DNA of 64,000 bases from Kribbella qitaiheensis. Lineage in GTDB: Bacteria > Actinomycetota > Actinomycetes > Propionibacteriales > Kribbellaceae. Numbering within the stretch: the stretch's first letter is position 1; every line of letters begins with the position of its first letter. The notes below the pieces were generated by a model that was not told the DNA's origin, made no database searches, and was given only the letters and a program-made list of their open reading frames with translations. A program made the translations under genes and the position numbers. The stretch covers positions 5,456,001-5,520,000 of the forward strand of contig NZ_CP043661.1 in assembly GCF_014217565.1 (NCBI RefSeq). Direction: 5' to 3'. This document shows positions 1 through 64,000 of this stretch, piece by piece.

Positions 1-118
1 CAGCACCGAGGCGGAGACCGTCAGCAGCACCGCGGTCGGCCGGTCGACCACCCGTGAGCCCGAGCGGCACGATCACGAGCATGCCCAGGCTCACCACCAG
101 ATGGATGAGTACGGTCAA
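1..118 (-). pseudogene. 5' end of a membrane protein gene, apparently frameshifted, running off the window
   Basis: Reading on the minus strand, a TTG at 118 overlaps the TGA of the LCP gene (TTGA), which suggests translational coupling. The first 20 or so residues are very hydrophobic (LIHLVVSLGMLVIVPLGL) and look like a first membrane helix. After about 60 nt this frame turns into Arg/Gly-rich nonsense, whereas the next frame continues with a second hydrophobic run (VVDRPTAVLLTVSASVL). One surplus base near 51-58 would join the two. I do not recognise the family. The gene continues beyond base 1, so the call rests on little sequence. Confidence 0.4.
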
Positions 119-1122
119 CTGCTCTTCAGACCGGAGGTCTTGTCCTCCTTGAGGGCCTGGAAGAGGGCCTTGGCCTTGGCGGTGTCCCACTTGACGGCGG
201 AGCCTGCCGGCGTGCTCAGGTTGGTGTCGGAGATCGGCACGGTCAGAGTGACGCCGTTACCGCCGCCGGCGACCGCCTTCATCGCCTTGGCGAACTTGAA
301 CAGGTCGAACGGCCCCATGTCGTTGTCGATGGTCAGGGCGTCGGCGCTCGCCGTGCCGACCTTGTAGTAGCGGAGCGGATTGAGGACCGTCTTCGGCGAA
401 ACCGCCTTGTCCGCGACGGCTCCGATCATCTCGCGCTGACGCTGCACCCGGCCGAGGTCGCCGAGCGGGTCGGAGTACCGGGCCCGGACATAGCCCAGGG
501 CCTTGGTGCCGTCCAGCTTCTGGCAGCCCTTCGGCAGGTTGATGTGCGCCTTCTGGTCTTTCATTGCCTTTGGCAAGCACATCTGCACGCCGCCGACACT
601 GTCGATGATGGAGGCGAAGCCGCCGAACCCGACCTCGACGTAGTGATCGACGTGCAGCCCGGTGACGCCCTCGATGGTCTGGATCAGCAACTTCGGTCCG
701 CCGAAGGAGAAGGCGGCGTTGATCTTGTTCTTCCCGTGCCCGGGAATCGCGACGTAGCTGTCCCGCGGGATGCTGATCAGCGCGGTCGGCCCGGACTCGG
801 GGACGTGCAGCAGCATGATCGTGTCGGTGCGCTGGCCTGCCGAGCTGCCGGTGCCGAGCTTCTTCTTCTCGGCGGCACTGAGGCCCTCGCGGCTGTCGGA
901 GCCGACCATCAGGTACGTCGTACCGGGGGTCTCGGCCGGGCGCTGACCGGCGGGGAACGCGTCGACCTTGTCGATCCGGCTCCACGCGTACAGCGGGACG
1001 CAGATCAGCATCAGCAGGAACAACAGGACGATCAGTCCGATGAGCCGGCCGAACCAGTTGCGACGCTTCTTGCGAACGGGCCGACTGACATAGCGCGGGT
1101 CGATGGGCTGGGGTTGACTCAT
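115..1122 (-). CDS. LCP (LytR-CpsA-Psr) family cell-wall polymer ligase
   Basis: 335 aa. An Arg/Lys-rich cytoplasmic N-terminus (about residues 14-24) is followed by one membrane segment (about 25-47) and a large extracytoplasmic domain, the usual LCP layout. The domain carries the family motifs VGSDSR, RTDTIML, IPRDSYV, NAAFSFGG and, near the end of the core, GYVRARYSDPLGDLGRVQRQ, with the Arg/Asp residues that bind the pyrophosphate of the polyprenyl-linked donor. LCP enzymes transfer wall teichoic acids, arabinogalactan or capsule precursors onto peptidoglycan; which polymer is used cannot be told from sequence. I chose the ATG at 1122 because it directly precedes the basic segment; an upstream extension to 1251 has no family-like sequence. 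The next gene downstream overlaps its stop codon. Confidence 0.9.
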   Translation of the reverse strand: MSQPQPIDPRYVSRPVRKKRRNWFGRLIGLIVLLFLLMLICVPLYAWSRIDKVDAFPAGQRPAETPGTTYLMVGSDSREGLSAAEKKKLGTGSSAGQRTDTIMLLHVPESGPTALISIPRDSYVAIPGHGKNKINAAFSFGGPKLLIQTIEGVTGLHVDHYVEVGFGGFASIIDSVGGVQMCLPKAMKDQKAHINLPKGCQKLDGTKALGYVRARYSDPLGDLGRVQRQREMIGAVADKAVSPKTVLNPLRYYKVGTASADALTIDNDMGPFDLFKFAKAMKAVAGGGNGVTLTVPISDTNLSTPAGSAVKWDTAKAKALFQALKEDKTSGLKSS

Positions 1123-1216
1123 ACCCCGACCGTATCGGGAACCGGCGGCCCACCGCGTCACTCCGGCGGAGGGTTCTGCCCCGATACTTTCAGACCGGGC
1201 TGCGGCGCGGCCTCCG

Positions 1217-2026
1217 TCAAAGGGAGGAAATCGGCGCCGCGATCGAACCAAATCGGCGGAACTCGCGTGGTGACTGCCCGACGCGGGTGCTGAACAGCCT
1301 GCTGAAGTACGCCGGATCGTCGTACCCGACCTGCCTCGCTATCACCGCCACCGGGAGCTCCGACTCGGCCAGCAGGGTCTTCGCCTCGTTCAGCCGGGCC
1401 GTCAGGACCACCTCCTGCGGGGTTGATCCGGTGGCTTTGCGGACCGCGTCCCGAAGTTCGGCGACGGACAACTCCAGCTCGGCGGCGTACTCCTGGATCG
1501 ACGCGGCCTTGAGCGATATCCGTCCTAACCGGTCGGCGATTCCGTCGTGCGCGTCGTCCGCCGAGGCCGCCGCGATCAGGTCGAAGAGAGCGCCGGCAAC
1601 CTGTACTTCGGGGGTGGGCGCGCGGGTGATCCGGAGTAGCCGCGAGAAGGCTCGCTCGATCGGCCGCGGGTCGGCGTACCGGCGTACGGGGTGGGTTTGG
1701 TCGAGTTGGCCGAGGGTGGTGAGCGCGTCGGTGGCGGGGCCGCCGAACAGGGCCCACGCCTGGTCCCAGTCCGTTGCCGGGCGGTAGCCGTGCAGGACGC
1801 CGGGGAAGAGCCAGAGGAGCGCGGGCGCGGCCACCTCGTGCAGCACACGGTCGGGGCCGTGGAGAAGGTGGCCGGTGCCGTGGCGGAGGAAGACGACGGC
1901 GTGGCAGCCGAGTGCGCGTTCGGGGGACGCTCTTGGAGGTGTGCGCTGTTCGCCTGCTCCCAGGCAGAAGAGTCCAAGTTGGCGGTGTGTTGCGCTTGGA
2001 GTGAGGTAGATCGACCAGTCGGTCAT
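1217..2026 (-). CDS. AraC-family transcriptional regulator with N-terminal cupin
   Basis: 269 aa. The first half resembles a small-molecule-sensing cupin (His-rich strands such as VVFLRHGTGHLLHGPD). The last 100 residues form a double helix-turn-helix of the AraC type: EYAAELELSVAELRDAVRKA, and then the characteristic second helix region VAVIARQVGYDDPAYFSRLF and PREFRR. Start chosen at the ATG at 2026, which opens with MTDWSIYLTP; longer upstream versions have no conserved sequence. It is divergent from the PhyH-type dioxygenase gene (72 bp apart), so that gene is the likely target. The ligand is unknown. Confidence 0.88.
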   Translation of the reverse strand: MTDWSIYLTPSATHRQLGLFCLGAGEQRTPPRASPERALGCHAVVFLRHGTGHLLHGPDRVLHEVAAPALLWLFPGVLHGYRPATDWDQAWALFGGPATDALTTLGQLDQTHPVRRYADPRPIERAFSRLLRITRAPTPEVQVAGALFDLIAAASADDAHDGIADRLGRISLKAASIQEYAAELELSVAELRDAVRKATGSTPQEVVLTARLNEAKTLLAESELPVAVIARQVGYDDPAYFSRLFSTRVGQSPREFRRFGSIAAPISSL

Positions 2027-2034
2027 GGGGATAA

Positions 2035-2062
2035 GAGTCCAAGAAATCGGCTTTCGAGTCCA
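2035..2062. promoter_or_regulatory. Candidate AraC-type operator: GAGTCCA direct repeats
   Basis: The heptamer GAGTCCA occurs at 2035-2041 and again at 2056-2062, so the copies are spaced 21 bp apart, two helical turns. This is the spacing expected for the two helix-turn-helix motifs or for a dimer of an AraC-type regulator. It lies in the divergent gap between the regulator and the dioxygenase gene. Function is inferred from position and spacing only. Confidence 0.4.
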
Positions 2063-2098
2063 TTCACGAGAGGGTGAGCGGGCTGATGGGATCGGGGT

Positions 2099-2887
2099 AT
2101 GCCGACCTCGAACGGGTATCACCTGGATGAATCTGCTCACCGCCTCGGCCGGCTGGCCGCAGTACCGGAACGGGAGGTGGGGGATCGGGATGCGCTGCGG
2201 GGGCGCTTGACGCGGGACGGGTATCTATACCTGCGCGGGTTGCTGCCGGCCGCCGGCGTACAGGCGTTTCGGGAGTACTACTTCTCCCGGATCGGATCCG
2301 CGGATCGGGCGGAGTTCAGGAAGGTGTTGTTCGGGGAGATCGTGCCGGGGCCGGAGTACGCCGCCTTCTGTTCGCAGCCGGCGCTGCGGGGGTGGTTCGA
2401 GTGGTTTCTGGGTGGCGAGACGTTCCTGCACAGGCGGAAGATCATCCGCCGGACGCTGCCAGGGGAGAACGGGATCGGCACGGCGACGCAGGCGCACTAT
2501 GACCTGGTCTACCTGCGCGAAGGGACCGACCAGGTGCTGTCCGCGTGGATCCCCCTCGGCGACTGCCCGGTGGCGCGTGGCGGGCTGGCCTACCTCGAAG
2601 GCAGCCATCACCGAGTGCTGCGTGAGGAGGCGGCCGGGCGGTTGAAGCGTCCGGCCGCGTCGATCACGGCTGACTTGCCGGCGCTGGCGGACGAGTACGA
2701 CGCACGCTGGCTCGTCACCGACTATGCGGCCGGTGACGTGGTGATCCACACGGCCCACACGGTCCATGCCGCGCTCGACAACCTCTCGGAGACGCCGCGG
2801 CTCTCGACCGACCTCCGCTACCAGCGTGCCGACGCCCCGGCGGACGTTCGCTGGCAGCAACACTGGCACGACCAGGACGGCCTCTGA
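2099..2887 (+). CDS. Phytanoyl-CoA dioxygenase (PhyH) family Fe(II)/2-oxoglutarate oxygenase
   Basis: 262 aa, typical for the family. The iron ligands are visible as H133-x-D135 (in AHYDL) and a distal histidine, H223 in HTAHTVHAALDN; Arg240 in STDLRYQ is placed to bind 2-oxoglutarate. GLAYLEGSH (162-170) is also characteristic. Family members hydroxylate lipids, amino acids or secondary metabolites; the substrate here is not predictable. The ATG at 2099 is used because the N-terminal DGYLYLRGLLP strand, the usual first element, follows about 40 residues later. It is divergent from an AraC-type regulator and stands alone, so it is probably an inducible single-gene unit. Confidence 0.85.
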   Translation: MPTSNGYHLDESAHRLGRLAAVPEREVGDRDALRGRLTRDGYLYLRGLLPAAGVQAFREYYFSRIGSADRAEFRKVLFGEIVPGPEYAAFCSQPALRGWFEWFLGGETFLHRRKIIRRTLPGENGIGTATQAHYDLVYLREGTDQVLSAWIPLGDCPVARGGLAYLEGSHHRVLREEAAGRLKRPAASITADLPALADEYDARWLVTDYAAGDVVIHTAHTVHAALDNLSETPRLSTDLRYQRADAPADVRWQQHWHDQDGL

Positions 2888-3023
2888 GCCGCGGCCGGAC
2901 GGCTGATTTCGACCGGATTCCGGACCGCTCTCGCTAACGACATTCATTTCGGTTAAGGTTTTCGCGACCGGCCGGTGCGGCAGATGGGGTGCCGCTCCGG
3001 AGGTCCGAGTCCTGAGGAGAACC

Positions 3024-3317
3024 GTGAATCGCAACGAGCTGGTCGCCGGTGTGGCAAAGAAGGCGGGCATCCCGCGCAACCAGGCCGAGAAGGTCCTCGA
3101 CGCGCTCGGCGACGTCGTCACCGAGGCCGTGCACGAGGGGGACAAGGTCTCGCTGACCGGCCTGCTGAGCATCGAGCGGGTACTGCGCGCGCCGCGGACC
3201 GGCCGCAACCCGCAGACCGGCGAGCCGCTGTCGATCCCGGCCGGCTACTCGGTCCGGCTCTCGTGCGGAAGCCGCCTCAAGGCCGCCGCTCGCGGCAGCC
3301 TCCGCACGATCAACTAG
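3024..3317 (+). CDS. hup: HU family DNA-binding protein
   Basis: 97 aa, the length of the short HU type. It begins MNRNELVAGVAKKAG and contains the beta-arm signature GRNPQTGEPLSIPA (about 60-73) that wraps the DNA minor groove. It lacks the long Lys/Ala-rich tail of mycobacterial HupB. The GTG start at 3024 has a good ribosome site (GAGGAGA) 5-6 nt upstream. HU bends DNA non-specifically and compacts the nucleoid. The stop codon overlaps by 3-4 bases the stop of the convergent gene, leaving no room for a separate terminator. Confidence 0.95.
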   Translation: MNRNELVAGVAKKAGIPRNQAEKVLDALGDVVTEAVHEGDKVSLTGLLSIERVLRAPRTGRNPQTGEPLSIPAGYSVRLSCGSRLKAAARGSLRTIN

Positions 3318-4393
3318 CGAGTTACCGCCGTTACCCAGTACGGCGTGGTCGGCGTGGGCGGAGTGCTGAACCTTGCGTTGGGCAAGTAGATCCTGTTGCC
3401 GAAGAAGGCCGCCGTCGTCGGTACGTCGAAGTCCGTGCTGGTGATCTCGCGGACCAGCCGGCCGCTGCGCCCGGACCTGGTCAGGTCCAGGACGGCGACT
3501 TTGTTCAGCCGGTTCTGCACGACGTACAGGGTGTCCTTCGACAGCAGCAGTCCGTCGCCGGCCGTCATCACCGCGCCACCGAGGTCGATCCGCCGGGTCA
3601 CGCCCGTCCGCGGGTCGACCCGGAACAGGAACCCGGTCGACGACTGGACGATGATCAGCGCGCGGCCGTCCGGCGTGAGCGAGATGCCGTTCGCGTTGTT
3701 GTTCACGGGATCGTGGACGTAGTCGCCACTGAGCGCGACGGTCTTGACCGCTTCCTGCTTGGGCAGTTTGCCGTTGCGGCCTAGTGGGACTTTGTAGAGC
3801 ACGGGTTGCCGGGAATCGGTGAACCAGGCGGCGTCCTTGCTCAGGATGACGTCGTTGACGAAGGTCGGTGTCGCGGTGGTGAACTTGTAGCTCGCGAGCA
3901 CCTTGCCGGTCCTGGTGTCGATCACCCTGCCGTCGCCGCCAGTTGCTCCGGCGACGAAGAGTCGGCCGTGGCTGTCGATCTTCATTCCGAGGGAGGCAGT
4001 GCCCGGGCCTTGGCTGATGACTCGGCCGGTGCCGGTGCGGAGGTCGGCCGCGTAGATGTCGCCGTCGACGCGCGATCCGAAGTACCCGGTGGTGTTCTTG
4101 ATCGCGATGCCTTCGGGCTGGAAGCCGGCGGGGAGTTCGATCCGGGCCGGGAAGCTCTTGGCTGTCGCGGGTGCTGCGGCCGCTGTTTCCGTCCCGAATC
4201 GGATCGGGTCGCAGTTCATCGCGTCGTGGTGCTTGGTGGCGTACGAGACGGTCATGGTCCCGCTTGTGGTGGCTGCTGCGGGTGTGGCGGTCGCGGTGGT
4301 GAGGGCGGAGGCGGTGAGGCTGCCGAGGAGTAGTGCGGGGAGTCCGAGCAGCGCGGTGAGCGCGCGGGCTACCTGGTGCGGAGAGCGAGGCAT
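3314..4393 (-). CDS. Secreted SMP-30/gluconolactonase-like beta-propeller protein
   Basis: 359 aa. Residues 1-31 form a Sec signal peptide (RALTALLGLPALLLGSLTASA). The mature part has repeated strands of the type GYFGSRVDGDIYAADLRTGTG, GRLFVAGATGGDGRVID and DGRALIIVQSSTGFLFRVDP, which fit a six-bladed propeller of the SMP-30 superfamily; such proteins are often lactonases or sugar-binding domains. Catalytic metal ligands are not obvious. ATG at 4393 is preceded by GGAGGT (in the reverse direction ccaggaggtcccccgcc). It is transcribed divergently from the M13 peptidase, with a palindrome between them. Confidence 0.7.
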   Translation of the reverse strand: MPRSPHQVARALTALLGLPALLLGSLTASALTTATATPAAATTSGTMTVSYATKHHDAMNCDPIRFGTETAAAAPATAKSFPARIELPAGFQPEGIAIKNTTGYFGSRVDGDIYAADLRTGTGRVISQGPGTASLGMKIDSHGRLFVAGATGGDGRVIDTRTGKVLASYKFTTATPTFVNDVILSKDAAWFTDSRQPVLYKVPLGRNGKLPKQEAVKTVALSGDYVHDPVNNNANGISLTPDGRALIIVQSSTGFLFRVDPRTGVTRRIDLGGAVMTAGDGLLLSKDTLYVVQNRLNKVAVLDLTRSGRSGRLVREITSTDFDVPTTAAFFGNRIYLPNARFSTPPTPTTPYWVTAVTR

Positions 4394-4453
4394 GGCGGGG
4401 GACCTCCTGGTTGATGCCGGAGCCGCCTGGTGCCCTGGGTCGGCCGACTCAGC

Positions 4454-4486
4454 GGCTCGTTGACTTTCAACTTATGTCAACGAGCC
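4454..4486. promoter_or_regulatory. 11-bp perfect inverted repeat, probable operator
   Basis: GGCTCGTTGAC at 4454-4464 and its exact reverse complement GTCAACGAGCC at 4476-4486 flank an 11-nt A/T-rich spacer. The element lies in the divergent gap between the secreted propeller gene and the M13 peptidase gene, 60 bp and 130 bp from their starts. The symmetry, the A/T-rich centre in otherwise GC-rich DNA and the location suggest a dimeric repressor site (TetR, MarR or GntR type). No candidate regulator gene is adjacent. Confidence 0.5.
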
Positions 4487-4618
4487 GGGGAGCTGAACGG
4501 TTCAGTGGCCACCGGATTCCGGATCCTGAGTGGCTCTGCCTGCCGGGTACTGTCTTCCGCAGGTGGGGTGTGTCGAACGATCGAACACTGTGTCGCACGT
4601 GGAGTAGAGGGAGCACCG

Positions 4619-6574
4619 ATGACAGCTGGGGTCGAATTCAACGACCTGTCCACGACCGTCCGGCCGCAGGACGATCTGTTCCTGCATGCGAACGGACCGT
4701 GGCTGGAACGGACCGAGATCCCCGCCGACAAGGCGATCTACGGCGCCTTCCATGCGCTCTGGGACACCGCCGAGAAGGACGTCCGGGCGATCGTCGAGAA
4801 GTCCGCCGGAGCCGGCCATCCGGACGGTAGCGAGGCGCGCAAGATCGGTGACCTGTTCAAGTCCTTCATGGACGAGGAGCGGATCGAGAGCCTCGGCGCG
4901 ACCCCGATCGCCGACCAGTTCGAACTGGTTGCCTCGGTCAAGGACCTGGACGGGTTCCTCGGGGCCCTCGGCAAGCTCGAACTCCAGGGCGTGCCCGGCC
5001 TCTTCTACTACGGGGTGGACGCCGACGCCAAGAAGTCCGACGAGTACATCGTCCACGTCATGCAGGGCGGCTTGAGCCTGCCGGACGAGTCGTACTACCG
5101 CGAGGACACCTTCGCGACCGAGCGTACGGCGTACGTCGAGCACGTGGCCCGGATGCTCGAATTGGCCGGCCTGCCCGATCCGGCCGGCGCCGCCGAACGG
5201 ATCATGGCGCTGGAGACCCGGCTCGCTTCGGCCCATTGGGACCGGGTGAAGGACCGCGATGTCACTCTCACTTACAACAAACTCGACCGGGCCGGCCTCG
5301 ACGCGCTGACTCCCGGTCTCGACTGGTCCGTGTGGCTGGCCGGTGGCGGCGTACCGGAGAGCGCGTTCGCTTCGCTGGTCGTTCGCGAGCCCTCGTACCT
5401 CACCGCTGCGGCTTCGGCGCTGCAGGAGATCGACATCGAGGACTGGAAGGTCTGGCTCGACTGGCGGATCGTGCACAGCGCTGCCCCGCTGCTGAGCAAG
5501 GTCTTCGTCGAGGAGAACTTCGCCTTCTACGGCCGCGTTCTGACCGGTGCGCCGGAGCTCCGTGAGCGCTGGAAGCGTGGACTCGGCGTCGTCGAGTCCG
5601 CACTCGGAGAGGCACTCGGGCAGCTGTACGTCGCGGAGCACTTCCCGCCGGTCGCGAAGGCCCGGATGGTGGAGCTGGTCGCGAACCTGGTCGAGGCGTA
5701 CCGGCAGCGGATCGACGCACTGGAGTGGATGAGCCCGGAGACGCGGCAGCGCGCGCTCGACAAGCTCGGCCGGTTCACGCCGAAGATCGGCTACCCGGAC
5801 AAGTGGAAGGACTACAGCGCGCTCGAGATCAGCGCCGACGACCTGGTCGGCAACGTCCGCCGGTCGACGGCGGTCGAGACCGAGCGCGACCTGGCCAGGC
5901 TCGGTGGGCCGGTCGACCGGACCGAGTGGCGGATGACGCCGCAGACGGTGAACGCGTACTACAACCCGCGGATGAACGAGATCGTCTTCCCCGCCGGGAT
6001 CCTGCAGCCGCCGTTCTTCCACCTGGTCGCCGACGACGCGGTCAACTACGGCGCGATCGGCGCGGTGATCGGGCACGAGATCGGCCACGGCTTCGACGAC
6101 CAGGGGTCGAAGTACGACGGCGACGGCAACCTGAACGACTGGTGGACCGACGACGACCGGGCCGCCTTCGAGCAGCGCGCCGACAAGCTCATCGAGCAGT
6201 ACAGCCAGTTGGAGCCGTCGGGAGCACCCGGTCACCATGTGAACGGAGCTCTCACCCTCGGCGAAAACATCGGCGACCTCGGTGGACTGTCGATCGCCTA
6301 CACGGCGTACCAGATCTCACTCGGTGGTGCCCCGCTGCCGACTACTGACGGCATCACCGGCGACCGCCGCTTCTTCCTCGCCTGGGCAGCCGCCTGGTCC
6401 TCCAAGGCCCGCGAAGCCGAAGTAATCCGCCGCCTCGCGCTGGACCCCCACTCCCCACCCGAGTTCCGCTGCAACGCAGTAGTCCGCAACCTGGACGAAT
6501 TCCACACCGCCTTCTCAGTAACGGACTCCGACAAGATGTGGCTGGCCGAGGAAGACCGCGTCCGCATCTGGTGA
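4619..6574 (+). CDS. M13 family metallopeptidase (neprilysin/PepO type)
   Basis: 651 aa, typical of bacterial M13 enzymes. The N-terminal M13 domain begins near residue 15 (QDDLFLHANGPWL) and the catalytic domain holds the zinc motif HEIGH (H486, E487, H490) followed by FDDQGSKYDGDGN and the downstream GENIGDLGG, where E549 is the third zinc ligand and D553 the supporting acid. No signal peptide is seen, so it is a cytoplasmic oligopeptidase for peptides of limited size. The ATG at 4619 is preceded by GGAG (gtagagggagcaccg). The end of the protein (MWLAEEDRVRIW) matches the family end. A hairpin follows the stop. Confidence 0.95.
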   Translation: MTAGVEFNDLSTTVRPQDDLFLHANGPWLERTEIPADKAIYGAFHALWDTAEKDVRAIVEKSAGAGHPDGSEARKIGDLFKSFMDEERIESLGATPIADQFELVASVKDLDGFLGALGKLELQGVPGLFYYGVDADAKKSDEYIVHVMQGGLSLPDESYYREDTFATERTAYVEHVARMLELAGLPDPAGAAERIMALETRLASAHWDRVKDRDVTLTYNKLDRAGLDALTPGLDWSVWLAGGGVPESAFASLVVREPSYLTAAASALQEIDIEDWKVWLDWRIVHSAAPLLSKVFVEENFAFYGRVLTGAPELRERWKRGLGVVESALGEALGQLYVAEHFPPVAKARMVELVANLVEAYRQRIDALEWMSPETRQRALDKLGRFTPKIGYPDKWKDYSALEISADDLVGNVRRSTAVETERDLARLGGPVDRTEWRMTPQTVNAYYNPRMNEIVFPAGILQPPFFHLVADDAVNYGAIGAVIGHEIGHGFDDQGSKYDGDGNLNDWWTDDDRAAFEQRADKLIEQYSQLEPSGAPGHHVNGALTLGENIGDLGGLSIAYTAYQISLGGAPLPTTDGITGDRRFFLAWAAAWSSKAREAEVIRRLALDPHSPPEFRCNAVVRNLDEFHTAFSVTDSDKMWLAEEDRVRIW

Positions 6575-6579
6575 GCCCT

Positions 6580-6609
6580 CGCGGGAGGTCGCCCACGCGC
6601 CCTCCCGCG
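6580..6609 (+). terminator. GC-rich hairpin after the M13 peptidase
   Basis: CGCGGGAGG at 6580-6588 pairs with CCTCCCGCG at 6601-6609 around a 12-nt loop, five bases after the stop codon. There is no T run, as is common for actinobacterial terminators. Confidence 0.6.
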
Positions 6610-7050
6610 CTCGCTCCTCCGTTGCTCCCGCTACGCCCGCTCCCACCCACCCCTCCCCGCCCGCGGGTGCGGCTCGTCTTCTGCCAGACCGCTAGGGAAA
6701 CTCCGCAGGAGTCACGGTGATCGGAGCTCGGGTCGGGACGCTCCAGCGAGTCGGCTTGTGGACCAGAGGTGGGGTGAGGCCACGGAGGCTTTTAGGGCTG
6801 GAGGTTCCTCCTGGGAATGGACAAGCCGTACATCCGCCTGCGTACTCTCCGCCGGTGCCCACCGGAAGTGGGTCGGCTCCCCAGCTTGGTCGAGTGAACT
6901 CGGGGCTTCGGACACCCCGTCGGGGGTCCGGGCCGCCGGGGGTCCGGGCACCATGCCCGAGCGGGGGACGAGGCATTCCCGGACCCTGGACCCCGGAAGG
7001 TGTCCTAGGCCCACCGATGGCAGCCACCCCCGTTCGCCCCCAGCGCGGGG
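6610..7050. other. Non-coding or degenerate stretch, no gene supported
   Basis: Every open frame here is Pro/Gly/Arg-rich with no recognisable domain and no convincing start and ribosome site. A short repeat, CCGGGGGTCCGGGC-like, occurs twice near 6910-6950. A minus-strand frame ending near 6692 has a plausible C-terminal end (PTRAPITVTPAEFP) but nothing upstream resembles a protein, so at most it is an old gene remnant. Confidence 0.4.
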
Positions 7051-7197
7051 CGTCTTTGTGCACCGGCTGAGTATCCCGCCCCCCGGGAAACGCTCACTGG
7101 ATGCACAAAGGCCGGCAACCGACGCGGGCGTTCCGCACCTTTGTGCACGGCCTGAGCAAGCGATCGCCCGGGAACGCTGAGCCGGTGCACAAAGACG
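7051..7197. repeat. Two-hairpin repeat element, copy 1, with 18-bp terminal inverted repeats
   Basis: The ends are an exact 18-bp inverted pair: CGTCTTTGTGCACCGGCT at 7051-7068 and AGCCGGTGCACAAAGACG at 7180-7197. Inside there are two hairpin units of 57 and 56 bp, each bounded by CTTTGTGCA and TGCACAAAG (7054-7110 and 7139-7194), separated by a 28-nt spacer starting GCCGGC. Inner stems are also present (TCCCG/CGGGA in unit 1). The reverse complement of unit 2 aligns with unit 1 (CTTTGTGCACCGGCT then CAG, then CCCG), so the element consists of two inverted homologous modules, like a BIME/REP pair or a MITE. A second copy of this arrangement lies at 58969-59107. No coding function is seen. Confidence 0.8.
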
Positions 7198-7486
7198 TCT
7201 GCACCGCAGGCAACGGGGCGTCCCAGAAGCCCCAGCCTCGGAGCCAACCGGCCTGCCCAATCACGCTCCGCGCGACGTGACCAACCCCATAAGGCCCCCG
7301 GTGCCCCCGCCCCGACGGCGAACGAACTCCCAACCGATTCCGGCCGGCTGCAGAGCCGCTCCATCGCCTCCCCGCCCCTGCGGGCGAAAGTACTACCGCC
7401 AACGCCGCCGCTACCACCAACGCGGCACAGGACAAACACCCGAGACCAACTTGTCCAGCACGTACAAACAGTCCTGGCTCCTTCGA

Positions 7487-7697
7487 TCCCGGCGAGGAGT
7501 GCAATGCCGCAGCGCAAGATCTCGTCGACAACTCGCCAGGCCAAGGGATCCGCATCTGGTACCGGAACTGCCCGAAGGGCACGGTCACTCTCCGCATGCA
7601 CAGGATCTTCGACACCCGGGTCACCGCGATCGTCACCGTCCGCGCTGACGACGAGCGGACTGCGCGGAAAGTGCTGGACTACGTCAAGGTCGACTGA
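7487..7697 (+). pseudogene. C-terminal fragment of an unrecognised small protein
   Basis: The frame ending in TGA at 7695-7697 reads as a credible protein over its last 50 residues (GIRIWYRNCPKGTVTLRMHR, then RVTAIVTVRADDERTARKVL), with alternating strands and a final helix. Upstream, the frame degenerates into Ala/Thr/Pro-rich sequence without a start codon. I interpret it as a decayed gene or a gene with further frame damage. No family recognised. Confidence 0.3.
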
Positions 7698-7734
7698 GCA
7701 CAGCCCTCATCAGGCCCGCTTTCAAAGGTGCGAC

Positions 7735-8070
7735 GTGGTTTCCGGACGCTCGGGCTGGCCGTTTCGTACGGATCGTGCCTACGGCAACGTGCTGAAGCGG
7801 TTGGGTGAGGAGCAGGTTCAGGAACTGCTCGTGGGTGCTTTCGAGATCGACGAACTCGGTGTACTCGCAGGGACCAGAGGAACAGGGCTCGGGCGGCGGC
7901 TGCTCACGAAAGCCGTCGAGGATCAGGGGTCGCGAGCATGGTTGCTCACCTGGAACCAGGCGCACGACACCATCGCCTTCTACCGCCGGATCGGCTGGAA
8001 GGAACCGGTGGTCCGCGGTTCTGAGACCGACATCGTCGTGTTCCTGTCTCCGGATCATTCGAAGGCTTAG
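7735..8070 (+). pseudogene. N-terminally truncated GNAT acetyltransferase
   Basis: The 112-codon frame contains the acetyl-CoA-binding half of a GNAT domain: IDELGVLAGTRGTGLGRRLL, where GTGLGR stands for the Q/RxxGxG/A pyrophosphate loop, followed by the helix and the FYRRIGWKE strand. The first strands and helices of the fold, normally 60-80 residues, are absent; the preceding sequence is unrelated. A GTG at 7735 could start translation, but the product would be incomplete, so I treat it as a remnant. It ends four bases inside the convergent APH-like gene. Confidence 0.6.
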
Positions 8071-8714
8071 TAGGTTCCGGTGGTGCCTAGGTCTGTGTAG
8101 TGGGCAAGGCGCGGATCGTCAGGATCCCCGCCGGCTTGTACTACGAAGTCGCGCGCGGCCGGCTCCCCGCCGTACTGGGGATTGAGCGGCCCGGCGAGAC
8201 TCCTGTGCATCAAGGCGAAGTCGACGTACGGATCGCCGAGGCCGAGGCGGCTGAGATCGAGTAGTCCACTGAACCGCAGGGTCGTCGGATCGACGAATAC
8301 GTTCGGCGCCGTGAAATCGCCATGGGTGACAGCCCCACGTGTACCCGGGTAAGGCGAGTCGAACGGGCAGTCGGTCAGCGCGTGCAACTGCCTGATCCCG
8401 TCAGCCACAGCAGCCAGTACTGCGGGGCGCTCGGCGGCGGACCATGCTTGGGAGGCGTCGCGCCCGGCCAGCTCGGTGGTGAGCATCCACTCACCCTTCT
8501 CGTCCTCACCACGATCGAGGATCCGCGGGCAGGGAATCTCGGTCGTGCCAAGCCACCCAAGCCGATCCGCTTCTGCGCCGATCCCCAGACCTGCCTTGTA
8601 ATAAAGGACTTTGCCGCCACGCTCCAGCCGCACGACTGCCGCGTCGGAGAAGCCGAGGTCGATCGGCTCAGCACCACCGGCACCAAGCCGATCCATCAAG
8701 CTCTGCAGATCCAC
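8067..8714 (-). CDS. Aminoglycoside phosphotransferase (APH) family kinase
   Basis: 215 aa. The APH fold is shown by the catalytic loop HGDFTAPNVFVD (H131-G-D133 with Asn138), and the metal-binding Asp in GLLDLSRLGLGDPYVD (D153). The N-lobe has the strands VVRLERGGKVLYYKAG with the nucleotide-binding Lys. Short APH(3')-like enzymes of this kind phosphorylate aminoglycosides or unknown small molecules; resistance cannot be claimed from sequence. I prefer the GTG at 8714 (MDLQSLMDRLG) over an upstream TTG at 8756 because the earlier residues are Gly/Arg-rich and unconserved in appearance. Flanked by gene fragments. Confidence 0.75.
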   Translation of the reverse strand: MDLQSLMDRLGAGGAEPIDLGFSDAAVVRLERGGKVLYYKAGLGIGAEADRLGWLGTTEIPCPRILDRGEDEKGEWMLTTELAGRDASQAWSAAERPAVLAAVADGIRQLHALTDCPFDSPYPGTRGAVTHGDFTAPNVFVDPTTLRFSGLLDLSRLGLGDPYVDFALMHRSLAGPLNPQYGGEPAARDFVVQAGGDPDDPRLAHYTDLGTTGTY

Positions 8715-8796
8715 TCGCCGAACCCTACGTCCCAACCCCGAGCCGAGGTCACCCAATTAAGGGCGGTGGACCACGCAAGAGGTGAAGGCAGTCTCC

Positions 8797-8966
8797 GAGC
8801 AACTCACCAGCCGACGCCGGATTGGTTCGCCGCCGATGCGCCGTTCACGAGAGACCTGGACCTTGCAGCGCCTGCCCTGGGGCGATTGTCGACTACGCCG
8901 ATTATCGCCGTCGGTCTGTGGGCCCAAGTGGCGGTCCGGCAGACGACTGCCCGCGCGTGGGCATGA
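8797..8966 (+). pseudogene. Possible C-terminal gene remnant in the 8715-9102 gap
   Basis: One frame ending at 8966 reads PTPDWFAADAPFTRDLDL and then GRLSTTPIIAVGLWAQVAV, which looks like true protein sequence, but the part upstream overlaps the APH-like gene antisense and is not protein-like. I see no start codon or ribosome site. It may be the tail of a deleted gene. The remainder of the gap up to 9102 is G-rich and holds only the hairpin at its end. Confidence 0.25.
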
Positions 8967-9064
8967 GCCGCGACGCAGGAGCGGTGGGGAGGGGTGGGTG
9001 GAGCACCCGAAGGTGGAGCGACGGGGGTGCGAGCGCGGAGGTGCGCGGGCGATCTGACCCAGGC

Positions 9065-9090
9065 GGGGAGGGCGCGTGGGCGTCCTCCCC
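9065..9090 (-). terminator. Hairpin downstream of the M24 aminopeptidase
   Basis: GGGGAGG at 9065-9071 and CCTCCCC at 9084-9090 form a 7-bp stem with a 12-nt loop, 12 bases beyond the stop codon of the minus-strand gene. No T tract. Confidence 0.5.
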
Positions 9091-9102
9091 GTTGGTTGAG
9101 GG

Positions 9103-10536
<1,434 letters not shown>

Positions 10537-10610
10537 CCTCGACCTGTCCTCGTCCTCAGCGCCGAGATGGTCAGCGCGTGTGCAGTTGATCGCCGCGGAG
10601 CGTGCCCGTG

Positions 10611-10991
10611 TCAGGCAGGGCCCTCGGCGGGGTCCGAGCCGATGCGGGTGATCGCATTGCGCTCGTCCACGAAGACTACGCTCGGTTCGAAGATCTTGGC
10701 CTCGGCGGTGTCGAGCATCCCGTAAGCAATGAGGATGACCAGGTCGCCCGGGTGGATCAGGTGCGCGGCGGCGCCGTTGATCCCGACGATCCCGGAGTCG
10801 CGCGGGCCCTCGATCAGGTAGGTGCTCAGCCGGTTGCCGTTGGTGATGTCGACGATGTCGACCTTCTCACCGGGCAGCAGGTTCGCCGCTTCCATCAGGG
10901 TGGCGTCGAGCGTGCACGATCCGACGTAGTCCAGGTCGGCCTGGGTGACGGTGGCTCGGTGGACCTTGGACTTCATCATTTCGCGCAGCAT
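10611..10991 (-). CDS. panD: Aspartate 1-decarboxylase proenzyme
   Basis: 126 aa. The self-cleavage site that creates the pyruvoyl cofactor is seen as YVGSCTLD, with Gly24-Ser25 when the ATG at 10991 ([12 protein letters not shown]) is used, exactly the register of the E. coli enzyme; this is why I prefer it over the ATGs at 11000-11003. The substrate-binding Arg is in [12 protein letters not shown] and the catalytic Tyr in LSTY. The product, beta-alanine, goes to pantothenate and CoA. No other pan genes are nearby, so it is regulated separately. Confidence 0.95.
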
Positions 10992-11027
10992 GGCGCTCAT
11001 CATGCAGCCCGCGGCGATAACTGTCAG

Positions 11028-11063
11028 TGGCCGCCATCACGCCCGAACGGCGGATGGCGGCCA
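11028..11063 (-). terminator. Hairpin between the MMPL remnant and panD
   Basis: TGGCCGCCATC at 11028-11038 is perfectly complementary to GATGGCGGCCA at 11053-11063, loop 14 nt. It lies 12 bases past the stop of the minus-strand MMPL gene and so is its likely terminator; it also sits 28 nt upstream of the panD start. Confidence 0.65.
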
Positions 11064-11074
11064 TTGACTCTCGG

Positions 11075-12390
11075 TCAGCGGTTGGCCAGTTCGGGGACCC
11101 GCGGGGCGGGAGCCGTCGGCTGGGGCCGGAGGGAGTCGCCTTCGATGTCGACGTTGGGCAGCAGGCGGTTGAGCCAGCTGGGGAGCCACCAGGCGGACTT
11201 GCCGAGGAGGGCCATCACGGCGGGGACGATGGTCATCCGGACGATGAAGGCGTCGACGAAGACGGCGAAGGCGAGGCCGAGGCCGATCTCGCGGACCAGG
11301 GTCTCGCTGGACAGGATGAAGCCGGAGAAGACCCCGGGCGCTGTGGCTGAAGCCGTCGACGACGGAGCGGATCGGCCCGGCGCCGTGAACGTGTTGCTCA
11401 CGCATCCTGGTCACCAGGAAGACCTGGTAGTCCATCGCGAGGCCGAAGACGATGCCGACCAGGAAGACCGGCAGCATGCTGATCACCGGTCCCGTCTGCC
11501 CGGTGATGCCGAACAGGTCTGCCAGCCAGCCCCACTGGAACACCGCGACCACCGCGCCGAAGGTCGAACCCACCGTGAGCAGGAACCCGAGCGTCGCCTT
11601 CAGCGGAACGAGGACGGACCGGAAGACCACCATCAGCAGCAGGAACGCGAGCCCGATCACCAAGGCCAGATAGGGAACCAGCGCCGACCCGAGCTTGGCG
11701 GAGATGTCGATGTTGAACGCGGTCGCGCCGGTGACCGATACCTCCGCGCCGGCGCCCGGCGGTACGTCGCGGATCGCCGCGACCAGGTCCTTCGTCTGGG
11801 TGCTGCTCGGTCCGCTGGCCGGGATGACGCGCAGCACCGCCGTATCGCCTGCCTGGTTGAAGACGGCCGGGGTCACCGCGGTGACGTCGGGCAGTCCCTT
11901 GAGCTTGTTCTCGATCCGCGCGGCCGTACCCTTCGGGTTCTGGGCCTTGGAGCCGTCGATGACCACCATCAGCGGGCCGTTGAAGCCGGGACCGAAGCCG
12001 TCGGACAGCGTGTCGTACGCCTTGCGCTGGGTGGAGGAGGGCGGCGGTGAAGGCGGCCCCGAGGCCCATCTGGGTGAGGAACGGGATCCCGACGACGGAC
12101 AACCCGGCCAGCGCGATGACCACTGTGAGTCCGGCGAAGACCACCGCGGAGCCCGCCGTACCGACCGCGTGTCCGACGGCTTCCTCCGGCTCCTTGCCGG
12201 CGGCGATCTCGTGCCGGTAGCGGGACATGATGAACAGGGCGTAGTCGATGCTGACCGCGAGGCCGATCATGAACGCCAGGATCGGCGTACCCGAGCCGAT
12301 GTCGACGAAGCCGGTGGCGGCGGTGATCCCGGCCGCGCCGATGCCGACCGCGATGATTGCCGCCAGCAACGGAAGTCCGGCGGCGACGGA
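11075..12390 (-). pseudogene. MMPL/RND-type transporter, truncated and with internal deletions
   Basis: Three consecutive minus-strand frames contain collinear MMPL sequence. Frame 1 (to about 12040) has helices around GLPLLAAIIAVGIG and the SIDYALFIMSRYRHE motif. Frame 2 (about 12040 to 11340) begins at a natural MMPL boundary (SSTQRKAYDTLSDGFGPGFN) and runs through the extracytoplasmic domain to FGLAMDYQVFLVTRMRE and VVDGFSHSAR. Frame 3 (to 11075) has VFSGFILSSETLVREIG, FAVFVDAFIVR and the C-terminus. From family knowledge, sequence is missing at each joint: about 90-100 residues after the FTAA of frame 1, and about 10 residues after HSAR. The N-terminal third, including the first helix, is absent altogether. 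So this is not a simple frameshift. It is a dead gene or a region where the assembly dropped segments. Confidence 0.8.
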
Positions 12391-12480
12391 TCAAACGATC
12401 GAGCGACAGCCGCACCGACGTGCGGCCAGGGTTACGACGTCTGCTGCCAAGAGCTTCTCGACCTCGTCCGACGTACTCAT
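12391..12480 (-). pseudogene. Truncated 29-codon start of a gene coupled to the FGGY kinase
   Basis: An ATG at 12480 overlaps the kinase stop codon (ATGA), the classic coupling arrangement. The reading [16 protein letters not shown] looks like a genuine N-terminus, but it stops at a TGA (12391-12393) immediately before MMPL sequence begins in the same frame. The natural continuation of this gene and the N-terminus of the MMPL gene both seem to have been lost at one junction near 12391-12420. The original function is unknown; position suggests sugar metabolism. Confidence 0.45.
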
Positions 12481-13893
12481 GAGAGGGAGTTCGCGGCCTG
12501 GACTGTCAAGGCACGAAGGGATTCGTAGCGCGGGCGGAGCTCGGCGACCCGGTCGACGTCCGCGGCGACGGGCCGCAGCGATTCGCCGCAGGGAGCGGGG
12601 GAGAGCCCCAGTGCGACGGCCGCCGCGCCGCGCGCACCGACCTCGGCTTCGGCGCAGACCTCGGTCGGCCGGGCGAACGTCGCGGTCAGGCAGTTGCGCC
12701 ACCAGGCCGAGGCATCGATCCCGCCGCCACCCAGCACAACCTCCAACTGCCGGCCGAACAAGCCGTCCAGCATTCGAAGCCCACGGTCGATCTCAAGCGA
12801 AGCGCCTTGCAGGGAAGCGGCCAAGAGGTCGGCGGCGGTGTCGTCGAAAGACAGCCCGAAGTACGCGCCGGACCCACCCGGCACGGTTTCAGGTGGCCTG
12901 GTCCCGGCCTGGAAGGGAACACCGATCACCCGCGACGAGCCGATCTCGATCCCGGTCGGTTCCCGGTGCCCGGCGTCGAGCTGCAGTACGCCGGTCAGCC
13001 ACGCATGCAGGTTCCCCGCGGCAGAGAAGGCCATTCCGGTCACCGCGCGCTTGTCGTCGACGCGATACCGCCACAACTCCCACGGTAGTTCGGGCGCGTC
13101 TTCGATCGGATGCACGACCCGCACGGCAGCCGACGTACCGACCGTCACGGCCGCCGTCGTCTCGTCGTACCCGCCGGTCCCGACGTTCGACGCGGCCCCG
13201 TCACCTGTCGGCGGATGAATCGGTACGCCGGCGAGCGCGGGCCATCTCAGCGCGAAGGCAGATGACAGCACTCCGGTCCAGCCGGTCGGCACGATCGGGG
13301 GCAGCTGCGACCCGGAAACCCCTGCCACCGCAAGCGCTTCGGCGTCGTACGCGCCGGAGGCGAGGTCGAGGGTGCCCGTTCCGGACGCGATCGACACCGA
13401 CGTGACCCGTTCGGAGGTCAGCCGCTCAAGCACGAGATCCGGCAACCCGGCATAGAAAGCAGGCGAAACGATCGACCGCAGCCAGGGTATCCGCCGGGGC
13501 CAGTAGAGCCGGTGCAACCAGGCGCCGGTCCTGGCATGGAAGGCGCACTCGTCGAAGTCGGACCCCACCGGAGCGGGCACGGAACGCGTGTCCACCCAGG
13601 GGATCACGGGCGTCAGCGCCGCTCCGGTCGAAGACAGCGCGACGATCGAGTGCCACTGGGACGACAGCACGATGTCGCTGATGTCGACGAGGTGCCCGTT
13701 CTGCTGCAGCTCGTCCAGGCAGCCCAGGAGCCCCTCGACGTAGTCGTGCAGATCGAGCGTCGCTGCGCCGCCGGCGCCGTACGACGGACTGATCTTGTGC
13801 CTCGCGAGTGCGCCTTCTACGGGCGACAGATCGGGCGAGAGCACCAGGGCACGAGCGGACGACGTGCCAAGGTCCAAAGCGAGGACCCGGCTG

Positions 13894-13907
<14 letters not shown>
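12477..13907 (-). CDS. FGGY-family carbohydrate kinase (gluconokinase-like)
   Basis: 476 aa. The N-terminal phosphate-binding loop [13 protein letters not shown] (8-20) and the second FGGY domain with [31 protein letters not shown] and [12 protein letters not shown] support an actin-fold sugar kinase using [16 protein letters not shown] and VIPWVDTRS are also typical of gluconate/xylulose-type kinases. The exact sugar is not evident. The ATG at 13907 lies 14 bases inside the otsA 3' end, so the two are probably co-translated. Confidence 0.85.
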
Positions 13908-15291
<1,384 letters not shown>

Positions 15292-15297
15292 CAGTTG

Positions 15298-16296
15298 TTA
15301 TCCACCCAGGTATTCGTCGTCGCCGGGGTAGCTGACCCCGATCTGTCTACGTGTCTCGTCGAGCAGCTCGAGAATCTCGACCGTGGCGGCGTGCGGGAGC
15401 GCTGGGCACTCGACCTGGCCGGCGCGGAAGGAGCGCATCACCTCGGCTGCTTCGTAGTGGTACCCAGCGCCATGCATCGGTACTTCGACCCGCTCGTCGC
15501 CCGAGGCTGTCTGGCGTACGTAGTACTCCGGGTGGTGGAACCCGCCAGGCAGCAGCAGCGAACCGTCCGGACCGCTGACCGAGGCGTTGAACGGGTGATG
15601 CGAGCGCAGCCCACAGGTGAGCCCGGCCACGGCGCCGGACGCGTACCGCCACGACATCGCGACGCTCAGGTCCACACCGTCCTCGTTCAGCGATCCGACG
15701 GCCTTGACCTCTTCGGGACGGCCGAGCGCCATGTACGCGAACGTCATCGGGTAGATGCCGCCGTCCATCAGCACCCCGCCGCCCAGCTCCCGGTCGAGCA
15801 GCCGGGGCGGGAGCTGCGGCCGGTGGAAGCCGAAGTCGGCCAGCGCCTGCATCGGTTCGCCGATCACACCCTTGGCGAGGTCCGCGAACATCGCCTGGAC
15901 GACAGGGTTGGTGCGCATCCACATCGCCTCGGCGAACAGGGTCTTGGACTCATGTGCCACCGCGACCAGGTCCGCAGCCTGCTTGGCCGTCAGCGTCACC
16001 GGCTTCTCGCAGAGCACCGCGATCCCGGCCTGTAACGCCATCCTGGCGATCCCGTAGTGCTGCGGATGCGGCGTACCGATGTAGAGCACGTCGACGGTGC
16101 CCGACTCGATCAGCCGGCGATAGTCGTCGTAGCGGTGCTCGATCCCGAACTGCTCACCGAACCGGTCGGCACTGCCCTGGGATCGGGACGCGACGGCGGT
16201 CACCACGGCGTCGTCGAGGACCGCCAGGTCTTTCGTGAACGAGGTGGAGATGTTGCCAGTCGCAACGATTCCCCAGCGGACGCGATCTATACCCAT
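15298..16296 (-). CDS. Gfo/Idh/MocA family oxidoreductase
   Basis: 332 aa. The Rossmann start [15 protein letters not shown] (7-21), [15 protein letters not shown] and the EKPVTLT motif (about 97-103), where Lys is catalytic, identify the family. The C-terminal half is the usual beta-sheet substrate domain, with [17 protein letters not shown]. The closest subtype is the trans-1,2-dihydrobenzene-diol/sugar dehydrogenase group. ATG at 16296 overlaps the amidase gene stop by 10 bases. Substrate unknown. Confidence 0.88.
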
Positions 16297-17724
16297 TGTC
16301 TGAACTCCGGGGTCGGGAACGGACCGGTTGCCTTGATTCTCGCGGTTTCGAACGCGTGCGCCAAGCGAATGAGGGTGGCATCACTCCGCCCGGTACCGCT
16401 GAAGGTGATCCCGACCGGCAGTCCTTCGACCAGTCCGGACGGGACCGACATCAGGGGGTAACCGGCCAGGGCGGCATGGGTGGACGAACTGCCGAGGACG
16501 TGGTCGCCGTTGACCAGATCGATCGACCAGGCCGGCGAGTACGCCGGGGTGACCAGCGCGTCGAGCTGGTTGTCCCGGAGCAGGCCGTCGATGCCGTCGC
16601 GGCCGGCCCTGAGTGCGGACAACCGGGCGGCGACGTAAGTGGGCGAATCCAGCCCGTCGGTCTGCTCGGAGCGCTCGAACAACTCCTGGCCGAAGTACCG
16701 CAACTCTTCGTGGGCATGGGCCTTGTTGAAGGCGATCACGTCCGCGAGGGTGCGCGGGCCGCCCGGCTGCCGGGTGGCCAGATACGCGGCGAGGTCGACC
16801 TTCATCTCGTGGAACAGGATCGAGACCTGATCCTCCTCGCTGCCCGGAGTCGGCAGCGACAACCCGTCGACGACGGTGGCGCCGGCTGCCGACAACAAGG
16901 ACAACGCTTCCTCGGTGACGCGGTCGAGGCCGACCGAGTACCCCCACAAGGGCCCTCTCGGCACACCGATCCGTACGCCGGTCAGGTCGTCGCCGAGGCA
17001 ATGCGACTCGTAGTCCGTGCCGCCGCCGGTCAGTACGGTGAGCAGCGCGGCCGCCTGGCGAACAGTCTTCGTCATCGGCCCGGCGGTGTCCTGGGAGTGC
17101 GACAGCGGGATGATGCCCTGCTGCGGGATCAGCCCGACGGTGGGCTTCAGCCCGACGATGCCGTTCAGCGCGGCCGGGCAGACGATCGACCCGTTCGTCT
17201 CCGTCCCGATGGCGAGCTCCGCGAGACCGGCCGCGACGGCCCGCGCCGGAGCCGCTGGAGGAACCGCCCGCGGAACGGTTCAACGCATACGGATTGCGGG
17301 TCAGACCGCCGTACCCGCTCCAGCCGGACGACGAGGACGAGCCGCGGAAGTTGGCCCACTCGCTCAGGTTGGTCTTGCCGAGCACGATGCAGCCCGCCTC
17401 GCGCAACCGGCGTACCAGCGGGGCGTCGTACGGCGGTGGTGGCTGGTCGGCCAGCGCGAGCGAGCCGGCGGTGGTCGGCAGGTCGGCCGTGTCGATGTTG
17501 TCCTTCACCAGCACGGCCATTCCGTGCAGGGGACCACGGATCCGGCCGTCGTCACGCTCCGCGTCCAGGCGAGCGGCTTCGGTCAGGGCAGCTGGGTTCG
17601 GCGTGCAGACGGAGTTGATCAGCGGGTCCACCTCGGACCGCCTCGCCTGCAGCTCTTCGACCGTCGCGATGGCGGGTCGCGGGCCGGGCGACACGTCGCC
17701 GAGGCCCTGTCGAGTTGAGCTCAC
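16287..17724 (-). pseudogene. Amidase-signature enzyme, intact except for one surplus base
   Basis: Joined across one base, the frames give 478 aa with the full amidase signature: Lys in AVLVKDNIDTA, the cis-Ser in the GGSSSGSG loop, and the nucleophile Ser in [14 protein letters not shown]. The first frame reads to GGSSSGSG and then turns to Arg-rich nonsense; removal of one base from the run at 17238-17244 (GCGGGCC to GCGGCC on the coding strand) restores [16 protein letters not shown], exactly as in the family. Family members hydrolyse amides of many kinds; substrate unknown. GTG at 17724 chosen as start. Probably a sequence error, see findings. Confidence 0.8.
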
Positions 17725-17870
17725 ACCCACGATCCTGCCAGAGTTGGCCGGGCCCGACCGTCCGCCCGACATGTCGCCGCCACCAGGCGGAGGGTGAATG
17801 ACATGACTGTTGTTCCCCCGTACAGTGGAGCGCGGACGGACATCGCCGACCGCACGGGAGACACCAGCAG

Positions 17871-18179
17871 ATGGACAGCGCCAACGCCAGCTCCTCCGGC
17901 TCAGCCGAAGCAGCCCAGCCGGCTGTCGCTGGATTATCGGACCGTGATGGGGCGATCCTCGGCTTCGAGCGGCACTGGTGGAAGTACGCCGGCGCCAAGG
18001 AGCAGGCGATCCGGGACCAGTTCCAGATGTCGGCCACCCGCTACTACCAGGTGCTGAACGCGCTGATCGACCGGCCCGAGGCACTCGCGCACGACCCGTT
18101 GCTGGTGAAGCGGCTGCGCCGGTTGCGCGCCGCCAGGCAACGCGCCCGATCCGCCCGTCGCTTGGGTATCGAGGTCTGA
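17871..18179 (+). CDS. DUF3263 family small helix-turn-helix protein
   Basis: 102 aa. The conserved core ILGFERHWWKYAGAKEQAIR followed by FQMSATRYYQVLNALID and ALAHDPLLVKRLRRLR is characteristic of DUF3263, a family found throughout Actinobacteria that resembles a sigma-factor-type helix-turn-helix. ATG at 17871 has GGAG in the preceding cacgggagacaccagcag. It is followed after 2 nt by a LytR_C-domain gene and then otsB, a likely three-gene operon. Molecular role unknown. Confidence 0.85.
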   Translation: MDSANASSSGSAEAAQPAVAGLSDRDGAILGFERHWWKYAGAKEQAIRDQFQMSATRYYQVLNALIDRPEALAHDPLLVKRLRRLRAARQRARSARRLGIEV

Positions 18180-18181
18180 AC

Positions 18182-18760
18182 TTGACCCGCCCGAAGGACG
18201 ACAAGGGCCAGATCCTCTCGTCCCTCGTCGCCGTGCTCGCAGTCGTGGCCATCGTCGGTGGCCTGCTGGTGCTGTTCGGGACCAGGGGCAGCAACTCCGT
18301 GGCCGACTCCAAGCCGGCCGCTTCGACGCCGAAGACGTCGGCCAAGCCCTCCGACGTGCCGGTGATCTCCCCGACTCCGACCGCCGGTCCATCGACCCCT
18401 GCTCCGTCGACTGCTGTTTCGTCGACCGCTGTTCCGCCGACCGCGCCGACGTCGGCGCCGACCTCTGTGCCCACGGTTCCGGTCTCCGAGCGACCCGCCG
18501 TCGAGGTGTACAACAACACCCCGCGCAAGGGGCTCGCGGACGATGTGTCGATCCGCGCCCGGCGGGCCGGCTGGACCGTGGCCGGCCGGGACAACTGGCA
18601 CGGCAAGATCGTCACCAGCACCGTCTACTTCCCGGCCGGGATGGAAGCCGACGCCACCCAGTTGGCCAAGGACATCGGCGTGGGCCGGATCAAGGACGCG
18701 CTCGAGAACATGAAGAAGGACAGGCTGACCGTCATCCTGACGACGGACTACGCCGGATGA
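18182..18760 (+). CDS. Membrane-anchored LytR C-terminal (LytR_C) domain protein
   Basis: 192 aa. A short basic N-terminus is followed by one membrane helix (about 10-33, LSSLVAVLAVVAIVGGLLVL), a Pro/Thr/Ser-rich linker (about 40-105) and a LytR_C domain (VEVYNNTPRKGLADDVSIR, then GWTVAGRDNW and a YFPAGMEADATQLAKD helix). Such proteins lie outside the membrane and are associated with cell-wall polymer ligation. The TTG start at 18182 is chosen since it follows the previous stop by two bases and has GAGG 7 nt upstream. It ends with ATGA overlapping the otsB start. Confidence 0.85.
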   Translation: MTRPKDDKGQILSSLVAVLAVVAIVGGLLVLFGTRGSNSVADSKPAASTPKTSAKPSDVPVISPTPTAGPSTPAPSTAVSSTAVPPTAPTSAPTSVPTVPVSERPAVEVYNNTPRKGLADDVSIRARRAGWTVAGRDNWHGKIVTSTVYFPAGMEADATQLAKDIGVGRIKDALENMKKDRLTVILTTDYAG

Positions 18761-19590
18761 GCACTCCGGTTCTGGTGACACAGGCCGGCCGGGACGGTTG
18801 GGAAGCGATCGTCAAGGATCCCGCCGGGGCGGTGATCGCCTCGGATTTCGACGGCACTCTGTCCCCGCTGGTCGAGGATCCGGCGATGTCCCGGGCGGCC
18901 GACGGAGCGCTTGACGCTTTGGCGCGACTGGCCGGCGTGGGTGCGCAGGTGGCGATCGTCACCGGGCGGCCCGCGCTGGTGGCAACCGAGCTGTCCGGTG
19001 TCAGTGGCCACGCAGGACTCGGCAGCCTCGTAGTACTGGGGCACTACGGGCTGGAGCGCTGGGAGGCCTCTACAGGTGCCGTGACCAGCGAGCCCGTTCC
19101 CGCGGGTGTAGCCGTCGCGCGCGAGCAACTCCCTGCCGTACTACGCGACGCGGGGCAGCCGGATGCGTTCGTGGAGGACAAGGACAGCTCGCTGGCGGTC
19201 CACACTCGCAGACTGCCTGATCCGGCGGGGGCGCTAGAGGCTTTGCGTACGCCGCTGTCGGAGCTGGCCTCGTCAGTAGGCCTTCACCTGGAGCCGGGCA
19301 ACCTGGTGCTGGAGCTGCGCCCGCCCGGGATCGACAAGGGGCTAGCCCTGCGTCGTTTGCTCGACAGCACCGGGGCTCGCTCGATCCTGTACGCCGGTGA
19401 CGACCTGGGTGACCTGGCTGCCTTCAAAGCCCTTCAGGCTCTCCGCGCCGACGGTCTGCACGCAGTACTGGTTGCAGCGCGGTCGTCGGGTGCCACCGCG
19501 CTTACTGAGTCCGCCGACATCGTCGTGGACGACCCGGCGGGGGTAGTAACCGTCCTCACTGCCCTCGCGGATGCGATCGCAACGCGCTGA
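18757..19590 (+). CDS. otsB: Trehalose-phosphatase
   Basis: 277 aa HAD-superfamily phosphatase. The nucleophile motif is DFDGTLSPL with D30 and D32; motif II Thr is in VAIVTGRP; motif III/IV includes KGLALRRLL and AGDDLGDLAAF with the Mg-binding aspartates. It converts trehalose 6-phosphate to trehalose, completing the pathway begun by otsA (13894-15291, opposite strand). Start ATG overlaps the previous stop by four bases (ATGA). The 3' end overlaps the convergent gene by 35 bp. Confidence 0.93.
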   Translation: MSTPVLVTQAGRDGWEAIVKDPAGAVIASDFDGTLSPLVEDPAMSRAADGALDALARLAGVGAQVAIVTGRPALVATELSGVSGHAGLGSLVVLGHYGLERWEASTGAVTSEPVPAGVAVAREQLPAVLRDAGQPDAFVEDKDSSLAVHTRRLPDPAGALEALRTPLSELASSVGLHLEPGNLVLELRPPGIDKGLALRRLLDSTGARSILYAGDDLGDLAAFKALQALRADGLHAVLVAARSSGATALTESADIVVDDPAGVVTVLTALADAIATR

Positions 19591-20032
19591 ACGCCTGGCT
19601 CAGCGTCTTGCCGAGGGACTGCACCGGATATTCGGTGTAGCCGCCGTCGTCGAGGCCGGCCAGCCGCTCGAAGATGTTCCGGGAAGCCGGACAGCCGGTC
19701 CGTAACAGGGACCAGCTCGCGGCGAGGATGTACAGCGGGAGCATCGGCAGGCCGATCAGGCAGAAGTACTGCCAGGAGTGCCGTTCCTCGTGCTTGATCA
19801 GCGTCGGCTGCTCGTCGAAGTACGCACGGTCGTGTTTGGTCAGGATCAGGTTCCCGATCGTGAAAGCGCCGGCGACCGGAAACTTCAGCCGGTAACCCGT
19901 CGCGTAGAACAATCCCCGCGGCCCGCGGCTGAACCGGGCCCGCCCGAGCACGCCGACCAGCACCCCGGTCAGCGTCGAGAGATTGATCGTGTTCACCACC
20001 AGCTTCACAGCCTGCCACCCCGACATCGCCAT
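19556..20032 (-). CDS. Hypothetical protein with an HExxH motif
   Basis: 158 aa. After an amphipathic N-terminus, the sequence holds FTIGNLILTKHDRAYF and then LIKHEERHSWQYF, where H-E-E-R-H fits the zinc-peptidase HExxH pattern, followed by a membrane-like segment (FCLIGLPMLPLYILAASWSLL). An HExxH next to a hydrophobic segment recalls small membrane-bound minimal gluzincins, but a third ligand is not clear, and I know no function. ATG at 20032 (MAMSGWQAVK). The 3' end overlaps otsB tail to tail. Confidence 0.65.
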   Translation of the reverse strand: MAMSGWQAVKLVVNTINLSTLTGVLVGVLGRARFSRGPRGLFYATGYRLKFPVAGAFTIGNLILTKHDRAYFDEQPTLIKHEERHSWQYFCLIGLPMLPLYILAASWSLLRTGCPASRNIFERLAGLDDGGYTEYPVQSLGKTLSQAFSALRSHPRGQ

Positions 20033-20077
20033 GCCTCAGTATGTGGTTCTGTCGGCGCGGTAGGTAAGACTTGCGGT

Positions 20078-21026
20078 GTGAGCTCGGTGGTACGGCGGTG
20101 GCGGCCCTGGGCGGCCTGTGGATCCTCAGATGGTGATCGGGGGGCTACGGAAGGGGCCAGGAGATCCCGCGTACGTGTATGACGGGCGGACTATCTGGCG
20201 AGCCACCAGGACGCCGGACGGGCCGGTCCTGTTGCGATTGACGCCGTACTCCGCGGTGGCCGAGGTCGAAGCCGAGGCGTGGGGTCCGGGGGCGGGCTGG
20301 GCGCTGGACGGGGTTCCCGAGTTGCTGGGAGACGCGGACAGCTGGGACGGGTTCGAGCCGCTGCCGGAGCATCAGCCGCTGGTCGATGCGGCGAGGCGGT
20401 TCCCGCACTTCCGGGTGCCGCGGACGCGAGCCGTGTTCGAGGCGATGGCGGCGGCCGGGATCGAGCAGGTGGTGACCGGGAAGGAAGCGTTCGCGGGGTG
20501 GCGGATGCTGCTGCGTGAGTACGGCGAGCCGGCGCCGGGTCCGGGGTCGCCGGACGGGCGCAAGATGATGGTCCCACCGTCGCCGGAGGAGTGGCGGCTG
20601 ATCCCGTCCTGGCAGTGGTTGCGGGCCGGGGTCGAAGGCCGGCGGTCGCGAGTCGTCATCACAGCGGCGACGCGGGCCGCGGCGTTGGAGCGGACGCTCG
20701 AGCTGACCGACGGCGTGGAGATCGAGCGACGGCTGCGGTCGTTGCCTGGCGTCGGGGTCTGGACCGCGGCCGAAGTACGGCAGCGGGCGCACGGGGACGC
20801 GGACGCGTTCTCGTTCGCGGACTATCACGTATCCCGCAACGTCTCCTACGCGCTGACCGGCGAGGAGCTCGACGACGAAGGCACCGCCGAACTGATCGAG
20901 CCGTACCGCGGGCATCGCTTCCGCGTCCAGGCTCTCCTGGGCCTGGCCGGTCTCGCCCATCCCCGCTTCGGCCCCCGCAAGTCGCTGCCGACCCACACGC
21001 CCGGGGCGACGAACCGGCTTCGCTGA
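20078..21026 (+). CDS. DNA-3-methyladenine glycosylase-like HhH-GPD protein, start region frameshifted
   Basis: From the GTG at 20118 the frame gives 302 aa. The region LRSLPGVGVWTAAEVRQRAHGDADAFSFADYHV is the helix-hairpin-helix plus GPD: Asp in the DYHV portion is the catalytic acid of the AlkA-type family, which excises alkylated bases. The N-terminal domain (DPAYVYDGRTIWRATRTPDG) is typical of the actinobacterial group. The natural N-terminus (VSSVVRRWRPWAA) lies upstream from the GTG at 20078 in another frame; one surplus base near 20113-20120 separates it. I therefore give the full extent. The iron-sulfur cluster of MutY/Nth is absent. Confidence 0.75.
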
Positions 21027-21062
21027 GCCCGGCCGGGCATCAGTCGGGGCACTAGGGTCGGC

Positions 21063-22316
21063 ATGATGCGAATCGACGGGGACGGCCTCTACCTGGTCGC
21101 CGGTGCGGCCTTGCTGGTCGGCGCCATCCTGCCGCGACTGCTGCGCCGGTACGCGATCTCGGCCCCGATCGCCTTCGTCGGGGCGGGGCTGTTGCTCGGT
21201 CTGGCGGTGGACCGCAGCCACCTGAGCCCCATCGCCGAGCCGGGGCTCACCAAGCACCTTGCCGAGCTGACCATCCTGATCGCCTTGATGGGTGTCGGCC
21301 TGGCGATCGACCGCCCGATCGGCTGGCAGCGGTGGCGGACGACCTGGCGGCTGCTGCTGATCGCGATGCCGGCCTGTATCGCCGCGGTCGCGGGGGCCGG
21401 CTGGTTGCTCGGGCTGGCGCCCGCGACGGCGCTGCTGCTCGGCGCCGTACTCGCGCCGACCGATCCGGTGCTTGCCTCGGACGTCCAGGTCCAGGGGCCC
21501 TCGACCGGCGAGGGCGCGGAGCCCGAGGAGGACGACGAGGTGCGGTTCGCGCTCACCTCGGAGGCCGGCCTGAACGACGCGCTGGCCTTCCCGTTCGTCT
21601 ACGCGGCCGTCTTCGCCGCGACCAAGGGCGCGATCGGCGACTGGGGAATCGAGTGGCTCGCCTGGGACCTGGCCGGCAGGACGCTGATCGGGATCGCGGT
21701 CGGCGCCGGGGCAGGCCGGCTGCTCGGCAAGATGGCGTTCGGCGCTCCGTCGCGGACCTTCCGGCTGGCCGACTCCCGCGAACCGGTGCTCGCGCTGGCG
21801 ATGACGCTGGGCGTCTACGGGTTGACCCAGGTTCTGCACGGCTACGGCTTCCTTGCCGTCTTCGTCGCCGCCCTGACGCTGCGGGCGGCCGAGCGGGGCC
21901 ACGACTTCCACGCTGAACTGCACAGCTTCATCGAGGAGCTCGAACACATCCTGACCTGGGGGATCCTGCTGCTGCTCGGCGTCGCGATCACCGGCGGCAT
22001 CCTCAAGCCACTGACGGTGACCGGTGTCGTGATCGGGGTCGCGCTGGTCCTGGTGATCCGGCCATTGACCGCTTGGGTAGCCCTCCAGCGGACCCCGCTG
22101 CGCAGATCCGAGCGGTGGGTGACCGCTGCCTTCGGCGTACGGGGCGTCGGTTCGGTGTATTACCTGGCGTACGCCGGACCCGAGTTCAGGGCGGACCTGC
22201 CCTGGTTGTGGGCGACTGTCGCGTTCACCGTGGTTCTGAGTGTTCTTGTGCACGGGGTCGCGGCCACACCGCTGATGCGGATGCTGGACCTGCGCCGCGG
22301 CGGTGACCAGGACTGA
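21063..22316 (+). CDS. CPA1-type cation/proton antiporter
   Basis: 417 aa with about 12 membrane segments. LAELTILIALMGVGLAIDRP, LLLGAVLAPTDPVLASDVQV (the TDPVLA motif of the sodium/proton exchanger family) and EAGLNDALAFPFVYAAVF (with the ND pair) identify the CPA superfamily. It exchanges Na+ or K+ for protons across the membrane; ion preference is not determinable. The cytosolic tail is short. The ATG at 21063 is followed by another at 21066. It lies 37 bp after the glycosylase gene. Confidence 0.9.
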   Translation: MMRIDGDGLYLVAGAALLVGAILPRLLRRYAISAPIAFVGAGLLLGLAVDRSHLSPIAEPGLTKHLAELTILIALMGVGLAIDRPIGWQRWRTTWRLLLIAMPACIAAVAGAGWLLGLAPATALLLGAVLAPTDPVLASDVQVQGPSTGEGAEPEEDDEVRFALTSEAGLNDALAFPFVYAAVFAATKGAIGDWGIEWLAWDLAGRTLIGIAVGAGAGRLLGKMAFGAPSRTFRLADSREPVLALAMTLGVYGLTQVLHGYGFLAVFVAALTLRAAERGHDFHAELHSFIEELEHILTWGILLLLGVAITGGILKPLTVTGVVIGVALVLVIRPLTAWVALQRTPLRRSERWVTAAFGVRGVGSVYYLAYAGPEFRADLPWLWATVAFTVVLSVLVHGVAATPLMRMLDLRRGGDQD

Positions 22317-22382
22317 GATCGACTGTCTCGCATAGTGGGATCGGAGGACACAATGTGGACCCGATTGGGTAACCTCGTCAGT

Positions 22383-22521
22383 GCTCATCCAGAGGGACTG
22401 AGGGAAACGGCCCGTTGAAGTCCCGGCAACCCTCCCCGTTGGCGCACTCGATCCGGGTGCGTTCGCGGCGGACCGGTGCCAAATCCGTCCCGCGCCGAGA
22501 TCCGGTTCGGGGAAGATGAGG
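22383..22521 (+). promoter_or_regulatory. SAM riboswitch (S-box, SAM-I type) upstream of thrC
   Basis: The leader holds the conserved core: CTCATCCAGAGGGACTGAGG (22384-22403), then GGCCCGTTGAAGTCCCGGCAACC, later GGTGCCAAATCC, and the closing GGGGAAGATGAG (22509-22520), whose GATGAG pairs with CTCATC to form stem P1. The 3' strand of P1 runs directly into AGGAGG, the ribosome site, and GGAGG GAA CCTCC just before the ATG can form its own small hairpin. This arrangement suggests translational control: with SAM bound, the ribosome site would be hidden. The controlled genes are thrC and moaD. Confidence 0.88.
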
Positions 22522-22532
22522 AGGGAACCTCC

Positions 22533-23797
<1,265 letters not shown>

Positions 23798-23801
<4 letters not shown>

Positions 23802-24076
23802 GTGTGAGCGTGCGCGTCCCGACCATCCTGCGGCCGTACACCAAGGGTGTCTCCGAGGTCTCGGTCGAAGGCTCGACCCTGAGCGAGGTGCTGGAGTCGC
23901 TCGACACGTCGTACCCGGGCATCAAGAGCCGGGTCCTCGACGAGTCCGGCGAGCTGCGCCGCTTCGTCAACGTGTACGTCGACAACGACGACGTCCGGTT
24001 CTCCGAGGGACTCCAGACCGCGATCAAGGACGGCGGCCAGGTCTCGATCATCCCGGCCGTCGCCGGCGGCTGCTAA
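23798..24076 (+). CDS. MoaD/ThiS/CysO-like sulfur carrier ending in Gly-Gly-Cys
   Basis: 92 aa ubiquitin-fold protein. It starts MSVSVRVPTILRPYTKG and ends with SIIPAVAGGC; the resemblance to mycobacterial CysO (PTILRP near the start, RFVN-YV in the middle, PAVAGG at the end) is strong. In CysO and MoaD the C-terminal Gly-Gly carries the thiocarboxylate sulfur. Here one extra Cys follows the Gly-Gly, so it must be removed before activation, or it is the Cys adduct form. Translation is coupled to thrC by the four-base overlap. The JAMM peptidase and PLP partner known from Mycobacterium are not in the window. Confidence 0.85.
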
Positions 24077-25020
24077 CCAGCCTTCGTGCTGCGGAAGGAT
24101 CGTCGGTAGCTGTCCGGAGGGACGCCGACGATCCGCTTGAACTGACGCCGGAGCGTCGTCGCGGTGCCCATGCCGGTGGCGACGGCGACCGCTTCGATGC
24201 TCTGATCGGTGGACTCCAATAGCTCCTGGGCCCGGCGTACGCGCTGGGTCAGGAGCCACTGGATCGGCGCCTGGCCGGTGACCGAGCGGAACTGCCGGCC
24301 GAGGTTGCGCGGGCTCGTGCTCACCTGCCGGGCCAGATCGGTGACGGTCAGCGGCTGGTCCAGACGTTCCTGGACCCAGGCGAGCAGGCGGGCCAGCTGA
24401 TGATCGCCCGACACCTGGATCGGCGTGGTCACGAACTGGGCCTGGCCGCCGTCGCGGTGCGGCGGTACGACGAGGCGGCGGGCGACCGTGTTGGCGATGG
24501 CCGCACCGTGATCGAGGTTGACCAGGTGGAGGCAGAGATCGACGGCTGCCGCCTTGCCCGCGGCGGTGAGGACGCGACCGTTGTCGGTGTAGAGCACGTC
24601 CGGATCGACCAGCGCCAAGGGATGACGGGCGCGCAGTTGGTCGGTGTGAGCCCAATGGGTCGTTGCCCGCCGGCCGTCCAGGAGCCCGGCCGCGCCGAGG
24701 ACGAAGGCGCCGGTACAGAGCGACGCGACCCGGGCGCCTGCTTCGTACGCCGCGCGGACGGCTTCGACCAGTTCCGTCGGCAGCGGGTCGTCGACATCGA
24801 CGTACGCCGGCACGATCACCGTGTCGGCGGTGGCCAGGTGATCCAGGCCGTGGTCGGGCTCGAGCTTGAACGGGCCGACCTGGATCGGGCCGGGGCCGCA
24901 CAGCGATACGTCGTACCAGTCGTCCTCGGACCCGAGTGGGGGATTGCCGAAGATCTCGTACGCGACGCCCAGCTCGAAATGCAGGAGCCGGCCGGCCGTT
25001 GCCAAGGCCACAGTGTGCAT
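24073..25020 (-). CDS. GlxA-family transcriptional regulator (DJ-1/PfpI plus AraC domains)
   Basis: 315 aa. N-terminal class I glutamine amidotransferase-like domain (about 1-165), with the nucleophile-elbow region GARVASLCTGAFVLGAAGLL, followed by an AraC double helix-turn-helix (about 210-310: LTVTDLARQVSTSPRNLGRQF and AVAVATGMGTATTLRRQF). Such regulators control arginine, carnitine or unknown catabolic genes. The ATG at 25020 (MHTVALATAG) starts exactly at the first strand; two in-frame starts lie upstream at 25038 and 25059. Divergent from the saccharopine-dehydrogenase-like gene, its possible target. Confidence 0.88.
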   Translation of the reverse strand: MHTVALATAGRLLHFELGVAYEIFGNPPLGSEDDWYDVSLCGPGPIQVGPFKLEPDHGLDHLATADTVIVPAYVDVDDPLPTELVEAVRAAYEAGARVASLCTGAFVLGAAGLLDGRRATTHWAHTDQLRARHPLALVDPDVLYTDNGRVLTAAGKAAAVDLCLHLVNLDHGAAIANTVARRLVVPPHRDGGQAQFVTTPIQVSGDHQLARLLAWVQERLDQPLTVTDLARQVSTSPRNLGRQFRSVTGQAPIQWLLTQRVRRAQELLESTDQSIEAVAVATGMGTATTLRRQFKRIVGVPPDSYRRSFRSTKAG

Positions 25021-25091
25021 GTCCGAAAGTGTACGCATGGTGTCGTTCCGGACTATCACGTTGCGTCGCCTCGCACCGGCAGAGTGGAGGC

Positions 25092-26117
25092 ATGAGAGAC
25101 GTTGTGAGTTCAGTGGTGGTTGTTTACGGAGCGACCGGGCACACAGGTCGGTTCGTTGTCGAGGAGCTCCGGCGGCGCGGCTTCAGCCCGGTCGTTTCCG
25201 GGCGGGACGCGACGAAGTTGGAGGCGCTTTGGGGTGGGCTGGAGGTTCGGCCGGCGACGGTCGACGATCCGGATTCCCTGGATCGGGCGCTCGCTGGGGC
25301 GGCTGCGGTGATCAACGCGGCTGGACCGTTCGCGGCGACGGCCGGGCCGGTCCTCGAAGCGGCCTTGCGGGCGGGGATTCCGTACCTCGACGTCGCTGCC
25401 GAGATCGAGGCGAATGCGACGACGTTCGCCGACTATGCCGAAGCGGCTCGGGAGGCGCGCATTCCCGTAGTACCGGCGATGGCTTTCTACGGTGGGCTTG
25501 GTGATCTGCTGGTGACGGCGGCGATGGGTGAGTGGACGGCAGCGGACGAGGTCGATGTCGCCTACGGGTTGAGCAGTTGGCATCCGACGCCGGGAACCCG
25601 GGTGGCCGGGGAGGTGTCCCACGAGCGTCGCGCGGGTCGGCGGGTTCGGTTCTCGGGCGGTGCGCTGGAGTACCACGACGAGAAGCCGTCGGAAGAGGAC
25701 TGGGGCTTTCCGGAGCCGCTGGGCCGGCGGGCGGTGATCGCGGGGTTCACGATGGCCGATGTCATCACCGTGCCCAGCCACTTGGCGGTGCCCGAGGTTC
25801 GCACCTACATGAGCGTCGAAGCCGCGCGGGATCTGGCGAACGCGGACACACCCGCGCCTACGCTCGATGCCTCGGGGCGCTCGGATCAGACCTTCGTCGT
25901 CGATGTCGCCGTTCGGGCCGACGGCGTCGAACGCCGCGCGACAGCTTCTGGCCAGGACATCTACGCGGTCACCGCCCCGCTCGTGGTCGAGGCCGTCGAC
26001 CGCATCCTGACCGGCCGTGGCCGAGTTGCCGGCCTTGCCTCGGCCGGTGCCATGTTCGACGCTCCCGACTTCCTGCGTGCTTTGGCGCCGCACATCTCCG
26101 TCGATCTCACCAACTGA
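25092..26117 (+). CDS. Saccharopine dehydrogenase-like NAD(P)-binding protein
   Basis: 341 aa. It starts with a Rossmann motif, VVVYGATGHTGRFVVEELRRRG (GATGHTG), then GRDATKLEAL and AVINAAGPF, typical for the saccharopine-dehydrogenase/trans-acting enoyl reductase superfamily. The middle part (GGLGDLLVTAA) follows the family pattern. Substrate unknown. The ATG at 25092 has GGAGG five bases upstream. The gene is divergent from the GlxA-type regulator (71 bp gap) and is followed by a zinc alcohol dehydrogenase. Confidence 0.8.
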   Translation: MRDVVSSVVVVYGATGHTGRFVVEELRRRGFSPVVSGRDATKLEALWGGLEVRPATVDDPDSLDRALAGAAAVINAAGPFAATAGPVLEAALRAGIPYLDVAAEIEANATTFADYAEAAREARIPVVPAMAFYGGLGDLLVTAAMGEWTAADEVDVAYGLSSWHPTPGTRVAGEVSHERRAGRRVRFSGGALEYHDEKPSEEDWGFPEPLGRRAVIAGFTMADVITVPSHLAVPEVRTYMSVEAARDLANADTPAPTLDASGRSDQTFVVDVAVRADGVERRATASGQDIYAVTAPLVVEAVDRILTGRGRVAGLASAGAMFDAPDFLRALAPHISVDLTN

Positions 26118-26163
26118 CCGGTGTCGGGTGGTCTGGACGGGCGTTGTCGCTGAGGATGGCTGG

Positions 26164-27186
26164 ATGCGCGCGATTGTGGTCGAGCAGTACGGCGTACTGC
26201 CGTCGGTCCGGGAAGTTCCTTCGCCCGAGGTGCGGCCCGGTGGGGTGGTGGTGAAGGTCGAGGCCACCGGGTTGTGCCGGAGTGACTGGCACGGGTGGCA
26301 GGGGCATGACTCCGACATCGTGTTGCCGCATGTCCCAGGGCACGAATTGGCGGGGACGATCGCGGCAGTGGGAGAAGGCGTTGAGGGCTGGGCCGTTGGC
26401 GACCGGGTGACCTCGCCGTTCATCTGCGCGTGTGGGAACTGCGAGCAGTGCGCCGCGGGGAACCAGCAGGTCTGCCCGAATCAGTTGCAGCCCGGCTTCA
26501 ACTACTGGGGATCCTTTGCCGAGTACGTCGCCTTGCCGTTCGCGCAGGTGAATCTCGTCCGGTTGCCCGACGAGTTGGACTTCGACACCGCGGCTGGGCT
26601 CGGGTGCCGCTTCGCCACGTCGTACCGGGCTGTCCGGCAGGTCGGCCGGGTGGTCGCTGCGGAGACCGTGGTGGTCTTCGGGTGTGGCGGGATCGGCTTG
26701 TCCGCGGTGATGATCGCGGCCGCTCTCGGTGCGAAAGTAGTTGCCGTTGACACCAATCCGGACGCGCTCGCGCTGGCGGCGAAGTACGGGGCTGCTGAAG
26801 TGGTGACGGCCGGGCCGGATGCGGTGGCGCGCATTCGTGAGGTCACCGACGGCGGTGCGCACGTGACGATGGACGCGCTCGGCTCGAACGCGATCGTCCA
26901 GGATGCGCTGCGGTCGTTGCGGCCGCGTGGGCGGCATCTGCAAGTGGGGTTGCTGCCTGACGGTGTCCAGGTCGATGTGTCCGGGTTGATCTGGCAGGAG
27001 CTGGAATGGCTTGGCAGTCATGGCATGGCCGCGCACCACTATCCGGAGATGCTGGGTCTGGTCGCGTCGGGTGAGCTCAAGCCCGCCGAGCTGATCACGC
27101 GCACGATCTCGTTGGCCGAAGTCCCTGCTGCGCTGGAGGAACTGAACACCGGTACGCCGGCGGGCGTCACCGTGATCCACCCGTGA
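26164..27186 (+). CDS. Zinc-dependent alcohol dehydrogenase (MDR family)
   Basis: 340 aa. Catalytic zinc ligands are Cys in GLCRSDWHGW and His-Glu in VPGHELAG; the four structural zinc cysteines are in CACGNCEQCAAGNQQVC. The nucleotide motif is VVFGCGGIGLSAVMIAAALG, followed by VDTNPDAL whose Asp suggests NAD rather than NADP. The enzyme oxidises alcohols to aldehydes or the reverse. ATG at 26164 starts with MRAIVVEQYG, the normal MDR start. It follows the previous gene by 46 bp on the same strand, a plausible pair. Confidence 0.92.
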   Translation: MRAIVVEQYGVLPSVREVPSPEVRPGGVVVKVEATGLCRSDWHGWQGHDSDIVLPHVPGHELAGTIAAVGEGVEGWAVGDRVTSPFICACGNCEQCAAGNQQVCPNQLQPGFNYWGSFAEYVALPFAQVNLVRLPDELDFDTAAGLGCRFATSYRAVRQVGRVVAAETVVVFGCGGIGLSAVMIAAALGAKVVAVDTNPDALALAAKYGAAEVVTAGPDAVARIREVTDGGAHVTMDALGSNAIVQDALRSLRPRGRHLQVGLLPDGVQVDVSGLIWQELEWLGSHGMAAHHYPEMLGLVASGELKPAELITRTISLAEVPAALEELNTGTPAGVTVIHP

Positions 27187-27201
27187 GGCCGAGTTGGCCG
27201 G

Positions 27202-27427
27202 TCAGGTTGGGGGGAGGCGGTTGAGGAGGGTTTCGAGCATTTCTCGGGTGGCGGCGAAGTAGCTGTTCTCGCGGTGGAGGGCGCGGTGGAAGGCGGCTAG
27301 TTCGGCGGCGGAGATGGTGTTCGAGAAGGTGCTGATCTCGGTCAGGTCGAGGCGGCGGTTGAACAGGTGGACGGTGTCGCGCCAGCGGTGCAGCAGGCCG
27401 ACGAGTTCGGCGTCGCGGCTCGGCCAC
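27202..27427 (-). pseudogene. Small helical protein gene with one surplus base at its start
   Basis: The frame ending at 27202 reads as a helical protein of about 70 residues: RDAELVGLLHRWRDTVHLF, then ISTFSNTISAAELAAFHRAL and ENSYFAATREMLETLLNRLP. It has no start codon of its own. A GTG at 27427 with an excellent ribosome site (GGGAGGGGTAGG) lies directly upstream in another frame (MAEP). Removing one base from the stretch 27414-27421 (GAGCCGCG to GAGCGCG on the coding strand) yields MAERDAELVGLL, 74 aa. Family not recognised. Likely a sequence error in a real gene. Confidence 0.55.
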
Positions 27428-27510
27428 GTCCTACCCCTCCCAAGGTGAGACGTCAGGTTACCGGTTGGCCACGCTCGGCGCAGTCCGGAAACCTATAGCC
27501 CGAGCCGGGC

Positions 27511-27711
27511 TCAGACGGTCTTGACGGTGTCGGCCTCCCGGCCCTTGGGTCCGTCGATCACCTCGAACTCGACCGGCTGGCCGTCCTCGAGGGTCTTGTA
27601 GCCGTCCGAGACGATCTTGCTCCAGTGCACGAAGACGTCGTCCTGACCGTCGACGGCGAGGAAGCCGTAGCCCTTGTCGGCGTTGAACCACTTCACGGTG
27701 CCGCGCACCAT
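27511..27711 (-). CDS. Cold-shock protein (CspA family)
   Basis: 66 aa, a single cold-shock OB-fold domain. RNP1 is KGYGFLAV and RNP2 is DVFVHWS, preceded by the canonical start [11 protein letters not shown]. It binds single-stranded RNA and DNA and acts as an RNA chaperone; in actinobacteria many such genes are expressed constitutively. ATG at 27711 is preceded by GGAGTTCC within 8 nt (minus strand aacaggagttccgatg). Confidence 0.95.
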
Positions 27712-27830
27712 CGGAACTCCTGTTGACCTTCAACGGGATCCGCTTCACCCGGACCCCTCGGGTGCTCCGGCGACGACCAGAGCGGTCAACAAGCCTAACC
27801 CAAGTACTCCGGGCGCCTTTGGCGACCGTC

Positions 27831-27945
27831 CAGCCGCGGTCGGCCGAGATCGGCCTTGGCGGGGACAGGCCAGCCGCGGTCGGGACGGGGTCAGCCGCGG
27901 TCGGGACGGGTCAGTCGCGGTCGGGCAGGGGTCAGCCGCGGTTGG
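27831..27945. repeat. Degenerate tandem repeat, 20-21 bp period
   Basis: Copies of CAGCCGCGGTCGGGACGGG or close variants start at 27831, 27871, 27892, 27912 and 27933; the gap of 40 between the first two equals two periods with one decayed unit. The last copy overlaps the final codons and stop of the small membrane protein gene at 27932-28111, so on the minus strand the array lies directly downstream of it and repeats its stop codon. Confidence 0.75.
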
Positions 27946-28111
27946 AGGCGGCCAGGCCGACGATGCCGGCGGCCACCAGCAGGAGCGCTGCGGTCAGGCC
28001 GAGGTCGTCGGTCTGGACGGCGCCGTTGTCGTTCAGGATCCAGATCGTGGCGGCACCGGTCAGGACGGTGCCCGCGATGACGCCGGGGACGTCCGGCTTC
28101 GTCTTCCTCAT
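27932..28111 (-). CDS. Small two-helix membrane protein
   Basis: 59 aa, MRKTKPDVPGVIAGTVLTGA at the start and TAALLLVAAGIVGLAASNRG at the end. Two hydrophobic segments (about 10-26 and 38-54) are linked by a short acidic loop (DNGAVQTDD). The ATG at 28111 overlaps the stop of the upstream PspC-domain gene (ATGA), which supports its being real and co-translated. It probably sits with the PspC protein in the membrane. No family name known to me. Confidence 0.75.
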   Translation of the reverse strand: MRKTKPDVPGVIAGTVLTGAATIWILNDNGAVQTDDLGLTAALLLVAAGIVGLAASNRG

Positions 28112-29527
28112 CCGCGCTCCACCCTGATGCTGCCGAGTTTCAGGTCCAGGTCCAGTGTGACCAATGCCGGCCCGACCTTGCTGTCGGCGCCGAGATCGTT
28201 GGTCAGCACCAGTTCGGCGTTGTGGCCGCCCTTGTGCTGCCCGAGTGCGTTCACATCGCCGGTCTTGGTCGTCACGGTCCCGCTGACGTCCACGTTCGCG
28301 GGGATCTTGACGACGATCTCGCCGACCCGCCCGTCCACGACCACCTTGGCGTCCTTGGCGAAGGTCGCCTTGGTCAGGTCGAGATGCACCGAGCCGGCGT
28401 CGAAGTGGTACGCCGTGTTGGTGGCGTCGACCGTCTTGCCGGCATCGGCGACGAAGTTCGTGTCGGTGAAGTCGCGCGGGATGGACGGGAAGATCGTGCT
28501 GGCGGCGACGCCGAGCGCGAGCAGGATGCCGAGCGGCAGCAGGCCCATCGTCCGGCCGAGGAACCCGCCGACGAGCATGCCGAGGCCGAGCGTTCCGAGG
28601 CCGATCACCAGCATCAGCGGTACTGCGGCGCCGGCAATCCAGGCGATCGCGATAGCGAGCCCGGTCAGGGCGGCGACGGCCGACTTCACGCCGCGCATGC
28701 CCTTCGCAGGTGGTGCCCCGGGGGCAGACCTGGCCGGCGCGGGCGGCTCATCGACGTACAGGCCGAGGGGGTCGTCCTCGATCCACACAGCCTGGACCGG
28801 TGCGGTGACACGGTCCTGTGGTCGCTGCGCGGCCGAGGACGACGTGCCCGCCGGGGGAGGTGGCGGGCCGTTCTGAGCAGGCGCCGTTCCGTACGCCGGG
28901 GTGCCGCCGTACTGCGCGTCCTGCGGACGGGGAGGCGTGGTGCCGGGAGCTGCGCCGGTCGAACCGAGGCCTGGATTGGTCCAACCCGGGTTCTGCGGGG
29001 TCCCGTTCGTGCCGCCGCCGTGCCACTGGCCGCTGGGGTTGTCGCCGCCGTGCCACTGCGAGCGGCGGCGGCCGGACCACGGCGCACGGCCGTGCTTGCG
29101 GCGGAAGGCGACCAGCCAGATCACGCCGATCACCAGCAGCGGTCCCGGTACCAGCTTGCCGAAGTTGAAGGAGGACATCATCGCGATCGCGGCGAAGACG
29201 CAGACGCCGATCACGACCGGCCACAGCCACGGGTGATCGGGACGGACCCGGTCGCCGAGCAGGCTTTGAGCGGGCGAGCGGTCGGAGCCCTCGTCCGGCA
29301 TCAGCACCCAGGCGGCGCCGTAGAAGATGATGCCGGGGCCACTGAGGATCAGCACCGCCATCACCACCCGCACCAGCACCGGGTCGATGTTGAGGGCTCG
29401 GCCCATGCCGCCGCAGACACCGGCGACCATCCGGTCGGACCGGCTCCGGCGCCAGTTCTGCACATCGCGCAGGGGGGCGGGGTTGAATCCACCGTCCGGG
29501 CCCTGTGCCGCTCGAGTTCTGCTCCAT
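28108..29527 (-). CDS. PspC-domain membrane protein with LiaF-like C-terminus, one surplus base near the start
   Basis: About 472 aa after correction. A PspC domain near residues 25-80 (RMVAGVCGGMGRALNIDPVL and FYGAAWVLMP), two more membrane segments, a long Pro/Gly/Gln linker, three or four further helices, and a C-terminal beta-rich domain with TGDVNALGQHKGGHNAELVL, as in LiaF/DUF4097-type sensors. The natural ATG at 29527 (MEQNSSGTGP) has a frame different from the rest; removal of one base from GGGCCCGG at 29496-29503 joins them. It is divergent from the PspC histidine kinase and likely works with it in envelope-stress sensing. Confidence 0.75.
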
Positions 29528-29601
29528 GACACCGATAGTGTCCCGCTCCGGCCGTTCCGAACATCGGGGATCCCCCTGCGGTGACCCCGGGTCGCCCCGC
29601 T

Positions 29602-29647
29602 GCCACGGTCAGCTAGGGGTTCTCCCCGGCCCGACCCTGACCGTGGC
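29602..29647. promoter_or_regulatory. 11-bp inverted repeat in the PspC/kinase divergent promoter region
   Basis: GCCACGGTCAG at 29602-29612 and CTGACCGTGGC at 29637-29647 are exact complements with a 24-nt spacer. They lie in the 178-bp gap between the divergent PspC-domain gene and the kinase gene. It may be a binding site for the cognate LuxR-type regulator, or a hairpin; sequence alone does not decide. Confidence 0.4.
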
Positions 29648-29705
29648 GACCGGCGGCTGAGGTCCCGGCCGGGGACAAGCCTGCTGGTGTCGCCCCGGTC
29701 CGCAT

Positions 29706-31175
29706 GTGACGATCGTGGAGATGAATCAACCAGCCGCTGCCGCGCCTCCGGGCGGACCCAAGAGCCAAGGGGTCCCACCCGCCGGTCCGCACGCCCCGGG
29801 CCAGTACGCCGGTACGCCGGGCAGCAGCGCGCCTGGAACGAGCCAGCACGGCAGCAGCGCGCCGGAAGCGAGCCAGTACGGCGTACCACCTGGGAGTGGT
29901 TCCGGGCAGCAGGAAGTGCCTCCTGTGCGGCGGGCTTACCGCCGTGCCGATGGGCGGGTGGTGAGTGGTGTTGCCGGTGGGGTGGCGGACCACCTGGGTG
30001 TCTCCGACACGGTCGTCCGGCTGGTCTTCATCGCGATGACGGTGTTCGGCGGCTTCGGCGTACTGATCTATGCGGCCCTGTGGTTCCTGATGCCGCTGGC
30101 GGCTCCGACCGTACCGGCCGCACCCGGCCTCGCAGCGCACACCCGTGGCGGGCTGCGCTCGGATCAGCCGCCACCGATGACCGAGAGCAAGGCTCGCCGG
30201 CGGGAGAAGAACCGCGGCCAGATGATGGCCCTGGCCGTCGTCGGCGTCGGCCTGCTGCTGCTGCTGAACGTGGCCGGCCTCGGGATCGCCGGGAAGATGT
30301 TCTGGCCGCTCGTGTTCGCCGGGACCGGTCTGGCGCTGATCTGGCGGCAGGCGGATGAGGGGCAGAAGGCAGCCTGGACCAACAAGGCGCCCACGCTGGG
30401 CATGCTGTTCGGCAAGGGCGGCTGGAAGTCGATCGTCCGGATCGTCGTCGGGTTGGTGCTGCTCGGCACCGCGGTGACCGTCTTCCTGGTGCAGAACGGC
30501 CGGCTGTCGATGGTGGGCGACGTCCTGGTCGCACTGCTGCTCGCGGTGGTCGGCATCGGCGTGATCGCCGGACCGTGGGTGCACCGCCTGACCCGCGACC
30601 TGAACTCCGAGCGCAGCGAGCGCATCCGGTCGCAGGAGCGGGCCGACATGGCGGCTCACCTGCATGACTCGGTGCTGCAGACGCTGGCGCTGATCCAGAA
30701 GCAGGCGAACGACCCGCGAGCCGTAGTACGGCTTGCTCGGGCGCAGGAGCGGGACTTGCGGTCCTGGTTGTACGACGAGGACGACAAGACCGACCAGACC
30801 CTGGCAGGTGCGGCGAAACGGGCCGCTGCCGAGGTGGAGGACTCCCACGGCGTACCGGTCGAAGTGGTCACGGTCGGCGACTGCGACATGTCCGAAGGAC
30901 TCTCGGCGATGGTGCGCGCGGCAAGAGAATCGATGGTGAACGCCGCAAAACACTCCGGAGCTGACAAGATCGATGTATTCGTCGAGGTCGACGGGGACCG
31001 GGCCGAGATCTTCGTCCGGGATCGCGGCAAGGGCTTCGACACCGACGGGGTGCCCGAGGACCGGCTCGGTCTGCGGCACAGCGTGATGGGCAGGATGGAA
31101 CGGCACGGCGGCCGCGCAACGGTGCGGTCGAACCCGGAGACAGGCACCGAAGTGCGACTGGAGATGGACAGATGA
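29706..31175 (+). CDS. PspC-domain sensor histidine kinase (NarL-type partner)
   Basis: 489 aa. A Pro/Gln-rich N-terminus, then a PspC domain (about 78-135, RRADGRVVSGVAGGVADHLGV), several membrane helices (about 175-295), a HisKA_3-type dimerisation region with H320 in AHLHDSVLQTL, and an HATPase domain with N in ARESMVNAAKHSGA, DRGKGFDTDG and GLRHSVMGRM. Autophosphorylation at H320 and transfer to the adjacent response regulator are expected. GTG at 29706 or ATG at 29721 could start it. It overlaps the regulator gene by four bases (ATGA). Similar kinases sense cell-envelope stress. Confidence 0.92.
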   Translation: MTIVEMNQPAAAAPPGGPKSQGVPPAGPHAPGQYAGTPGSSAPGTSQHGSSAPEASQYGVPPGSGSGQQEVPPVRRAYRRADGRVVSGVAGGVADHLGVSDTVVRLVFIAMTVFGGFGVLIYAALWFLMPLAAPTVPAAPGLAAHTRGGLRSDQPPPMTESKARRREKNRGQMMALAVVGVGLLLLLNVAGLGIAGKMFWPLVFAGTGLALIWRQADEGQKAAWTNKAPTLGMLFGKGGWKSIVRIVVGLVLLGTAVTVFLVQNGRLSMVGDVLVALLLAVVGIGVIAGPWVHRLTRDLNSERSERIRSQERADMAAHLHDSVLQTLALIQKQANDPRAVVRLARAQERDLRSWLYDEDDKTDQTLAGAAKRAAAEVEDSHGVPVEVVTVGDCDMSEGLSAMVRAARESMVNAAKHSGADKIDVFVEVDGDRAEIFVRDRGKGFDTDGVPEDRLGLRHSVMGRMERHGGRATVRSNPETGTEVRLEMDR

Positions 31176-31813
31176 CACAGAGGCGAGTGGTGGTCATCGA
31201 CGACCACGACATGTTCCGGGCCGGTGTTCGCAGCGAGATCGGGTCCTCGGTCGACATCGTCGGCGAGGGTAACGACGTCGACAGCGCGGTGAAGGCGATC
31301 GTGGCGAACGAGCCCGACGTCGTCCTGCTCGACGTGCACCTGCCCGGCGGCGGTGGCACCGAGGTGATGAAGCAGGTGCACCAGCGGCACCCCGAGATCA
31401 AGTTCCTCGCGCTGTCGGTGTCTGACGCGGCCGAGGACGTGATCGGTGTGATCCGGGCCGGCGCGCGTGGGTATGTCACCAAGAACATCAGCGGCACCGA
31501 GTTGGTCGACGCGATCGGACGGGTCGCCGACGGTGACGCCGTGTTCTCGCCGCGGCTGGCGGGATTCGTCCTGGACGCGTTCTCCGGCGCGATCGACATC
31601 GCCTCGGTGGACGAGGACCTGGACCGGCTCTCGCAGCGTGAGCGCGAGGTGCTCCGGCTGATCGCGCGCGGCTACGCGTACAAGGAAGTGGCCCGCGAGC
31701 TCTTCATCTCGGTGAAGACGGTCGAGACCCACGTCTCCTCCGTACTGCGCAAGCTCCAGCTCTCCAACCGCCACGAACTCACCCGCTGGGCCACCGACCG
31801 CCGCCTGGTCTGA
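31172..31813 (+). CDS. LuxR/NarL-family response regulator
   Basis: 213 aa. Receiver domain with D54 in VVLLDVHLP as the phosphoacceptor, acidic D10/D11 and the Lys of GYVTKNISG. LuxR-type helix-turn-helix at about 145-205: LSQREREVLRLIARGYAYKEVARELFISVKTVETHVSSVL. It is the partner of the PspC kinase just upstream, with which it overlaps. Targets probably include the divergent PspC operon. A terminator-like hairpin follows. Confidence 0.95.
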   Translation: MTQRRVVVIDDHDMFRAGVRSEIGSSVDIVGEGNDVDSAVKAIVANEPDVVLLDVHLPGGGGTEVMKQVHQRHPEIKFLALSVSDAAEDVIGVIRAGARGYVTKNISGTELVDAIGRVADGDAVFSPRLAGFVLDAFSGAIDIASVDEDLDRLSQREREVLRLIARGYAYKEVARELFISVKTVETHVSSVLRKLQLSNRHELTRWATDRRLV

Positions 31814-31829
31814 CCTCGGCAACCGCCTT

Positions 31830-31857
31830 CCCGTCGCCGCTTGCCGGCGGCGGGTTT
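31830..31857 (+). terminator. Terminator of the kinase/response regulator operon
   Basis: CCCGTCGCCG and CGGCGGCGGG form a 10-bp stem with one G-T wobble around a short loop, directly followed by TTT. It lies 17 nt beyond the response regulator stop. Confidence 0.7.
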
Positions 31858-32047
31858 CGCGCGTGGCTCTTCCGGTGAGTGGAAGATGGGGGTTTGGCAC
31901 GCGGACCGTACGCCGGTGCTCGGGCTGGCGATGGCGCTCGGAGGGGCCGCGGCGGCCGTCTCATCGGTGGCGGGATCTGGACAGGGCACATCTTCGCCAC
32001 GCGACAGGAGCGCAGGGACCTTTGCCGCTGTTATACCGTCGATTGCT

Positions 32048-33370
32048 ATGGAGCGGAATCTCACTGCCGAACAGCTCGAACTCTTCGAGAAAGAGTTCGC
32101 GGCGCACCCGGCGTACCGGGTGATGCAGAACGCAGTCACCCAGACACCGATCGCTACGATCGCCCTCGACCGCCAGATCGTCACGAGTCTTGACCATTCG
32201 GTCTCGAATCTGCTCGACGACTGGAAGGTGACGAACCAGAAGAAGAGCGGCCGTTGCTGGCTGTTCGCCGGGCTGAACCTGCTCCGGGTCGGCGCCGCCG
32301 AGAAGCTCGGCGTCAAGGACTTCGAGTTCTCCCAGAACTACCTGCTGTTCTGGGACAAGTTCGAGCGGTCCAACTTCTTCCTCGAAGCGATGATCGAGAC
32401 CGGCGACCGCGACGTCGACGACCGGACGGTGGCGCACCTGCTGTCCGACCCGATCGGTGACGGCGGCCAGTGGAACATGTTCGTCGCGCTGGTCCGCAAG
32501 CACGGCCTGGTGCCGAAGTCGGCGATGCCGGAGACCGAGAGCTCCTCGTCGACCTCGCAGATGAACGACACGCTCCGCCAGTTGCTCCGCCAGGGCGCGC
32601 GCGATCTGCGCAAGCTCGACGGGGTCGAGGCGAAGCGGGCGCACAAGCAGGTGTTGCTGACCACGATCCACCGGGTGCTGAGCATCCACCTCGGTACGCC
32701 GCCGCAGAAGTTCCTGTGGCAGTGGAAAGACACCGACAAGGGCTTCCACCGCGACGGCTGGACCACCCCGGCCGAGTTCGCCGCGGCGTACGTGACGCTG
32801 CCGGTCGACGAGTACGTGTGCATCGTGCACGACCCGCGCGAGACCAGCCCGACCGGCAAGACCTTCACCGTCGACTTCCTCGGCAACGTGATCGACGCGC
32901 CGCCGGTGGTGTACCTGAACGTCGAGATCGACCTGATGAAACAGCTCACCCAGGCCGCGATCGTCGGCGGCGAGCCGGTCTGGTTCGGCTGCGACGTCGG
33001 CAAGCAGATGAACTCCGACCTCGGCTACTGGGACGCGAAGCTGTACGACTACGGGTCGATCTACGACACGGAGTTCTCGCTGAACAAGGCCGAGCGGCTG
33101 GTCCACCACGAGACGCTGATGACGCACGCGATGCTGTTCACCGGTGTCGACGTGCTCGACGGCAAGCCGCGCCGCTGGCGGGTCGAGAACAGCTGGGGTG
33201 ACGAGAAGGGCGAGAGCGGCTTCTGGACCATGAACGACTCGTGGTACGCCGAGCACGTCTTCGAGATCGCCGTCCGCCGTTCCGCCCTCCCGGCCGAACT
33301 CCAGGCCCGCCTCGACGACGCCCCGATCGTCCTCCCGGCCTGGGACCCGATGGGTGCCCTCGCCGACTGA
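32048..33370 (+). CDS. pepC: Aminopeptidase C / bleomycin hydrolase-type cysteine peptidase (C1B)
   Basis: 440 aa, right for the family. Catalytic C70 is in NQKKSGRCWLFAGLN with the oxyanion Gln two positions before KKSG; His is in LMTHAMLFTGVDV; Asn is in RVENSWGDEKGESG. Members form hexameric barrels in the cytoplasm and trim peptides from the N-terminus. The ATG at 32048 opens with MERNLTAEQLELFEKEF, the typical first helix; an upstream in-frame ATG region (31841 onward) has no family sequence. The C-terminus ends GALAD rather than the Lys typical of hexamer self-processing. Confidence 0.95.
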   Translation: MERNLTAEQLELFEKEFAAHPAYRVMQNAVTQTPIATIALDRQIVTSLDHSVSNLLDDWKVTNQKKSGRCWLFAGLNLLRVGAAEKLGVKDFEFSQNYLLFWDKFERSNFFLEAMIETGDRDVDDRTVAHLLSDPIGDGGQWNMFVALVRKHGLVPKSAMPETESSSSTSQMNDTLRQLLRQGARDLRKLDGVEAKRAHKQVLLTTIHRVLSIHLGTPPQKFLWQWKDTDKGFHRDGWTTPAEFAAAYVTLPVDEYVCIVHDPRETSPTGKTFTVDFLGNVIDAPPVVYLNVEIDLMKQLTQAAIVGGEPVWFGCDVGKQMNSDLGYWDAKLYDYGSIYDTEFSLNKAERLVHHETLMTHAMLFTGVDVLDGKPRRWRVENSWGDEKGESGFWTMNDSWYAEHVFEIAVRRSALPAELQARLDDAPIVLPAWDPMGALAD

Positions 33371-33445
33371 CAGCTGAGTGCTTGCGGGCCCGGCCGCCTG
33401 AAGAGGCCCGCCTTGCCGGTGATGGTGAGTGTTGGCGGTCCGCCT

Positions 33446-34189
33446 TCAGGACAAGGCGGCGCGGACCAGTTCGATGCCTTCCGCGCGGCGCTCGAGGGTC
33501 GGGAGGTGGCCGGCCCAGGGGAGTTCGACGTGGTCGACCTGCGGCAGCTGGGCGGCCAGGTGGGTCGCGCAGTGGTGGAAGTAGTCCAGGTCGTGCGTGC
33601 CGTGGAAGAGCTTCACCGGCATCGTCAGCACCTTCGGGTCGACCTCGTACTCCTCCTGGTCGAGGTCTCCGACCGCGAGCCCGACGTCGAAGGCGCGCTT
33701 CTGCATGATCCGCAGCAGCTCGTGGGCCTCGTCGTCAGCTTCGGGGCCCAACCAGGTCCGCACGTTGAGGTCCGTCGCGCCGTCGACGTCCCCGGCCTCC
33801 AGCAGACGATCCTCCTCCGCCCCGAACGCCCGCAGATCGTCGGTCCTCTCGACCCCGTCCATCGGCGGCGACATCAGCACCAGCCGCGTGAACCGCTCCG
33901 GCGCATGACTCGCCGCCTGCAGCACCACGTTCGCCCCGAACGACGCCGCGACCACCGCCGTCGTCTCCACCTGCAACTCGTCGAGCACGTCCAGCAGATC
34001 CTGCGCGTCGGAGTACTTCACCCCGGCCTCCACCGGCGTCTCCCCGAACCCGCGCAGATCCACCGTGATCACCCGATGATCCCGGCTGAGATCCGCCACC
34101 TGCTCCGCCCACATCCGCGAGTCCGCCACCCCCGCGTGCACCAGCAACACCTCAGGCTCGTCACCAACCACCCACCTAACAAGAGTCAT
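33446..34189 (-). CDS. Alpha/beta hydrolase
   Basis: 247 aa. Fold signatures: EVLLVHAGVADSRMW (oxyanion region, HAG instead of HGG), VITVDLRGFGET, nucleophile elbow VVAASFGANVVLQ with Ser in A-S-F-G, the acid in LFHGTHDLDYF and the catalytic His in LPWAGHLPTLERR. The elbow has Ala instead of Gly at the first position (AxSxG). Substrate unknown. The ATG at 34189 (MTLVRWVVG) begins with the first strand and has GGTCAGGGTC upstream. Confidence 0.88.
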   Translation of the reverse strand: MTLVRWVVGDEPEVLLVHAGVADSRMWAEQVADLSRDHRVITVDLRGFGETPVEAGVKYSDAQDLLDVLDELQVETTAVVAASFGANVVLQAASHAPERFTRLVLMSPPMDGVERTDDLRAFGAEEDRLLEAGDVDGATDLNVRTWLGPEADDEAHELLRIMQKRAFDVGLAVGDLDQEEYEVDPKVLTMPVKLFHGTHDLDYFHHCATHLAAQLPQVDHVELPWAGHLPTLERRAEGIELVRAALS

Positions 34190-34231
34190 GCCCCAGACCC
34201 TGACCCCCTCCACCCCGCCCGGCAACTGTTT

Positions 34232-34969
34232 TTAGGGGTGGTGGCGGCCGGGGGTGGTGGTGAAGGTTTGTTTGTAGGTGTCTATGAAGGCGCTGGGGGT
34301 GGACCAGCCGCAGAGGTGGGCGACTGTGGTGACGGGGTGGCCTTCGGCGAGGAGGACGAGGGCGTGGTGGAGGCGGAGTTGGGTGCGCCATTGGGGGAAG
34401 GTCATGGCGAACTCGGCGCGGAACAGGCGGGAGAGGGTGCGTTCGCTGGCGCCTACCGCGGAGCCGAGGGCTGCTAGGGGGCGGCTGTCGGCGGGGGTGC
34501 GGTCGAGGATTGCGCACAGCGCCGCCAGGCGGGTGTCCTGGGCGGCGGGGAGGCGTAGGGCGGCCTGTTGCGTGGATAGCTTTAGCTGGTCGAGCAGTAC
34601 TGCGCGGAGGCGTCGCCGTTCGGCGCTGTCGTCGGCAGGGTCGTCTGTGTAGGCGATGATCAGCTCACGGAGCAAGGGATGGACGGACAGTACTGCGGGC
34701 GTCGCAAGACCTAGCGGGTTGACCGGAAGTCCTACGAGGTGGAGTGCCGTGTCGCCGTAGGCGCGGTGCTCGTGCGGCGTGCGGGCGGGAATCCAGATCG
34801 CGCGGGTGGCCGGTCCGACCCAGGTGCCTTGCTTCGTGGCGACAGAGACGACTCCGGCGGCCGCGTAGACGATCTGGTGGTCGTCGTGGACATGCAGGTC
34901 GATCCGCTCGCCACCGGCCAGTTGGCGGAGAACGGTCGGCGCTTGAGGTTGCTGGCGGATTCCCGACAT
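34232..34969 (-). CDS. AraC-family regulator with cupin sensor domain
   Basis: 245 aa. Cupin domain at the N-terminus (LHVHDDHQIVYAAAGVVSV and IPARTPHEHRAYG), AraC helix-turn-helix at the C-terminus (LAALGSAVGASERTLSRLF and TTVAHLCGWSTPSAFIDTY). It is divergent from the MFS exporter gene 55 bp away. This pair (a cupin-AraC repressor/activator and an exporter) is common and suggests induction of the exporter by its substrate. Confidence 0.88.
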   Translation of the reverse strand: MSGIRQQPQAPTVLRQLAGGERIDLHVHDDHQIVYAAAGVVSVATKQGTWVGPATRAIWIPARTPHEHRAYGDTALHLVGLPVNPLGLATPAVLSVHPLLRELIIAYTDDPADDSAERRRLRAVLLDQLKLSTQQAALRLPAAQDTRLAALCAILDRTPADSRPLAALGSAVGASERTLSRLFRAEFAMTFPQWRTQLRLHHALVLLAEGHPVTTVAHLCGWSTPSAFIDTYKQTFTTTPGRHHP

Positions 34970-35024
34970 ATGTTGTCAGATTAACGGAAGTCAGCCAGGG
35001 CCAGCAGGTTGCAGGCTGTTACGT

Positions 35025-36170
35025 ATGGCGAAGCGCAACGCGACCCTGGTGATGGCGGTCGGTCACTCCAGCGTCGACTTCTACCAGGGGCTGATCCCTG
35101 TCCTGGTCCCGTTCCTGGTGCTCGACCGGGGCCTCGGCTACTCGGCCGTGTCGATCGTCGTCCTTGCGGGGACCGTGGCGTCGGCCGCGACGCAGCCGGC
35201 GTTCGGCTGGTTGGTGGACCGTCGCACGCTTCCCTGGATCCTCCCGGTGAGCATGCTGGCCTGCGCTGGCGGCGTAGTCCTGCTGGGCGCGTCCACGTCC
35301 TTCGGTATGACGCTAGTGGCGGCTGCGCTCGTCGGGTTGGGCGTAGCGGCGTACCACCCGTCTGCGGCGCGCATCGCGCGTACGGTGACGGGCGGCGGTC
35401 ATCGGGAGATGAGCTGGTTCTCCCTGGGTGGCAACGCGGGCTTCGTACTGGCTCCGCTCGTCGCAGGACCAGTCCTGTCGGAGCTAGGCCTGCAAGCGAC
35501 CGGTTGGCTCGCAGTACCAGCTCTGGTTGGTATAGCGGTGACAGTGCCCGTTCTGTCGAAGTACAAGCCGGCGACAGCGACTCGCTCGACAGCAGCAGGC
35601 ACTGACGACTGGGCTGCGTTCGGGCAGCTGACAGCGATCGTCGTACTACGTTCGATCGCCTACCTCGGCCTGGCGGGCTTCGTTGGCCTGTACGCCGTAC
35701 AGCGCGTCGGTGGTGGAGGTAGAGCCGCGACGGCAGCCGTGTTCGCCTTGTACGTGGGGGCTGCCGTCGGCACCGTACTGGGCGGCCGCTTCGCCGAGCG
35801 GTGGGGTCGGCTCCCCGTAGTACGGGCTGGTTATCTTGCGACAACCCTCCTGCTGCCTGTGCTTGTCCTCGTGCCAGGGCCTTCGCTGTACGTCGTGATC
35901 GCGCTGGTCGGGACCGCGCTGTCAGTGCCGTTCTCGTTGCACATCACGCTCGGGCAGGACATGTTGCCGACCCGGCCCGGTACCGCCAGTGGAGTCACTC
36001 TCGGGCTGGCGGTCTCGGCGGGTGGACTGTTCGCGCCGCTGATCGGGGCGGTCGTCGATCACACGTCACTGCGGGCAGGACTCGCAATGCTCGTGGTGTT
36101 CGTCCTGGCCGCTTGGTTGATCAGCTTGCGACTAGCGTTCCGTAGTACTGGCCTCAGCCGAGGCGGATAA
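35025..36170 (+). CDS. MFS transporter, fosmidomycin-resistance (Fsr) type
   Basis: 381 aa with about 12 membrane helices. The start MAVGHSSVDFYQGLIPVLVP and the conserved GLGVAAYHPSAARIA and SWFSLGGNAGFVLAPLV are features of the Fsr branch of the major facilitator family, drug/proton antiporters. Drug range cannot be predicted. ATG at 35025 lies 55 bp from the divergent AraC-type regulator. The 3' end overlaps the convergent deacetylase gene by 17 bp. Confidence 0.88.
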   Translation: MAKRNATLVMAVGHSSVDFYQGLIPVLVPFLVLDRGLGYSAVSIVVLAGTVASAATQPAFGWLVDRRTLPWILPVSMLACAGGVVLLGASTSFGMTLVAAALVGLGVAAYHPSAARIARTVTGGGHREMSWFSLGGNAGFVLAPLVAGPVLSELGLQATGWLAVPALVGIAVTVPVLSKYKPATATRSTAAGTDDWAAFGQLTAIVVLRSIAYLGLAGFVGLYAVQRVGGGGRAATAAVFALYVGAAVGTVLGGRFAERWGRLPVVRAGYLATTLLLPVLVLVPGPSLYVVIALVGTALSVPFSLHITLGQDMLPTRPGTASGVTLGLAVSAGGLFAPLIGAVVDHTSLRAGLAMLVVFVLAAWLISLRLAFRSTGLSRGG

Positions 36171-36891
36171 CGGCGAAGCCCTCCGCGAGGTGGCCTTCGG
36201 GAAAGCCTGCCTGCGCGGCGTTCTGGCCGTTCCAGGCCCTGATCCGGTCCGGCATGTTGTCCGGATCGGGGTGCTGGCTGACGTGCGACAGGATCGCCTT
36301 GACCTTGGCGTCGAAGGTGTCGGTGATGTCGACGTAGTGGTTCTGCTCGGGATGGGCCTGCAGCCAGAGTTCGCCGACGGTCCACGCCTCCAGGCCTTCG
36401 CTGATCAGCTCGGGGAACGCGTACGGGTTGCCCACGGCCGGGAAGAAGGCGCGCGTCGTCGCTTCGCCCGCGGCCATGTGATCCGGGTGCGACGCGGGCA
36501 TCCGGGCCCAGTTCCGCTCGGGGGACGAGGTGACGAGCCGCTGCGGCCGGACCTTACGGACCACCCGCACGATGTCCCGGATCAGGTCCAGCGTCGGCTC
36601 GACCTGCCCGTCCTGATAGCCGAGGAAATGCAGGTCCTTCACGCCGACGTGCCCGGCCGCGGTCGACTGCTCCGCGCGGCGTACCGCGGGCATCTCGGCG
36701 CGATCGCGGTCCGGCTCGAAGCCGCCGGCCTGGCCGTCGGTCACCAGGCAGTAGCTCACCTCGATGCCGGCCCGGGTCCAGCCGGCGATCGTGCCGGCGG
36801 CGCCGAAGTCGACGTCGTCGGGATGGGCGACGACGACCAGGACGCGCTCGATCTCTTCGTCAGGGCGGGGATTTCCGGCAGGCAGGCTCAC
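36154..36891 (-). CDS. PIG-L family deacetylase
   Basis: 245 aa. The zinc/catalytic motif AHPDD is at residues 22-26 and the second ligand is in ASHPDHMAAGEA. The family includes MshB and Mca of mycothiol metabolism and GlcNAc-PI deacetylases. The sequence TDGQAGGFEPDRDRAEMPAVRRAEQ resembles the LmbE group generally. Which N-acetyl substrate it acts on is open. ATG at 36891. Confidence 0.88.
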   Translation of the reverse strand: MSLPAGNPRPDEEIERVLVVVAHPDDVDFGAAGTIAGWTRAGIEVSYCLVTDGQAGGFEPDRDRAEMPAVRRAEQSTAAGHVGVKDLHFLGYQDGQVEPTLDLIRDIVRVVRKVRPQRLVTSSPERNWARMPASHPDHMAAGEATTRAFFPAVGNPYAFPELISEGLEAWTVGELWLQAHPEQNHYVDITDTFDAKVKAILSHVSQHPDPDNMPDRIRAWNGQNAAQAGFPEGHLAEGFAVIRLG

Positions 36892-36947
36892 ACCGCGACC
36901 CTAACCGGCGCGCTCAGCTGCCGATCGCCTCGGTCCCGAAGACGCTC

Positions 36948-37574
36948 TCAGCCGCTGATCGCTTCGGCGCCGAAGACAGGAAGGCCCGGACGAAACTGGA
37001 TCACGGCATCGACGACGCCGTACTCGCGGGCCGCCTCGGCGGTGAGTACGTGGTCGCGATCGGTGTCGTGCCGCAACTGCTCGATGGACTGCCCGGTGTG
37101 CGATGCCAAGATCTTCTCGAGCTGGCTACGAACCCGGACCAGTTCGTCGGCCTGCAGGATGAGATCCGGGATCGTGCCCTGGCCGCGACCAGCAGGCTGG
37201 TGCAGAACCACTCGCGCGTGGGGCAGGATCGCGCGCTTGCCCGCCGTACCGGCTGCCAGCAGTACTGCGCCCGCCGAGATCGCCTGGCCGACGCAGACCG
37301 TCGCGATCGGCGTACGGATGAACTGCATCGTGTCGTAGATCGCGAGCATGGCGGACATGTCGCCGCCCTCGCAGTTGATGTAGAGCTCGATCTCCTGATC
37401 GGGCTTGTCCGCCGCCAGGTGCAGGAGTTGCGCGATCAGCGCGTTCGCGACGCCGGCGTCGATCGCAGTACCGAGGTAGATGATCCGCTCGGACAGCAGA
37501 TGCGAGTAGACGTCCATGATGCGCTCGCCGCGCGGGCTCTGGGTGATGACGTTGGGGATCGTGTAGCTGCTCAT
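36948..37574 (-). CDS. clpP: ATP-dependent Clp protease proteolytic subunit (second type)
   Basis: 208 aa. Catalytic Ser100 in VGQAISAGAVLL, His125 in VVLHQPAGRGQG, and the Asp in RHDTDRDHVLTAEAA. The processing start and the helix YSHLLSERIIYLG are typical ClpP. The gene overlaps its upstream neighbour, also a clpP, by ATGA. This two-gene arrangement without tig or clpX beside it looks like an accessory clpP pair, as clpP3/clpP4 of Streptomyces, which come into use when the main pair is absent. Confidence 0.93.
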   Translation of the reverse strand: MSSYTIPNVITQSPRGERIMDVYSHLLSERIIYLGTAIDAGVANALIAQLLHLAADKPDQEIELYINCEGGDMSAMLAIYDTMQFIRTPIATVCVGQAISAGAVLLAAGTAGKRAILPHARVVLHQPAGRGQGTIPDLILQADELVRVRSQLEKILASHTGQSIEQLRHDTDRDHVLTAEAAREYGVVDAVIQFRPGLPVFGAEAISG

Positions 37575-38179
37575 CGGGTCGCTCCGAGTTTCTGGTGCTG
37601 GAGGGGCATCACTTGGTCGAACGATTCGACGATGTGGTCGATGAAGCCGTACTCGAGTGCTTGCGGCGCGGTGTACCAGTGGTCGTGCAGCGAGTCCTCG
37701 TACACGGTCTCGAGTGGCTGGCCGGTGTCCTCGGCGATCAGCGCGAGCACGGTGTCGCGGATATGGCGCAGGTCGTTGGCCTGGATCTCGATCTCCACCG
37801 CCGATCCGCCGATGCCGGACGAACCCTGGTGCATCAGGACGCGAGCGTGCCGTAGCGCGAAGCGCTTGCCCGGCGTACCGGCGGACAGCAGGAACTGGCC
37901 CGCGCTGCAGGCGAGGCCGAGCGCGAGCGTGGAGACGTCGCACGGGACGAGCCGCATCACATCGCGGATCGCGAGCATCGACGGCACCGAACCGCCGAGC
38001 GAATGGATCCACAACGCCACATCGGTGCTGGGATCCTCGGCGGCGAGGGTGAGGATCTGGGTCGCGAGCAAGGTGCCGTTGTCGTCGGTCAATTGACCAT
38101 CGAGCACGACGATCCGCTGCCGCAACAGCTGTTGTCTGGACTCATTGCTGAACATCGGAGCTTTGGCTTCATCGGACAT
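37571..38179 (-). CDS. clpP: ATP-dependent Clp protease proteolytic subunit, divergent paralogue
   Basis: 202 aa from the ATG at 38179 (MSDEAKAPMF); a GTG at 38188 is the alternative. Ser is in LGLACSAGQFLLSAG and His in VLMHQGSSGIGGSA; the third acid lies in YEDSLHDHWYTAPQAL, where the normal DxxRD spacing is altered. Together with its downstream partner it likely forms mixed tetradecamers. The GGTGG sequence before 38179 is the best ribosome site. Upstream is a 73-bp tandem duplication. Confidence 0.88.
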   Translation of the reverse strand: MSDEAKAPMFSNESRQQLLRQRIVVLDGQLTDDNGTLLATQILTLAAEDPSTDVALWIHSLGGSVPSMLAIRDVMRLVPCDVSTLALGLACSAGQFLLSAGTPGKRFALRHARVLMHQGSSGIGGSAVEIEIQANDLRHIRDTVLALIAEDTGQPLETVYEDSLHDHWYTAPQALEYGFIDHIVESFDQVMPLQHQKLGATR

Positions 38180-38281
38180 GTCATCCACCCTGACCGGCCG
38201 CAGCCCCGCACCCCACCCTTTCTGCTCCTAGCAGCTCTGCTCTCAGCCAACCCCCCCCGCCACGCCGGCCCACACCCCCGC

Positions 38282-38427
38282 CCGGTCGCCACGCGCTTCG
38301 CCCAAACGCGGTGCTTGCCTCCTCCTGTCGGGGTTACCCCACCCGCATGCCAATCCGGTCGCCACGCGCTTCGCCCAAACGCGGTGCTTGCCTCCTCCTG
38401 TCGGGGTTACCCCACCCGCATGCCAAT
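38282..38427. repeat. Exact 73-bp tandem duplication upstream of the clpP pair
   Basis: Bases 38282-38354 are repeated identically at 38355-38427. Each copy begins CCGGTCGCCACGCGCTTCGC and ends with GGGGTTACCCCACCC and GCATGCCAAT. Just after the second copy, GTAACCCC (38431 on) is the reverse complement of GGGGTTAC, and AACCCCCACACC occurs twice. The identical copies indicate a recent duplication. It lies in the 415-bp gap between the clpP pair and the helicase gene, otherwise without genes. Confidence 0.9.
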
Positions 38428-38594
38428 GAGGTAACCCCCACACCGGGAGCGAACCCCCACACCAATGGGTTAAGCCCACCCCGGAACTCGGATGGCGCCG
38501 GCCGACGGGGTGCTCACGTGTCGAGCGGCGAACGTGGGGGTGGTTTTGGTGGGCGTACGCGGACTGTCCGTGGGAGCGCCTAAGGTGGTGGGCG

Positions 38595-40916
38595 ATGACG
38601 ACGCTCTTCTCTCCAGATGAACTCCCGGTGCCGCTCGAGGAGCCCAAGAAGCATCGGCCCGACCCCGATGCCTTGCTCGAAGGGCTGAACCCGCAGCAGC
38701 GGGCGGCCGTCGTGCATGCGGGGAAGCCGCTGCTGGTGGTCGCCGGAGCAGGCTCGGGCAAGACGCGGGTGCTGACCCGCCGGATCGCTTATCTCCTGGC
38801 GGCGCGGGATGCGCATCCTGGCTCGATCCTGGCGATCACCTTCACCAACAAGGCCGCCGCCGAGATGCGCGAGCGGGTGGTGGAGGAGCTGGTCGGTCCG
38901 CGGGCCAAGCTGATGTGGGTCTCGACGTTCCACTCGTCCTGTGTGCGGATCCTGCGCCGCGACATCAAGCGGTTCGGGATCTCCTCGACGTTCTCGATCT
39001 ACGACGACACCGACTCGCGCCGGCTGATGACGCTGGTCTGCCGCGAGCTCGACCTGGACGTCAAGCGGTACAACCCGCGCGCCATCCTGAACTGGATCAG
39101 CACCCAGAAGAACGAGCTGATCGACCACGAGTCGGCGGCCTCGAAGACCTCCAACCATCTGGAGGAGACGTACGCCGAGTGCTACCGGATCTACCAGGAG
39201 CGGCTCGCGCAGGCGAACGCGCTGGACTTCGACGACCTGCTGATGACCACGGTCAACCTGCTGCAGGCGTTCCCCGAGGTCCGGGAGTACTACCGCAGAA
39301 GGTTCCGTCACGTCCTCGTCGACGAGTACCAGGACACCAACCACGCGCAGTACACGTTGATCCGTGAGCTCTGCGCCGCCCTCGAGCCGGGCCCGAACGA
39401 CGGTCCGATCAGTCCGCCGGCCGAGCTGATGGTGGTCGGTGACTCCGACCAGAGCATCTACGCCTTCCGCGGCGCGACGATCCGCAACATCCTCGCCTTC
39501 GAGGAGGACTTCGCCGGCGCCGAGACGATCCTGCTCGAGCAGAACTACCGCTCCACCCAGACGATCCTCTCGGCGGCGAACGCGGTGATCAGCCGCAACG
39601 AGGGCCGGATGGCGAAGAACCTGTGGTCCGACCAGGGCAAGGGCGAGCAGATCGCGGTGTACGTCGCCGACAACGAGCACGACGAGGCGCAGTTCGTCGC
39701 GGACGAGATCGACCGGCTGGCCGACGCCGACGGGGTGAAGCCGTCGGACGTGGCGGTGTTCTACCGGACCAACGCGCAGTCGCGGGTGTTCGAGGAAGTG
39801 TTCATCCGCACCGGCCATCCGTACAAGGTCGTCGGCGGTGTCCGGTTCTACGAGCGCAAGGAGGTCCGCGACGCGCTCGCGTACCTGAGGGTGCTGACGA
39901 ACCCCGAGGACACGGTCTCGCTGCGGCGGATCCTTAACGTCCCCAAGCGCGGCATCGGCGAGCGCGCCGAGGCGGCGATCGAAGCGCTGGCGCTGCGCGA
40001 CCGGATCACCTTCTCCGCGGCCCTCAGAAGGGCCCAGGAAGCACCGGCGATGGCCAGCCGGAGCGCCAACGCGGTGCAGGGCTTCGTCGACATCCTCGAC
40101 GAGCTGACCGCGATGGTCGACTCGGGTGCGCCACCGGACGACATCCTCGACGTCGCACTGCATCGCTCCGGGTACTACGAAGAGCTGCAGAAGTCACCGG
40201 ATCCGCAGGACGAGACCCGGCTGGAGAACCTGGACGAGTTCATCTCGGTCGCCCGCGAGTTCGTCGAGGAACGGACCGCGGCCGCCGAGCCGTCCGACCT
40301 GCAGGCGTTCCTGGAGCGGGTCGCGCTGGTCGCCGACGCGGACCAGATCCCGGATGCCGCCACCGACGGCGTCGTCACGCTGATGACGCTGCACACCGCC
40401 AAGGGTCTCGAGTTCCCGGTCGTGTTCCTGACCGGGATGGAGGACGGCGTCTTCCCGCACTCCCGGTCGCTCAACGACATGAAGGAGCTGGAGGAGGAAC
40501 GCCGGCTCGCGTACGTCGGGATCACCCGGGCGCGGCAGCGGCTGGCGATCTCCCGGGCCGCGGTCCGGTCGGCGTACGGCGCTCCGCAGCACAACCCGCC
40601 GTCCAGGTTCCTCGAGGAGATCCCGCCGGAGCTGCTCGACTGGCGCCGCGACGAGTCCGCGATCACCCGCTGGTCGGGGACCGGGACGTCGGGCTCCAGC
40701 GGAGTCAGCAGCCGCTGGGAGCCGGCTCGCCGGACCGCCGCCGACAAGGCCGTGATCAGCCTCAATCCGGGCGATCGCGTCGTCCACGACAGCTTCGGGA
40801 TGGGCACGGTCGTGGTGGTCCGCGGCGAGGGCCAGCAGTCCCAGGCGGACATCGATTTCGGCTCCGAGGGAGTCAAGCGTTTGCTGCTCCGCTACGCCCC
40901 GGTGGAAAAGATTTGA
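38595..40916 (+). CDS. pcrA: UvrD/PcrA-type DNA helicase
   Basis: 773 aa, full length. SF1A motifs in order: Q motif NPQQRAAV, Walker A AGAGSGKT, Ia ITFTNKAAAEM, Walker B VDEYQDTN, III VGDSDQSIYAFRGA, IV QNYRST, V LMTLHTAKGLEFPVV, VI AYVGITRARQRL. The C-terminus with DRVVHDSFGMGTVV is typical of PcrA/UvrD1 and contacts RNA polymerase. It works in excision repair and plasmid replication. ATG at 38595 follows a TAAGGTGGTGGGCG site. This is the start of the conserved block that leads to sucC/D and purN/H. Confidence 0.96.
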   Translation: MTTLFSPDELPVPLEEPKKHRPDPDALLEGLNPQQRAAVVHAGKPLLVVAGAGSGKTRVLTRRIAYLLAARDAHPGSILAITFTNKAAAEMRERVVEELVGPRAKLMWVSTFHSSCVRILRRDIKRFGISSTFSIYDDTDSRRLMTLVCRELDLDVKRYNPRAILNWISTQKNELIDHESAASKTSNHLEETYAECYRIYQERLAQANALDFDDLLMTTVNLLQAFPEVREYYRRRFRHVLVDEYQDTNHAQYTLIRELCAALEPGPNDGPISPPAELMVVGDSDQSIYAFRGATIRNILAFEEDFAGAETILLEQNYRSTQTILSAANAVISRNEGRMAKNLWSDQGKGEQIAVYVADNEHDEAQFVADEIDRLADADGVKPSDVAVFYRTNAQSRVFEEVFIRTGHPYKVVGGVRFYERKEVRDALAYLRVLTNPEDTVSLRRILNVPKRGIGERAEAAIEALALRDRITFSAALRRAQEAPAMASRSANAVQGFVDILDELTAMVDSGAPPDDILDVALHRSGYYEELQKSPDPQDETRLENLDEFISVAREFVEERTAAAEPSDLQAFLERVALVADADQIPDAATDGVVTLMTLHTAKGLEFPVVFLTGMEDGVFPHSRSLNDMKELEEERRLAYVGITRARQRLAISRAAVRSAYGAPQHNPPSRFLEEIPPELLDWRRDESAITRWSGTGTSGSSGVSSRWEPARRTAADKAVISLNPGDRVVHDSFGMGTVVVVRGEGQQSQADIDFGSEGVKRLLLRYAPVEKI

Positions 40917-40991
40917 GCCTTCGGCGTGCCGAATTGACCCAGCCCTGCGACAATCAGAACTTCGGCCCTCCCTGGACGAAGGTCCCAGCCC

Positions 40992-41555
40992 ATGCCCAAG
41001 GCAGCAGACGGTAACAACCGCCGGATCATCCTGGCGGGAGCGAACCCTGGCCTGCGGCTGTTCGACAAGGACGGCAAGGTCACCGCGTTCGCCTCGATCT
41101 GGATGGTCGACTGGTCGATCTGTGGCGCCGGGACGGCGGTCGTGCTCTGGTTCGACGGGATCGTCCGGGTGGTCTCCGAGGACGTCGACCTGGCCTCCTG
41201 GCTGGAGCGGTACTTCGTCCGCTCGTTCCTCGAGGTGCAAGGGCTGCCCTGGCACGAGCCGGCGGTGGAACGCGACCTGGTGCAGGTCTCGATGAACCTG
41301 GCCGACGGGCTCAGCGCGAAGGCCGCCGATATCCAGATCGAGATGAGCGGGGTGCTCGACCGCCGGCTGTTCGCGACCGACAACTTCCAGCTGGCCGACG
41401 GCCCGCACAGCCTCAGCCTGGTGATCGCCCCGGTCCGCGCCGCCACGGTCTCGATCGGCGGCGCCTCGGTCCCCGGCTTCGTCCAGGTCGACGGCTCGGC
41501 CGACCGCCCTGGTTCGTCCGCCTTCCTCACCACCGCCGAGGTCTGGCGCCGCTAA
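40992..41555 (+). CDS. Conserved hypothetical protein
   Basis: 187 aa. No signal peptide or membrane helix. The sequence alternates strands (RIILAGANPGLRLFDKDGKV, AVVLWFDGIVRVV, LSLVIAPVRAATVSIGGASV), suggesting a beta-sandwich. I do not recognise a named family. Codon use is normal for the genome. ATG at 40992 follows the helicase gene by 75 bp; it may be co-transcribed. Confidence 0.7.
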   Translation: MPKAADGNNRRIILAGANPGLRLFDKDGKVTAFASIWMVDWSICGAGTAVVLWFDGIVRVVSEDVDLASWLERYFVRSFLEVQGLPWHEPAVERDLVQVSMNLADGLSAKAADIQIEMSGVLDRRLFATDNFQLADGPHSLSLVIAPVRAATVSIGGASVPGFVQVDGSADRPGSSAFLTTAEVWRR

Positions 41556-41586
41556 CAGCCACCCGTACTGCGATGCGCCGCCCGCA

Positions 41587-42883
41587 CTACGAGGGCAGGG
41601 CCCACCACGTCTCCATCCGGGGAATCGCCGTCGCGGCCGGCCCCTCGATCGTCAACCGGCTAGCGCGGAACAGGAACGTGGCGATCCCGGCCGCTCCCTG
41701 CATCCAGCCGATTCCCGGCGGCAGCAGCGGCTCCTCCGCCTTGTGCTCGACGAAGCGCCAATAGGCATACGGCCCGTCCCGGACGACGCGTTCGACCAAC
41801 GTGTCCGCGAGCTGTAGCGCGAAGTTGAGATCGTCCTTCTCGCCCGACCGAAGCCAAGAGTCCAGGAAGATGTCGCCTACCCCCGCAGTACCGCAGCAGC
41901 GCCCGTCGTTGTCCCAGAAGCCCGGGGAGACCCGCGCCGGCAGGCCCGAAGTACGGACGCTGTGCAGGCATCGACGGTGCCAGCGCAGCGGCGATTCTCC
42001 GGCGATTTCCATCACCCCGGCGTGGTCCAGTGCGAGGAACAGCAGGGACGTCCCCGAAGCCCCGTGGCACCAGTTGTAGGTGTACTTGTCCTCGTTCGAC
42101 TCCTCGTCCGGGATGTACCGCGGAACGATGAAACCCTGGCCGTCGGTTACACCGACCGACACCAGGTACTTCGCGCCGTCGGCGGCCCGCGGCCGTCAGC
42201 TCCGGGCGGTCGAGCTCAGCTCCGGCGAGAGCGAGCACGGCCGCGACGCCGGCGACGCCGTGAGACAGGTTCGGCATCTGGGTGAAGGGCCGGTCGGCCA
42301 CGAAGCGGGTGGGGACGAACGGCCAGTTGGTTCCACCGGACGCGGGCTCGGCCTCGGCCAGCAGGATGTCCGCGGCCCGGTCGGCCAGCTCGCGAGCCTC
42401 CTCCACGCCATGCCGCAGCGCCCACAAGGCCCCCAGCAGGACTCCGCCGGTGCCGAGCGTGAGGTCGTTCAGCCGCGAGCCGGGGAGAGCCCGTGGCGGC
42501 TTGATGATGGTCTGTGGCCAGCCGTCAGGCTCGGCGAGTTCCGACAACCGCCGTAGGGCGTCTGCTGTGCCAGGGATCCCGAGTGCGGTGAAGACGCCGA
42601 TCGCGCTGACCAGGCCGTCGAAGTAGGTGTAGCCGGTCATGGTCGGCACCTGGCAGCGCAGCCGCTCGCCGATCGCGTCGACCAACTGCTGCTCCTCGGC
42701 TGTCCATGGCCGGGAGAGCCGGATCTCGGCCAGCGCATGCACCAGGCCGCCGGTGCCGGTGTACATCCCTTCGCGGTCCTCGGGATCCGCCGATTCCGGG
42801 ATCCACGGACCGTCGGCCCAGCGAACCTGGTCCAGCACCCATCGCCAGGCGGCGTCGGCGACAACGCGATGAGCTGACGTCAT
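41587..42883 (-). CDS. LanC-like protein, one surplus base in the middle
   Basis: About 431 aa after correction. The alpha-toroid repeats of LanC are seen as MYTGTGGLVHALAEI, LTLGTGGVLLGALWAL, NLSHGVAGVAAVLALAG, NWCHGASGTSLLFLAL and RCCGTAGVGDIFLDSW; the two Cys-containing turns (CHG and CCG) give the zinc ligands. The frame breaks at 42184-42190 (GCGGGCC on the coding strand), where dropping one base gives TAAAADGAKYLVSVGV. LanC proteins cyclise lanthipeptides, but no precursor peptide or dehydratase lies next to it, so it may be a eukaryote-like LanCL-type protein. Coupled to the upstream DUF6886-like gene by overlap. Confidence 0.75.
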
Positions 42884-43437
42884 CGACCAATCGTGTCATC
42901 GGACGAGGACTGCGCAGGGCGCGGTACGGCGTTGCGCAGCCGGATACCGCTGAACTCCAGCGTGCTGCCGACCACGGCGTCCCAGAAGTCGTGCAGCTGC
43001 GGCAGAACGCGGAGCTGGATCCCGGCCTCGGCATGCAGCTCGAACAGGTCGCCGACCCGCTCCGGAGGCCCCAGTGGCTCCACGTCGGCGGTCGCGACGA
43101 CCGCGGCGTCGGCTTCCTCGAAAGGCTCGGCCGGCAGCCGGTAGGCGTACAGCTCGACCGTCCGGATTGCCTCGAGCCAGCCGTACTCGATCGCGTGGAC
43201 GCGGGTGCCGCTGCCGTCGCCGATGATGCGGAGCCGGTCGGCGTCGGTGGTCTTCGGGCCGACCCACGCCATCGCGCGGGGGCACTGCCGGGGGAACCAG
43301 TAGTCGGGCGCACGATCGTGGCCGACCGCCCAGACGTACGGGGTTGTCCTCACCGTGGTCGGGGCCAGATGTGGGCTGAACCGACGAATGGTCGGATCTT
43401 CGGAGAAATGCAGAACTTCACCAGCTGCCGGACGCAT
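42880..43437 (-). CDS. DUF6886-like conserved protein
   Basis: 185 aa. The pattern LHFSEDPTIRRFSPHLAP, followed by VWAVGHDRAPDYWFPRQCPR and VHAIEYGWLEAIRTVELYAY, matches the DUF6886 family as I know it. No catalytic role is established. The ATG at 43437 (MRPAAGEVLHFSED) starts right before the family core. Its stop overlaps the start of the LanC-like gene, so the two are co-translated, an association worth noting. Confidence 0.75.
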   Translation of the reverse strand: MRPAAGEVLHFSEDPTIRRFSPHLAPTTVRTTPYVWAVGHDRAPDYWFPRQCPRAMAWVGPKTTDADRLRIIGDGSGTRVHAIEYGWLEAIRTVELYAYRLPAEPFEEADAAVVATADVEPLGPPERVGDLFELHAEAGIQLRVLPQLHDFWDAVVGSTLEFSGIRLRNAVPRPAQSSSDDTIGR

Positions 43438-43492
43438 GCGCGGCAGCCTAGTCAGCGGCGGGACCCGCCCGCCAAACGTTGAGCGCTGAGGG

Positions 43493-44374
43493 TCAGGGCT
43501 TGAGGCCGCAGTGGTTGCGGAGCCACGGCATCGGGTCGATCGGGTCGCCACCGTCGGGGCGGACCTCGAAGTGCAGGTGCGGGCCGGTGGTGTTGCCGGT
43601 GACGCCGACCGCGCCGACCTGGTCGCCGGCGTACACGGTCTCGCCGACGGACACGCTGAACTTCGACATGTGGTTGTACCAGGTCTCGGTACCGTCCTCG
43701 TGCCGGATCCGGACCTGCCGGCCGTAGGCGCCGGCGAACTCGGCGCTCAGTACGACACCCTTCATCACCGAGCGGATCGGCGTACCGACCGGGGCGGCGA
43801 AGTCGGTGCCGGTGTGGTTGCGGGCCCAGCGGCCGCCGGCCTGACCGAAGCCTGCGGTGATGTGGTAGCCGGAGATCATCATTTCGCAGCGGGTGGCGGA
43901 GGTGCGTGCGTTCTCGGCCGCGAACTTGGCGGCGGCCAGAGCCGCGGCGCGCTTGGAGGTCAGTGCCCGGGTGGCGTCGAGCTTGGCGGCCCGGGCCTTC
44001 GCGAACCTGTCGGCCGCGGCCTGCTTCTTGTTCGAGTCGGCGCCGGTGAGTTCGACGCGGGAGGAGTCGCGGGTGGCCAGCTGGCGCCGCTCGATCCGGG
44101 CCGTGGTGACCTCGGAGAGCTGGTTGTCGCCCAGATTCAGCGCGGCGAGGTTGATCGCCGAGTTCGCCTGGGTGGGCGAGGCCAGCGAGCTGTAACTGAA
44201 GCCGACAGCTCCAGCCGCAGCTGCGAGCGCTGCGGTCAAACCGACGATCTGGGTACTACTCGGGGTGTTACGCCGGGCTACACGATGCTTTGCACTGTGA
44301 CGCGCAGCGTTGGCTTTCTGCTGCGCAGCATTGCCTGGCGTGACGCGGCTGGCCGCGGCACGGTGCTGGGACAC
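43493..44374 (-). CDS. M23 family peptidase (LytM domain), membrane anchored
   Basis: 293 aa. A long basic cytoplasmic N-terminus (1-40), one helix (about 44-66, VGLTAALAAAAGAVGFSYSSLA), a helical Ala/Lys/Arg-rich stalk (about 95-160), and a LytM domain with the zinc ligands in HTGTDFAAPVGTP (H and D) and HLHFEVRPDG (second HxH). It cleaves peptidoglycan cross-bridges or regulates amidases outside the membrane. GTG at 44374 chosen; ribosome site weak (AAAGG). Position next to the UvrD helicase block matches the mycobacterial order. Confidence 0.9.
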   Translation of the reverse strand: MSQHRAAASRVTPGNAAQQKANAARHSAKHRVARRNTPSSTQIVGLTAALAAAAGAVGFSYSSLASPTQANSAINLAALNLGDNQLSEVTTARIERRQLATRDSSRVELTGADSNKKQAAADRFAKARAAKLDATRALTSKRAAALAAAKFAAENARTSATRCEMMISGYHITAGFGQAGGRWARNHTGTDFAAPVGTPIRSVMKGVVLSAEFAGAYGRQVRIRHEDGTETWYNHMSKFSVSVGETVYAGDQVGAVGVTGNTTGPHLHFEVRPDGGDPIDPMPWLRNHCGLKP

Positions 44375-44377
44375 AAC

Positions 44378-44442
44378 GTGGCCTTTCGGTCACAGGGGAG
44401 GGGCACTGTCCACTCCCGCAAGGATTTATTCCCCGTGGGAGT
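44378..44442 (-). promoter_or_regulatory. Structured 5' leader of the M23 peptidase gene
   Basis: On the minus strand, the leader contains ACTCCC (44442-44437) pairing with GGGAGT (44417-44412) around a 19-nt loop, and close to the start codon GTGACC GAAA GGCCAC (44393-44378), a stem with a GNRA tetraloop. M23/NlpC-type gene leaders in actinobacteria often carry riboswitches, but I do not recognise the c-di-AMP (ydaO) consensus here. Weak evidence. Confidence 0.3.
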
Positions 44443-44583
44443 TCAAGCACCATAACGGACGGGTCACGAGCCCACAAACCCCGCCACCCCTTTTTCGGGG
44501 TCTCCTTCACGAAACCTTTGCATGCGCGGCTGCACGTGCATCCGCTCTGAGCGTCGAACCCGCTGCCGAGTCAGCGAAACTCG

Positions 44584-45486
44584 TTAGGCAACTGTGTCCT
44601 GTTCGTCGAGATGTGACAGCACGCCGGTGATCTGGTGGACGACTTCGCCGTGGAACGGCAGCGACAGGTGCCCGACGCCGTTGACCCGGATGTTGCGCGC
44701 GGTGAGATCGGGATGACTGAGCCGGGCCCGCCGCTGCGGCACGATCAGCTGGTCGACGTCGCTGTAGAACGCGACGAACCTGGTCCGGCAGCCCGGCGCC
44801 GGCTCGGCCAGCTCGGCCATCAGGTCGCTGTCCGGCCGGAGCTGCTTCACCAGCGGCCAGGGCAGCAGCCGCGCGGCCACGGTGCCCTGGTGCGGCGTCC
44901 CGAGCGTCACGCAGGTGTGCACCCGCTGATCCCCGCCGAGCCGCTGGACGTAGTACCGCGCGATCAGTCCGCCCAGGCTGTGCCCGACCACGTGGATCTG
45001 CTCGGAGCCGGTCTCCTCGCAGATCTTCTCGATCTCGGCGCCGAGGCGTTCGGCCGTACTGCGGACGTCGAGCGTCAGCGGCGAGTAGGAGAAGGTGTGG
45101 ATCCGGGTGAAGCCGCGCCGGAGCAACTGGCGGCGCATCAGGGCGAACACGGTGTGGTTGTCGATGATCCCGTGCGCGAGCAGGATCGGCGTACCGGCCG
45201 CCTCGACGTCGCCGACCAGGAGACCGCGCTGGGCCGGGGTGAGTCCGGCTAGGTTGAGCCGGTCGGCCTGGTGCCGCGAGCCGCCGACCAGGCCGAGCGG
45301 GTACATCGCCAGATGGGTGGTGATCCAGCCGATCTCGACGGCGGCACCTTGGATGACTCGCGGCGACAGCGCCGAGCGCGCGCCGTACTTGAGTCCGTCG
45401 AGCGCCTCCCGGATGCTGCTCCGGGTGGCCTCTTCGGTGAGGTCAGCGGCCGGGTTCTCCGGTGGCTGGACGGCTTCGGCGCTCAT
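44584..45486 (-). CDS. Alpha/beta-fold lipase/esterase
   Basis: 300 aa. The core begins with PILLAHGIIDNHTVFALM (HG oxyanion region), then the elbow IHVVGHSLGGLIARYYVQRLG, TLGTPHQGTVAARLLP as in triacylglycerol lipases, DVDQLIVPQRRARLSHPD carrying the acid, and the catalytic His in NGVGHLSLPFHGEVV. No signal peptide, so cytoplasmic or peripheral. The ATG at 45486 (MSAEAVQPPE) has GAGGAGACGCCG upstream; two other starts are weaker. Confidence 0.85.
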   Translation of the reverse strand: MSAEAVQPPENPAADLTEEATRSSIREALDGLKYGARSALSPRVIQGAAVEIGWITTHLAMYPLGLVGGSRHQADRLNLAGLTPAQRGLLVGDVEAAGTPILLAHGIIDNHTVFALMRRQLLRRGFTRIHTFSYSPLTLDVRSTAERLGAEIEKICEETGSEQIHVVGHSLGGLIARYYVQRLGGDQRVHTCVTLGTPHQGTVAARLLPWPLVKQLRPDSDLMAELAEPAPGCRTRFVAFYSDVDQLIVPQRRARLSHPDLTARNIRVNGVGHLSLPFHGEVVHQITGVLSHLDEQDTVA

Positions 45487-45658
45487 CGGCGTCTCCTCAG
45501 GCAATCAGACCTCCGCGGTACTGGTCCGATCTCTTTCCACGGTAACCGGTTCCCCGTTCGCGTGGCCGGGGACACACACCACCGTGTCTTATCCGTGAGG
45601 TGCGGCTCGGATAGCCTGCGACTTGTCCTGGGCACTCAAAAAGAAGGAGCCTGCGAGC

Positions 45659-46075
45659 ATGTCAGCCACGAGCCCTTTGAGAGTCGTCGTCGCCAAGCCG
45701 GGACTGGACGGCCATGACCGGGGCGCGAAAGTGGTCGCCCGGGCGCTCCGCGATGCCGGTATGGAGGTCATCTACACCGGGCTGCACCAGACGCCCGAGC
45801 AGATCGTCGAGACGGCGATCGCCGAGGACGCGGACGCGATCGGCATGTCCGTGCTGTCCGGCGCGCACATGACCCTGTTCAAGAAGGTCCGCGAGCTGCT
45901 CACCGAGCGGGACGCGGACGACATCGTGGTGTTCGGCGGCGGGATCATCCCGGACGCCGACCTGCAGCCGCTGGCCGAGCTCGGCGTGCACAAGATCTTC
46001 ACTCCCGGCGCGACCACCACCGAGATCGTCGAGTGGGTCCGTGGCAACGTGGGCGACGCCTCAGCCACCGCCTGA
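45659..46075 (+). CDS. Stand-alone cobalamin-binding protein (methylmalonyl-CoA mutase small-subunit type)
   Basis: 138 aa. It begins [20 protein letters not shown] with the DxHxxG motif (DGHDRG), in which His is the lower axial ligand of B12. [14 protein letters not shown] (the SxL motif) and [15 protein letters not shown] (the GG motif) complete the domain. It is the C-terminal domain of methylmalonyl/isobutyryl-CoA mutase as a separate subunit (IcmB/McmA2-like). The catalytic subunit is not in the window. ATG at 45659 with GAAGGAG ten bases upstream. Confidence 0.9.
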
Positions 46076-46148
46076 GCCTCTACCGCCTGAGCCCCTACCG
46101 CCTGCCGTACCGCGGCGACTCTCCGCAGCGGTTCGGGTTAGTTACTAA

Positions 46149-46161
46149 TCGGTAATACCGA
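46149..46161. promoter_or_regulatory. Palindrome TCGGTA-A-TACCGA upstream of the sugar ABC operon
   Basis: TCGGTA and TACCGA flank one central A, within an A/T-rich patch (46138-46185) unusual for the genome and about 220 bp upstream of the binding-protein gene. The symmetrical core GGTAATACC resembles a GntR- or ROK/LacI-type operator. The rest of the 308-bp gap (46076-46383) shows no gene. Regulator unknown. Confidence 0.4.
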
Positions 46162-46383
46162 ATCGTTAAGAAATACCTGGTTGTGCGGAGTCCCGAATCG
46201 CGGTCGCATACAGGCATGCGTTCGTTTCGGGCATGACGCCCGGGTTCGATGAGGTGTGTGGCTCAGGACACATCGCCCCCGTTCTCGGTTACTGTCCGGA
46301 TAGGGCGGCTCGCAGGACGGTGGGGGACTGCGACCCAACGACGCAGGACCAAGTGAGTCCCATCGGGAGAGGGCAGGTACACG

Positions 46384-47700
46384 ATGAGGTTTGAACGATC
46401 ACACACACGCCGGGCTGTGGCCTTGGGCGTCGCGGGCAGCCTGGTGTTGCTCGCGTCCGCGTGTGGCGGTGACGACGGGAGCAGCGGTGGCTCGTCCGGG
46501 GGCGCGGGCGCACTGGAGGGGCGCGGCCCGATCACCTTTGCCACCGGCAAGGACACCTCGGGATTCCTGCCGAAGCAGGTCGCGGCATGGAACTCGCAGC
46601 ACCCGACCGAGAAGGTCGAGATCAAGGAACTGCCAGAAGACGCCGACGCGCAGCGCCAGCAGATGGTGCAGAACGCGCAGAACAAGTCGGACGCCTTCAG
46701 CGTTCTCAACATGGACGTCGTCTGGACGTCGGAGTTCGCGGCCAACCAGTGGATCACCCAGATCCCCGAGGACAAGGTCCCGGACCTGGGGAAGTTGATC
46801 CCGGCAACGGTCGAGACCGCGAAGTACCGCGACAAGCTGTACGCGGTGCCGATCACCTCCGACGGCGGACTGCTCTACTACCGGTCCGACCTGCTCACCA
46901 AGGCCGGCGTCGAGGCGCCGAAGACCTGGGACGAGATGCTGGCCGCCTGCCTCAAGGTCCAGGCGCTGCCTGAGGCCAAGGGGATGAGCTGCTACGCGGG
47001 CCAGTTCGAGAAGTACGAAGGCCTGACGGTGAACTTCTCCGAGGCGATCAACTCGGCGGGCGGTGTGATCGTCGACAAGGACGGCAAGCCGAACGTCGAC
47101 ACCCCGGAGGCACTGGCCGGACTGCAGGAGCTGACCAAGGGCTTCTCCACCGGCGCCATCCCGAAGGCCGCGGTCACCTACAAGGAAGAGGAGAGCCGCC
47201 GCGCTTTCCAGGAGGGCAAGCTGCTCTTCCTGCGCAACTGGCCGTACGTCTACGCGCTGGCCGGCAAGACCGACGGCTCGTCGAAGATCGCCGGCAAGTT
47301 CGGTGTCGCTCCGCTGCCGGGTAAGACCGGTCCGGGCGTCTCCTCGCTGGGTGGCCACGACTACGCGATCAGCCAGTTCGCCAAGAACAAGGCGACCGCG
47401 GTGGACTTCATCAACTTCATGGCCAGTGAAGAGCGCCAGAAGGCGAACATCCAGGGCACCTCGCAGGCACCGACGTACGCGTCCCTGTACGACGACCCCG
47501 AGCTGACCAAGGCGTTCCCGTACCTGGCTCCGCTGAAGGCCTCGATCCTCGGTGCGCAGCCGCGGCCGCGGGTGGTCAAGTACGGCGACGTGACGGCGGC
47601 GATCCAGACGGCGGCGTACGACGCGCTGAAGAACGGCAAGGATCCCAAGCAGGCCCTTTCCGAACTGCAGACCAAGCTGAGCACACTCATCACTCAGTGA
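46384..47700 (+). CDS. Sugar ABC transporter substrate-binding lipoprotein
   Basis: 438 aa. Lipoprotein signal with lipobox LASAC, Cys27 (signal 1-26). Mature part: periplasmic-binding-protein type 2 of the maltose/oligosaccharide group (KVEIKELPEDADAQRQQMVQ, YAVPITSDGGLLYYRSDLL, KAGVEAPKTWDEMLAA, FLRNWPYVYALAG). It hands the sugar to the two permeases that follow. A stable hairpin lies after the stop, before the first permease. No ATPase gene in the cluster, so a shared MsiK-type ATPase is probably used. Confidence 0.95.
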   Translation: MRFERSHTRRAVALGVAGSLVLLASACGGDDGSSGGSSGGAGALEGRGPITFATGKDTSGFLPKQVAAWNSQHPTEKVEIKELPEDADAQRQQMVQNAQNKSDAFSVLNMDVVWTSEFAANQWITQIPEDKVPDLGKLIPATVETAKYRDKLYAVPITSDGGLLYYRSDLLTKAGVEAPKTWDEMLAACLKVQALPEAKGMSCYAGQFEKYEGLTVNFSEAINSAGGVIVDKDGKPNVDTPEALAGLQELTKGFSTGAIPKAAVTYKEEESRRAFQEGKLLFLRNWPYVYALAGKTDGSSKIAGKFGVAPLPGKTGPGVSSLGGHDYAISQFAKNKATAVDFINFMASEERQKANIQGTSQAPTYASLYDDPELTKAFPYLAPLKASILGAQPRPRVVKYGDVTAAIQTAAYDALKNGKDPKQALSELQTKLSTLITQ

Positions 47701-47707
47701 CGTAGAT

Positions 47708-47753
47708 GGTCGGGGCCGGTGTGTAGCGATCCCGCTGCGCGCCGGCCCCGACC
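47708..47753 (+). promoter_or_regulatory. Intercistronic hairpin between binding protein and permease genes
   Basis: GGTCGGGGCCGG at 47708-47719 pairs with CCGGCCCCGACC at 47742-47753, followed by a second small hairpin (CCCGGGC-CTG-GCCCGGG, 47763-47779). Such stems downstream of a binding-protein gene commonly stabilise its mRNA or partly stop transcription, giving more binding protein than permease. A ribosome site (AAGGAGG) follows. Confidence 0.6.
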
Positions 47754-47797
47754 TGTCCCTACCCCGGGCCTGGCCCGGGAACCAAAAGGAGGCAGCG

Positions 47798-48844
47798 ATG
47801 AGTGAGTCCGCCCCGGTCAACAACAGGACGGAATCCAAGGCCGGTAAGAGGGTCACCAGTTTCAACGAGGGCACCGGTCGGCTGGCGGCGATCCTGCTCT
47901 CACCGACATTGATCGTGCTGGCACTGGTCGTGCTCTACCCGATCGTGTCGGCGCTCCGCGAGTCGCTGTACACCAGTGGTCAGCGCCTCGACGCGAACGG
48001 CTTCATCGTCAAGGGTTCGACCTTCGTCGGGCTCGACAACTACTCGGCGATCTTCCACGGCGACACCGCCGACCGGTTCTGGACCGCCTTCTACAACACG
48101 ACGTTCTTCACCGTCGTCTGCGTCGTTCTCGAGACGGTGCTGGGCGTCGCGATGGCGCTCATCATGCACAAGGCGTTCCGGGGCCGGTCCGTCGTCCGGG
48201 CCGCGATCCTGGTGCCGTGGGCGATCCCGACCGTGGTGTCGGCGCTGCTGTGGAAGTGGATCTTCCAGGCCGACGGCATCGCGAACACCTTGCTCGGATC
48301 ACAGATCCTGTGGTCGACCGACGGCTGGCAGGCCAAGCTGTCGATCATCGTGGCCGATACCTGGAAGACGGCACCCTTCATCGGGCTGCTGGTGCTCGCC
48401 GGTCTGCAGACCATCCCGGCCGAGGTCTACGAGGCGGCCAAGGTGGACGGGGCGAGCGTCCTTCAGACGTTCCGCCGGATCACGTTGCCGCTGGTGAAAC
48501 CGGCACTGCTGGTGGCAGTGCTGTTCCGCATCCTCGACACGCTGCGGATCTTCGACCTGCCGTTCGTCCTGGTCGGGCCGCACAAGCCTTCGGTGGAGAC
48601 GTTGTCGATGCTCGGGTACGACGAAGCGTTCAACACCAGATACGGGCCGGCGGCGGCGTACGCGACTGTGCTGTTCGTGTACGTCGCGGCGGTGGCCTAC
48701 GTGTTCGTGAAACTGCTCGGCGCCGACGTGATCGGCGAGGCCCGGGCGAAGAAACCGGGCGGAGGCGGTCGCGCGCAGCGTAAGCGAGATGCGGCGCTGC
48801 CCGCTCCGGCCGTCGGCGTTACCAGCGTGGGAGGTGGAATGTAA
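47798..48844 (+). CDS. Sugar ABC transporter permease (MalF-type)
   Basis: 348 aa with six main membrane helices. The EAA loop is EVYEAAKVDGASVLQTFRRITLPLVKP (about residues 205-231), which docks the ATPase. The N-terminal segment RLAAILLSPTLIVLALVVLYPIVSAL is the usual first helix. The C-terminus has a cytosolic basic extension (RAKKPGGGGRAQRKRD). ATG at 47798 has AAGGAGGCAGCG upstream. It overlaps the next gene by one base (TAATG). Confidence 0.95.
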   Translation: MSESAPVNNRTESKAGKRVTSFNEGTGRLAAILLSPTLIVLALVVLYPIVSALRESLYTSGQRLDANGFIVKGSTFVGLDNYSAIFHGDTADRFWTAFYNTTFFTVVCVVLETVLGVAMALIMHKAFRGRSVVRAAILVPWAIPTVVSALLWKWIFQADGIANTLLGSQILWSTDGWQAKLSIIVADTWKTAPFIGLLVLAGLQTIPAEVYEAAKVDGASVLQTFRRITLPLVKPALLVAVLFRILDTLRIFDLPFVLVGPHKPSVETLSMLGYDEAFNTRYGPAAAYATVLFVYVAAVAYVFVKLLGADVIGEARAKKPGGGGRAQRKRDAALPAPAVGVTSVGGGM

Positions 48845-49725
48845 TGGCCACCGATATGAAGGTGAAGCCGTTGCCGGCCGAGGCGATCAAGGCTGCTGAG
48901 GCGAGTCCCTGGCGTCGGTGGGCGCCGCTGGTCGGCGTGGCACTGATCGTCATCTACTGCCTGGCGCCGTTCTACTGGATGGTCGTCTCGGCCTTCCGGC
49001 GGCCGAGTGACCAGTTCTCCAACGCCGTCATCCCGGCACCGTTCTCGTTCCAGAACTTCAAGGACGTGTTCGGGGCCGGCAACGGGTTCGGCCGGGGCCT
49101 GCTGAACAGCCTGCTGGTGGCCGGCACCGTGACGATCCTGACCCTGCTGATCGGCATGGTCGCGGCGTACACGCTGGCCCGGCTGGACTTCAAGTTCAAG
49201 AACGCGGTGCTGGCGATCATCATCACCACCTCGATGTTCCCCGGCATCTCGCTGGTGATCCCGTTGCTGAAGCTGTTCATCAACATCAAGTGGATCAACA
49301 CCTACCAGGCGATGATCGTGCCCAGCCTGTCGTTCGCGCTGCCGTTGGCGGTGTGGAACCTGACCGCGTTCTTCCGGCAGATGCCGCGGGAACTCGAGCA
49401 GGCGGCGATGGTCGACGGCTGTACGCCGGCGCAGGCGTTCCGCAAGGTGATCATCCCGCTGGCGGCACCGGGTGTGTTCACCACCGCGATCATCACCTTC
49501 ATCGCGGCCTGGAACGAGTTCCTGATCGCGCTGAGCATGACCAACAAGAAGTCGGTCCAGACGGCGAACGTGATCATCTCGCAGTTCGTCGGCACGACCG
49601 GCCGGGACCAGCCCTTCGGCAGCCAGATGGCAGCCGGTGTGGTGGTCACGATTCCCCTCGTGATCGCGGTGCTGATCTTCCAGCGCCGCATCGTGGCCGG
49701 GCTGACCGCCGGAGGTGTGAAGTGA
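48844..49725 (+). CDS. Sugar ABC transporter permease (MalG-type)
   Basis: 293 aa, six membrane helices. EAA loop: ELEQAAMVDGCTPAQAFRKVIIPLAAPG. Typical C-terminal PLVIAVLIFQRRIVAGLTAGGVK. It forms the channel with the preceding MalF-type permease. Its stop overlaps the GTG of the small Arg/Asp repeat ORF (GTGA), implying coupled translation of that ORF. Confidence 0.95.
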   Translation: MATDMKVKPLPAEAIKAAEASPWRRWAPLVGVALIVIYCLAPFYWMVVSAFRRPSDQFSNAVIPAPFSFQNFKDVFGAGNGFGRGLLNSLLVAGTVTILTLLIGMVAAYTLARLDFKFKNAVLAIIITTSMFPGISLVIPLLKLFINIKWINTYQAMIVPSLSFALPLAVWNLTAFFRQMPRELEQAAMVDGCTPAQAFRKVIIPLAAPGVFTTAIITFIAAWNEFLIALSMTNKKSVQTANVIISQFVGTTGRDQPFGSQMAAGVVVTIPLVIAVLIFQRRIVAGLTAGGVK

Positions 49726-49850
49726 GTTCCGACGACCGGGCCCGTCGTGACCGGGAGAACCAGGACCGGCGCGACCGGGAGGAGCGGGACCGCCGGGACC
49801 GCGAGGACCGGGACCGTCGTGACCGGGAAGAGCGCGACCGGCGGCGGTAG
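49722..49850 (+). CDS. 42-residue Arg/Asp/Glu repeat peptide coupled to the ABC permease
   Basis: A GTG at 49722 overlaps the stop of the permease gene (GTGA), and 42 codons follow to TAG at 49848-49850. The peptide starts MSSDDRARRDRENQ and continues as RDREERDRRD repeats: nearly every residue is Arg, Asp or Glu. Such mixed-charge repeats make a single extended, salt-bridge-rich helix or a disordered tail. There is no other gene between it and the terminator. Real expression is likely from the start-stop overlap but not proven; no known family. It could also be a former C-terminal extension of the permease, separated by a stop codon. Confidence 0.5.
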   Translation: MSSDDRARRDRENQDRRDREERDRRDREDRDRRDREERDRRR

Positions 49851-49870
49851 CCGACCGTAGTACGGACGAA

Positions 49871-49897
49871 GGAGGCCGGAGCTGAGCTCCGGCCTCC
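49871..49897. terminator. Bidirectional terminator between the ABC operon and the alpha-glucosidase gene
   Basis: GGAGGCCGGAGC at 49871-49882 and GCTCCGGCCTCC at 49886-49897 form a perfect 12-bp stem with a three-base loop, placed between two convergent genes and extended at the base by ACGAA/TTCGT flanks. Confidence 0.9.
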
Positions 49898-49908
49898 TCT
49901 GTCGTTCG

Positions 49909-51549
49909 TCAGACCTTGAGCCAGGCCGTGGCGTCCACGGGGAGCTTGTTGTCGGTCAGGGATTCGCTGGCCAGCAGCACCTCGGAGTGGGCGGGGAGGT
50001 CGATCGCTTCGCCGCTGAGGTTGACCACGCAGCGGAAGCCGGGATCGCGGGTGAACGACAGCACACCCTCGGCGGCTTCCTGGTCCCACGTCAGCCTGCC
50101 TTCGCCGAGGGCCTCCTGGTCGTGGCGGATGCGCAGGGCTGCCTTGTAGAGGGCCAGGTGGCTCTCCGGGTCAGCAGCCTCGGCCTCGGCGGTCAGCGCG
50201 GCCCAGTCGGCCGGCTGCGGCAGCCACGGCTGTCCGTCGCCAGTTCCGAACCCGTACGGCGGCTCGCTGCCGCTCCACGGAATGGGCACCCGGCAACCAT
50301 CGCGACCGCGCACGGTGTGGCCGGAGCGCTCCCAGGTCGGGTCGTCCAGGACCTCTTCGGGCAGGTCCTCCACCTCGGGCAGGCCGAGCTCATCACCCTG
50401 GTAGATGTACGCGCCACCAGGCAGAGCCAGTTCGAGTAGTGCGGCCGCGCGGGCCCGCCGCAGCCCCAGAGCCAGGTCCACCGGTACTACACCGGCTCCT
50501 TCCAGCGCATCCCGCTTGGCCCGTCCGTACCGGGTGCGGTGCCGGATCGTGTCGTGGTTGCTCAGCACCCACGTCGCCGGCGCACCCACCGCCCACAGGC
50601 TCTCGGTGGTGTAGTCGATCACCTCGCGCAGTTCCTTCGCGTCCCACGTACTACGCAGTACGTCGAAGTTGAAGGCGGAGTGCAGCTCGTGCGGACGGAC
50701 GTACTGCGCCAGTCGCTCGGCCGGCGACAACCAGGCTTCGGCGACGAACACCCGCGGGCCTTCCGGCGTATCGGCGTACTCGTCGGCGATCGCGCGCCAG
50801 CGCTGGTGGATCGTGTGCACGCCGGGCTGGTCGTAGAACGGGTTGCCGACGTACTTGTCCCTGGTCGGCTCACCGTCATGCAGCGGTACGTCGGGCAGCG
50901 TCGCGTCCTTGGCCATCGAGTCGGCCACGTCGATCCGGAAGCCGTCGATGCCGCGGTCGAACCAGAACCGCAGGATCGAGTCGAACTCCGCGATCACGTC
51001 GGGATGGTCCCAGTTCCAGTCCGGCTGGGAGATGTCGAACAGGTGCAGGTACCACTGACCGTCGTCGATCTGCTGCCAGGCGGGACCACCGAACGCGGCC
51101 GGCCAGTTGGTCGGCGGCAGCCCACCCTCCTTGCCGTCGCGGAACCAGAACAGCTCCCGCTCCTTCGAGCCCTTGCCGGCCGCCAGCGCGGCCTTGAACC
51201 ACGGGTGCTCCCAGGAGCAGTGGTTCGGCACGAGGTCGATCAGGATCCGGATCCCGAGCGCGTGCGCCTCCGCGATCAGCGCGTCGGCGTCGGCCAGCGT
51301 GCCGAACTCCGGGTTGATGTCGCGGTAGTCGGACACGTCGTAGCCGCCGTCGAGCAGCGGGGACGGGTACCACGGACTGATCCAGATCGCGTCGATGCCG
51401 AGATCGGCCAGATACGGCAGCCGGGCCCGGATCCCGTTCACATCGCCGGTACCGTCACCGTCCGCGTCGGCGAACGACCGCGGGTACACCTGGTACACGA
51501 CGGCGCTGCGCCACCAGTCGTCAACTGGTCTGCTCGCTTGTTCTGTCAT
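49909..51549 (-). CDS. GH13 alpha-glucosidase (oligo-1,6-glucosidase type)
   Basis: 546 aa. The four conserved GH13 regions are visible: DLVPNHCS (I), GFRIDVADS with nucleophile D207 (II), VFVAEAW with acid E271 (III), and LSNHDTIRH with D333 (IV). The opening WWRSAVVYQVYPRSF and GDGTGDVNGI are typical of the alpha-glucosidase/oligo-1,6-glucosidase subfamilies. No signal peptide: it acts on imported oligosaccharides, agreeing with the adjacent transporter. I chose ATG at 51549 (MTEQASRPVDD); the open frame extends far upstream but overlaps sucC antisense. Confidence 0.95.
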   Translation of the reverse strand: MTEQASRPVDDWWRSAVVYQVYPRSFADADGDGTGDVNGIRARLPYLADLGIDAIWISPWYPSPLLDGGYDVSDYRDINPEFGTLADADALIAEAHALGIRILIDLVPNHCSWEHPWFKAALAAGKGSKERELFWFRDGKEGGLPPTNWPAAFGGPAWQQIDDGQWYLHLFDISQPDWNWDHPDVIAEFDSILRFWFDRGIDGFRIDVADSMAKDATLPDVPLHDGEPTRDKYVGNPFYDQPGVHTIHQRWRAIADEYADTPEGPRVFVAEAWLSPAERLAQYVRPHELHSAFNFDVLRSTWDAKELREVIDYTTESLWAVGAPATWVLSNHDTIRHRTRYGRAKRDALEGAGVVPVDLALGLRRARAAALLELALPGGAYIYQGDELGLPEVEDLPEEVLDDPTWERSGHTVRGRDGCRVPIPWSGSEPPYGFGTGDGQPWLPQPADWAALTAEAEAADPESHLALYKAALRIRHDQEALGEGRLTWDQEAAEGVLSFTRDPGFRCVVNLSGEAIDLPAHSEVLLASESLTDNKLPVDATAWLKV

Positions 51550-51735
51550 GGCATCCAGCCTTTCACGCGCCCGCAAGCAACCTGTGACGGTCGTCTCAGC
51601 GCGCACCCCGACTGTCGCCGCCGAGGTAAAGGTGGCTAGTCTCAGGCAACGGAACGCGCCGGCGACCGTGCCCTCTGTATGCACTCGCAGCCTGCCGCGG
51701 CCCACCCCCGAACAGGCGAGAGAGGGACCACAGTC

Positions 51736-52908
51736 GTGGATCTGATGGAGTACCAGGCGAAGACTGTCTTCGCCAAGCACGGTGTGCGGACGACCGTCGG
51801 TGAGGTCGTCACCACGCCGGAGGAAGCCCGCGCCGCAGCCGAGAAGATCGGCGGCAAGGTGGTCGTCAAGGCCCAGGTGCTGACCGGTGGCCGTGGAAAG
51901 GCAGGCGGCGTCAAGCTGGCCTCCTCGCCCGACGAGGCCGAAGAGCACGCGCGAGCCATCCTTGGATTGGACATCAAGGGCCACGTCGTCCGGACGCTGA
52001 ACATCGTCCCGGCCGCCGCGATCGCCGAGGAGTACTACTTCTCCTTCCTGATCGACCGGGCCAACCGCAACTACCTCTGCATCGCCTCCGCAGCCGGCGG
52101 GATGGAGATCGAGGAGGTCGCGCACACGAACCCGGACGCGGTCGCCAAGATCTCGATCGACCCGGCCGCCGGTGTCGACGAGGCCAAGGCCCGCGAGATC
52201 GCCGAGGCGGCCGGCTACCCGGCCGACGTCCTCGACGCGGCGGCGGTCGAGATCGCCAAGCTGTACCAGGTCTTCGTCACCGAGGACGCCTCGCTGGTCG
52301 AGGTGAACCCGCTGGTCAAGCTGGCCGACGGCTCGATGGAGGCGCTCGACGGCAAGGTCACGCTGGACGAGAACGCGGACTTCCGGCACCCGGAGCACGC
52401 CTCCTTCGCGGACAGCTCGGCCGAGGACCCGCTGGAGGCGAAGGCCAAGGCCAAGGGCCTCAACTACGTGAAGCTCGACGGTTCCGTCGGCATCATCGGC
52501 AACGGCGCCGGCCTGGTCATGTCGACCCTCGACGTGGTCGCGTACGCCGGTGAGGAGTTCGGTGGGGTCAAGCCCGCGAACTTCCTCGACATCGGCGGCG
52601 GCGCGTCCGCCGAGGTGATGGCGAACGGGCTGGAGATCATCATCTCCGACCCGCAGGTGGAGAGCGTCTTCGTCAACGTCTTCGGCGGCATCACCGCCTG
52701 TGACGCGGTCGCGAACGGCATCGTGCAGGCCTTCGAGTTGCTGGCCGCCCGCGACGAGCACGTGAGCAAGCCGCTGGTCGTCCGGCTGGACGGCAACAAC
52801 GCCGAGGAGGGTCGCCAGATCCTCGACAACGCCGGTCTGGCCGGCCTCGAGCGCGTGGACACGATGGACGGTGCGGCCAAGCGGGCCGCCGAGCTGGCAG
52901 CGAAGTAA
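51736..52908 (+). CDS. sucC: Succinyl-CoA ligase beta subunit
   Basis: 390 aa. [17 protein letters not shown] is the standard start and fixes the GTG at 51736 (ribosome site GAGAGAGGGACC). ATP-grasp domain with [21 protein letters not shown]-terminal CoA-ligase domain with [13 protein letters not shown] and [30 protein letters not shown]. Together with SucD it interconverts succinyl-CoA and succinate with ADP/GDP phosphorylation in the TCA cycle. Twelve bases before sucD. Confidence 0.97.
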
Positions 52909-52920
52909 GGGACAACGGAC

Positions 52921-53811
52921 ATGTCGATCTTCCTCACCAAGGACAGCAAGGTCATCGTCCAGGGCATGACCGGCTCCGAGGGCACCAAGCACACCACCCG
53001 GATGCTTGCCTCCGGCACCAACATCGTCGGCGGCGTGACGCCCGGCAAGGGCGGCCAGTCAGTCGAATTCGACGGTAAGGCGATCGCCGTCTTCGGCTCG
53101 GTCGCCGAGGCCGTCAAGGAGACCGGCGCGGACGTGTCGGTCGTCTTCGTGCCGCCGAAGTTCACCAAGGGCGCGGTCTTCGAAGCCATCGACGCCGGCG
53201 TCGCGCTGGTCGTCGTGATCACCGAAGGCGTCCCGGTGCACGACACCGCGGCGTTCTTCGCGCACGCCCAGGCGTCCGGCACGACCCGGATCATCGGGCC
53301 GAACTGCCCCGGCATCATCAGCCCGGGCGAGTCCAACGTCGGCATCATCCCGGCCAGCATCGCGGGCGCCGGCCGGATCGGCCTGGTCTCCAAGTCGGGC
53401 ACGCTGACCTACCAGATGATGTACGAGCTGCGGGACTTCGGTTTCTCCAGCGCGATCGGCATCGGTGGCGACCCGATCATCGGGACGACCCACATCGACG
53501 CGCTGCAGGCGTTCCAGGACGACCCGGACACCGACGCGATCGTGATGATCGGTGAGATCGGTGGCGACGCCGAGGAGCGGGCGGCCGCGTTCATCAAGGA
53601 GAACGTGACCAAGCCGGTCGTCGGGTACGTCGCGGGCTTCACCGCGCCGGAGGGCAAGACGATGGGCCACGCCGGCGCGATCGTCTCCGGCTCGTCCGGT
53701 ACGGCGGCCGCGAAGCAGGAGGCACTCGAGGCCGTCGGCGTCAAGGTCGGCAAGACGCCGTCCGAGACCGCCAACCTGATGCGCGACATCATGCGGGACC
53801 TGAACAAGTAG
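52921..53811 (+). CDS. sucD: Succinyl-CoA ligase alpha subunit
   Basis: 296 aa. CoA-binding Rossmann domain begins with [28 protein letters not shown] and the active-site phosphohistidine H250 in [13 protein letters not shown] are present. It forms the enzyme with SucC. ATG at 52921 follows sucC by 12 bp. A strong hairpin follows its stop. Confidence 0.97.
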
Positions 53812-53826
53812 CCAAGCCGTTGCTAG

Positions 53827-53868
53827 CGTCCGAAGAGACGAGGGTCAGGACCCTCGGCTCTTCGGACG
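53827..53868. terminator. Strong bidirectional terminator after sucCD
   Basis: CGTCCGAAGAG and CTCTTCGGACG form the outer 11-bp stem; CGAGGGTC and GACCCTCG form the inner 8-bp stem with a two-base loop, with one mismatch between the stems. It sits between the convergent sucD and the next minus-strand gene. Confidence 0.9.
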
Positions 53869-53883
53869 TTGCGGTTGGGAAGA

Positions 53884-55224
53884 TTACTTGTACAGCGGGG
53901 CGCGTTCCGCGGCGCGGGTGAGTACGTCGGTGAAGGCCTTGTCGCTGATGTCGAGGTTCTTCAGCACCGGGAACAGCACGTAGACCGCGCTCGACCCGTT
54001 CGAGGCGATGCCGATCCTGTAGGTGGCGACCTTGCCGCCGCCGGTGTCGTACGCCGCCCGCCAGGCTTCGCCCTTGATGCTGCCGACCGTGATCGAGTCC
54101 GTCGTCTTCACCGTCACGGCGTCGCCGCTGGCCTTCGCGCAGCCGTCGACGTTCTTGCGGATCCCGGTGACGAACGCCGTCGCCGCCGCGGGGCTCGCGT
54201 ACTTCGACACCGTCGCGTCCAGCCCGAACTCGGTCGGTACGTCGGCGTCCGGGGTCACGTACGTCAGCGACTTGTAGCCGATCGCCTTCGCCTTCTTCAG
54301 GTCGATCTTCTCGCAGCCGGTCCCGCTCCGGGTGGTGCTGGTCGCGCTCACCCACGGCTTGTTCACCGCCGTCAGCACGGGCAGGTCGATCGGCGCCATG
54401 AAGCCCGGCGACTCGCTGCTCGGGAGCAGGGCCGGCGTCGCCGACGGCGTACCGGTGGTGCAGCCGGCGCCCGGCTGGTCGCAGATCCGCTTCAGCCCGG
54501 CGCCCGCAGTACTGAGGACGCCGTCAGGTTTGGGGACCGCGGTGCCGGAGCTGTCGTACTCGAGCACCATCGTGGCCTGGCCGGCCGTACTGACGGAGAT
54601 GGTCCGGTAGTTGCTGGTCTTCTCACCGGTGGGCTGGCCGAAGATCGCGACGATGCCGCGCTCGCCCAGCCCGGTGGTGCTGTAGCTGGCGACCAGGCGC
54701 ATCTGCGGGGTGACGCAGGCGCTGAGCCAGCCGGTGATCGTGGTGTAGGTCTTGCCCGCGGCGGTCGAGTCGTTGGAGACCTCGACGTACTGGACCGCGG
54801 TGTCCCTGGTGGTCGGGTTGCGGAAGTTGCGGACCCAGGTCCGGATACCGGCCGGGTCGGCGAACCGCTGCGGCTGGCAGACGAACGACTTGTCCGGCGC
54901 GGTGCTGCCGTCGGCGGTCGCGGAGATCGCCCAGGCGCCGGCCGGTGTCAGCGACTTCACGGTGGGCGCGTCGATCAGGGCGTTGGCGTCGGCGAGCAGG
55001 TTCGCGTCGCCCTTGTGCTTGTCGTCGTCGCCGCCGTCGGTCTTGGAGCCGGCCGAATCGCCGCCGCCGAACGCGTTCACGGCCACGACGCCACCGCCGC
55101 CGACTACGAGCAGGACGGCCGCTCCGGCGCCGATCAACTGGTTACGACGGCGGGACTGAGCCCGGCGCGCCTCCCGGGCCGCGGCACGACTACCGCCGCG
55201 TGGTGCACGGTGGGAACCCGACAC
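53884..55224 (-). CDS. Membrane-anchored extracellular protein, hypothetical
   Basis: 446 aa. Basic N-terminus (1-28, RAAAREARRAQSRRRN), one membrane helix (about 29-52, GAGAAVLLVVGGGGVVAVNAFGG), then a Gly/Asp/Lys linker and an extracellular domain with several Cys and two related halves, each containing a WxxxxxRN/ IRKNVDGC type region. No enzymatic motifs recognised. GTG at 55224 is preceded by AGGAGGTCGAGAGCGA. The gene is divergent from the PerM-like gene and lies where mycobacteria have other membrane genes. Confidence 0.7.
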   Translation of the reverse strand: MSGSHRAPRGGSRAAAREARRAQSRRRNQLIGAGAAVLLVVGGGGVVAVNAFGGGDSAGSKTDGGDDDKHKGDANLLADANALIDAPTVKSLTPAGAWAISATADGSTAPDKSFVCQPQRFADPAGIRTWVRNFRNPTTRDTAVQYVEVSNDSTAAGKTYTTITGWLSACVTPQMRLVASYSTTGLGERGIVAIFGQPTGEKTSNYRTISVSTAGQATMVLEYDSSGTAVPKPDGVLSTAGAGLKRICDQPGAGCTTGTPSATPALLPSSESPGFMAPIDLPVLTAVNKPWVSATSTTRSGTGCEKIDLKKAKAIGYKSLTYVTPDADVPTEFGLDATVSKYASPAAATAFVTGIRKNVDGCAKASGDAVTVKTTDSITVGSIKGEAWRAAYDTGGGKVATYRIGIASNGSSAVYVLFPVLKNLDISDKAFTDVLTRAAERAPLYK

Positions 55225-55366
55225 TCGCTCTCGACCTCCTGACTGATTCCGCCCGACGGTACCCGGTGGCCCGGCATACACCCGGAGAGCCAGCCTGCCG
55301 AAGTCTTCCATACCTCGGCGTGTCCGCACGAGCGGTCCCCTCCCGGCGGGCGACGATGGGAGTCAG

Positions 55367-56632
55367 ATGACCGACATGCTGAGCCGCCCAGGCAGCCGTG
55401 ACGGCGGTTCGCCGCAACCGTCCGACCCGTCCGTCGCCGCACCGACGAAGCCGGTGCTGCTGTCGGCCGTGATCGGCGCTGGTGCCTGCCTGCTGACCGG
55501 TCTGCTGGCCTGTGCGGCAGTCGCGGTGGTCGGCTGGCTCGCCGCGTCCTTCGGTGGCGCCTCCGGGGCGGTCCGGGCCGGTGCCGCGGTGTGGCTGGTG
55601 GCCCACAAGGCCGGAGCCACGTTCGGCGGCGGCTCTGTCACGATCGCCCCGCTCGGGCTGACCCTGTTCCTGGCCTGGTGCCTGTACCGCGGGGGCCGCT
55701 TCACAGCCCGGGTCAGCGGGGCCGATAAGAGCCGCGAACTGGCCCTGGCGTCCGGGGTGCTCGCGCTCACCTACGGCCTCGGCGCACTGATCATCGCGCT
55801 GTTCACCTCCGACGACACCGTGAAGGTCTCGCCGGCGTCGGCCTTCCTCGGCGCTGCGGTGCTGGCGCTCGTCGCCGGCACAGCAGGGGTCTTGGTGGAG
55901 TCCGGTGCCGCCCATGACATCTCCGATGCGACCCCGACCGGCCTGCGCGACGCAGTACCGGCTGCTGCCGCCGCAGTGCTGACCGTGGTGGCCATAGCCG
56001 CACTCCTGTACGCCGTGGTCCTGGCGATCCACTTCTCCCGCGTCACCTCGATGCTGGAGCTCTTGGACGCGGGCGTGGTCGGCTCTGTCGTGCTGTTCGC
56101 GATCTGCTTGATGCTGCTCCCGAACGTGCTCCTGTACGTCGTGTCGTTCCTCGCCGGACCTGGTTTCCAGCTCGGGGTGGGCACGTCGATCGCACCGACC
56201 GGTGTAGACGTGGGGAACCTGCCCGCGCTGCCGCTGCTGGCCGCAGTACCGGCTGACGGCGCTACCTCGACGTACCTGCTCGTGCTGACCGCCCTGGTCC
56301 CGCTGGCGGCGGGTGTGGTCGCTGGGCTGGTGATAGCCCGGCGTGGGCTGAAGACGGCGGAGTCGGAGGCGCTCGGCTGGGACGCGTTCGCGCTGCGGGG
56401 TGCGATCGCCGCCCTGGTCGCCGGATTCGCGCTGCTCGTCCTGATGGTGCTGGCGGGCGGTTCGGCCGGTCCGGGCCGGATGGCCGAGGTGGGGATCCCC
56501 GGCGCGGTCGCCGCCGCCGGAGTGCTCACGGCCGGGATGGCGATCGGCGCGGCGATCACGGCGGGCGTGGTGGCCGCCCGGCGTCCGGTGGTAGCAGAGG
56601 CCGACACCGGACCCGGTGACATCGAGCGATAG
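55367..56632 (+). CDS. PerM-like / DUF6350 polytopic membrane protein
   Basis: 421 aa with about 9-10 membrane helices (VLLSAVIGAGACLLTGLLAC onward) and little soluble sequence. It lies between sucD and purN, the position of perM (Rv0955) in mycobacteria, where the protein supports cell division; the composition and length agree with DUF6350. Function here is inferred from position. ATG at 55367. It ends 10 bp before the purN start. Confidence 0.8.
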   Translation: MTDMLSRPGSRDGGSPQPSDPSVAAPTKPVLLSAVIGAGACLLTGLLACAAVAVVGWLAASFGGASGAVRAGAAVWLVAHKAGATFGGGSVTIAPLGLTLFLAWCLYRGGRFTARVSGADKSRELALASGVLALTYGLGALIIALFTSDDTVKVSPASAFLGAAVLALVAGTAGVLVESGAAHDISDATPTGLRDAVPAAAAAVLTVVAIAALLYAVVLAIHFSRVTSMLELLDAGVVGSVVLFAICLMLLPNVLLYVVSFLAGPGFQLGVGTSIAPTGVDVGNLPALPLLAAVPADGATSTYLLVLTALVPLAAGVVAGLVIARRGLKTAESEALGWDAFALRGAIAALVAGFALLVLMVLAGGSAGPGRMAEVGIPGAVAAAGVLTAGMAIGAAITAGVVAARRPVVAEADTGPGDIER

Positions 56633-56642
56633 GGTTTGCCGG

Positions 56643-57272
56643 GTGACAGACCCGGTTGCGCCTCATCCCCCCGCGCGTCTGGTCGTGCTGATCTCGGGTT
56701 CCGGTTCGAACCTGCAAGCACTGCTGGACGCCTGCGAAGACCCGGCGTACGGCGCTCAGGTGGTCGCCGTCGGCGCGGATCGCGACGGCATCGCCGGGCT
56801 CGAGCGGGCGGCCGCCGCGGGTGTCCCCAGCTTCGTGCACAAGGTGAAGGACCACGCCGAACGAGCCGACTGGGATCGCGCGCTGACCGCCTCCGTCGCG
56901 CAGTACCAGCCTGATCTGGTCGTCTCGGCCGGATTCCTGAAGCTGGTCGGCGACGACTTCCTCGGCAGCTTCGGCGACCGCTACATCAACACCCACAACG
57001 CGCTGCTGCCGGCCTTCCCCGGCATCCACGGCCCCCGCGACGCGCTCGAGTACGGCGTGAAGGTGGCCGGCGCGACCCTCTTCTTCGTCGACGGCGGGGT
57101 GGACACCGGGCCGATCATCGGCCAGGTGGTCGTGCCCGTCGAGGACGACGACACCGAAGAAACCCTGACGGAGCGGATCAAGGAGGTCGAACGCCGCCAG
57201 CTGGTGGAGTGGGTCGGCCGGCTGGTCCGCAACGGCTGGACCATCACCGGACGAAAGGTCATGACGAAGTGA
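56643..57272 (+). CDS. purN: Phosphoribosylglycinamide formyltransferase
   Basis: 209 aa. [19 protein letters not shown] at the N-terminus, the catalytic N116 and H118 in [13 protein letters not shown], and D154 in GGVDTGPII form the active site. It transfers the formyl group of 10-formyl-THF to GAR, third step of purine synthesis. GTG at 56643. The stop overlaps the purH start (GTGA). Confidence 0.97.
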
Positions 57273-58829
57273 GCACCGACCGCAGGCCGATCCGCCGGGC
57301 GCTGATCAGCGTCTACGACAAGACCGGTCTGGAGGAGCTCGCGAAGGCCCTGTCCGACGCCGGGGTCCAGCTGGTGTCGACCGGTTCCACCGCCGCCCGG
57401 ATCGCGGCGGCCGGCGTACCGGTGACCAAGGTGGAAGAGCTCACCGGGTTCCCGGAGTGCCTGGACGGGCGGGTGAAGACGCTGCACCCGAAGGTGCACG
57501 CCGGTCTGCTCGCCGACGTCCGCAAGCCCGACCACGTCGAGCAGCTCGCCGAGATGCGCGTCGAGCCGTTCGACCTGCTGGTCAGCAACCTGTACCCGTT
57601 CAGCGAGACGGTCGCCTCCGGCGCGTCGGTGGACGAATGTGTCGAGCAGATCGACATCGGTGGTCCTTCGATGGTCCGCGGTGCGGCCAAGAACCACGCG
57701 AACGTTGCTGTCGTGACCTCGCCCTCGCAGTACGAGGATCTGTACACGGTCCTCGACGAGGGTGGCTTCTCGCTGGAGGAGCGTCAGCGGCTCGCCGCTG
57801 CGGCGTTCGTGCACACGGCGGAGTACGACGTGGCCGTCGCGTCCTGGATGGGCAGTGTGCTCACCGACAGCGCCGAGGGCTCGGGCTTCCCGGCCTGGGT
57901 CGGTGCTGCTTGGGACAAGAAGGCAGTGCTGCGGTACGGCGAGAACCCGCACCAGCCGGCTGCGCTGTACAGCAACGGGCCGGAGCGGTTTGGCTTCGGC
58001 CGAGCAGCTGCACGGCAAGGAGATGTCGTACAACAACTACGTCGACGCGGACGCCGCCCGACGTACGGCGTACGACTTCAGCGGGCCTGCTGTGGCGATC
58101 ATCAAGCACGCGAACCCATGTGGCATCGCTGTTGGTGCTGACATCGCGGAGGCTCACCGCCGTGCGCACGAGTGCGACCCGGTATCGGCGTACGGCGGCG
58201 TGATCGCCACCAACGCGCCTGTCTCGGTCGAGATGGCCAAGCAGGTCGCGGAGATCTTCACCGAGGTGCTGGTCGCGCCTGGCTACGAGGACGGCGCGGT
58301 CGAGATCCTGCAGGCGAAGAAGAACATCCGGCTGCTGGTCTGCGGACCGGACGAGTTCGGTCAGCCGGTCGAGTTCCGCGCGATCAGCGGAGGACTCCTG
58401 ATGCAGCAGAAGGACGTCTTCCAGGCGCCCGGCGACGACCCGGCCGCGTGGCAGTTGGCCGCTGGTCCTGCAGTCTCCGACGACGTGCTCGCCGACCTCG
58501 CCTTCGCGTGGAAGGCCTGCCGGGCGGTCAAGTCCAACGCCATCCTGCTGGCTGCTGACGGCGCCTCGGTCGGTGTCGGCATGGGCCAGGTCAACCGCGT
58601 CGACTCCTGCCGCTTGGCCGTCTCCCGCGCAGGCGAGCGCGCTGCCGGATCCGTCGCCGCCTCGGACGCCTTCTTCCCGTTCCCGGACGGCCTGGAGGTC
58701 CTGATCGAGGCCGGCGTCAAGGCAGTCGTCCAGCCCGGCGGCTCCATCCGCGACGACGCCGCCATCGAAGCCGCCAACAAGGCCGGCATCACCATGTACT
58801 TCACCGGCACCCGCCACTTCTTCCACTAG
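57269..58829 (+). CDS. purH: Bifunctional AICAR transformylase/IMP cyclohydrolase, one surplus base
   Basis: 519 aa after correction. N-terminal IMP cyclohydrolase: [24 protein letters not shown]-type loop, [21 protein letters not shown]-terminal transformylase: [29 protein letters not shown] and the final [19 protein letters not shown]. The frame breaks between YSNGPERF and [11 protein letters not shown]; one T too many at 57989-57991 (or an equivalent small deletion) explains it. Both halves are otherwise perfect, and the gene is normally needed for growth without purines, so an error in the sequence is likelier than a pseudogene. GTG at 57269. Confidence 0.93.
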
Positions 58830-58834
58830 TGCGA

Positions 58835-58866
58835 AACCACCCTCGCCTCCTCCGGCGAGGGTGGTT
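58835..58866 (+). terminator. Terminator of the purN-purH operon
   Basis: AACCACCCTCGCC at 58835-58847 pairs perfectly with GGCGAGGGTGGTT at 58854-58866, loop six bases, followed by CTTCGTT. Confidence 0.9.
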
Positions 58867-58968
58867 CTTCGTTCCCACGAGCCCACCCGGCTACGCCGCT
58901 CCCGCGTCGCGGCTAAGCCTGCAAGGTGGCGCTGTGGATGATGGCGGCCGAAGAATTCCCCGGAGCGC

Positions 58969-59107
58969 CTCTGTGCACTGGGTGAGCGTCTATCCGGAGA
59001 CAAGCGCTCAGCTCATGCACAAAGGCCGGCGGCAGGCGCGCAGTACGGCGGCTTTGTGCTCCGGGTGAGTGCCTGGCGGCCGGTAGTTGCTCAGGTCGTG
59101 CACAAAG
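58969..59107. repeat. Two-hairpin repeat element, copy 2
   Basis: Two hairpin units of 56 bp each: 58969-59024 (CTCTGTGCA to TGCACAAAG, one mismatch, inner TGAGCG/CGCTCA) and 59052-59107 (CTTTGTGCT to TGCACAAAG), separated by a 27-nt spacer that begins GCCGGC, as in the copy at 7051-7197. The terminal sequences differ more between the two ends than in copy 1. Like copy 1 it lies shortly after a large plus-strand gene and its terminator, next to a decayed gene fragment. Confidence 0.75.
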
Positions 59108-59152
59108 CGGGGTGCGCTCGACCTGACCCCTCCGGCAACAAGCAGGGCCAGG

Positions 59153-59319
59153 ATGAAGGGCCGTACGGCGTACTGCTCGCGGATCGGCATCACCAACGAG
59201 AGCGGCGATCACCTCGGCGGTGTGGTCAAGCCGAGCTTCCAGGGGCTGACCCGATCTTCGACGACCCACCACCACGCTTCAACCAGTACTACGGCCTCGG
59301 CGACCTCATCTGGCGGTGA
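59153..59319 (+). pseudogene. Frameshifted C-terminal gene remnant
   Basis: From an ATG at 59153 one frame reads GRTAYCSRIGITNESGDHLG and GGVVKPSFQGLT, all protein-like; then the sequence becomes Ser/Thr-rich. The adjacent frame carries a natural end, DPIFDDPPPRFNQYYGLGDL, with stop at 59319. The two would join at about 59250. Unlike the others in the window, this break is not a single surplus base (two bases over, or one lost). No family recognised, no N-terminal part, so a remnant. The stop overlaps the GNAT gene by 14 bp. Confidence 0.4.
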
Positions 59320-59758
59320 GTTTGGTGAAGTGGACTCGTTCGAAGCCGTGGAAGGCCTCTCGGTGGGTTTCTGTGTAGCCGTGATGGGGGTAGTAGGTGA
59401 GGTTTTCGGTCATGGCGACGTTCGTGTAGAGGGTGATCTGGTGGTGGCCGCGGGAGTGGGCCTCGGTGTCGACGAAAGCCAGTAGTGCGGAGCCGACTCC
59501 TGTGCCCTGTGCGGTGGGGGAGACGGCGATGACGTCCAGGAGGAGCGCGTCGGGCTGGTCTTCCAGCAGGACGAAGCCGATCACCGTACTGCGATCATCC
59601 GCGACCCAGACTTTGCCGGAGTCGATCGCGGCTGCGTAGTCGACCGTCATCGGGAAAGGCGGGCGGCCGATTCGGGGGATGTAGAGCTCGAAGGCCGCCT
59701 GGGCGATCGCGGTGACGGGGGTGGCGTCGGCGGGGGTGGCGGGCCGGATCTTCAGCAT
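59306..59758 (-). CDS. GNAT family N-acetyltransferase
   Basis: 150 aa, complete. IRPATPADATPVTAIAQAAF starts the fold; the acetyl-CoA loop is in VSPTAQGTGVGSALL (QGTGVG), followed by the YTNVAMTENLTYYPHHGYTE strand-helix and FERVHFTKLTAR at the end. Substrate unknown. ATG at 59758. It is divergent from the chitinase gene; the palindrome at 59793 lies between them. Confidence 0.88.
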   Translation of the reverse strand: MLKIRPATPADATPVTAIAQAAFELYIPRIGRPPFPMTVDYAAAIDSGKVWVADDRSTVIGFVLLEDQPDALLLDVIAVSPTAQGTGVGSALLAFVDTEAHSRGHHQITLYTNVAMTENLTYYPHHGYTETHREAFHGFERVHFTKLTAR

Positions 59759-59792
59759 GGCGGTGAGCTTAGGAGACTTCGTCCAGGCGATG

Positions 59793-59816
59793 GGGTAAGA
59801 AAGCGCTCTCTTACCC
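59793..59816. promoter_or_regulatory. 24-bp LacI-type palindrome upstream of the chitinase gene
   Basis: GGGTAAGA (59793-59800) and TCTTACCC (59809-59816) are exact complements around AAGCGCTC, itself containing the palindrome AGCGCT typical of LacI-family operator centres (compare the CebR box with an AGCGCT core in Streptomyces). Position about 110-130 bp upstream of the chitinase start suggests repression by a sugar-responsive LacI protein. The regulator is not in the window. Confidence 0.6.
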
Positions 59817-59922
59817 GCGGGTCACGGTGGAAAATGTTTTAGTAGAGAGGTTGCTTAACTATTCGCGGCCTGCCTATGGTGATCCGGCTCGTTGTCCCTC
59901 GAACCGCCCGTTGGGGAGAACC

Positions 59923-61203
59923 ATGTCGGTGAAACGTCGGAGCCTTGCGTTGCTGGTGGCAGCTGCGGTGACAGTCCCTCTGGGGCTTTCCGCGGTGCCT
60001 GCCGAGGCCCACAGTCAGAAGCGTGTTGTCGGTTACTACACCCAGTGGAGCGGTTACGACCGCAACTTCCTGGTGAGTGACCTGGTCAAGAACGGTACGG
60101 CCGCCAAACTCACCCAGCTGAACTATGCGTTCGGCTTCCTGGATCCTGCGGGCAACTGCGTCTCCAGCGACCCGTGGGCCGACTACCAGCGGCCGTTCAC
60201 CGCCGAGCAGAGCGTCAGCGGCAAGGCCGACGAGGCCGGGCAGGCGTTGTCCGGCAACCTGAACCAGCTGAAGCAGCTGAAGCAGAAGTTCCCGAAGCTC
60301 CGGATCAGCATCTCGCTCGGCGGCTGGACCGGGTCGAAGTACTTCTCCGACGCCGCGCTCACCCCGGTCTCCCGGGCCGCGAGTGTGAAGTCCTGCCTGG
60401 ACATGTGGCTGAAGGGCAACCTGCCGGGCGCACCGGCCGGTGCCGTGAAGGGGGTCTTCGACGGCGTCGACCTCGACTGGGAATGGCCGGCCAGCGAGGG
60501 CAACCCGGGCAACGTGATCCGTCCCGAGGACAAGGCGAACTTCGCCGCCCTGGTGCACGAGTACCGCAAGCAGCTGGACAAGGCGTCCTGGCCGTTCCGC
60601 GGCCGGTACAACCTGAGCGCGTTCCTGCCGGCGAACCCGACGATGATCGACAAGGGCTTCGACGTACCGAAGGTCTTCAAGGACCTGACCTTCGGTACGA
60701 CGCAGGGCTACGACTACCACGGCACGTGGGAGCCACTGACGAACCAGCAGTCCGCGATCGACGGTCCGGCGGCTGACCCGACCACACCGGAGTTCAGCTC
60801 TCAGGTGACGATCGACTCGTACCTGTCCCGGGGCGCGCCGCGGAACAAGCTGGTGATGGGCGTGCCGTTCTACTCGCACGGCTGGACCGGCGTCACGAAC
60901 GAGAATCATGGTCTGTTCCAGCCCGCGACCGGCGCCGCGCCGGCGACGTTCGAGGCCGGTACGGAGGACTACCGCTACCTCAAGGCCAAGCTGTCCACCT
61001 TCAACGTGTACCGCGACAACAAGGCCGGCTTCGCCTGGCTCTTCGACGGCACCACCTTCTGGACCTGGGACGACCCGATCGAGATGAAGCGCAAGGCCCA
61101 GTACATCTCCAACCGCAACCTCGGCGGCGCGATGATCTGGTCCCTCGACGGCGACACCCCGACCGGCGAACTCATCTCAGCCCTGCACCGCAACCTCCGC
61201 TGA
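59923..61203 (+). CDS. Secreted GH18 chitinase
   Basis: 426 aa. Signal peptide 1-29 (KRRSLALLVAAAVTVPLGLSA, cleavage after AEA). GH18 catalytic barrel: RVVGYYTQWSGY, ISISLGGWTGSKYFSD, and the catalytic DxxDxDxE as D180-G-V-D183-L-D185-W-E187; TQGYDYHGTWEPLTNQQ and MIWSLDGDTP later. It hydrolyses chitin; no separate chitin-binding domain, so it likely acts on soluble or loosely packed chains. ATG at 59923 with GGGGAGAACC upstream. Confidence 0.95.
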   Translation: MSVKRRSLALLVAAAVTVPLGLSAVPAEAHSQKRVVGYYTQWSGYDRNFLVSDLVKNGTAAKLTQLNYAFGFLDPAGNCVSSDPWADYQRPFTAEQSVSGKADEAGQALSGNLNQLKQLKQKFPKLRISISLGGWTGSKYFSDAALTPVSRAASVKSCLDMWLKGNLPGAPAGAVKGVFDGVDLDWEWPASEGNPGNVIRPEDKANFAALVHEYRKQLDKASWPFRGRYNLSAFLPANPTMIDKGFDVPKVFKDLTFGTTQGYDYHGTWEPLTNQQSAIDGPAADPTTPEFSSQVTIDSYLSRGAPRNKLVMGVPFYSHGWTGVTNENHGLFQPATGAAPATFEAGTEDYRYLKAKLSTFNVYRDNKAGFAWLFDGTTFWTWDDPIEMKRKAQYISNRNLGGAMIWSLDGDTPTGELISALHRNLR

Positions 61204-61205
61204 CC

Positions 61206-61292
61206 TCCGCGAGCGAGATCCTCGCCTGGGTCACCGCCAACTACACCGCTCAAACCGTCGGCAGCAGCATCGTCTACAACCTCACCAGCTGA
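61206..61292 (+). pseudogene. C-terminal remnant, possibly of a glycosyltransferase
   Basis: Directly after the chitinase stop, 28 codons read SASEILAWVTANYTAQTVGS and SIVYNLTS followed by TGA (61290-61292). This resembles the C-terminal end of ArnT/PMT-like membrane glycosyltransferases (WV-x2-NFT-x3-VGG-x-TVYDLT). No upstream part remains, so it seems a deletion scar that brought the chitinase next to an old gene end. Confidence 0.35.
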
Positions 61293-61315
61293 TCAACCGC
61301 GGTCCGACCGGAACG

Positions 61316-61353
61316 CACCAGCGGGCCCGCCTGAAGAGGCGGGCCCGCTGGTG
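61316..61353. terminator. Very strong bidirectional terminator
   Basis: CACCAGCGGGCCCGCCT at 61316-61332 pairs over 17 bp with AGGCGGGCCCGCTGGTG at 61337-61353, loop GAAG. It lies between the convergent chitinase and pirin genes. Confidence 0.92.
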
Positions 61354-61362
61354 GTGTCAGGA

Positions 61363-62349
61363 TCAGTTGGACTCGTGCAGGTCGGTGCCGAGGCCGTGAA
61401 CGGCGGGGATGGAGCCGAGCTTTCCAGCCTGGAAGTCCTCGAAGGCCTGGACCACCTCGGCGCGGGTGTTCATCACGAACGGTCCGGCCATCGCGATCGG
61501 CTCGCGGATCGGGCGGCCGCCCAGGACGAGTACGTCGAGGTTGGGCTCGGCCTGGGGCTGCGACGTTGCTGCCGCAGTACGGATCGTGTCGCCGGGGCCG
61601 AAGAGTGCCAGCTGACCCTTGCGGATCGGGCGGTGCTCGGCGCCGACCGTGCCCTGCCCGGCCAGTACGTAGACGAGCGCGTTGTAGTCCGGCTGCCAGG
61701 GCAGTACCAGCTCGGCGCCGGGGCTGACCGTGGCGTGCACCAACGTGATCGGCGTGTGGGTCGACCCGGGACCGTCATGCCCGTCGACCGAGCCTGCGAT
61801 CACCCGGATCAGCGCGCCGCCGTCGGGCGTGGAGAGCAGCGCCGAGTCGCCACCGCGGATGTCCTGGTAGCGCGGGGCCGCCCACTTCTGCGCCTTCGGC
61901 AGGTTCACCCAGAGCTGGATGCCGTGGAACAGACCGCCGCTCAGCACCAGGTGCTCCGGCGGAGTCTCGATATGCAGCAATCCACTTCCGGCTGTCATCC
62001 ACTGGGTGTCGCCGTTGGAGATGACGCCGCCGCCACCCTGCGAGTCCTGGTGCTCCATGATCCCGTCGAGCATGTACGTGACGGTCTCGAATCCACGGTG
62101 CGGGTGCCACGGCGTCCCCTTCGGCTCACCCGGCGCGTACTCCACCTCGCCCATCTGGTCCATATGGATGAACGGATCCAGGTCGCTCAGGTCGACGCCC
62201 GCGAACGCCCGGCGTACCGGGAAGCCCTCGCCCTCGTACCCGCTCGGCGCGGAGGTCACCGACCGAACCGCACGCTCCTTGGCCACGGCACGATCCGGCT
62301 GGTGGACACGCGGCAGCACGGTGATGTCAGAAACGGTCACGGCGGGCAT
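61363..62349 (-). CDS. Pirin family protein
   Basis: 328 aa, two cupin barrels. Metal ligands are in the N-terminal barrel: HPHRGFETVTYML (two His) and GLLHIETPPEH with a His and Glu. Bacterial pirins have quercetin dioxygenase activity or act as redox-sensing regulators. ATG at 62349 (MPAVTVSDIT) is preceded by AGGAGTT. An operator-like palindrome lies just upstream (62368-62389). Confidence 0.92.
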   Translation of the reverse strand: MPAVTVSDITVLPRVHQPDRAVAKERAVRSVTSAPSGYEGEGFPVRRAFAGVDLSDLDPFIHMDQMGEVEYAPGEPKGTPWHPHRGFETVTYMLDGIMEHQDSQGGGGVISNGDTQWMTAGSGLLHIETPPEHLVLSGGLFHGIQLWVNLPKAQKWAAPRYQDIRGGDSALLSTPDGGALIRVIAGSVDGHDGPGSTHTPITLVHATVSPGAELVLPWQPDYNALVYVLAGQGTVGAEHRPIRKGQLALFGPGDTIRTAAATSQPQAEPNLDVLVLGGRPIREPIAMAGPFVMNTRAEVVQAFEDFQAGKLGSIPAVHGLGTDLHESN

Positions 62350-62367
62350 GACGAACTCCTCGCTCTT

Positions 62368-62389
62368 GGTAGTTCAACAATAAACTACC
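62368..62389. promoter_or_regulatory. Operator-like palindrome at the pirin promoter
   Basis: GGTAGTT at 62368-62374 and AACTACC at 62383-62389 flank an 8-nt A/T-rich centre. TAGTT/AACTA with this spacing is the kind of site bound by MarR/HxlR-type redox repressors, which frequently control pirin genes. It lies 18 bp upstream of the start codon. Confidence 0.55.
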
Positions 62390-62854
62390 TGCCTCAACCG
62401 TGGCAACCCCGCAGTCATTCCCGTACTGGTCGCCAATGCCGCTCCCGCGCCTCAGGCCCACTCGCCCTGGTCCCCAGCCCTACGTCGCGGTTCGCGACGC
62501 ATCGCTCTGATCCAACGGGCAAGAGCTCGTCCAGCCCATCGACTTCGGTGCATCGGCGGTTACTGAGAGTTAAAAGAATTACCGCAATTCGCGGCTTTCC
62601 GTTGGAAAAGTACCTCCGGGTGAGGCTGGCATGGAAAATCGCTTGTTGCGACCGATAGGCAACGCGCGGTGATATCAAGAGCCGCGCAAAAATGCCGACT
62701 CTATAGTCCTGTCGACCTGGCTTGTCTAGGGTTCACTCTCCTGAATCGCCATTAATAAAAGTCGTTCGAAAGCGGTAACGCAACGCGGTTCACAGCGATA
62801 TAGGTCGTGTGTGTCGCGAGTATTTCGCAGGCACCTCGCAAGGGGGGAAATAAA
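62390..62854. other. Intergenic stretch with falling GC content
   Basis: 465 bp without a supported gene. A minus-strand open frame (62415-62678) has no recognisable features. From about 62560 on, the sequence is clearly more A/T-rich than the rest of the window, with several TATA-like hexamers (near 62700, 62755 and 62795), and continues so into the VWA gene. This could mark the boundary of an acquired island and carry its promoter. Confidence 0.5.
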
Positions 62855-63587
62855 ATGGAATCCGAAGTAAATGCATCCTCTTTTCCGGCAGATGAAGGTC
62901 AGCCGGTGATGCCGTTCTACATGGTGTGCGATGTCTCGTACTCGATGAAGGACGAGATGAAGGCGTTGAACGAGTCTCTGACCAGGCTGCGTGCTGAGAT
63001 CATCCGGAAGCCGGCGGTCGACGATGTCGCCCGGCTGGCTGTGATCACCTTTTCGGACACGGCTGAAGTCCTGCTGCCGCTAGGACAACTGAGCGACACG
63101 GTGATGCCGCATCTCGAGGCGAAGGGCCGGTACGCAGTACGGTCCGGCCTTCCGAGCGGTGCGGCAGGCGATCGAGGCGGACCGGGACAAACTCAAGGCG
63201 GACGGCCTGAAGGTCTTCCGGCCATGCGTATTCTTCCTCACCGATGGCGAGCCGAACGACGGTGACTGGAACCAGGTGTTCAAGGATACCTTGACCTATG
63301 ACGCGGCGACTGGTACTGGGATGCGCTCGTACCCGATATTCGTGCCGTTTGGTTTTCGCCAGGCCCAAGAAGAAGTGATGAAGAAACTCGCCTATCCGCG
63401 CGACCGTGGAAAGTGGTTTCTGGCCACCCGAACCGACCCCGAGAGCGCCGTCCGGGGAATTCTGGATCTCGTGCGTCGCACGGTGATGGTGAGCAGTCAG
63501 CAGGTCGGCACCGGAAAGGCGGCCAATGGTATCGCCGATCCTGAGCCGGGCAGCGGCATCGTCAGCGGCGAGTCAGAATACATCTGA
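62855..63587 (+). CDS. VWA domain protein (TerY type), one surplus base
   Basis: 243 aa after correction. The VWA domain starts with MPFYMVCDVSYSMKDEM, in which DVSYS is the MIDAS DxSxS, followed by RLAVITFSDTAEVLLPLGQL; the third MIDAS part is in FRPCVFFLTDGEPNDGDW. One extra base in 63124-63130 (GGGCCGG in place of GGGCGG) breaks the frame; without it one reads EAKGGTQYGPAFRAVRQAI, as expected. TerY-like VWA proteins are partners of PP2C phosphatases and kinases in the TerY-P triad. ATG at 62855 after AGGGGGGAAATAAA. Confidence 0.82.
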
Positions 63588-64000
63588 TGGGGGCGGTGGA
63601 CGGGGCGACCCACCGCGTCGAATCATTCGTCATCGGTAACCCGGGACGGGCCGTCCTGGAGTTGGCCGACGGACCTCCGGCGGTGCCGATAGGGCGCGCA
63701 GACGTAGAACTCAGCGCGGTGTCGCTGGAGGGGCTGATCCTCCGCGCGGCGACCGTTCGCGGAGTGTCGCACCGCGAGGACCTAGAGCCACGACAGGATG
63801 CCTTCGCGCTGGCTTACGGCGAGGTCACGCAAGGCGGTCTTGTAGCAGTCGTCTGTGACGGCGTCGGCCAGTATGCGGCCTCGTTCCGAGCAGCCGACCT
63901 CGCAGCACAGCAGATTGCGGAGCTCGGCAGTAGTGGACTGGACTGGGCAACAGTGTTTCGCTCCGTCAACCAGAGTCTGCTGGACGAACTGAAAGCGGTC
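63587..64000 (+). CDS. PP2C family protein phosphatase, truncated by the window end
   Basis: 138 codons visible. ATG at 63587 overlaps the VWA stop (TGATG). After a short unrelated N-terminal segment (1-60), the PP2C core follows: REDLEPRQDAFALAYG and LVAVVCDGVGQYAAS, where QDAF and CDGVG hold the metal-binding aspartates (the usual D-G-xG). It would dephosphorylate Ser/Thr residues, presumably set by a kinase gene expected next. Gene order VWA-PP2C matches TerY-P-type modules. Confidence 0.85.
   Translation, partial: MGAVDGATHRVESFVIGNPGRAVLELADGPPAVPIGRADVELSAVSLEGLILRAATVRGVSHREDLEPRQDAFALAYGEVTQGGLVAVVCDGVGQYAASFRAADLAAQQIAELGSSGLDWATVFRSVNQSLLDELKAV

Follow-up and report, generated by a model that had tools for sequence, protein, structure and literature searches.

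Introduction

REP-type palindromes are among the commonest repeats of bacterial genomes and, to our knowledge, the HUH transposase RAYT is the only dedicated enzyme known for such palindromes. Combinations of REP palindromes with RAYT/TnpA-REP are termed REPtrons (PMC2817692, PMC3733652, PMC8266576). GTAG REPs have been listed for Proteobacteria, Cyanobacteria, Chloroflexi and the PVC group, with Actinobacteria unmentioned, and no enzyme is known for REPs of the CGTC class (PMC3733652). The 147-bp element described here, from an actinobacterial genome, is probably a dimer of REP-like DNA palindromes belonging to a REPtron-like two-part system whose dedicated protein is not of the HUH type, a reading drawn from sequence comparison. 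A search of the open-access literature found no prior description of this pairing of gene and palindrome, which may have been described elsewhere.

Results

Paired palindromes in the window and across the genus

The window, i.e. the whole 64,000-nt stretch of DNA that was analysed, corresponds to G000:C1:5456001-5520000 and lies within a one-contig genome of 8.16 Mb (G000). The preliminary description had reported, at positions 7051-7197, a 147-bp two-unit element with a 28-nt spacer and 18-bp outer inverted repeats, and both the coordinates and the exact repeat were reproduced. The element consists of a first palindromic unit of 57 bp (7054-7110), the 28-nt spacer (7111-7138) and a second unit of 56 bp (7139-7194), units and spacer being features without strand; both units are of the TGAG flavour and match the pattern of the ~57-bp unit (CTTTGTGCAY-N4-TGAG...) exactly. 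The outer inverted repeats (left, 7051-7068 on the plus strand; right, 7180-7197 on the minus strand) are exactly 18 bp long, with the sequence CGTCTTTGTGCACCGGCT, and form the outer stem in the predicted fold of the 147-nt element (z = -5.95). The motif CTTTGTGCA-N3-10-TGAG occurred five times in the window, as compared with 0.00 expected from dinucleotide shuffles, and the full unit pattern matched three times, as compared with no matches in shuffled windows.

A diverged second copy with the same layout and spacer start, also proposed previously, was recovered at 58969-59107 and is a second, older pair of the same palindromic units. Its first unit (58969-59024) has one mismatch to the constant arms, its 27-nt spacer (59025-59051) opens with GGCCGGC, as does the spacer at 7111-7138, and its second unit follows at 59052-59107, with similarity to the MITE described below confined to the core; the fold of the pair gave z = -2.43. 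The pair lies at the 3' end of purH and, among genus genomes with a readable purH 3' end, was found in G000 only, ruling out an ancestral conserved site. A chitinase-like gene located further downstream in G000 directly follows purH in G030, G027, G007 and G028, and in the window (58830-59826) a GNAT gene (59306-59758, minus strand) and the palindrome pair stand between purH and the chitinase-like gene.

Exact units numbered 24 in G000, with none in the reversed control, and were present in 24 of 38 genomes of the genus as against none of 260 genomes from other genera of the order. The likeness to BIMEs or REP pairs noted in the preliminary description was thus borne out, the element being a paired REP/BIME-like palindrome with copies across the genome and the genus. 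The accompanying concern, that there might be only two copies and none in relatives, falls away because copies occur genome-wide and genus-wide. A match in a Ruminococcus MAG, from the scan of named genomes with the strict TGAG unit, was dismissed as chance because its 49-bp span is shorter than a unit.

The outer 10-mer of the units is near-constant (CTTTGTGCAC; at the gene locus, other species have CYTTGRGCAC and CTTTGTGCTC), and the inner arms come in flavours typical of the genome (TGAG; TCCG/GCCG; CGAC/CAAC; TAGC). Of 110 units, 94 were 57 bp long, and the palindrome loop measured 15-18 nt. The two halves of a unit were of equal flavour in 95 of 110 units, compared with 68 expected under within-genome reshuffling, and positions 11-14 matched across the palindrome more often than in within-flavour shuffles (p=0.001). 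Mismatches in sense orientation comprised 48 G.T and 47 A.C, or 16 and 17, respectively, adjoining stop codons, and since these mismatches lack a G.U bias the palindrome appears to be maintained as DNA rather than as an RNA hairpin. With no excess of G.U over A.C and no Rfam match for the element, the structured-RNA role suggested at first was not upheld.

Tandem arrays of three to five units with conserved spacers were observed at L018 (4818-5059), L081 (2943-3415), L082 (2818-3225) and L254 (1170-1474), with periods of 93, 104, 175 and 83 bp, respectively. Unit number within an array differed between G016 and G006, and among the loci examined there were differences in array number only, with no clean single-unit empty site. 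The neighbours of dispersed units, as read from the sequence, were diverse, ruling out a single gene family adjoining all of them.

A gene bracketed by cognate palindromes

An ORF of ~340 aa is flanked by units at a syntenic locus that has a GNAT gene on one side and a HesB-like gene on the other; in G000 it occupies G000:C1:7570495-7571532 (minus strand), 2.1 Mb from the window element. ORF and units were present together in ~19 of 30 genomes examined at this locus, and the locus was empty in seven species (G022, G018, G011, G019, G012, G035 and G024), the gap between the GNAT and HesB-like genes measuring 100-139 bp when empty versus 1166-1402 bp when occupied. In G015 one unit is kept and the gene is absent, while in G010 gene and units are both absent and other DNA is present; upstream of the HesB-like gene in G010 (L124), two copies of another palindrome, CTTTCAAGTACCGGCCACC...GGTACTTGAAAG, were observed. 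Comparison of the occupied locus of G025 with the empty one of G011 placed the end of the right unit 0-2 bp from the junction; the left junction coincides, in several species, with an additional half-site, ACTTTGAG....

Bracketing by cognate palindromes on both sides was found for 27 copies of the gene (20 a-copies and seven second-locus or other copies), a set that includes two copies with a broken gene and one fragment, and the G007 copy, which sits at the edge of a contig, and a remnant in G032 each have a palindrome on one side only. Such palindromes have a background density of 0.12 per 4 kb. Copies at the second locus (b) are bracketed by a different palindrome, CTTTGAGAAG-CCACCAACCA...TGGTTGGTGG-CTTCTCAAAG, a copy in G031 is bracketed by yet another, and a- and b-copies with their different palindromes coexist inside single genomes (G013, G017, G023 and G029). 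In the genus search, the orthogroup of the bracketed protein was sharply separated, with at least 52% identity, from the next paralogues, with at most 39%. Fourteen distant paralogues used as controls had no a-type units except for a MITE beside one of them, and four had some palindrome nearby. The seven other copies in G000 are without a-type units, except for one beside a MITE, ruling out that all AbiEi paralogues share these palindromes. Two of the four controls with a nearby palindrome, the distant AbiEi/DUF559-like paralogues at L098 (1319-1430 and 2515-2564) and L273 (1150-1175 and 2205-2265), have GGGGTT-type (also GGGGGTT) palindromes or arrays of their own on both sides.

The invariant residues of the bracketed protein are E203/E207...D240...E251-x-D253-G254...K257, in the context ...SESALES...RVDFWWP...T(V/I)xEADGL.K..., a motif taken here to resemble the Vsr/DUF559 type of PD-(D/E)XK nuclease. 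PADLOC AbiEi models matched 21 of 21 orthogroup members (best 9e-11), and the paralogues matched AbiEi_4 above the cut-off and DUF559 and REase_MTES_1575 weakly. Pfam and NCBIfam searches of the orthogroup returned nothing significant except AbiEi_1 in 5 of 21 members (best E 2e-4), and a PDB profile search with the orthogroup yielded nothing informative. Judged by the motif and the weak profile matches, the ~340-aa protein appears to combine an AbiEi-like winged-helix half with a PD-(D/E)XK-like nuclease half. No AbiEii partner was recognised among the called neighbours (HesB-like and GNAT, named by eye from sequence). A RAYT-like transposase, which had been put forward as a possible partner of the element, did not emerge: Y1_Tnp (PF01797) had no matches in G000 and controls gave signal, the bracketed protein has neither a PF01797 match nor an HUH motif among its invariant residues, the element is without the GTAG/CGTC tag, and the palindrome-linked gene is of another kind.

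Co-occurrence and co-divergence of palindrome and protein

As a test of prediction, the b palindrome was first read off the flanks of b genes and then sought genome-wide. It was present in all six genomes with a b gene (2-22 copies) versus 6 of 32 without (Fisher p=3e-4), and a-type units were present in 19 of 21 genomes with an a gene versus 5 of 17 without (p=1.5e-4), these p values treating the genomes as over-independent because the genomes are related. The main exception is G002, where 15 b-type units were counted although a b gene is missing, at a guess through loss of that gene. Eight b-type palindromes of GCGC inner flavour occur in G022 (L290 and L302), with no b gene at the threshold used, and five a-type units occur in G018, with no a gene. 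The genome-wide counts leave out units of the CYTTGRGCAC type, so the match between dispersed units and resident a gene in G021, G025 and G029 lies outside their scope.

Across 18 copies, protein distance was correlated with the distance between flanking palindromes (Mantel r=0.87, p=0.0002). For the 12 a-copies, the correlation of palindrome with protein distance held when purH distance was controlled (partial Mantel r=0.89, p=0.0002), and that of palindrome with species (purH) distance was r=0.02. Palindrome divergence tracks protein divergence, not species divergence, and part of this co-divergence could be joint transfer, since gene and flanking palindromes travel together.

Placement of the units and candidate explanations

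The favoured explanation is a system of two parts, in which the first would be the ~57-bp palindromes scattered between genes, their outer 10-mers constant and their inner arms variable, and the second the gene for a ~340-aa protein, which has these palindromes on either side. Linkage of gene and palindrome, their co-divergence, their correlated presence and absence, the empty sites and the dispersal of the units are all established from the sequences. We infer that the protein would bind its cognate palindrome as a dimer and, as conservation of the acidic motif suggests, would nick or cut beside it, so that copies of the palindromes, and now and then of the entire gene module, would arise at new places. 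Preferred places would be those just behind stop codons, where insertion may be least harmful. Of 92 clusters of units, drawn from many genomes, 72 had a facing stop; in 31 of these 72 the nearest stop codon was no more than 20 bp away, and start codons were mostly farther off (median near 90 bp), gene calls having been made with a codon-usage caller of our own that missed some genes, e.g. the bracketed ~340-aa ORF. Units of the b type were likewise near stops (7 of 12).

An unlikely alternative is that the protein is an AbiEi-like DNA-binding regulator, with the palindromes serving it as operators or boundary sites and forming an old regulon or nucleoid-type set that is not mobile. The strict unit length is as would be expected of a dimeric DNA-binding protein and its sites, and the absence of strand bias among mismatches, the tracking of the protein by the inner-arm sequence and the location of some units in divergent promoter regions (L018 and L082) are all in keeping with such a role. 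However, the sites favour the 3' ends of genes over their starts, the gene is bracketed downstream and not just upstream, the site at purH is species-specific, the module is either there in its entirety or missing altogether, and the C-terminal acidic, nuclease-like motif is invariant, all of which tell against a regulator with its sites.

A MITE carrying the dimer

In G000 the 147-bp dimer occurs as ~30 full-length and ~8 partial copies, in nested forms comprising the 147-bp core, a ~185-bp form (the core plus an extra arm, GCGGTACGGACGT.../...ACGCCCGTACTGCGG) and a ~540-bp form. The ~540-bp form, with ends CTAGTGTCCTGCTTCTGAAGTTCGCTGGATAAGT... and ...CTTATCCAGCGAACTTCAGAAACAGGACACTAG, is represented by six copies of 97-99% identity (L025-L030, one of them shortened at one end) and has the attributes of a MITE, being short, non-coding and near-identical in multiple copies, with 34-bp terminal inverted repeats and defined ends, CTAG standing at both. 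The MITE likeness raised previously was confirmed in that the window element sits inside a decayed copy of the ~540-760-bp type, which spans 6850-7459 (no strand assigned), contains the two-unit core and has a 77.8% identity to the L024 copy over 644 columns; both its ends are decayed, and its intact relatives have CTAGTGTCCTG.../...CAGGACACTAG ends. No distant pair of matching ends was present in G000, and therefore no autonomous parent was found there. It would appear that in G000 one two-unit dimer was caught in a ~540-bp CTAG-ended MITE and spread with it to ~30 loci, the window copy included.

The 4-bp CTAG ends presumably recall the YTAR targets of IS5-type elements. As CTAG bounds the ~540-bp MITE on both sides, target duplication and a palindromic target look the same; CTAG also supplies a stop codon whichever strand is read, and the MITE could therefore insert between convergent genes without harm. 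Four composites in G021 (L087-L090), in each of which ~120 bp separate two CGAC/CAAC units in inverted orientation, lie ~92-163 bp from the stop codon of either convergent gene and are probably another MITE carrying these palindromes.

It is very improbable that the window element is simply the inner part of an ordinary non-autonomous DDE-type MITE, with palindromes that have no system of their own. The six near-identical copies with their inverted repeats and CTAG ends, and the decayed member in the window, agree with this explanation, which can account for how the 147-bp dimer spread in this species but leaves the palindrome family unexplained, given that units without MITE sequence occur both singly and in arrays (L018, L019, L022 and the 58969 pair) and that units with other inner arms occur in 23 other genomes of the genus. 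Because MITE-free units exist, an ordinary MITE is refuted as the full explanation and true as a partial one. Least credible of all is a structured RNA or transcription terminator at gene ends, with which the placement behind stop codons and the stable folds would agree, but not the parity of G.T and A.C mismatches in the sense strand, the lack of a U tract or of an Rfam match, the constant sequence of the outer arms, or the presence of units in divergent regions.

Discussion

Beyond the REP-like dimer itself, the data may point to a new class of mobile palindromes, in which REP-like elements would be spread by an AbiEi-winged-helix/PD-(D/E)XK nuclease rather than by an HUH or DDE enzyme and which, with the distant paralogues, could constitute a widespread actinobacterial counterpart of REP/RAYT annotated as lone antitoxins. 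This broader reading is put forward tentatively, as a serious possibility rather than a probability, the suggestion of a widespread counterpart coming from the distant AbiEi-nuclease paralogues at L098 and L273 and the palindromes of their own beside them. If true, an unrelated nuclease-like partner would mean that the REP lifestyle has more than one origin, orphan AbiEi/DUF559-like genes would, as a group, gain a function, and the matched protein-site pairs, with a and b types in one cell, would make recognition and dissemination directly testable.

Of the known systems compared, the AbiEi antitoxin of type IV AbiE shares with the bracketed protein the N-terminal and middle similarity detected by the PADLOC models in all 21 members, and differs in that the bracketed protein has an extra nuclease-like C-terminus, cognate palindromes around its gene and no AbiEii recognised among its called neighbours. 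The G000 element agrees with CTAG-ended MITEs in its 34-bp terminal inverted repeats, its lack of coding sequence, its multiple copies and the CTAG at both ends, and departs from them in having no autonomous parent in the genome and a core of REP-like palindromes. As in BIMEs and REPINs (PMC3116915), two palindromes at a fixed spacing, here 27-28 nt, are amplified as a unit, whereas amplification of the dimer in G000 is by a CTAG-ended MITE.

The closest resemblance in organisation is to REPtrons. The system differs from these in its AbiEi-like protein with a PD-(D/E)XK-like half in place of a Y1/HUH transposase, in the form of its palindrome (~57 bp with a 15-18-nt loop, an outer 10-mer of the CYTTGDGCAC or CTTTGAGAAG kind and a half-site profile without the GTAG/CGTC tag), and in its copy number, which reaches a few dozen as opposed to hundreds. 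Because two defining features of REPtrons, the Y1 protein and the GTAG tag, both fail, the system is described as working like a REPtron and is not called one. Shared with REPtrons are a single gene set between two copies of the palindrome cognate to it, further palindromes dispersed as singles, inverted dimers and arrays, palindromicity that is retained while the sequence drifts, co-divergence of protein and palindrome with different palindromes at paralogues, and placement within ~20 bp of stop codons, the REPs of Pseudomonas and Sphingomonas likewise lying just behind stop codons (PMC3733652).
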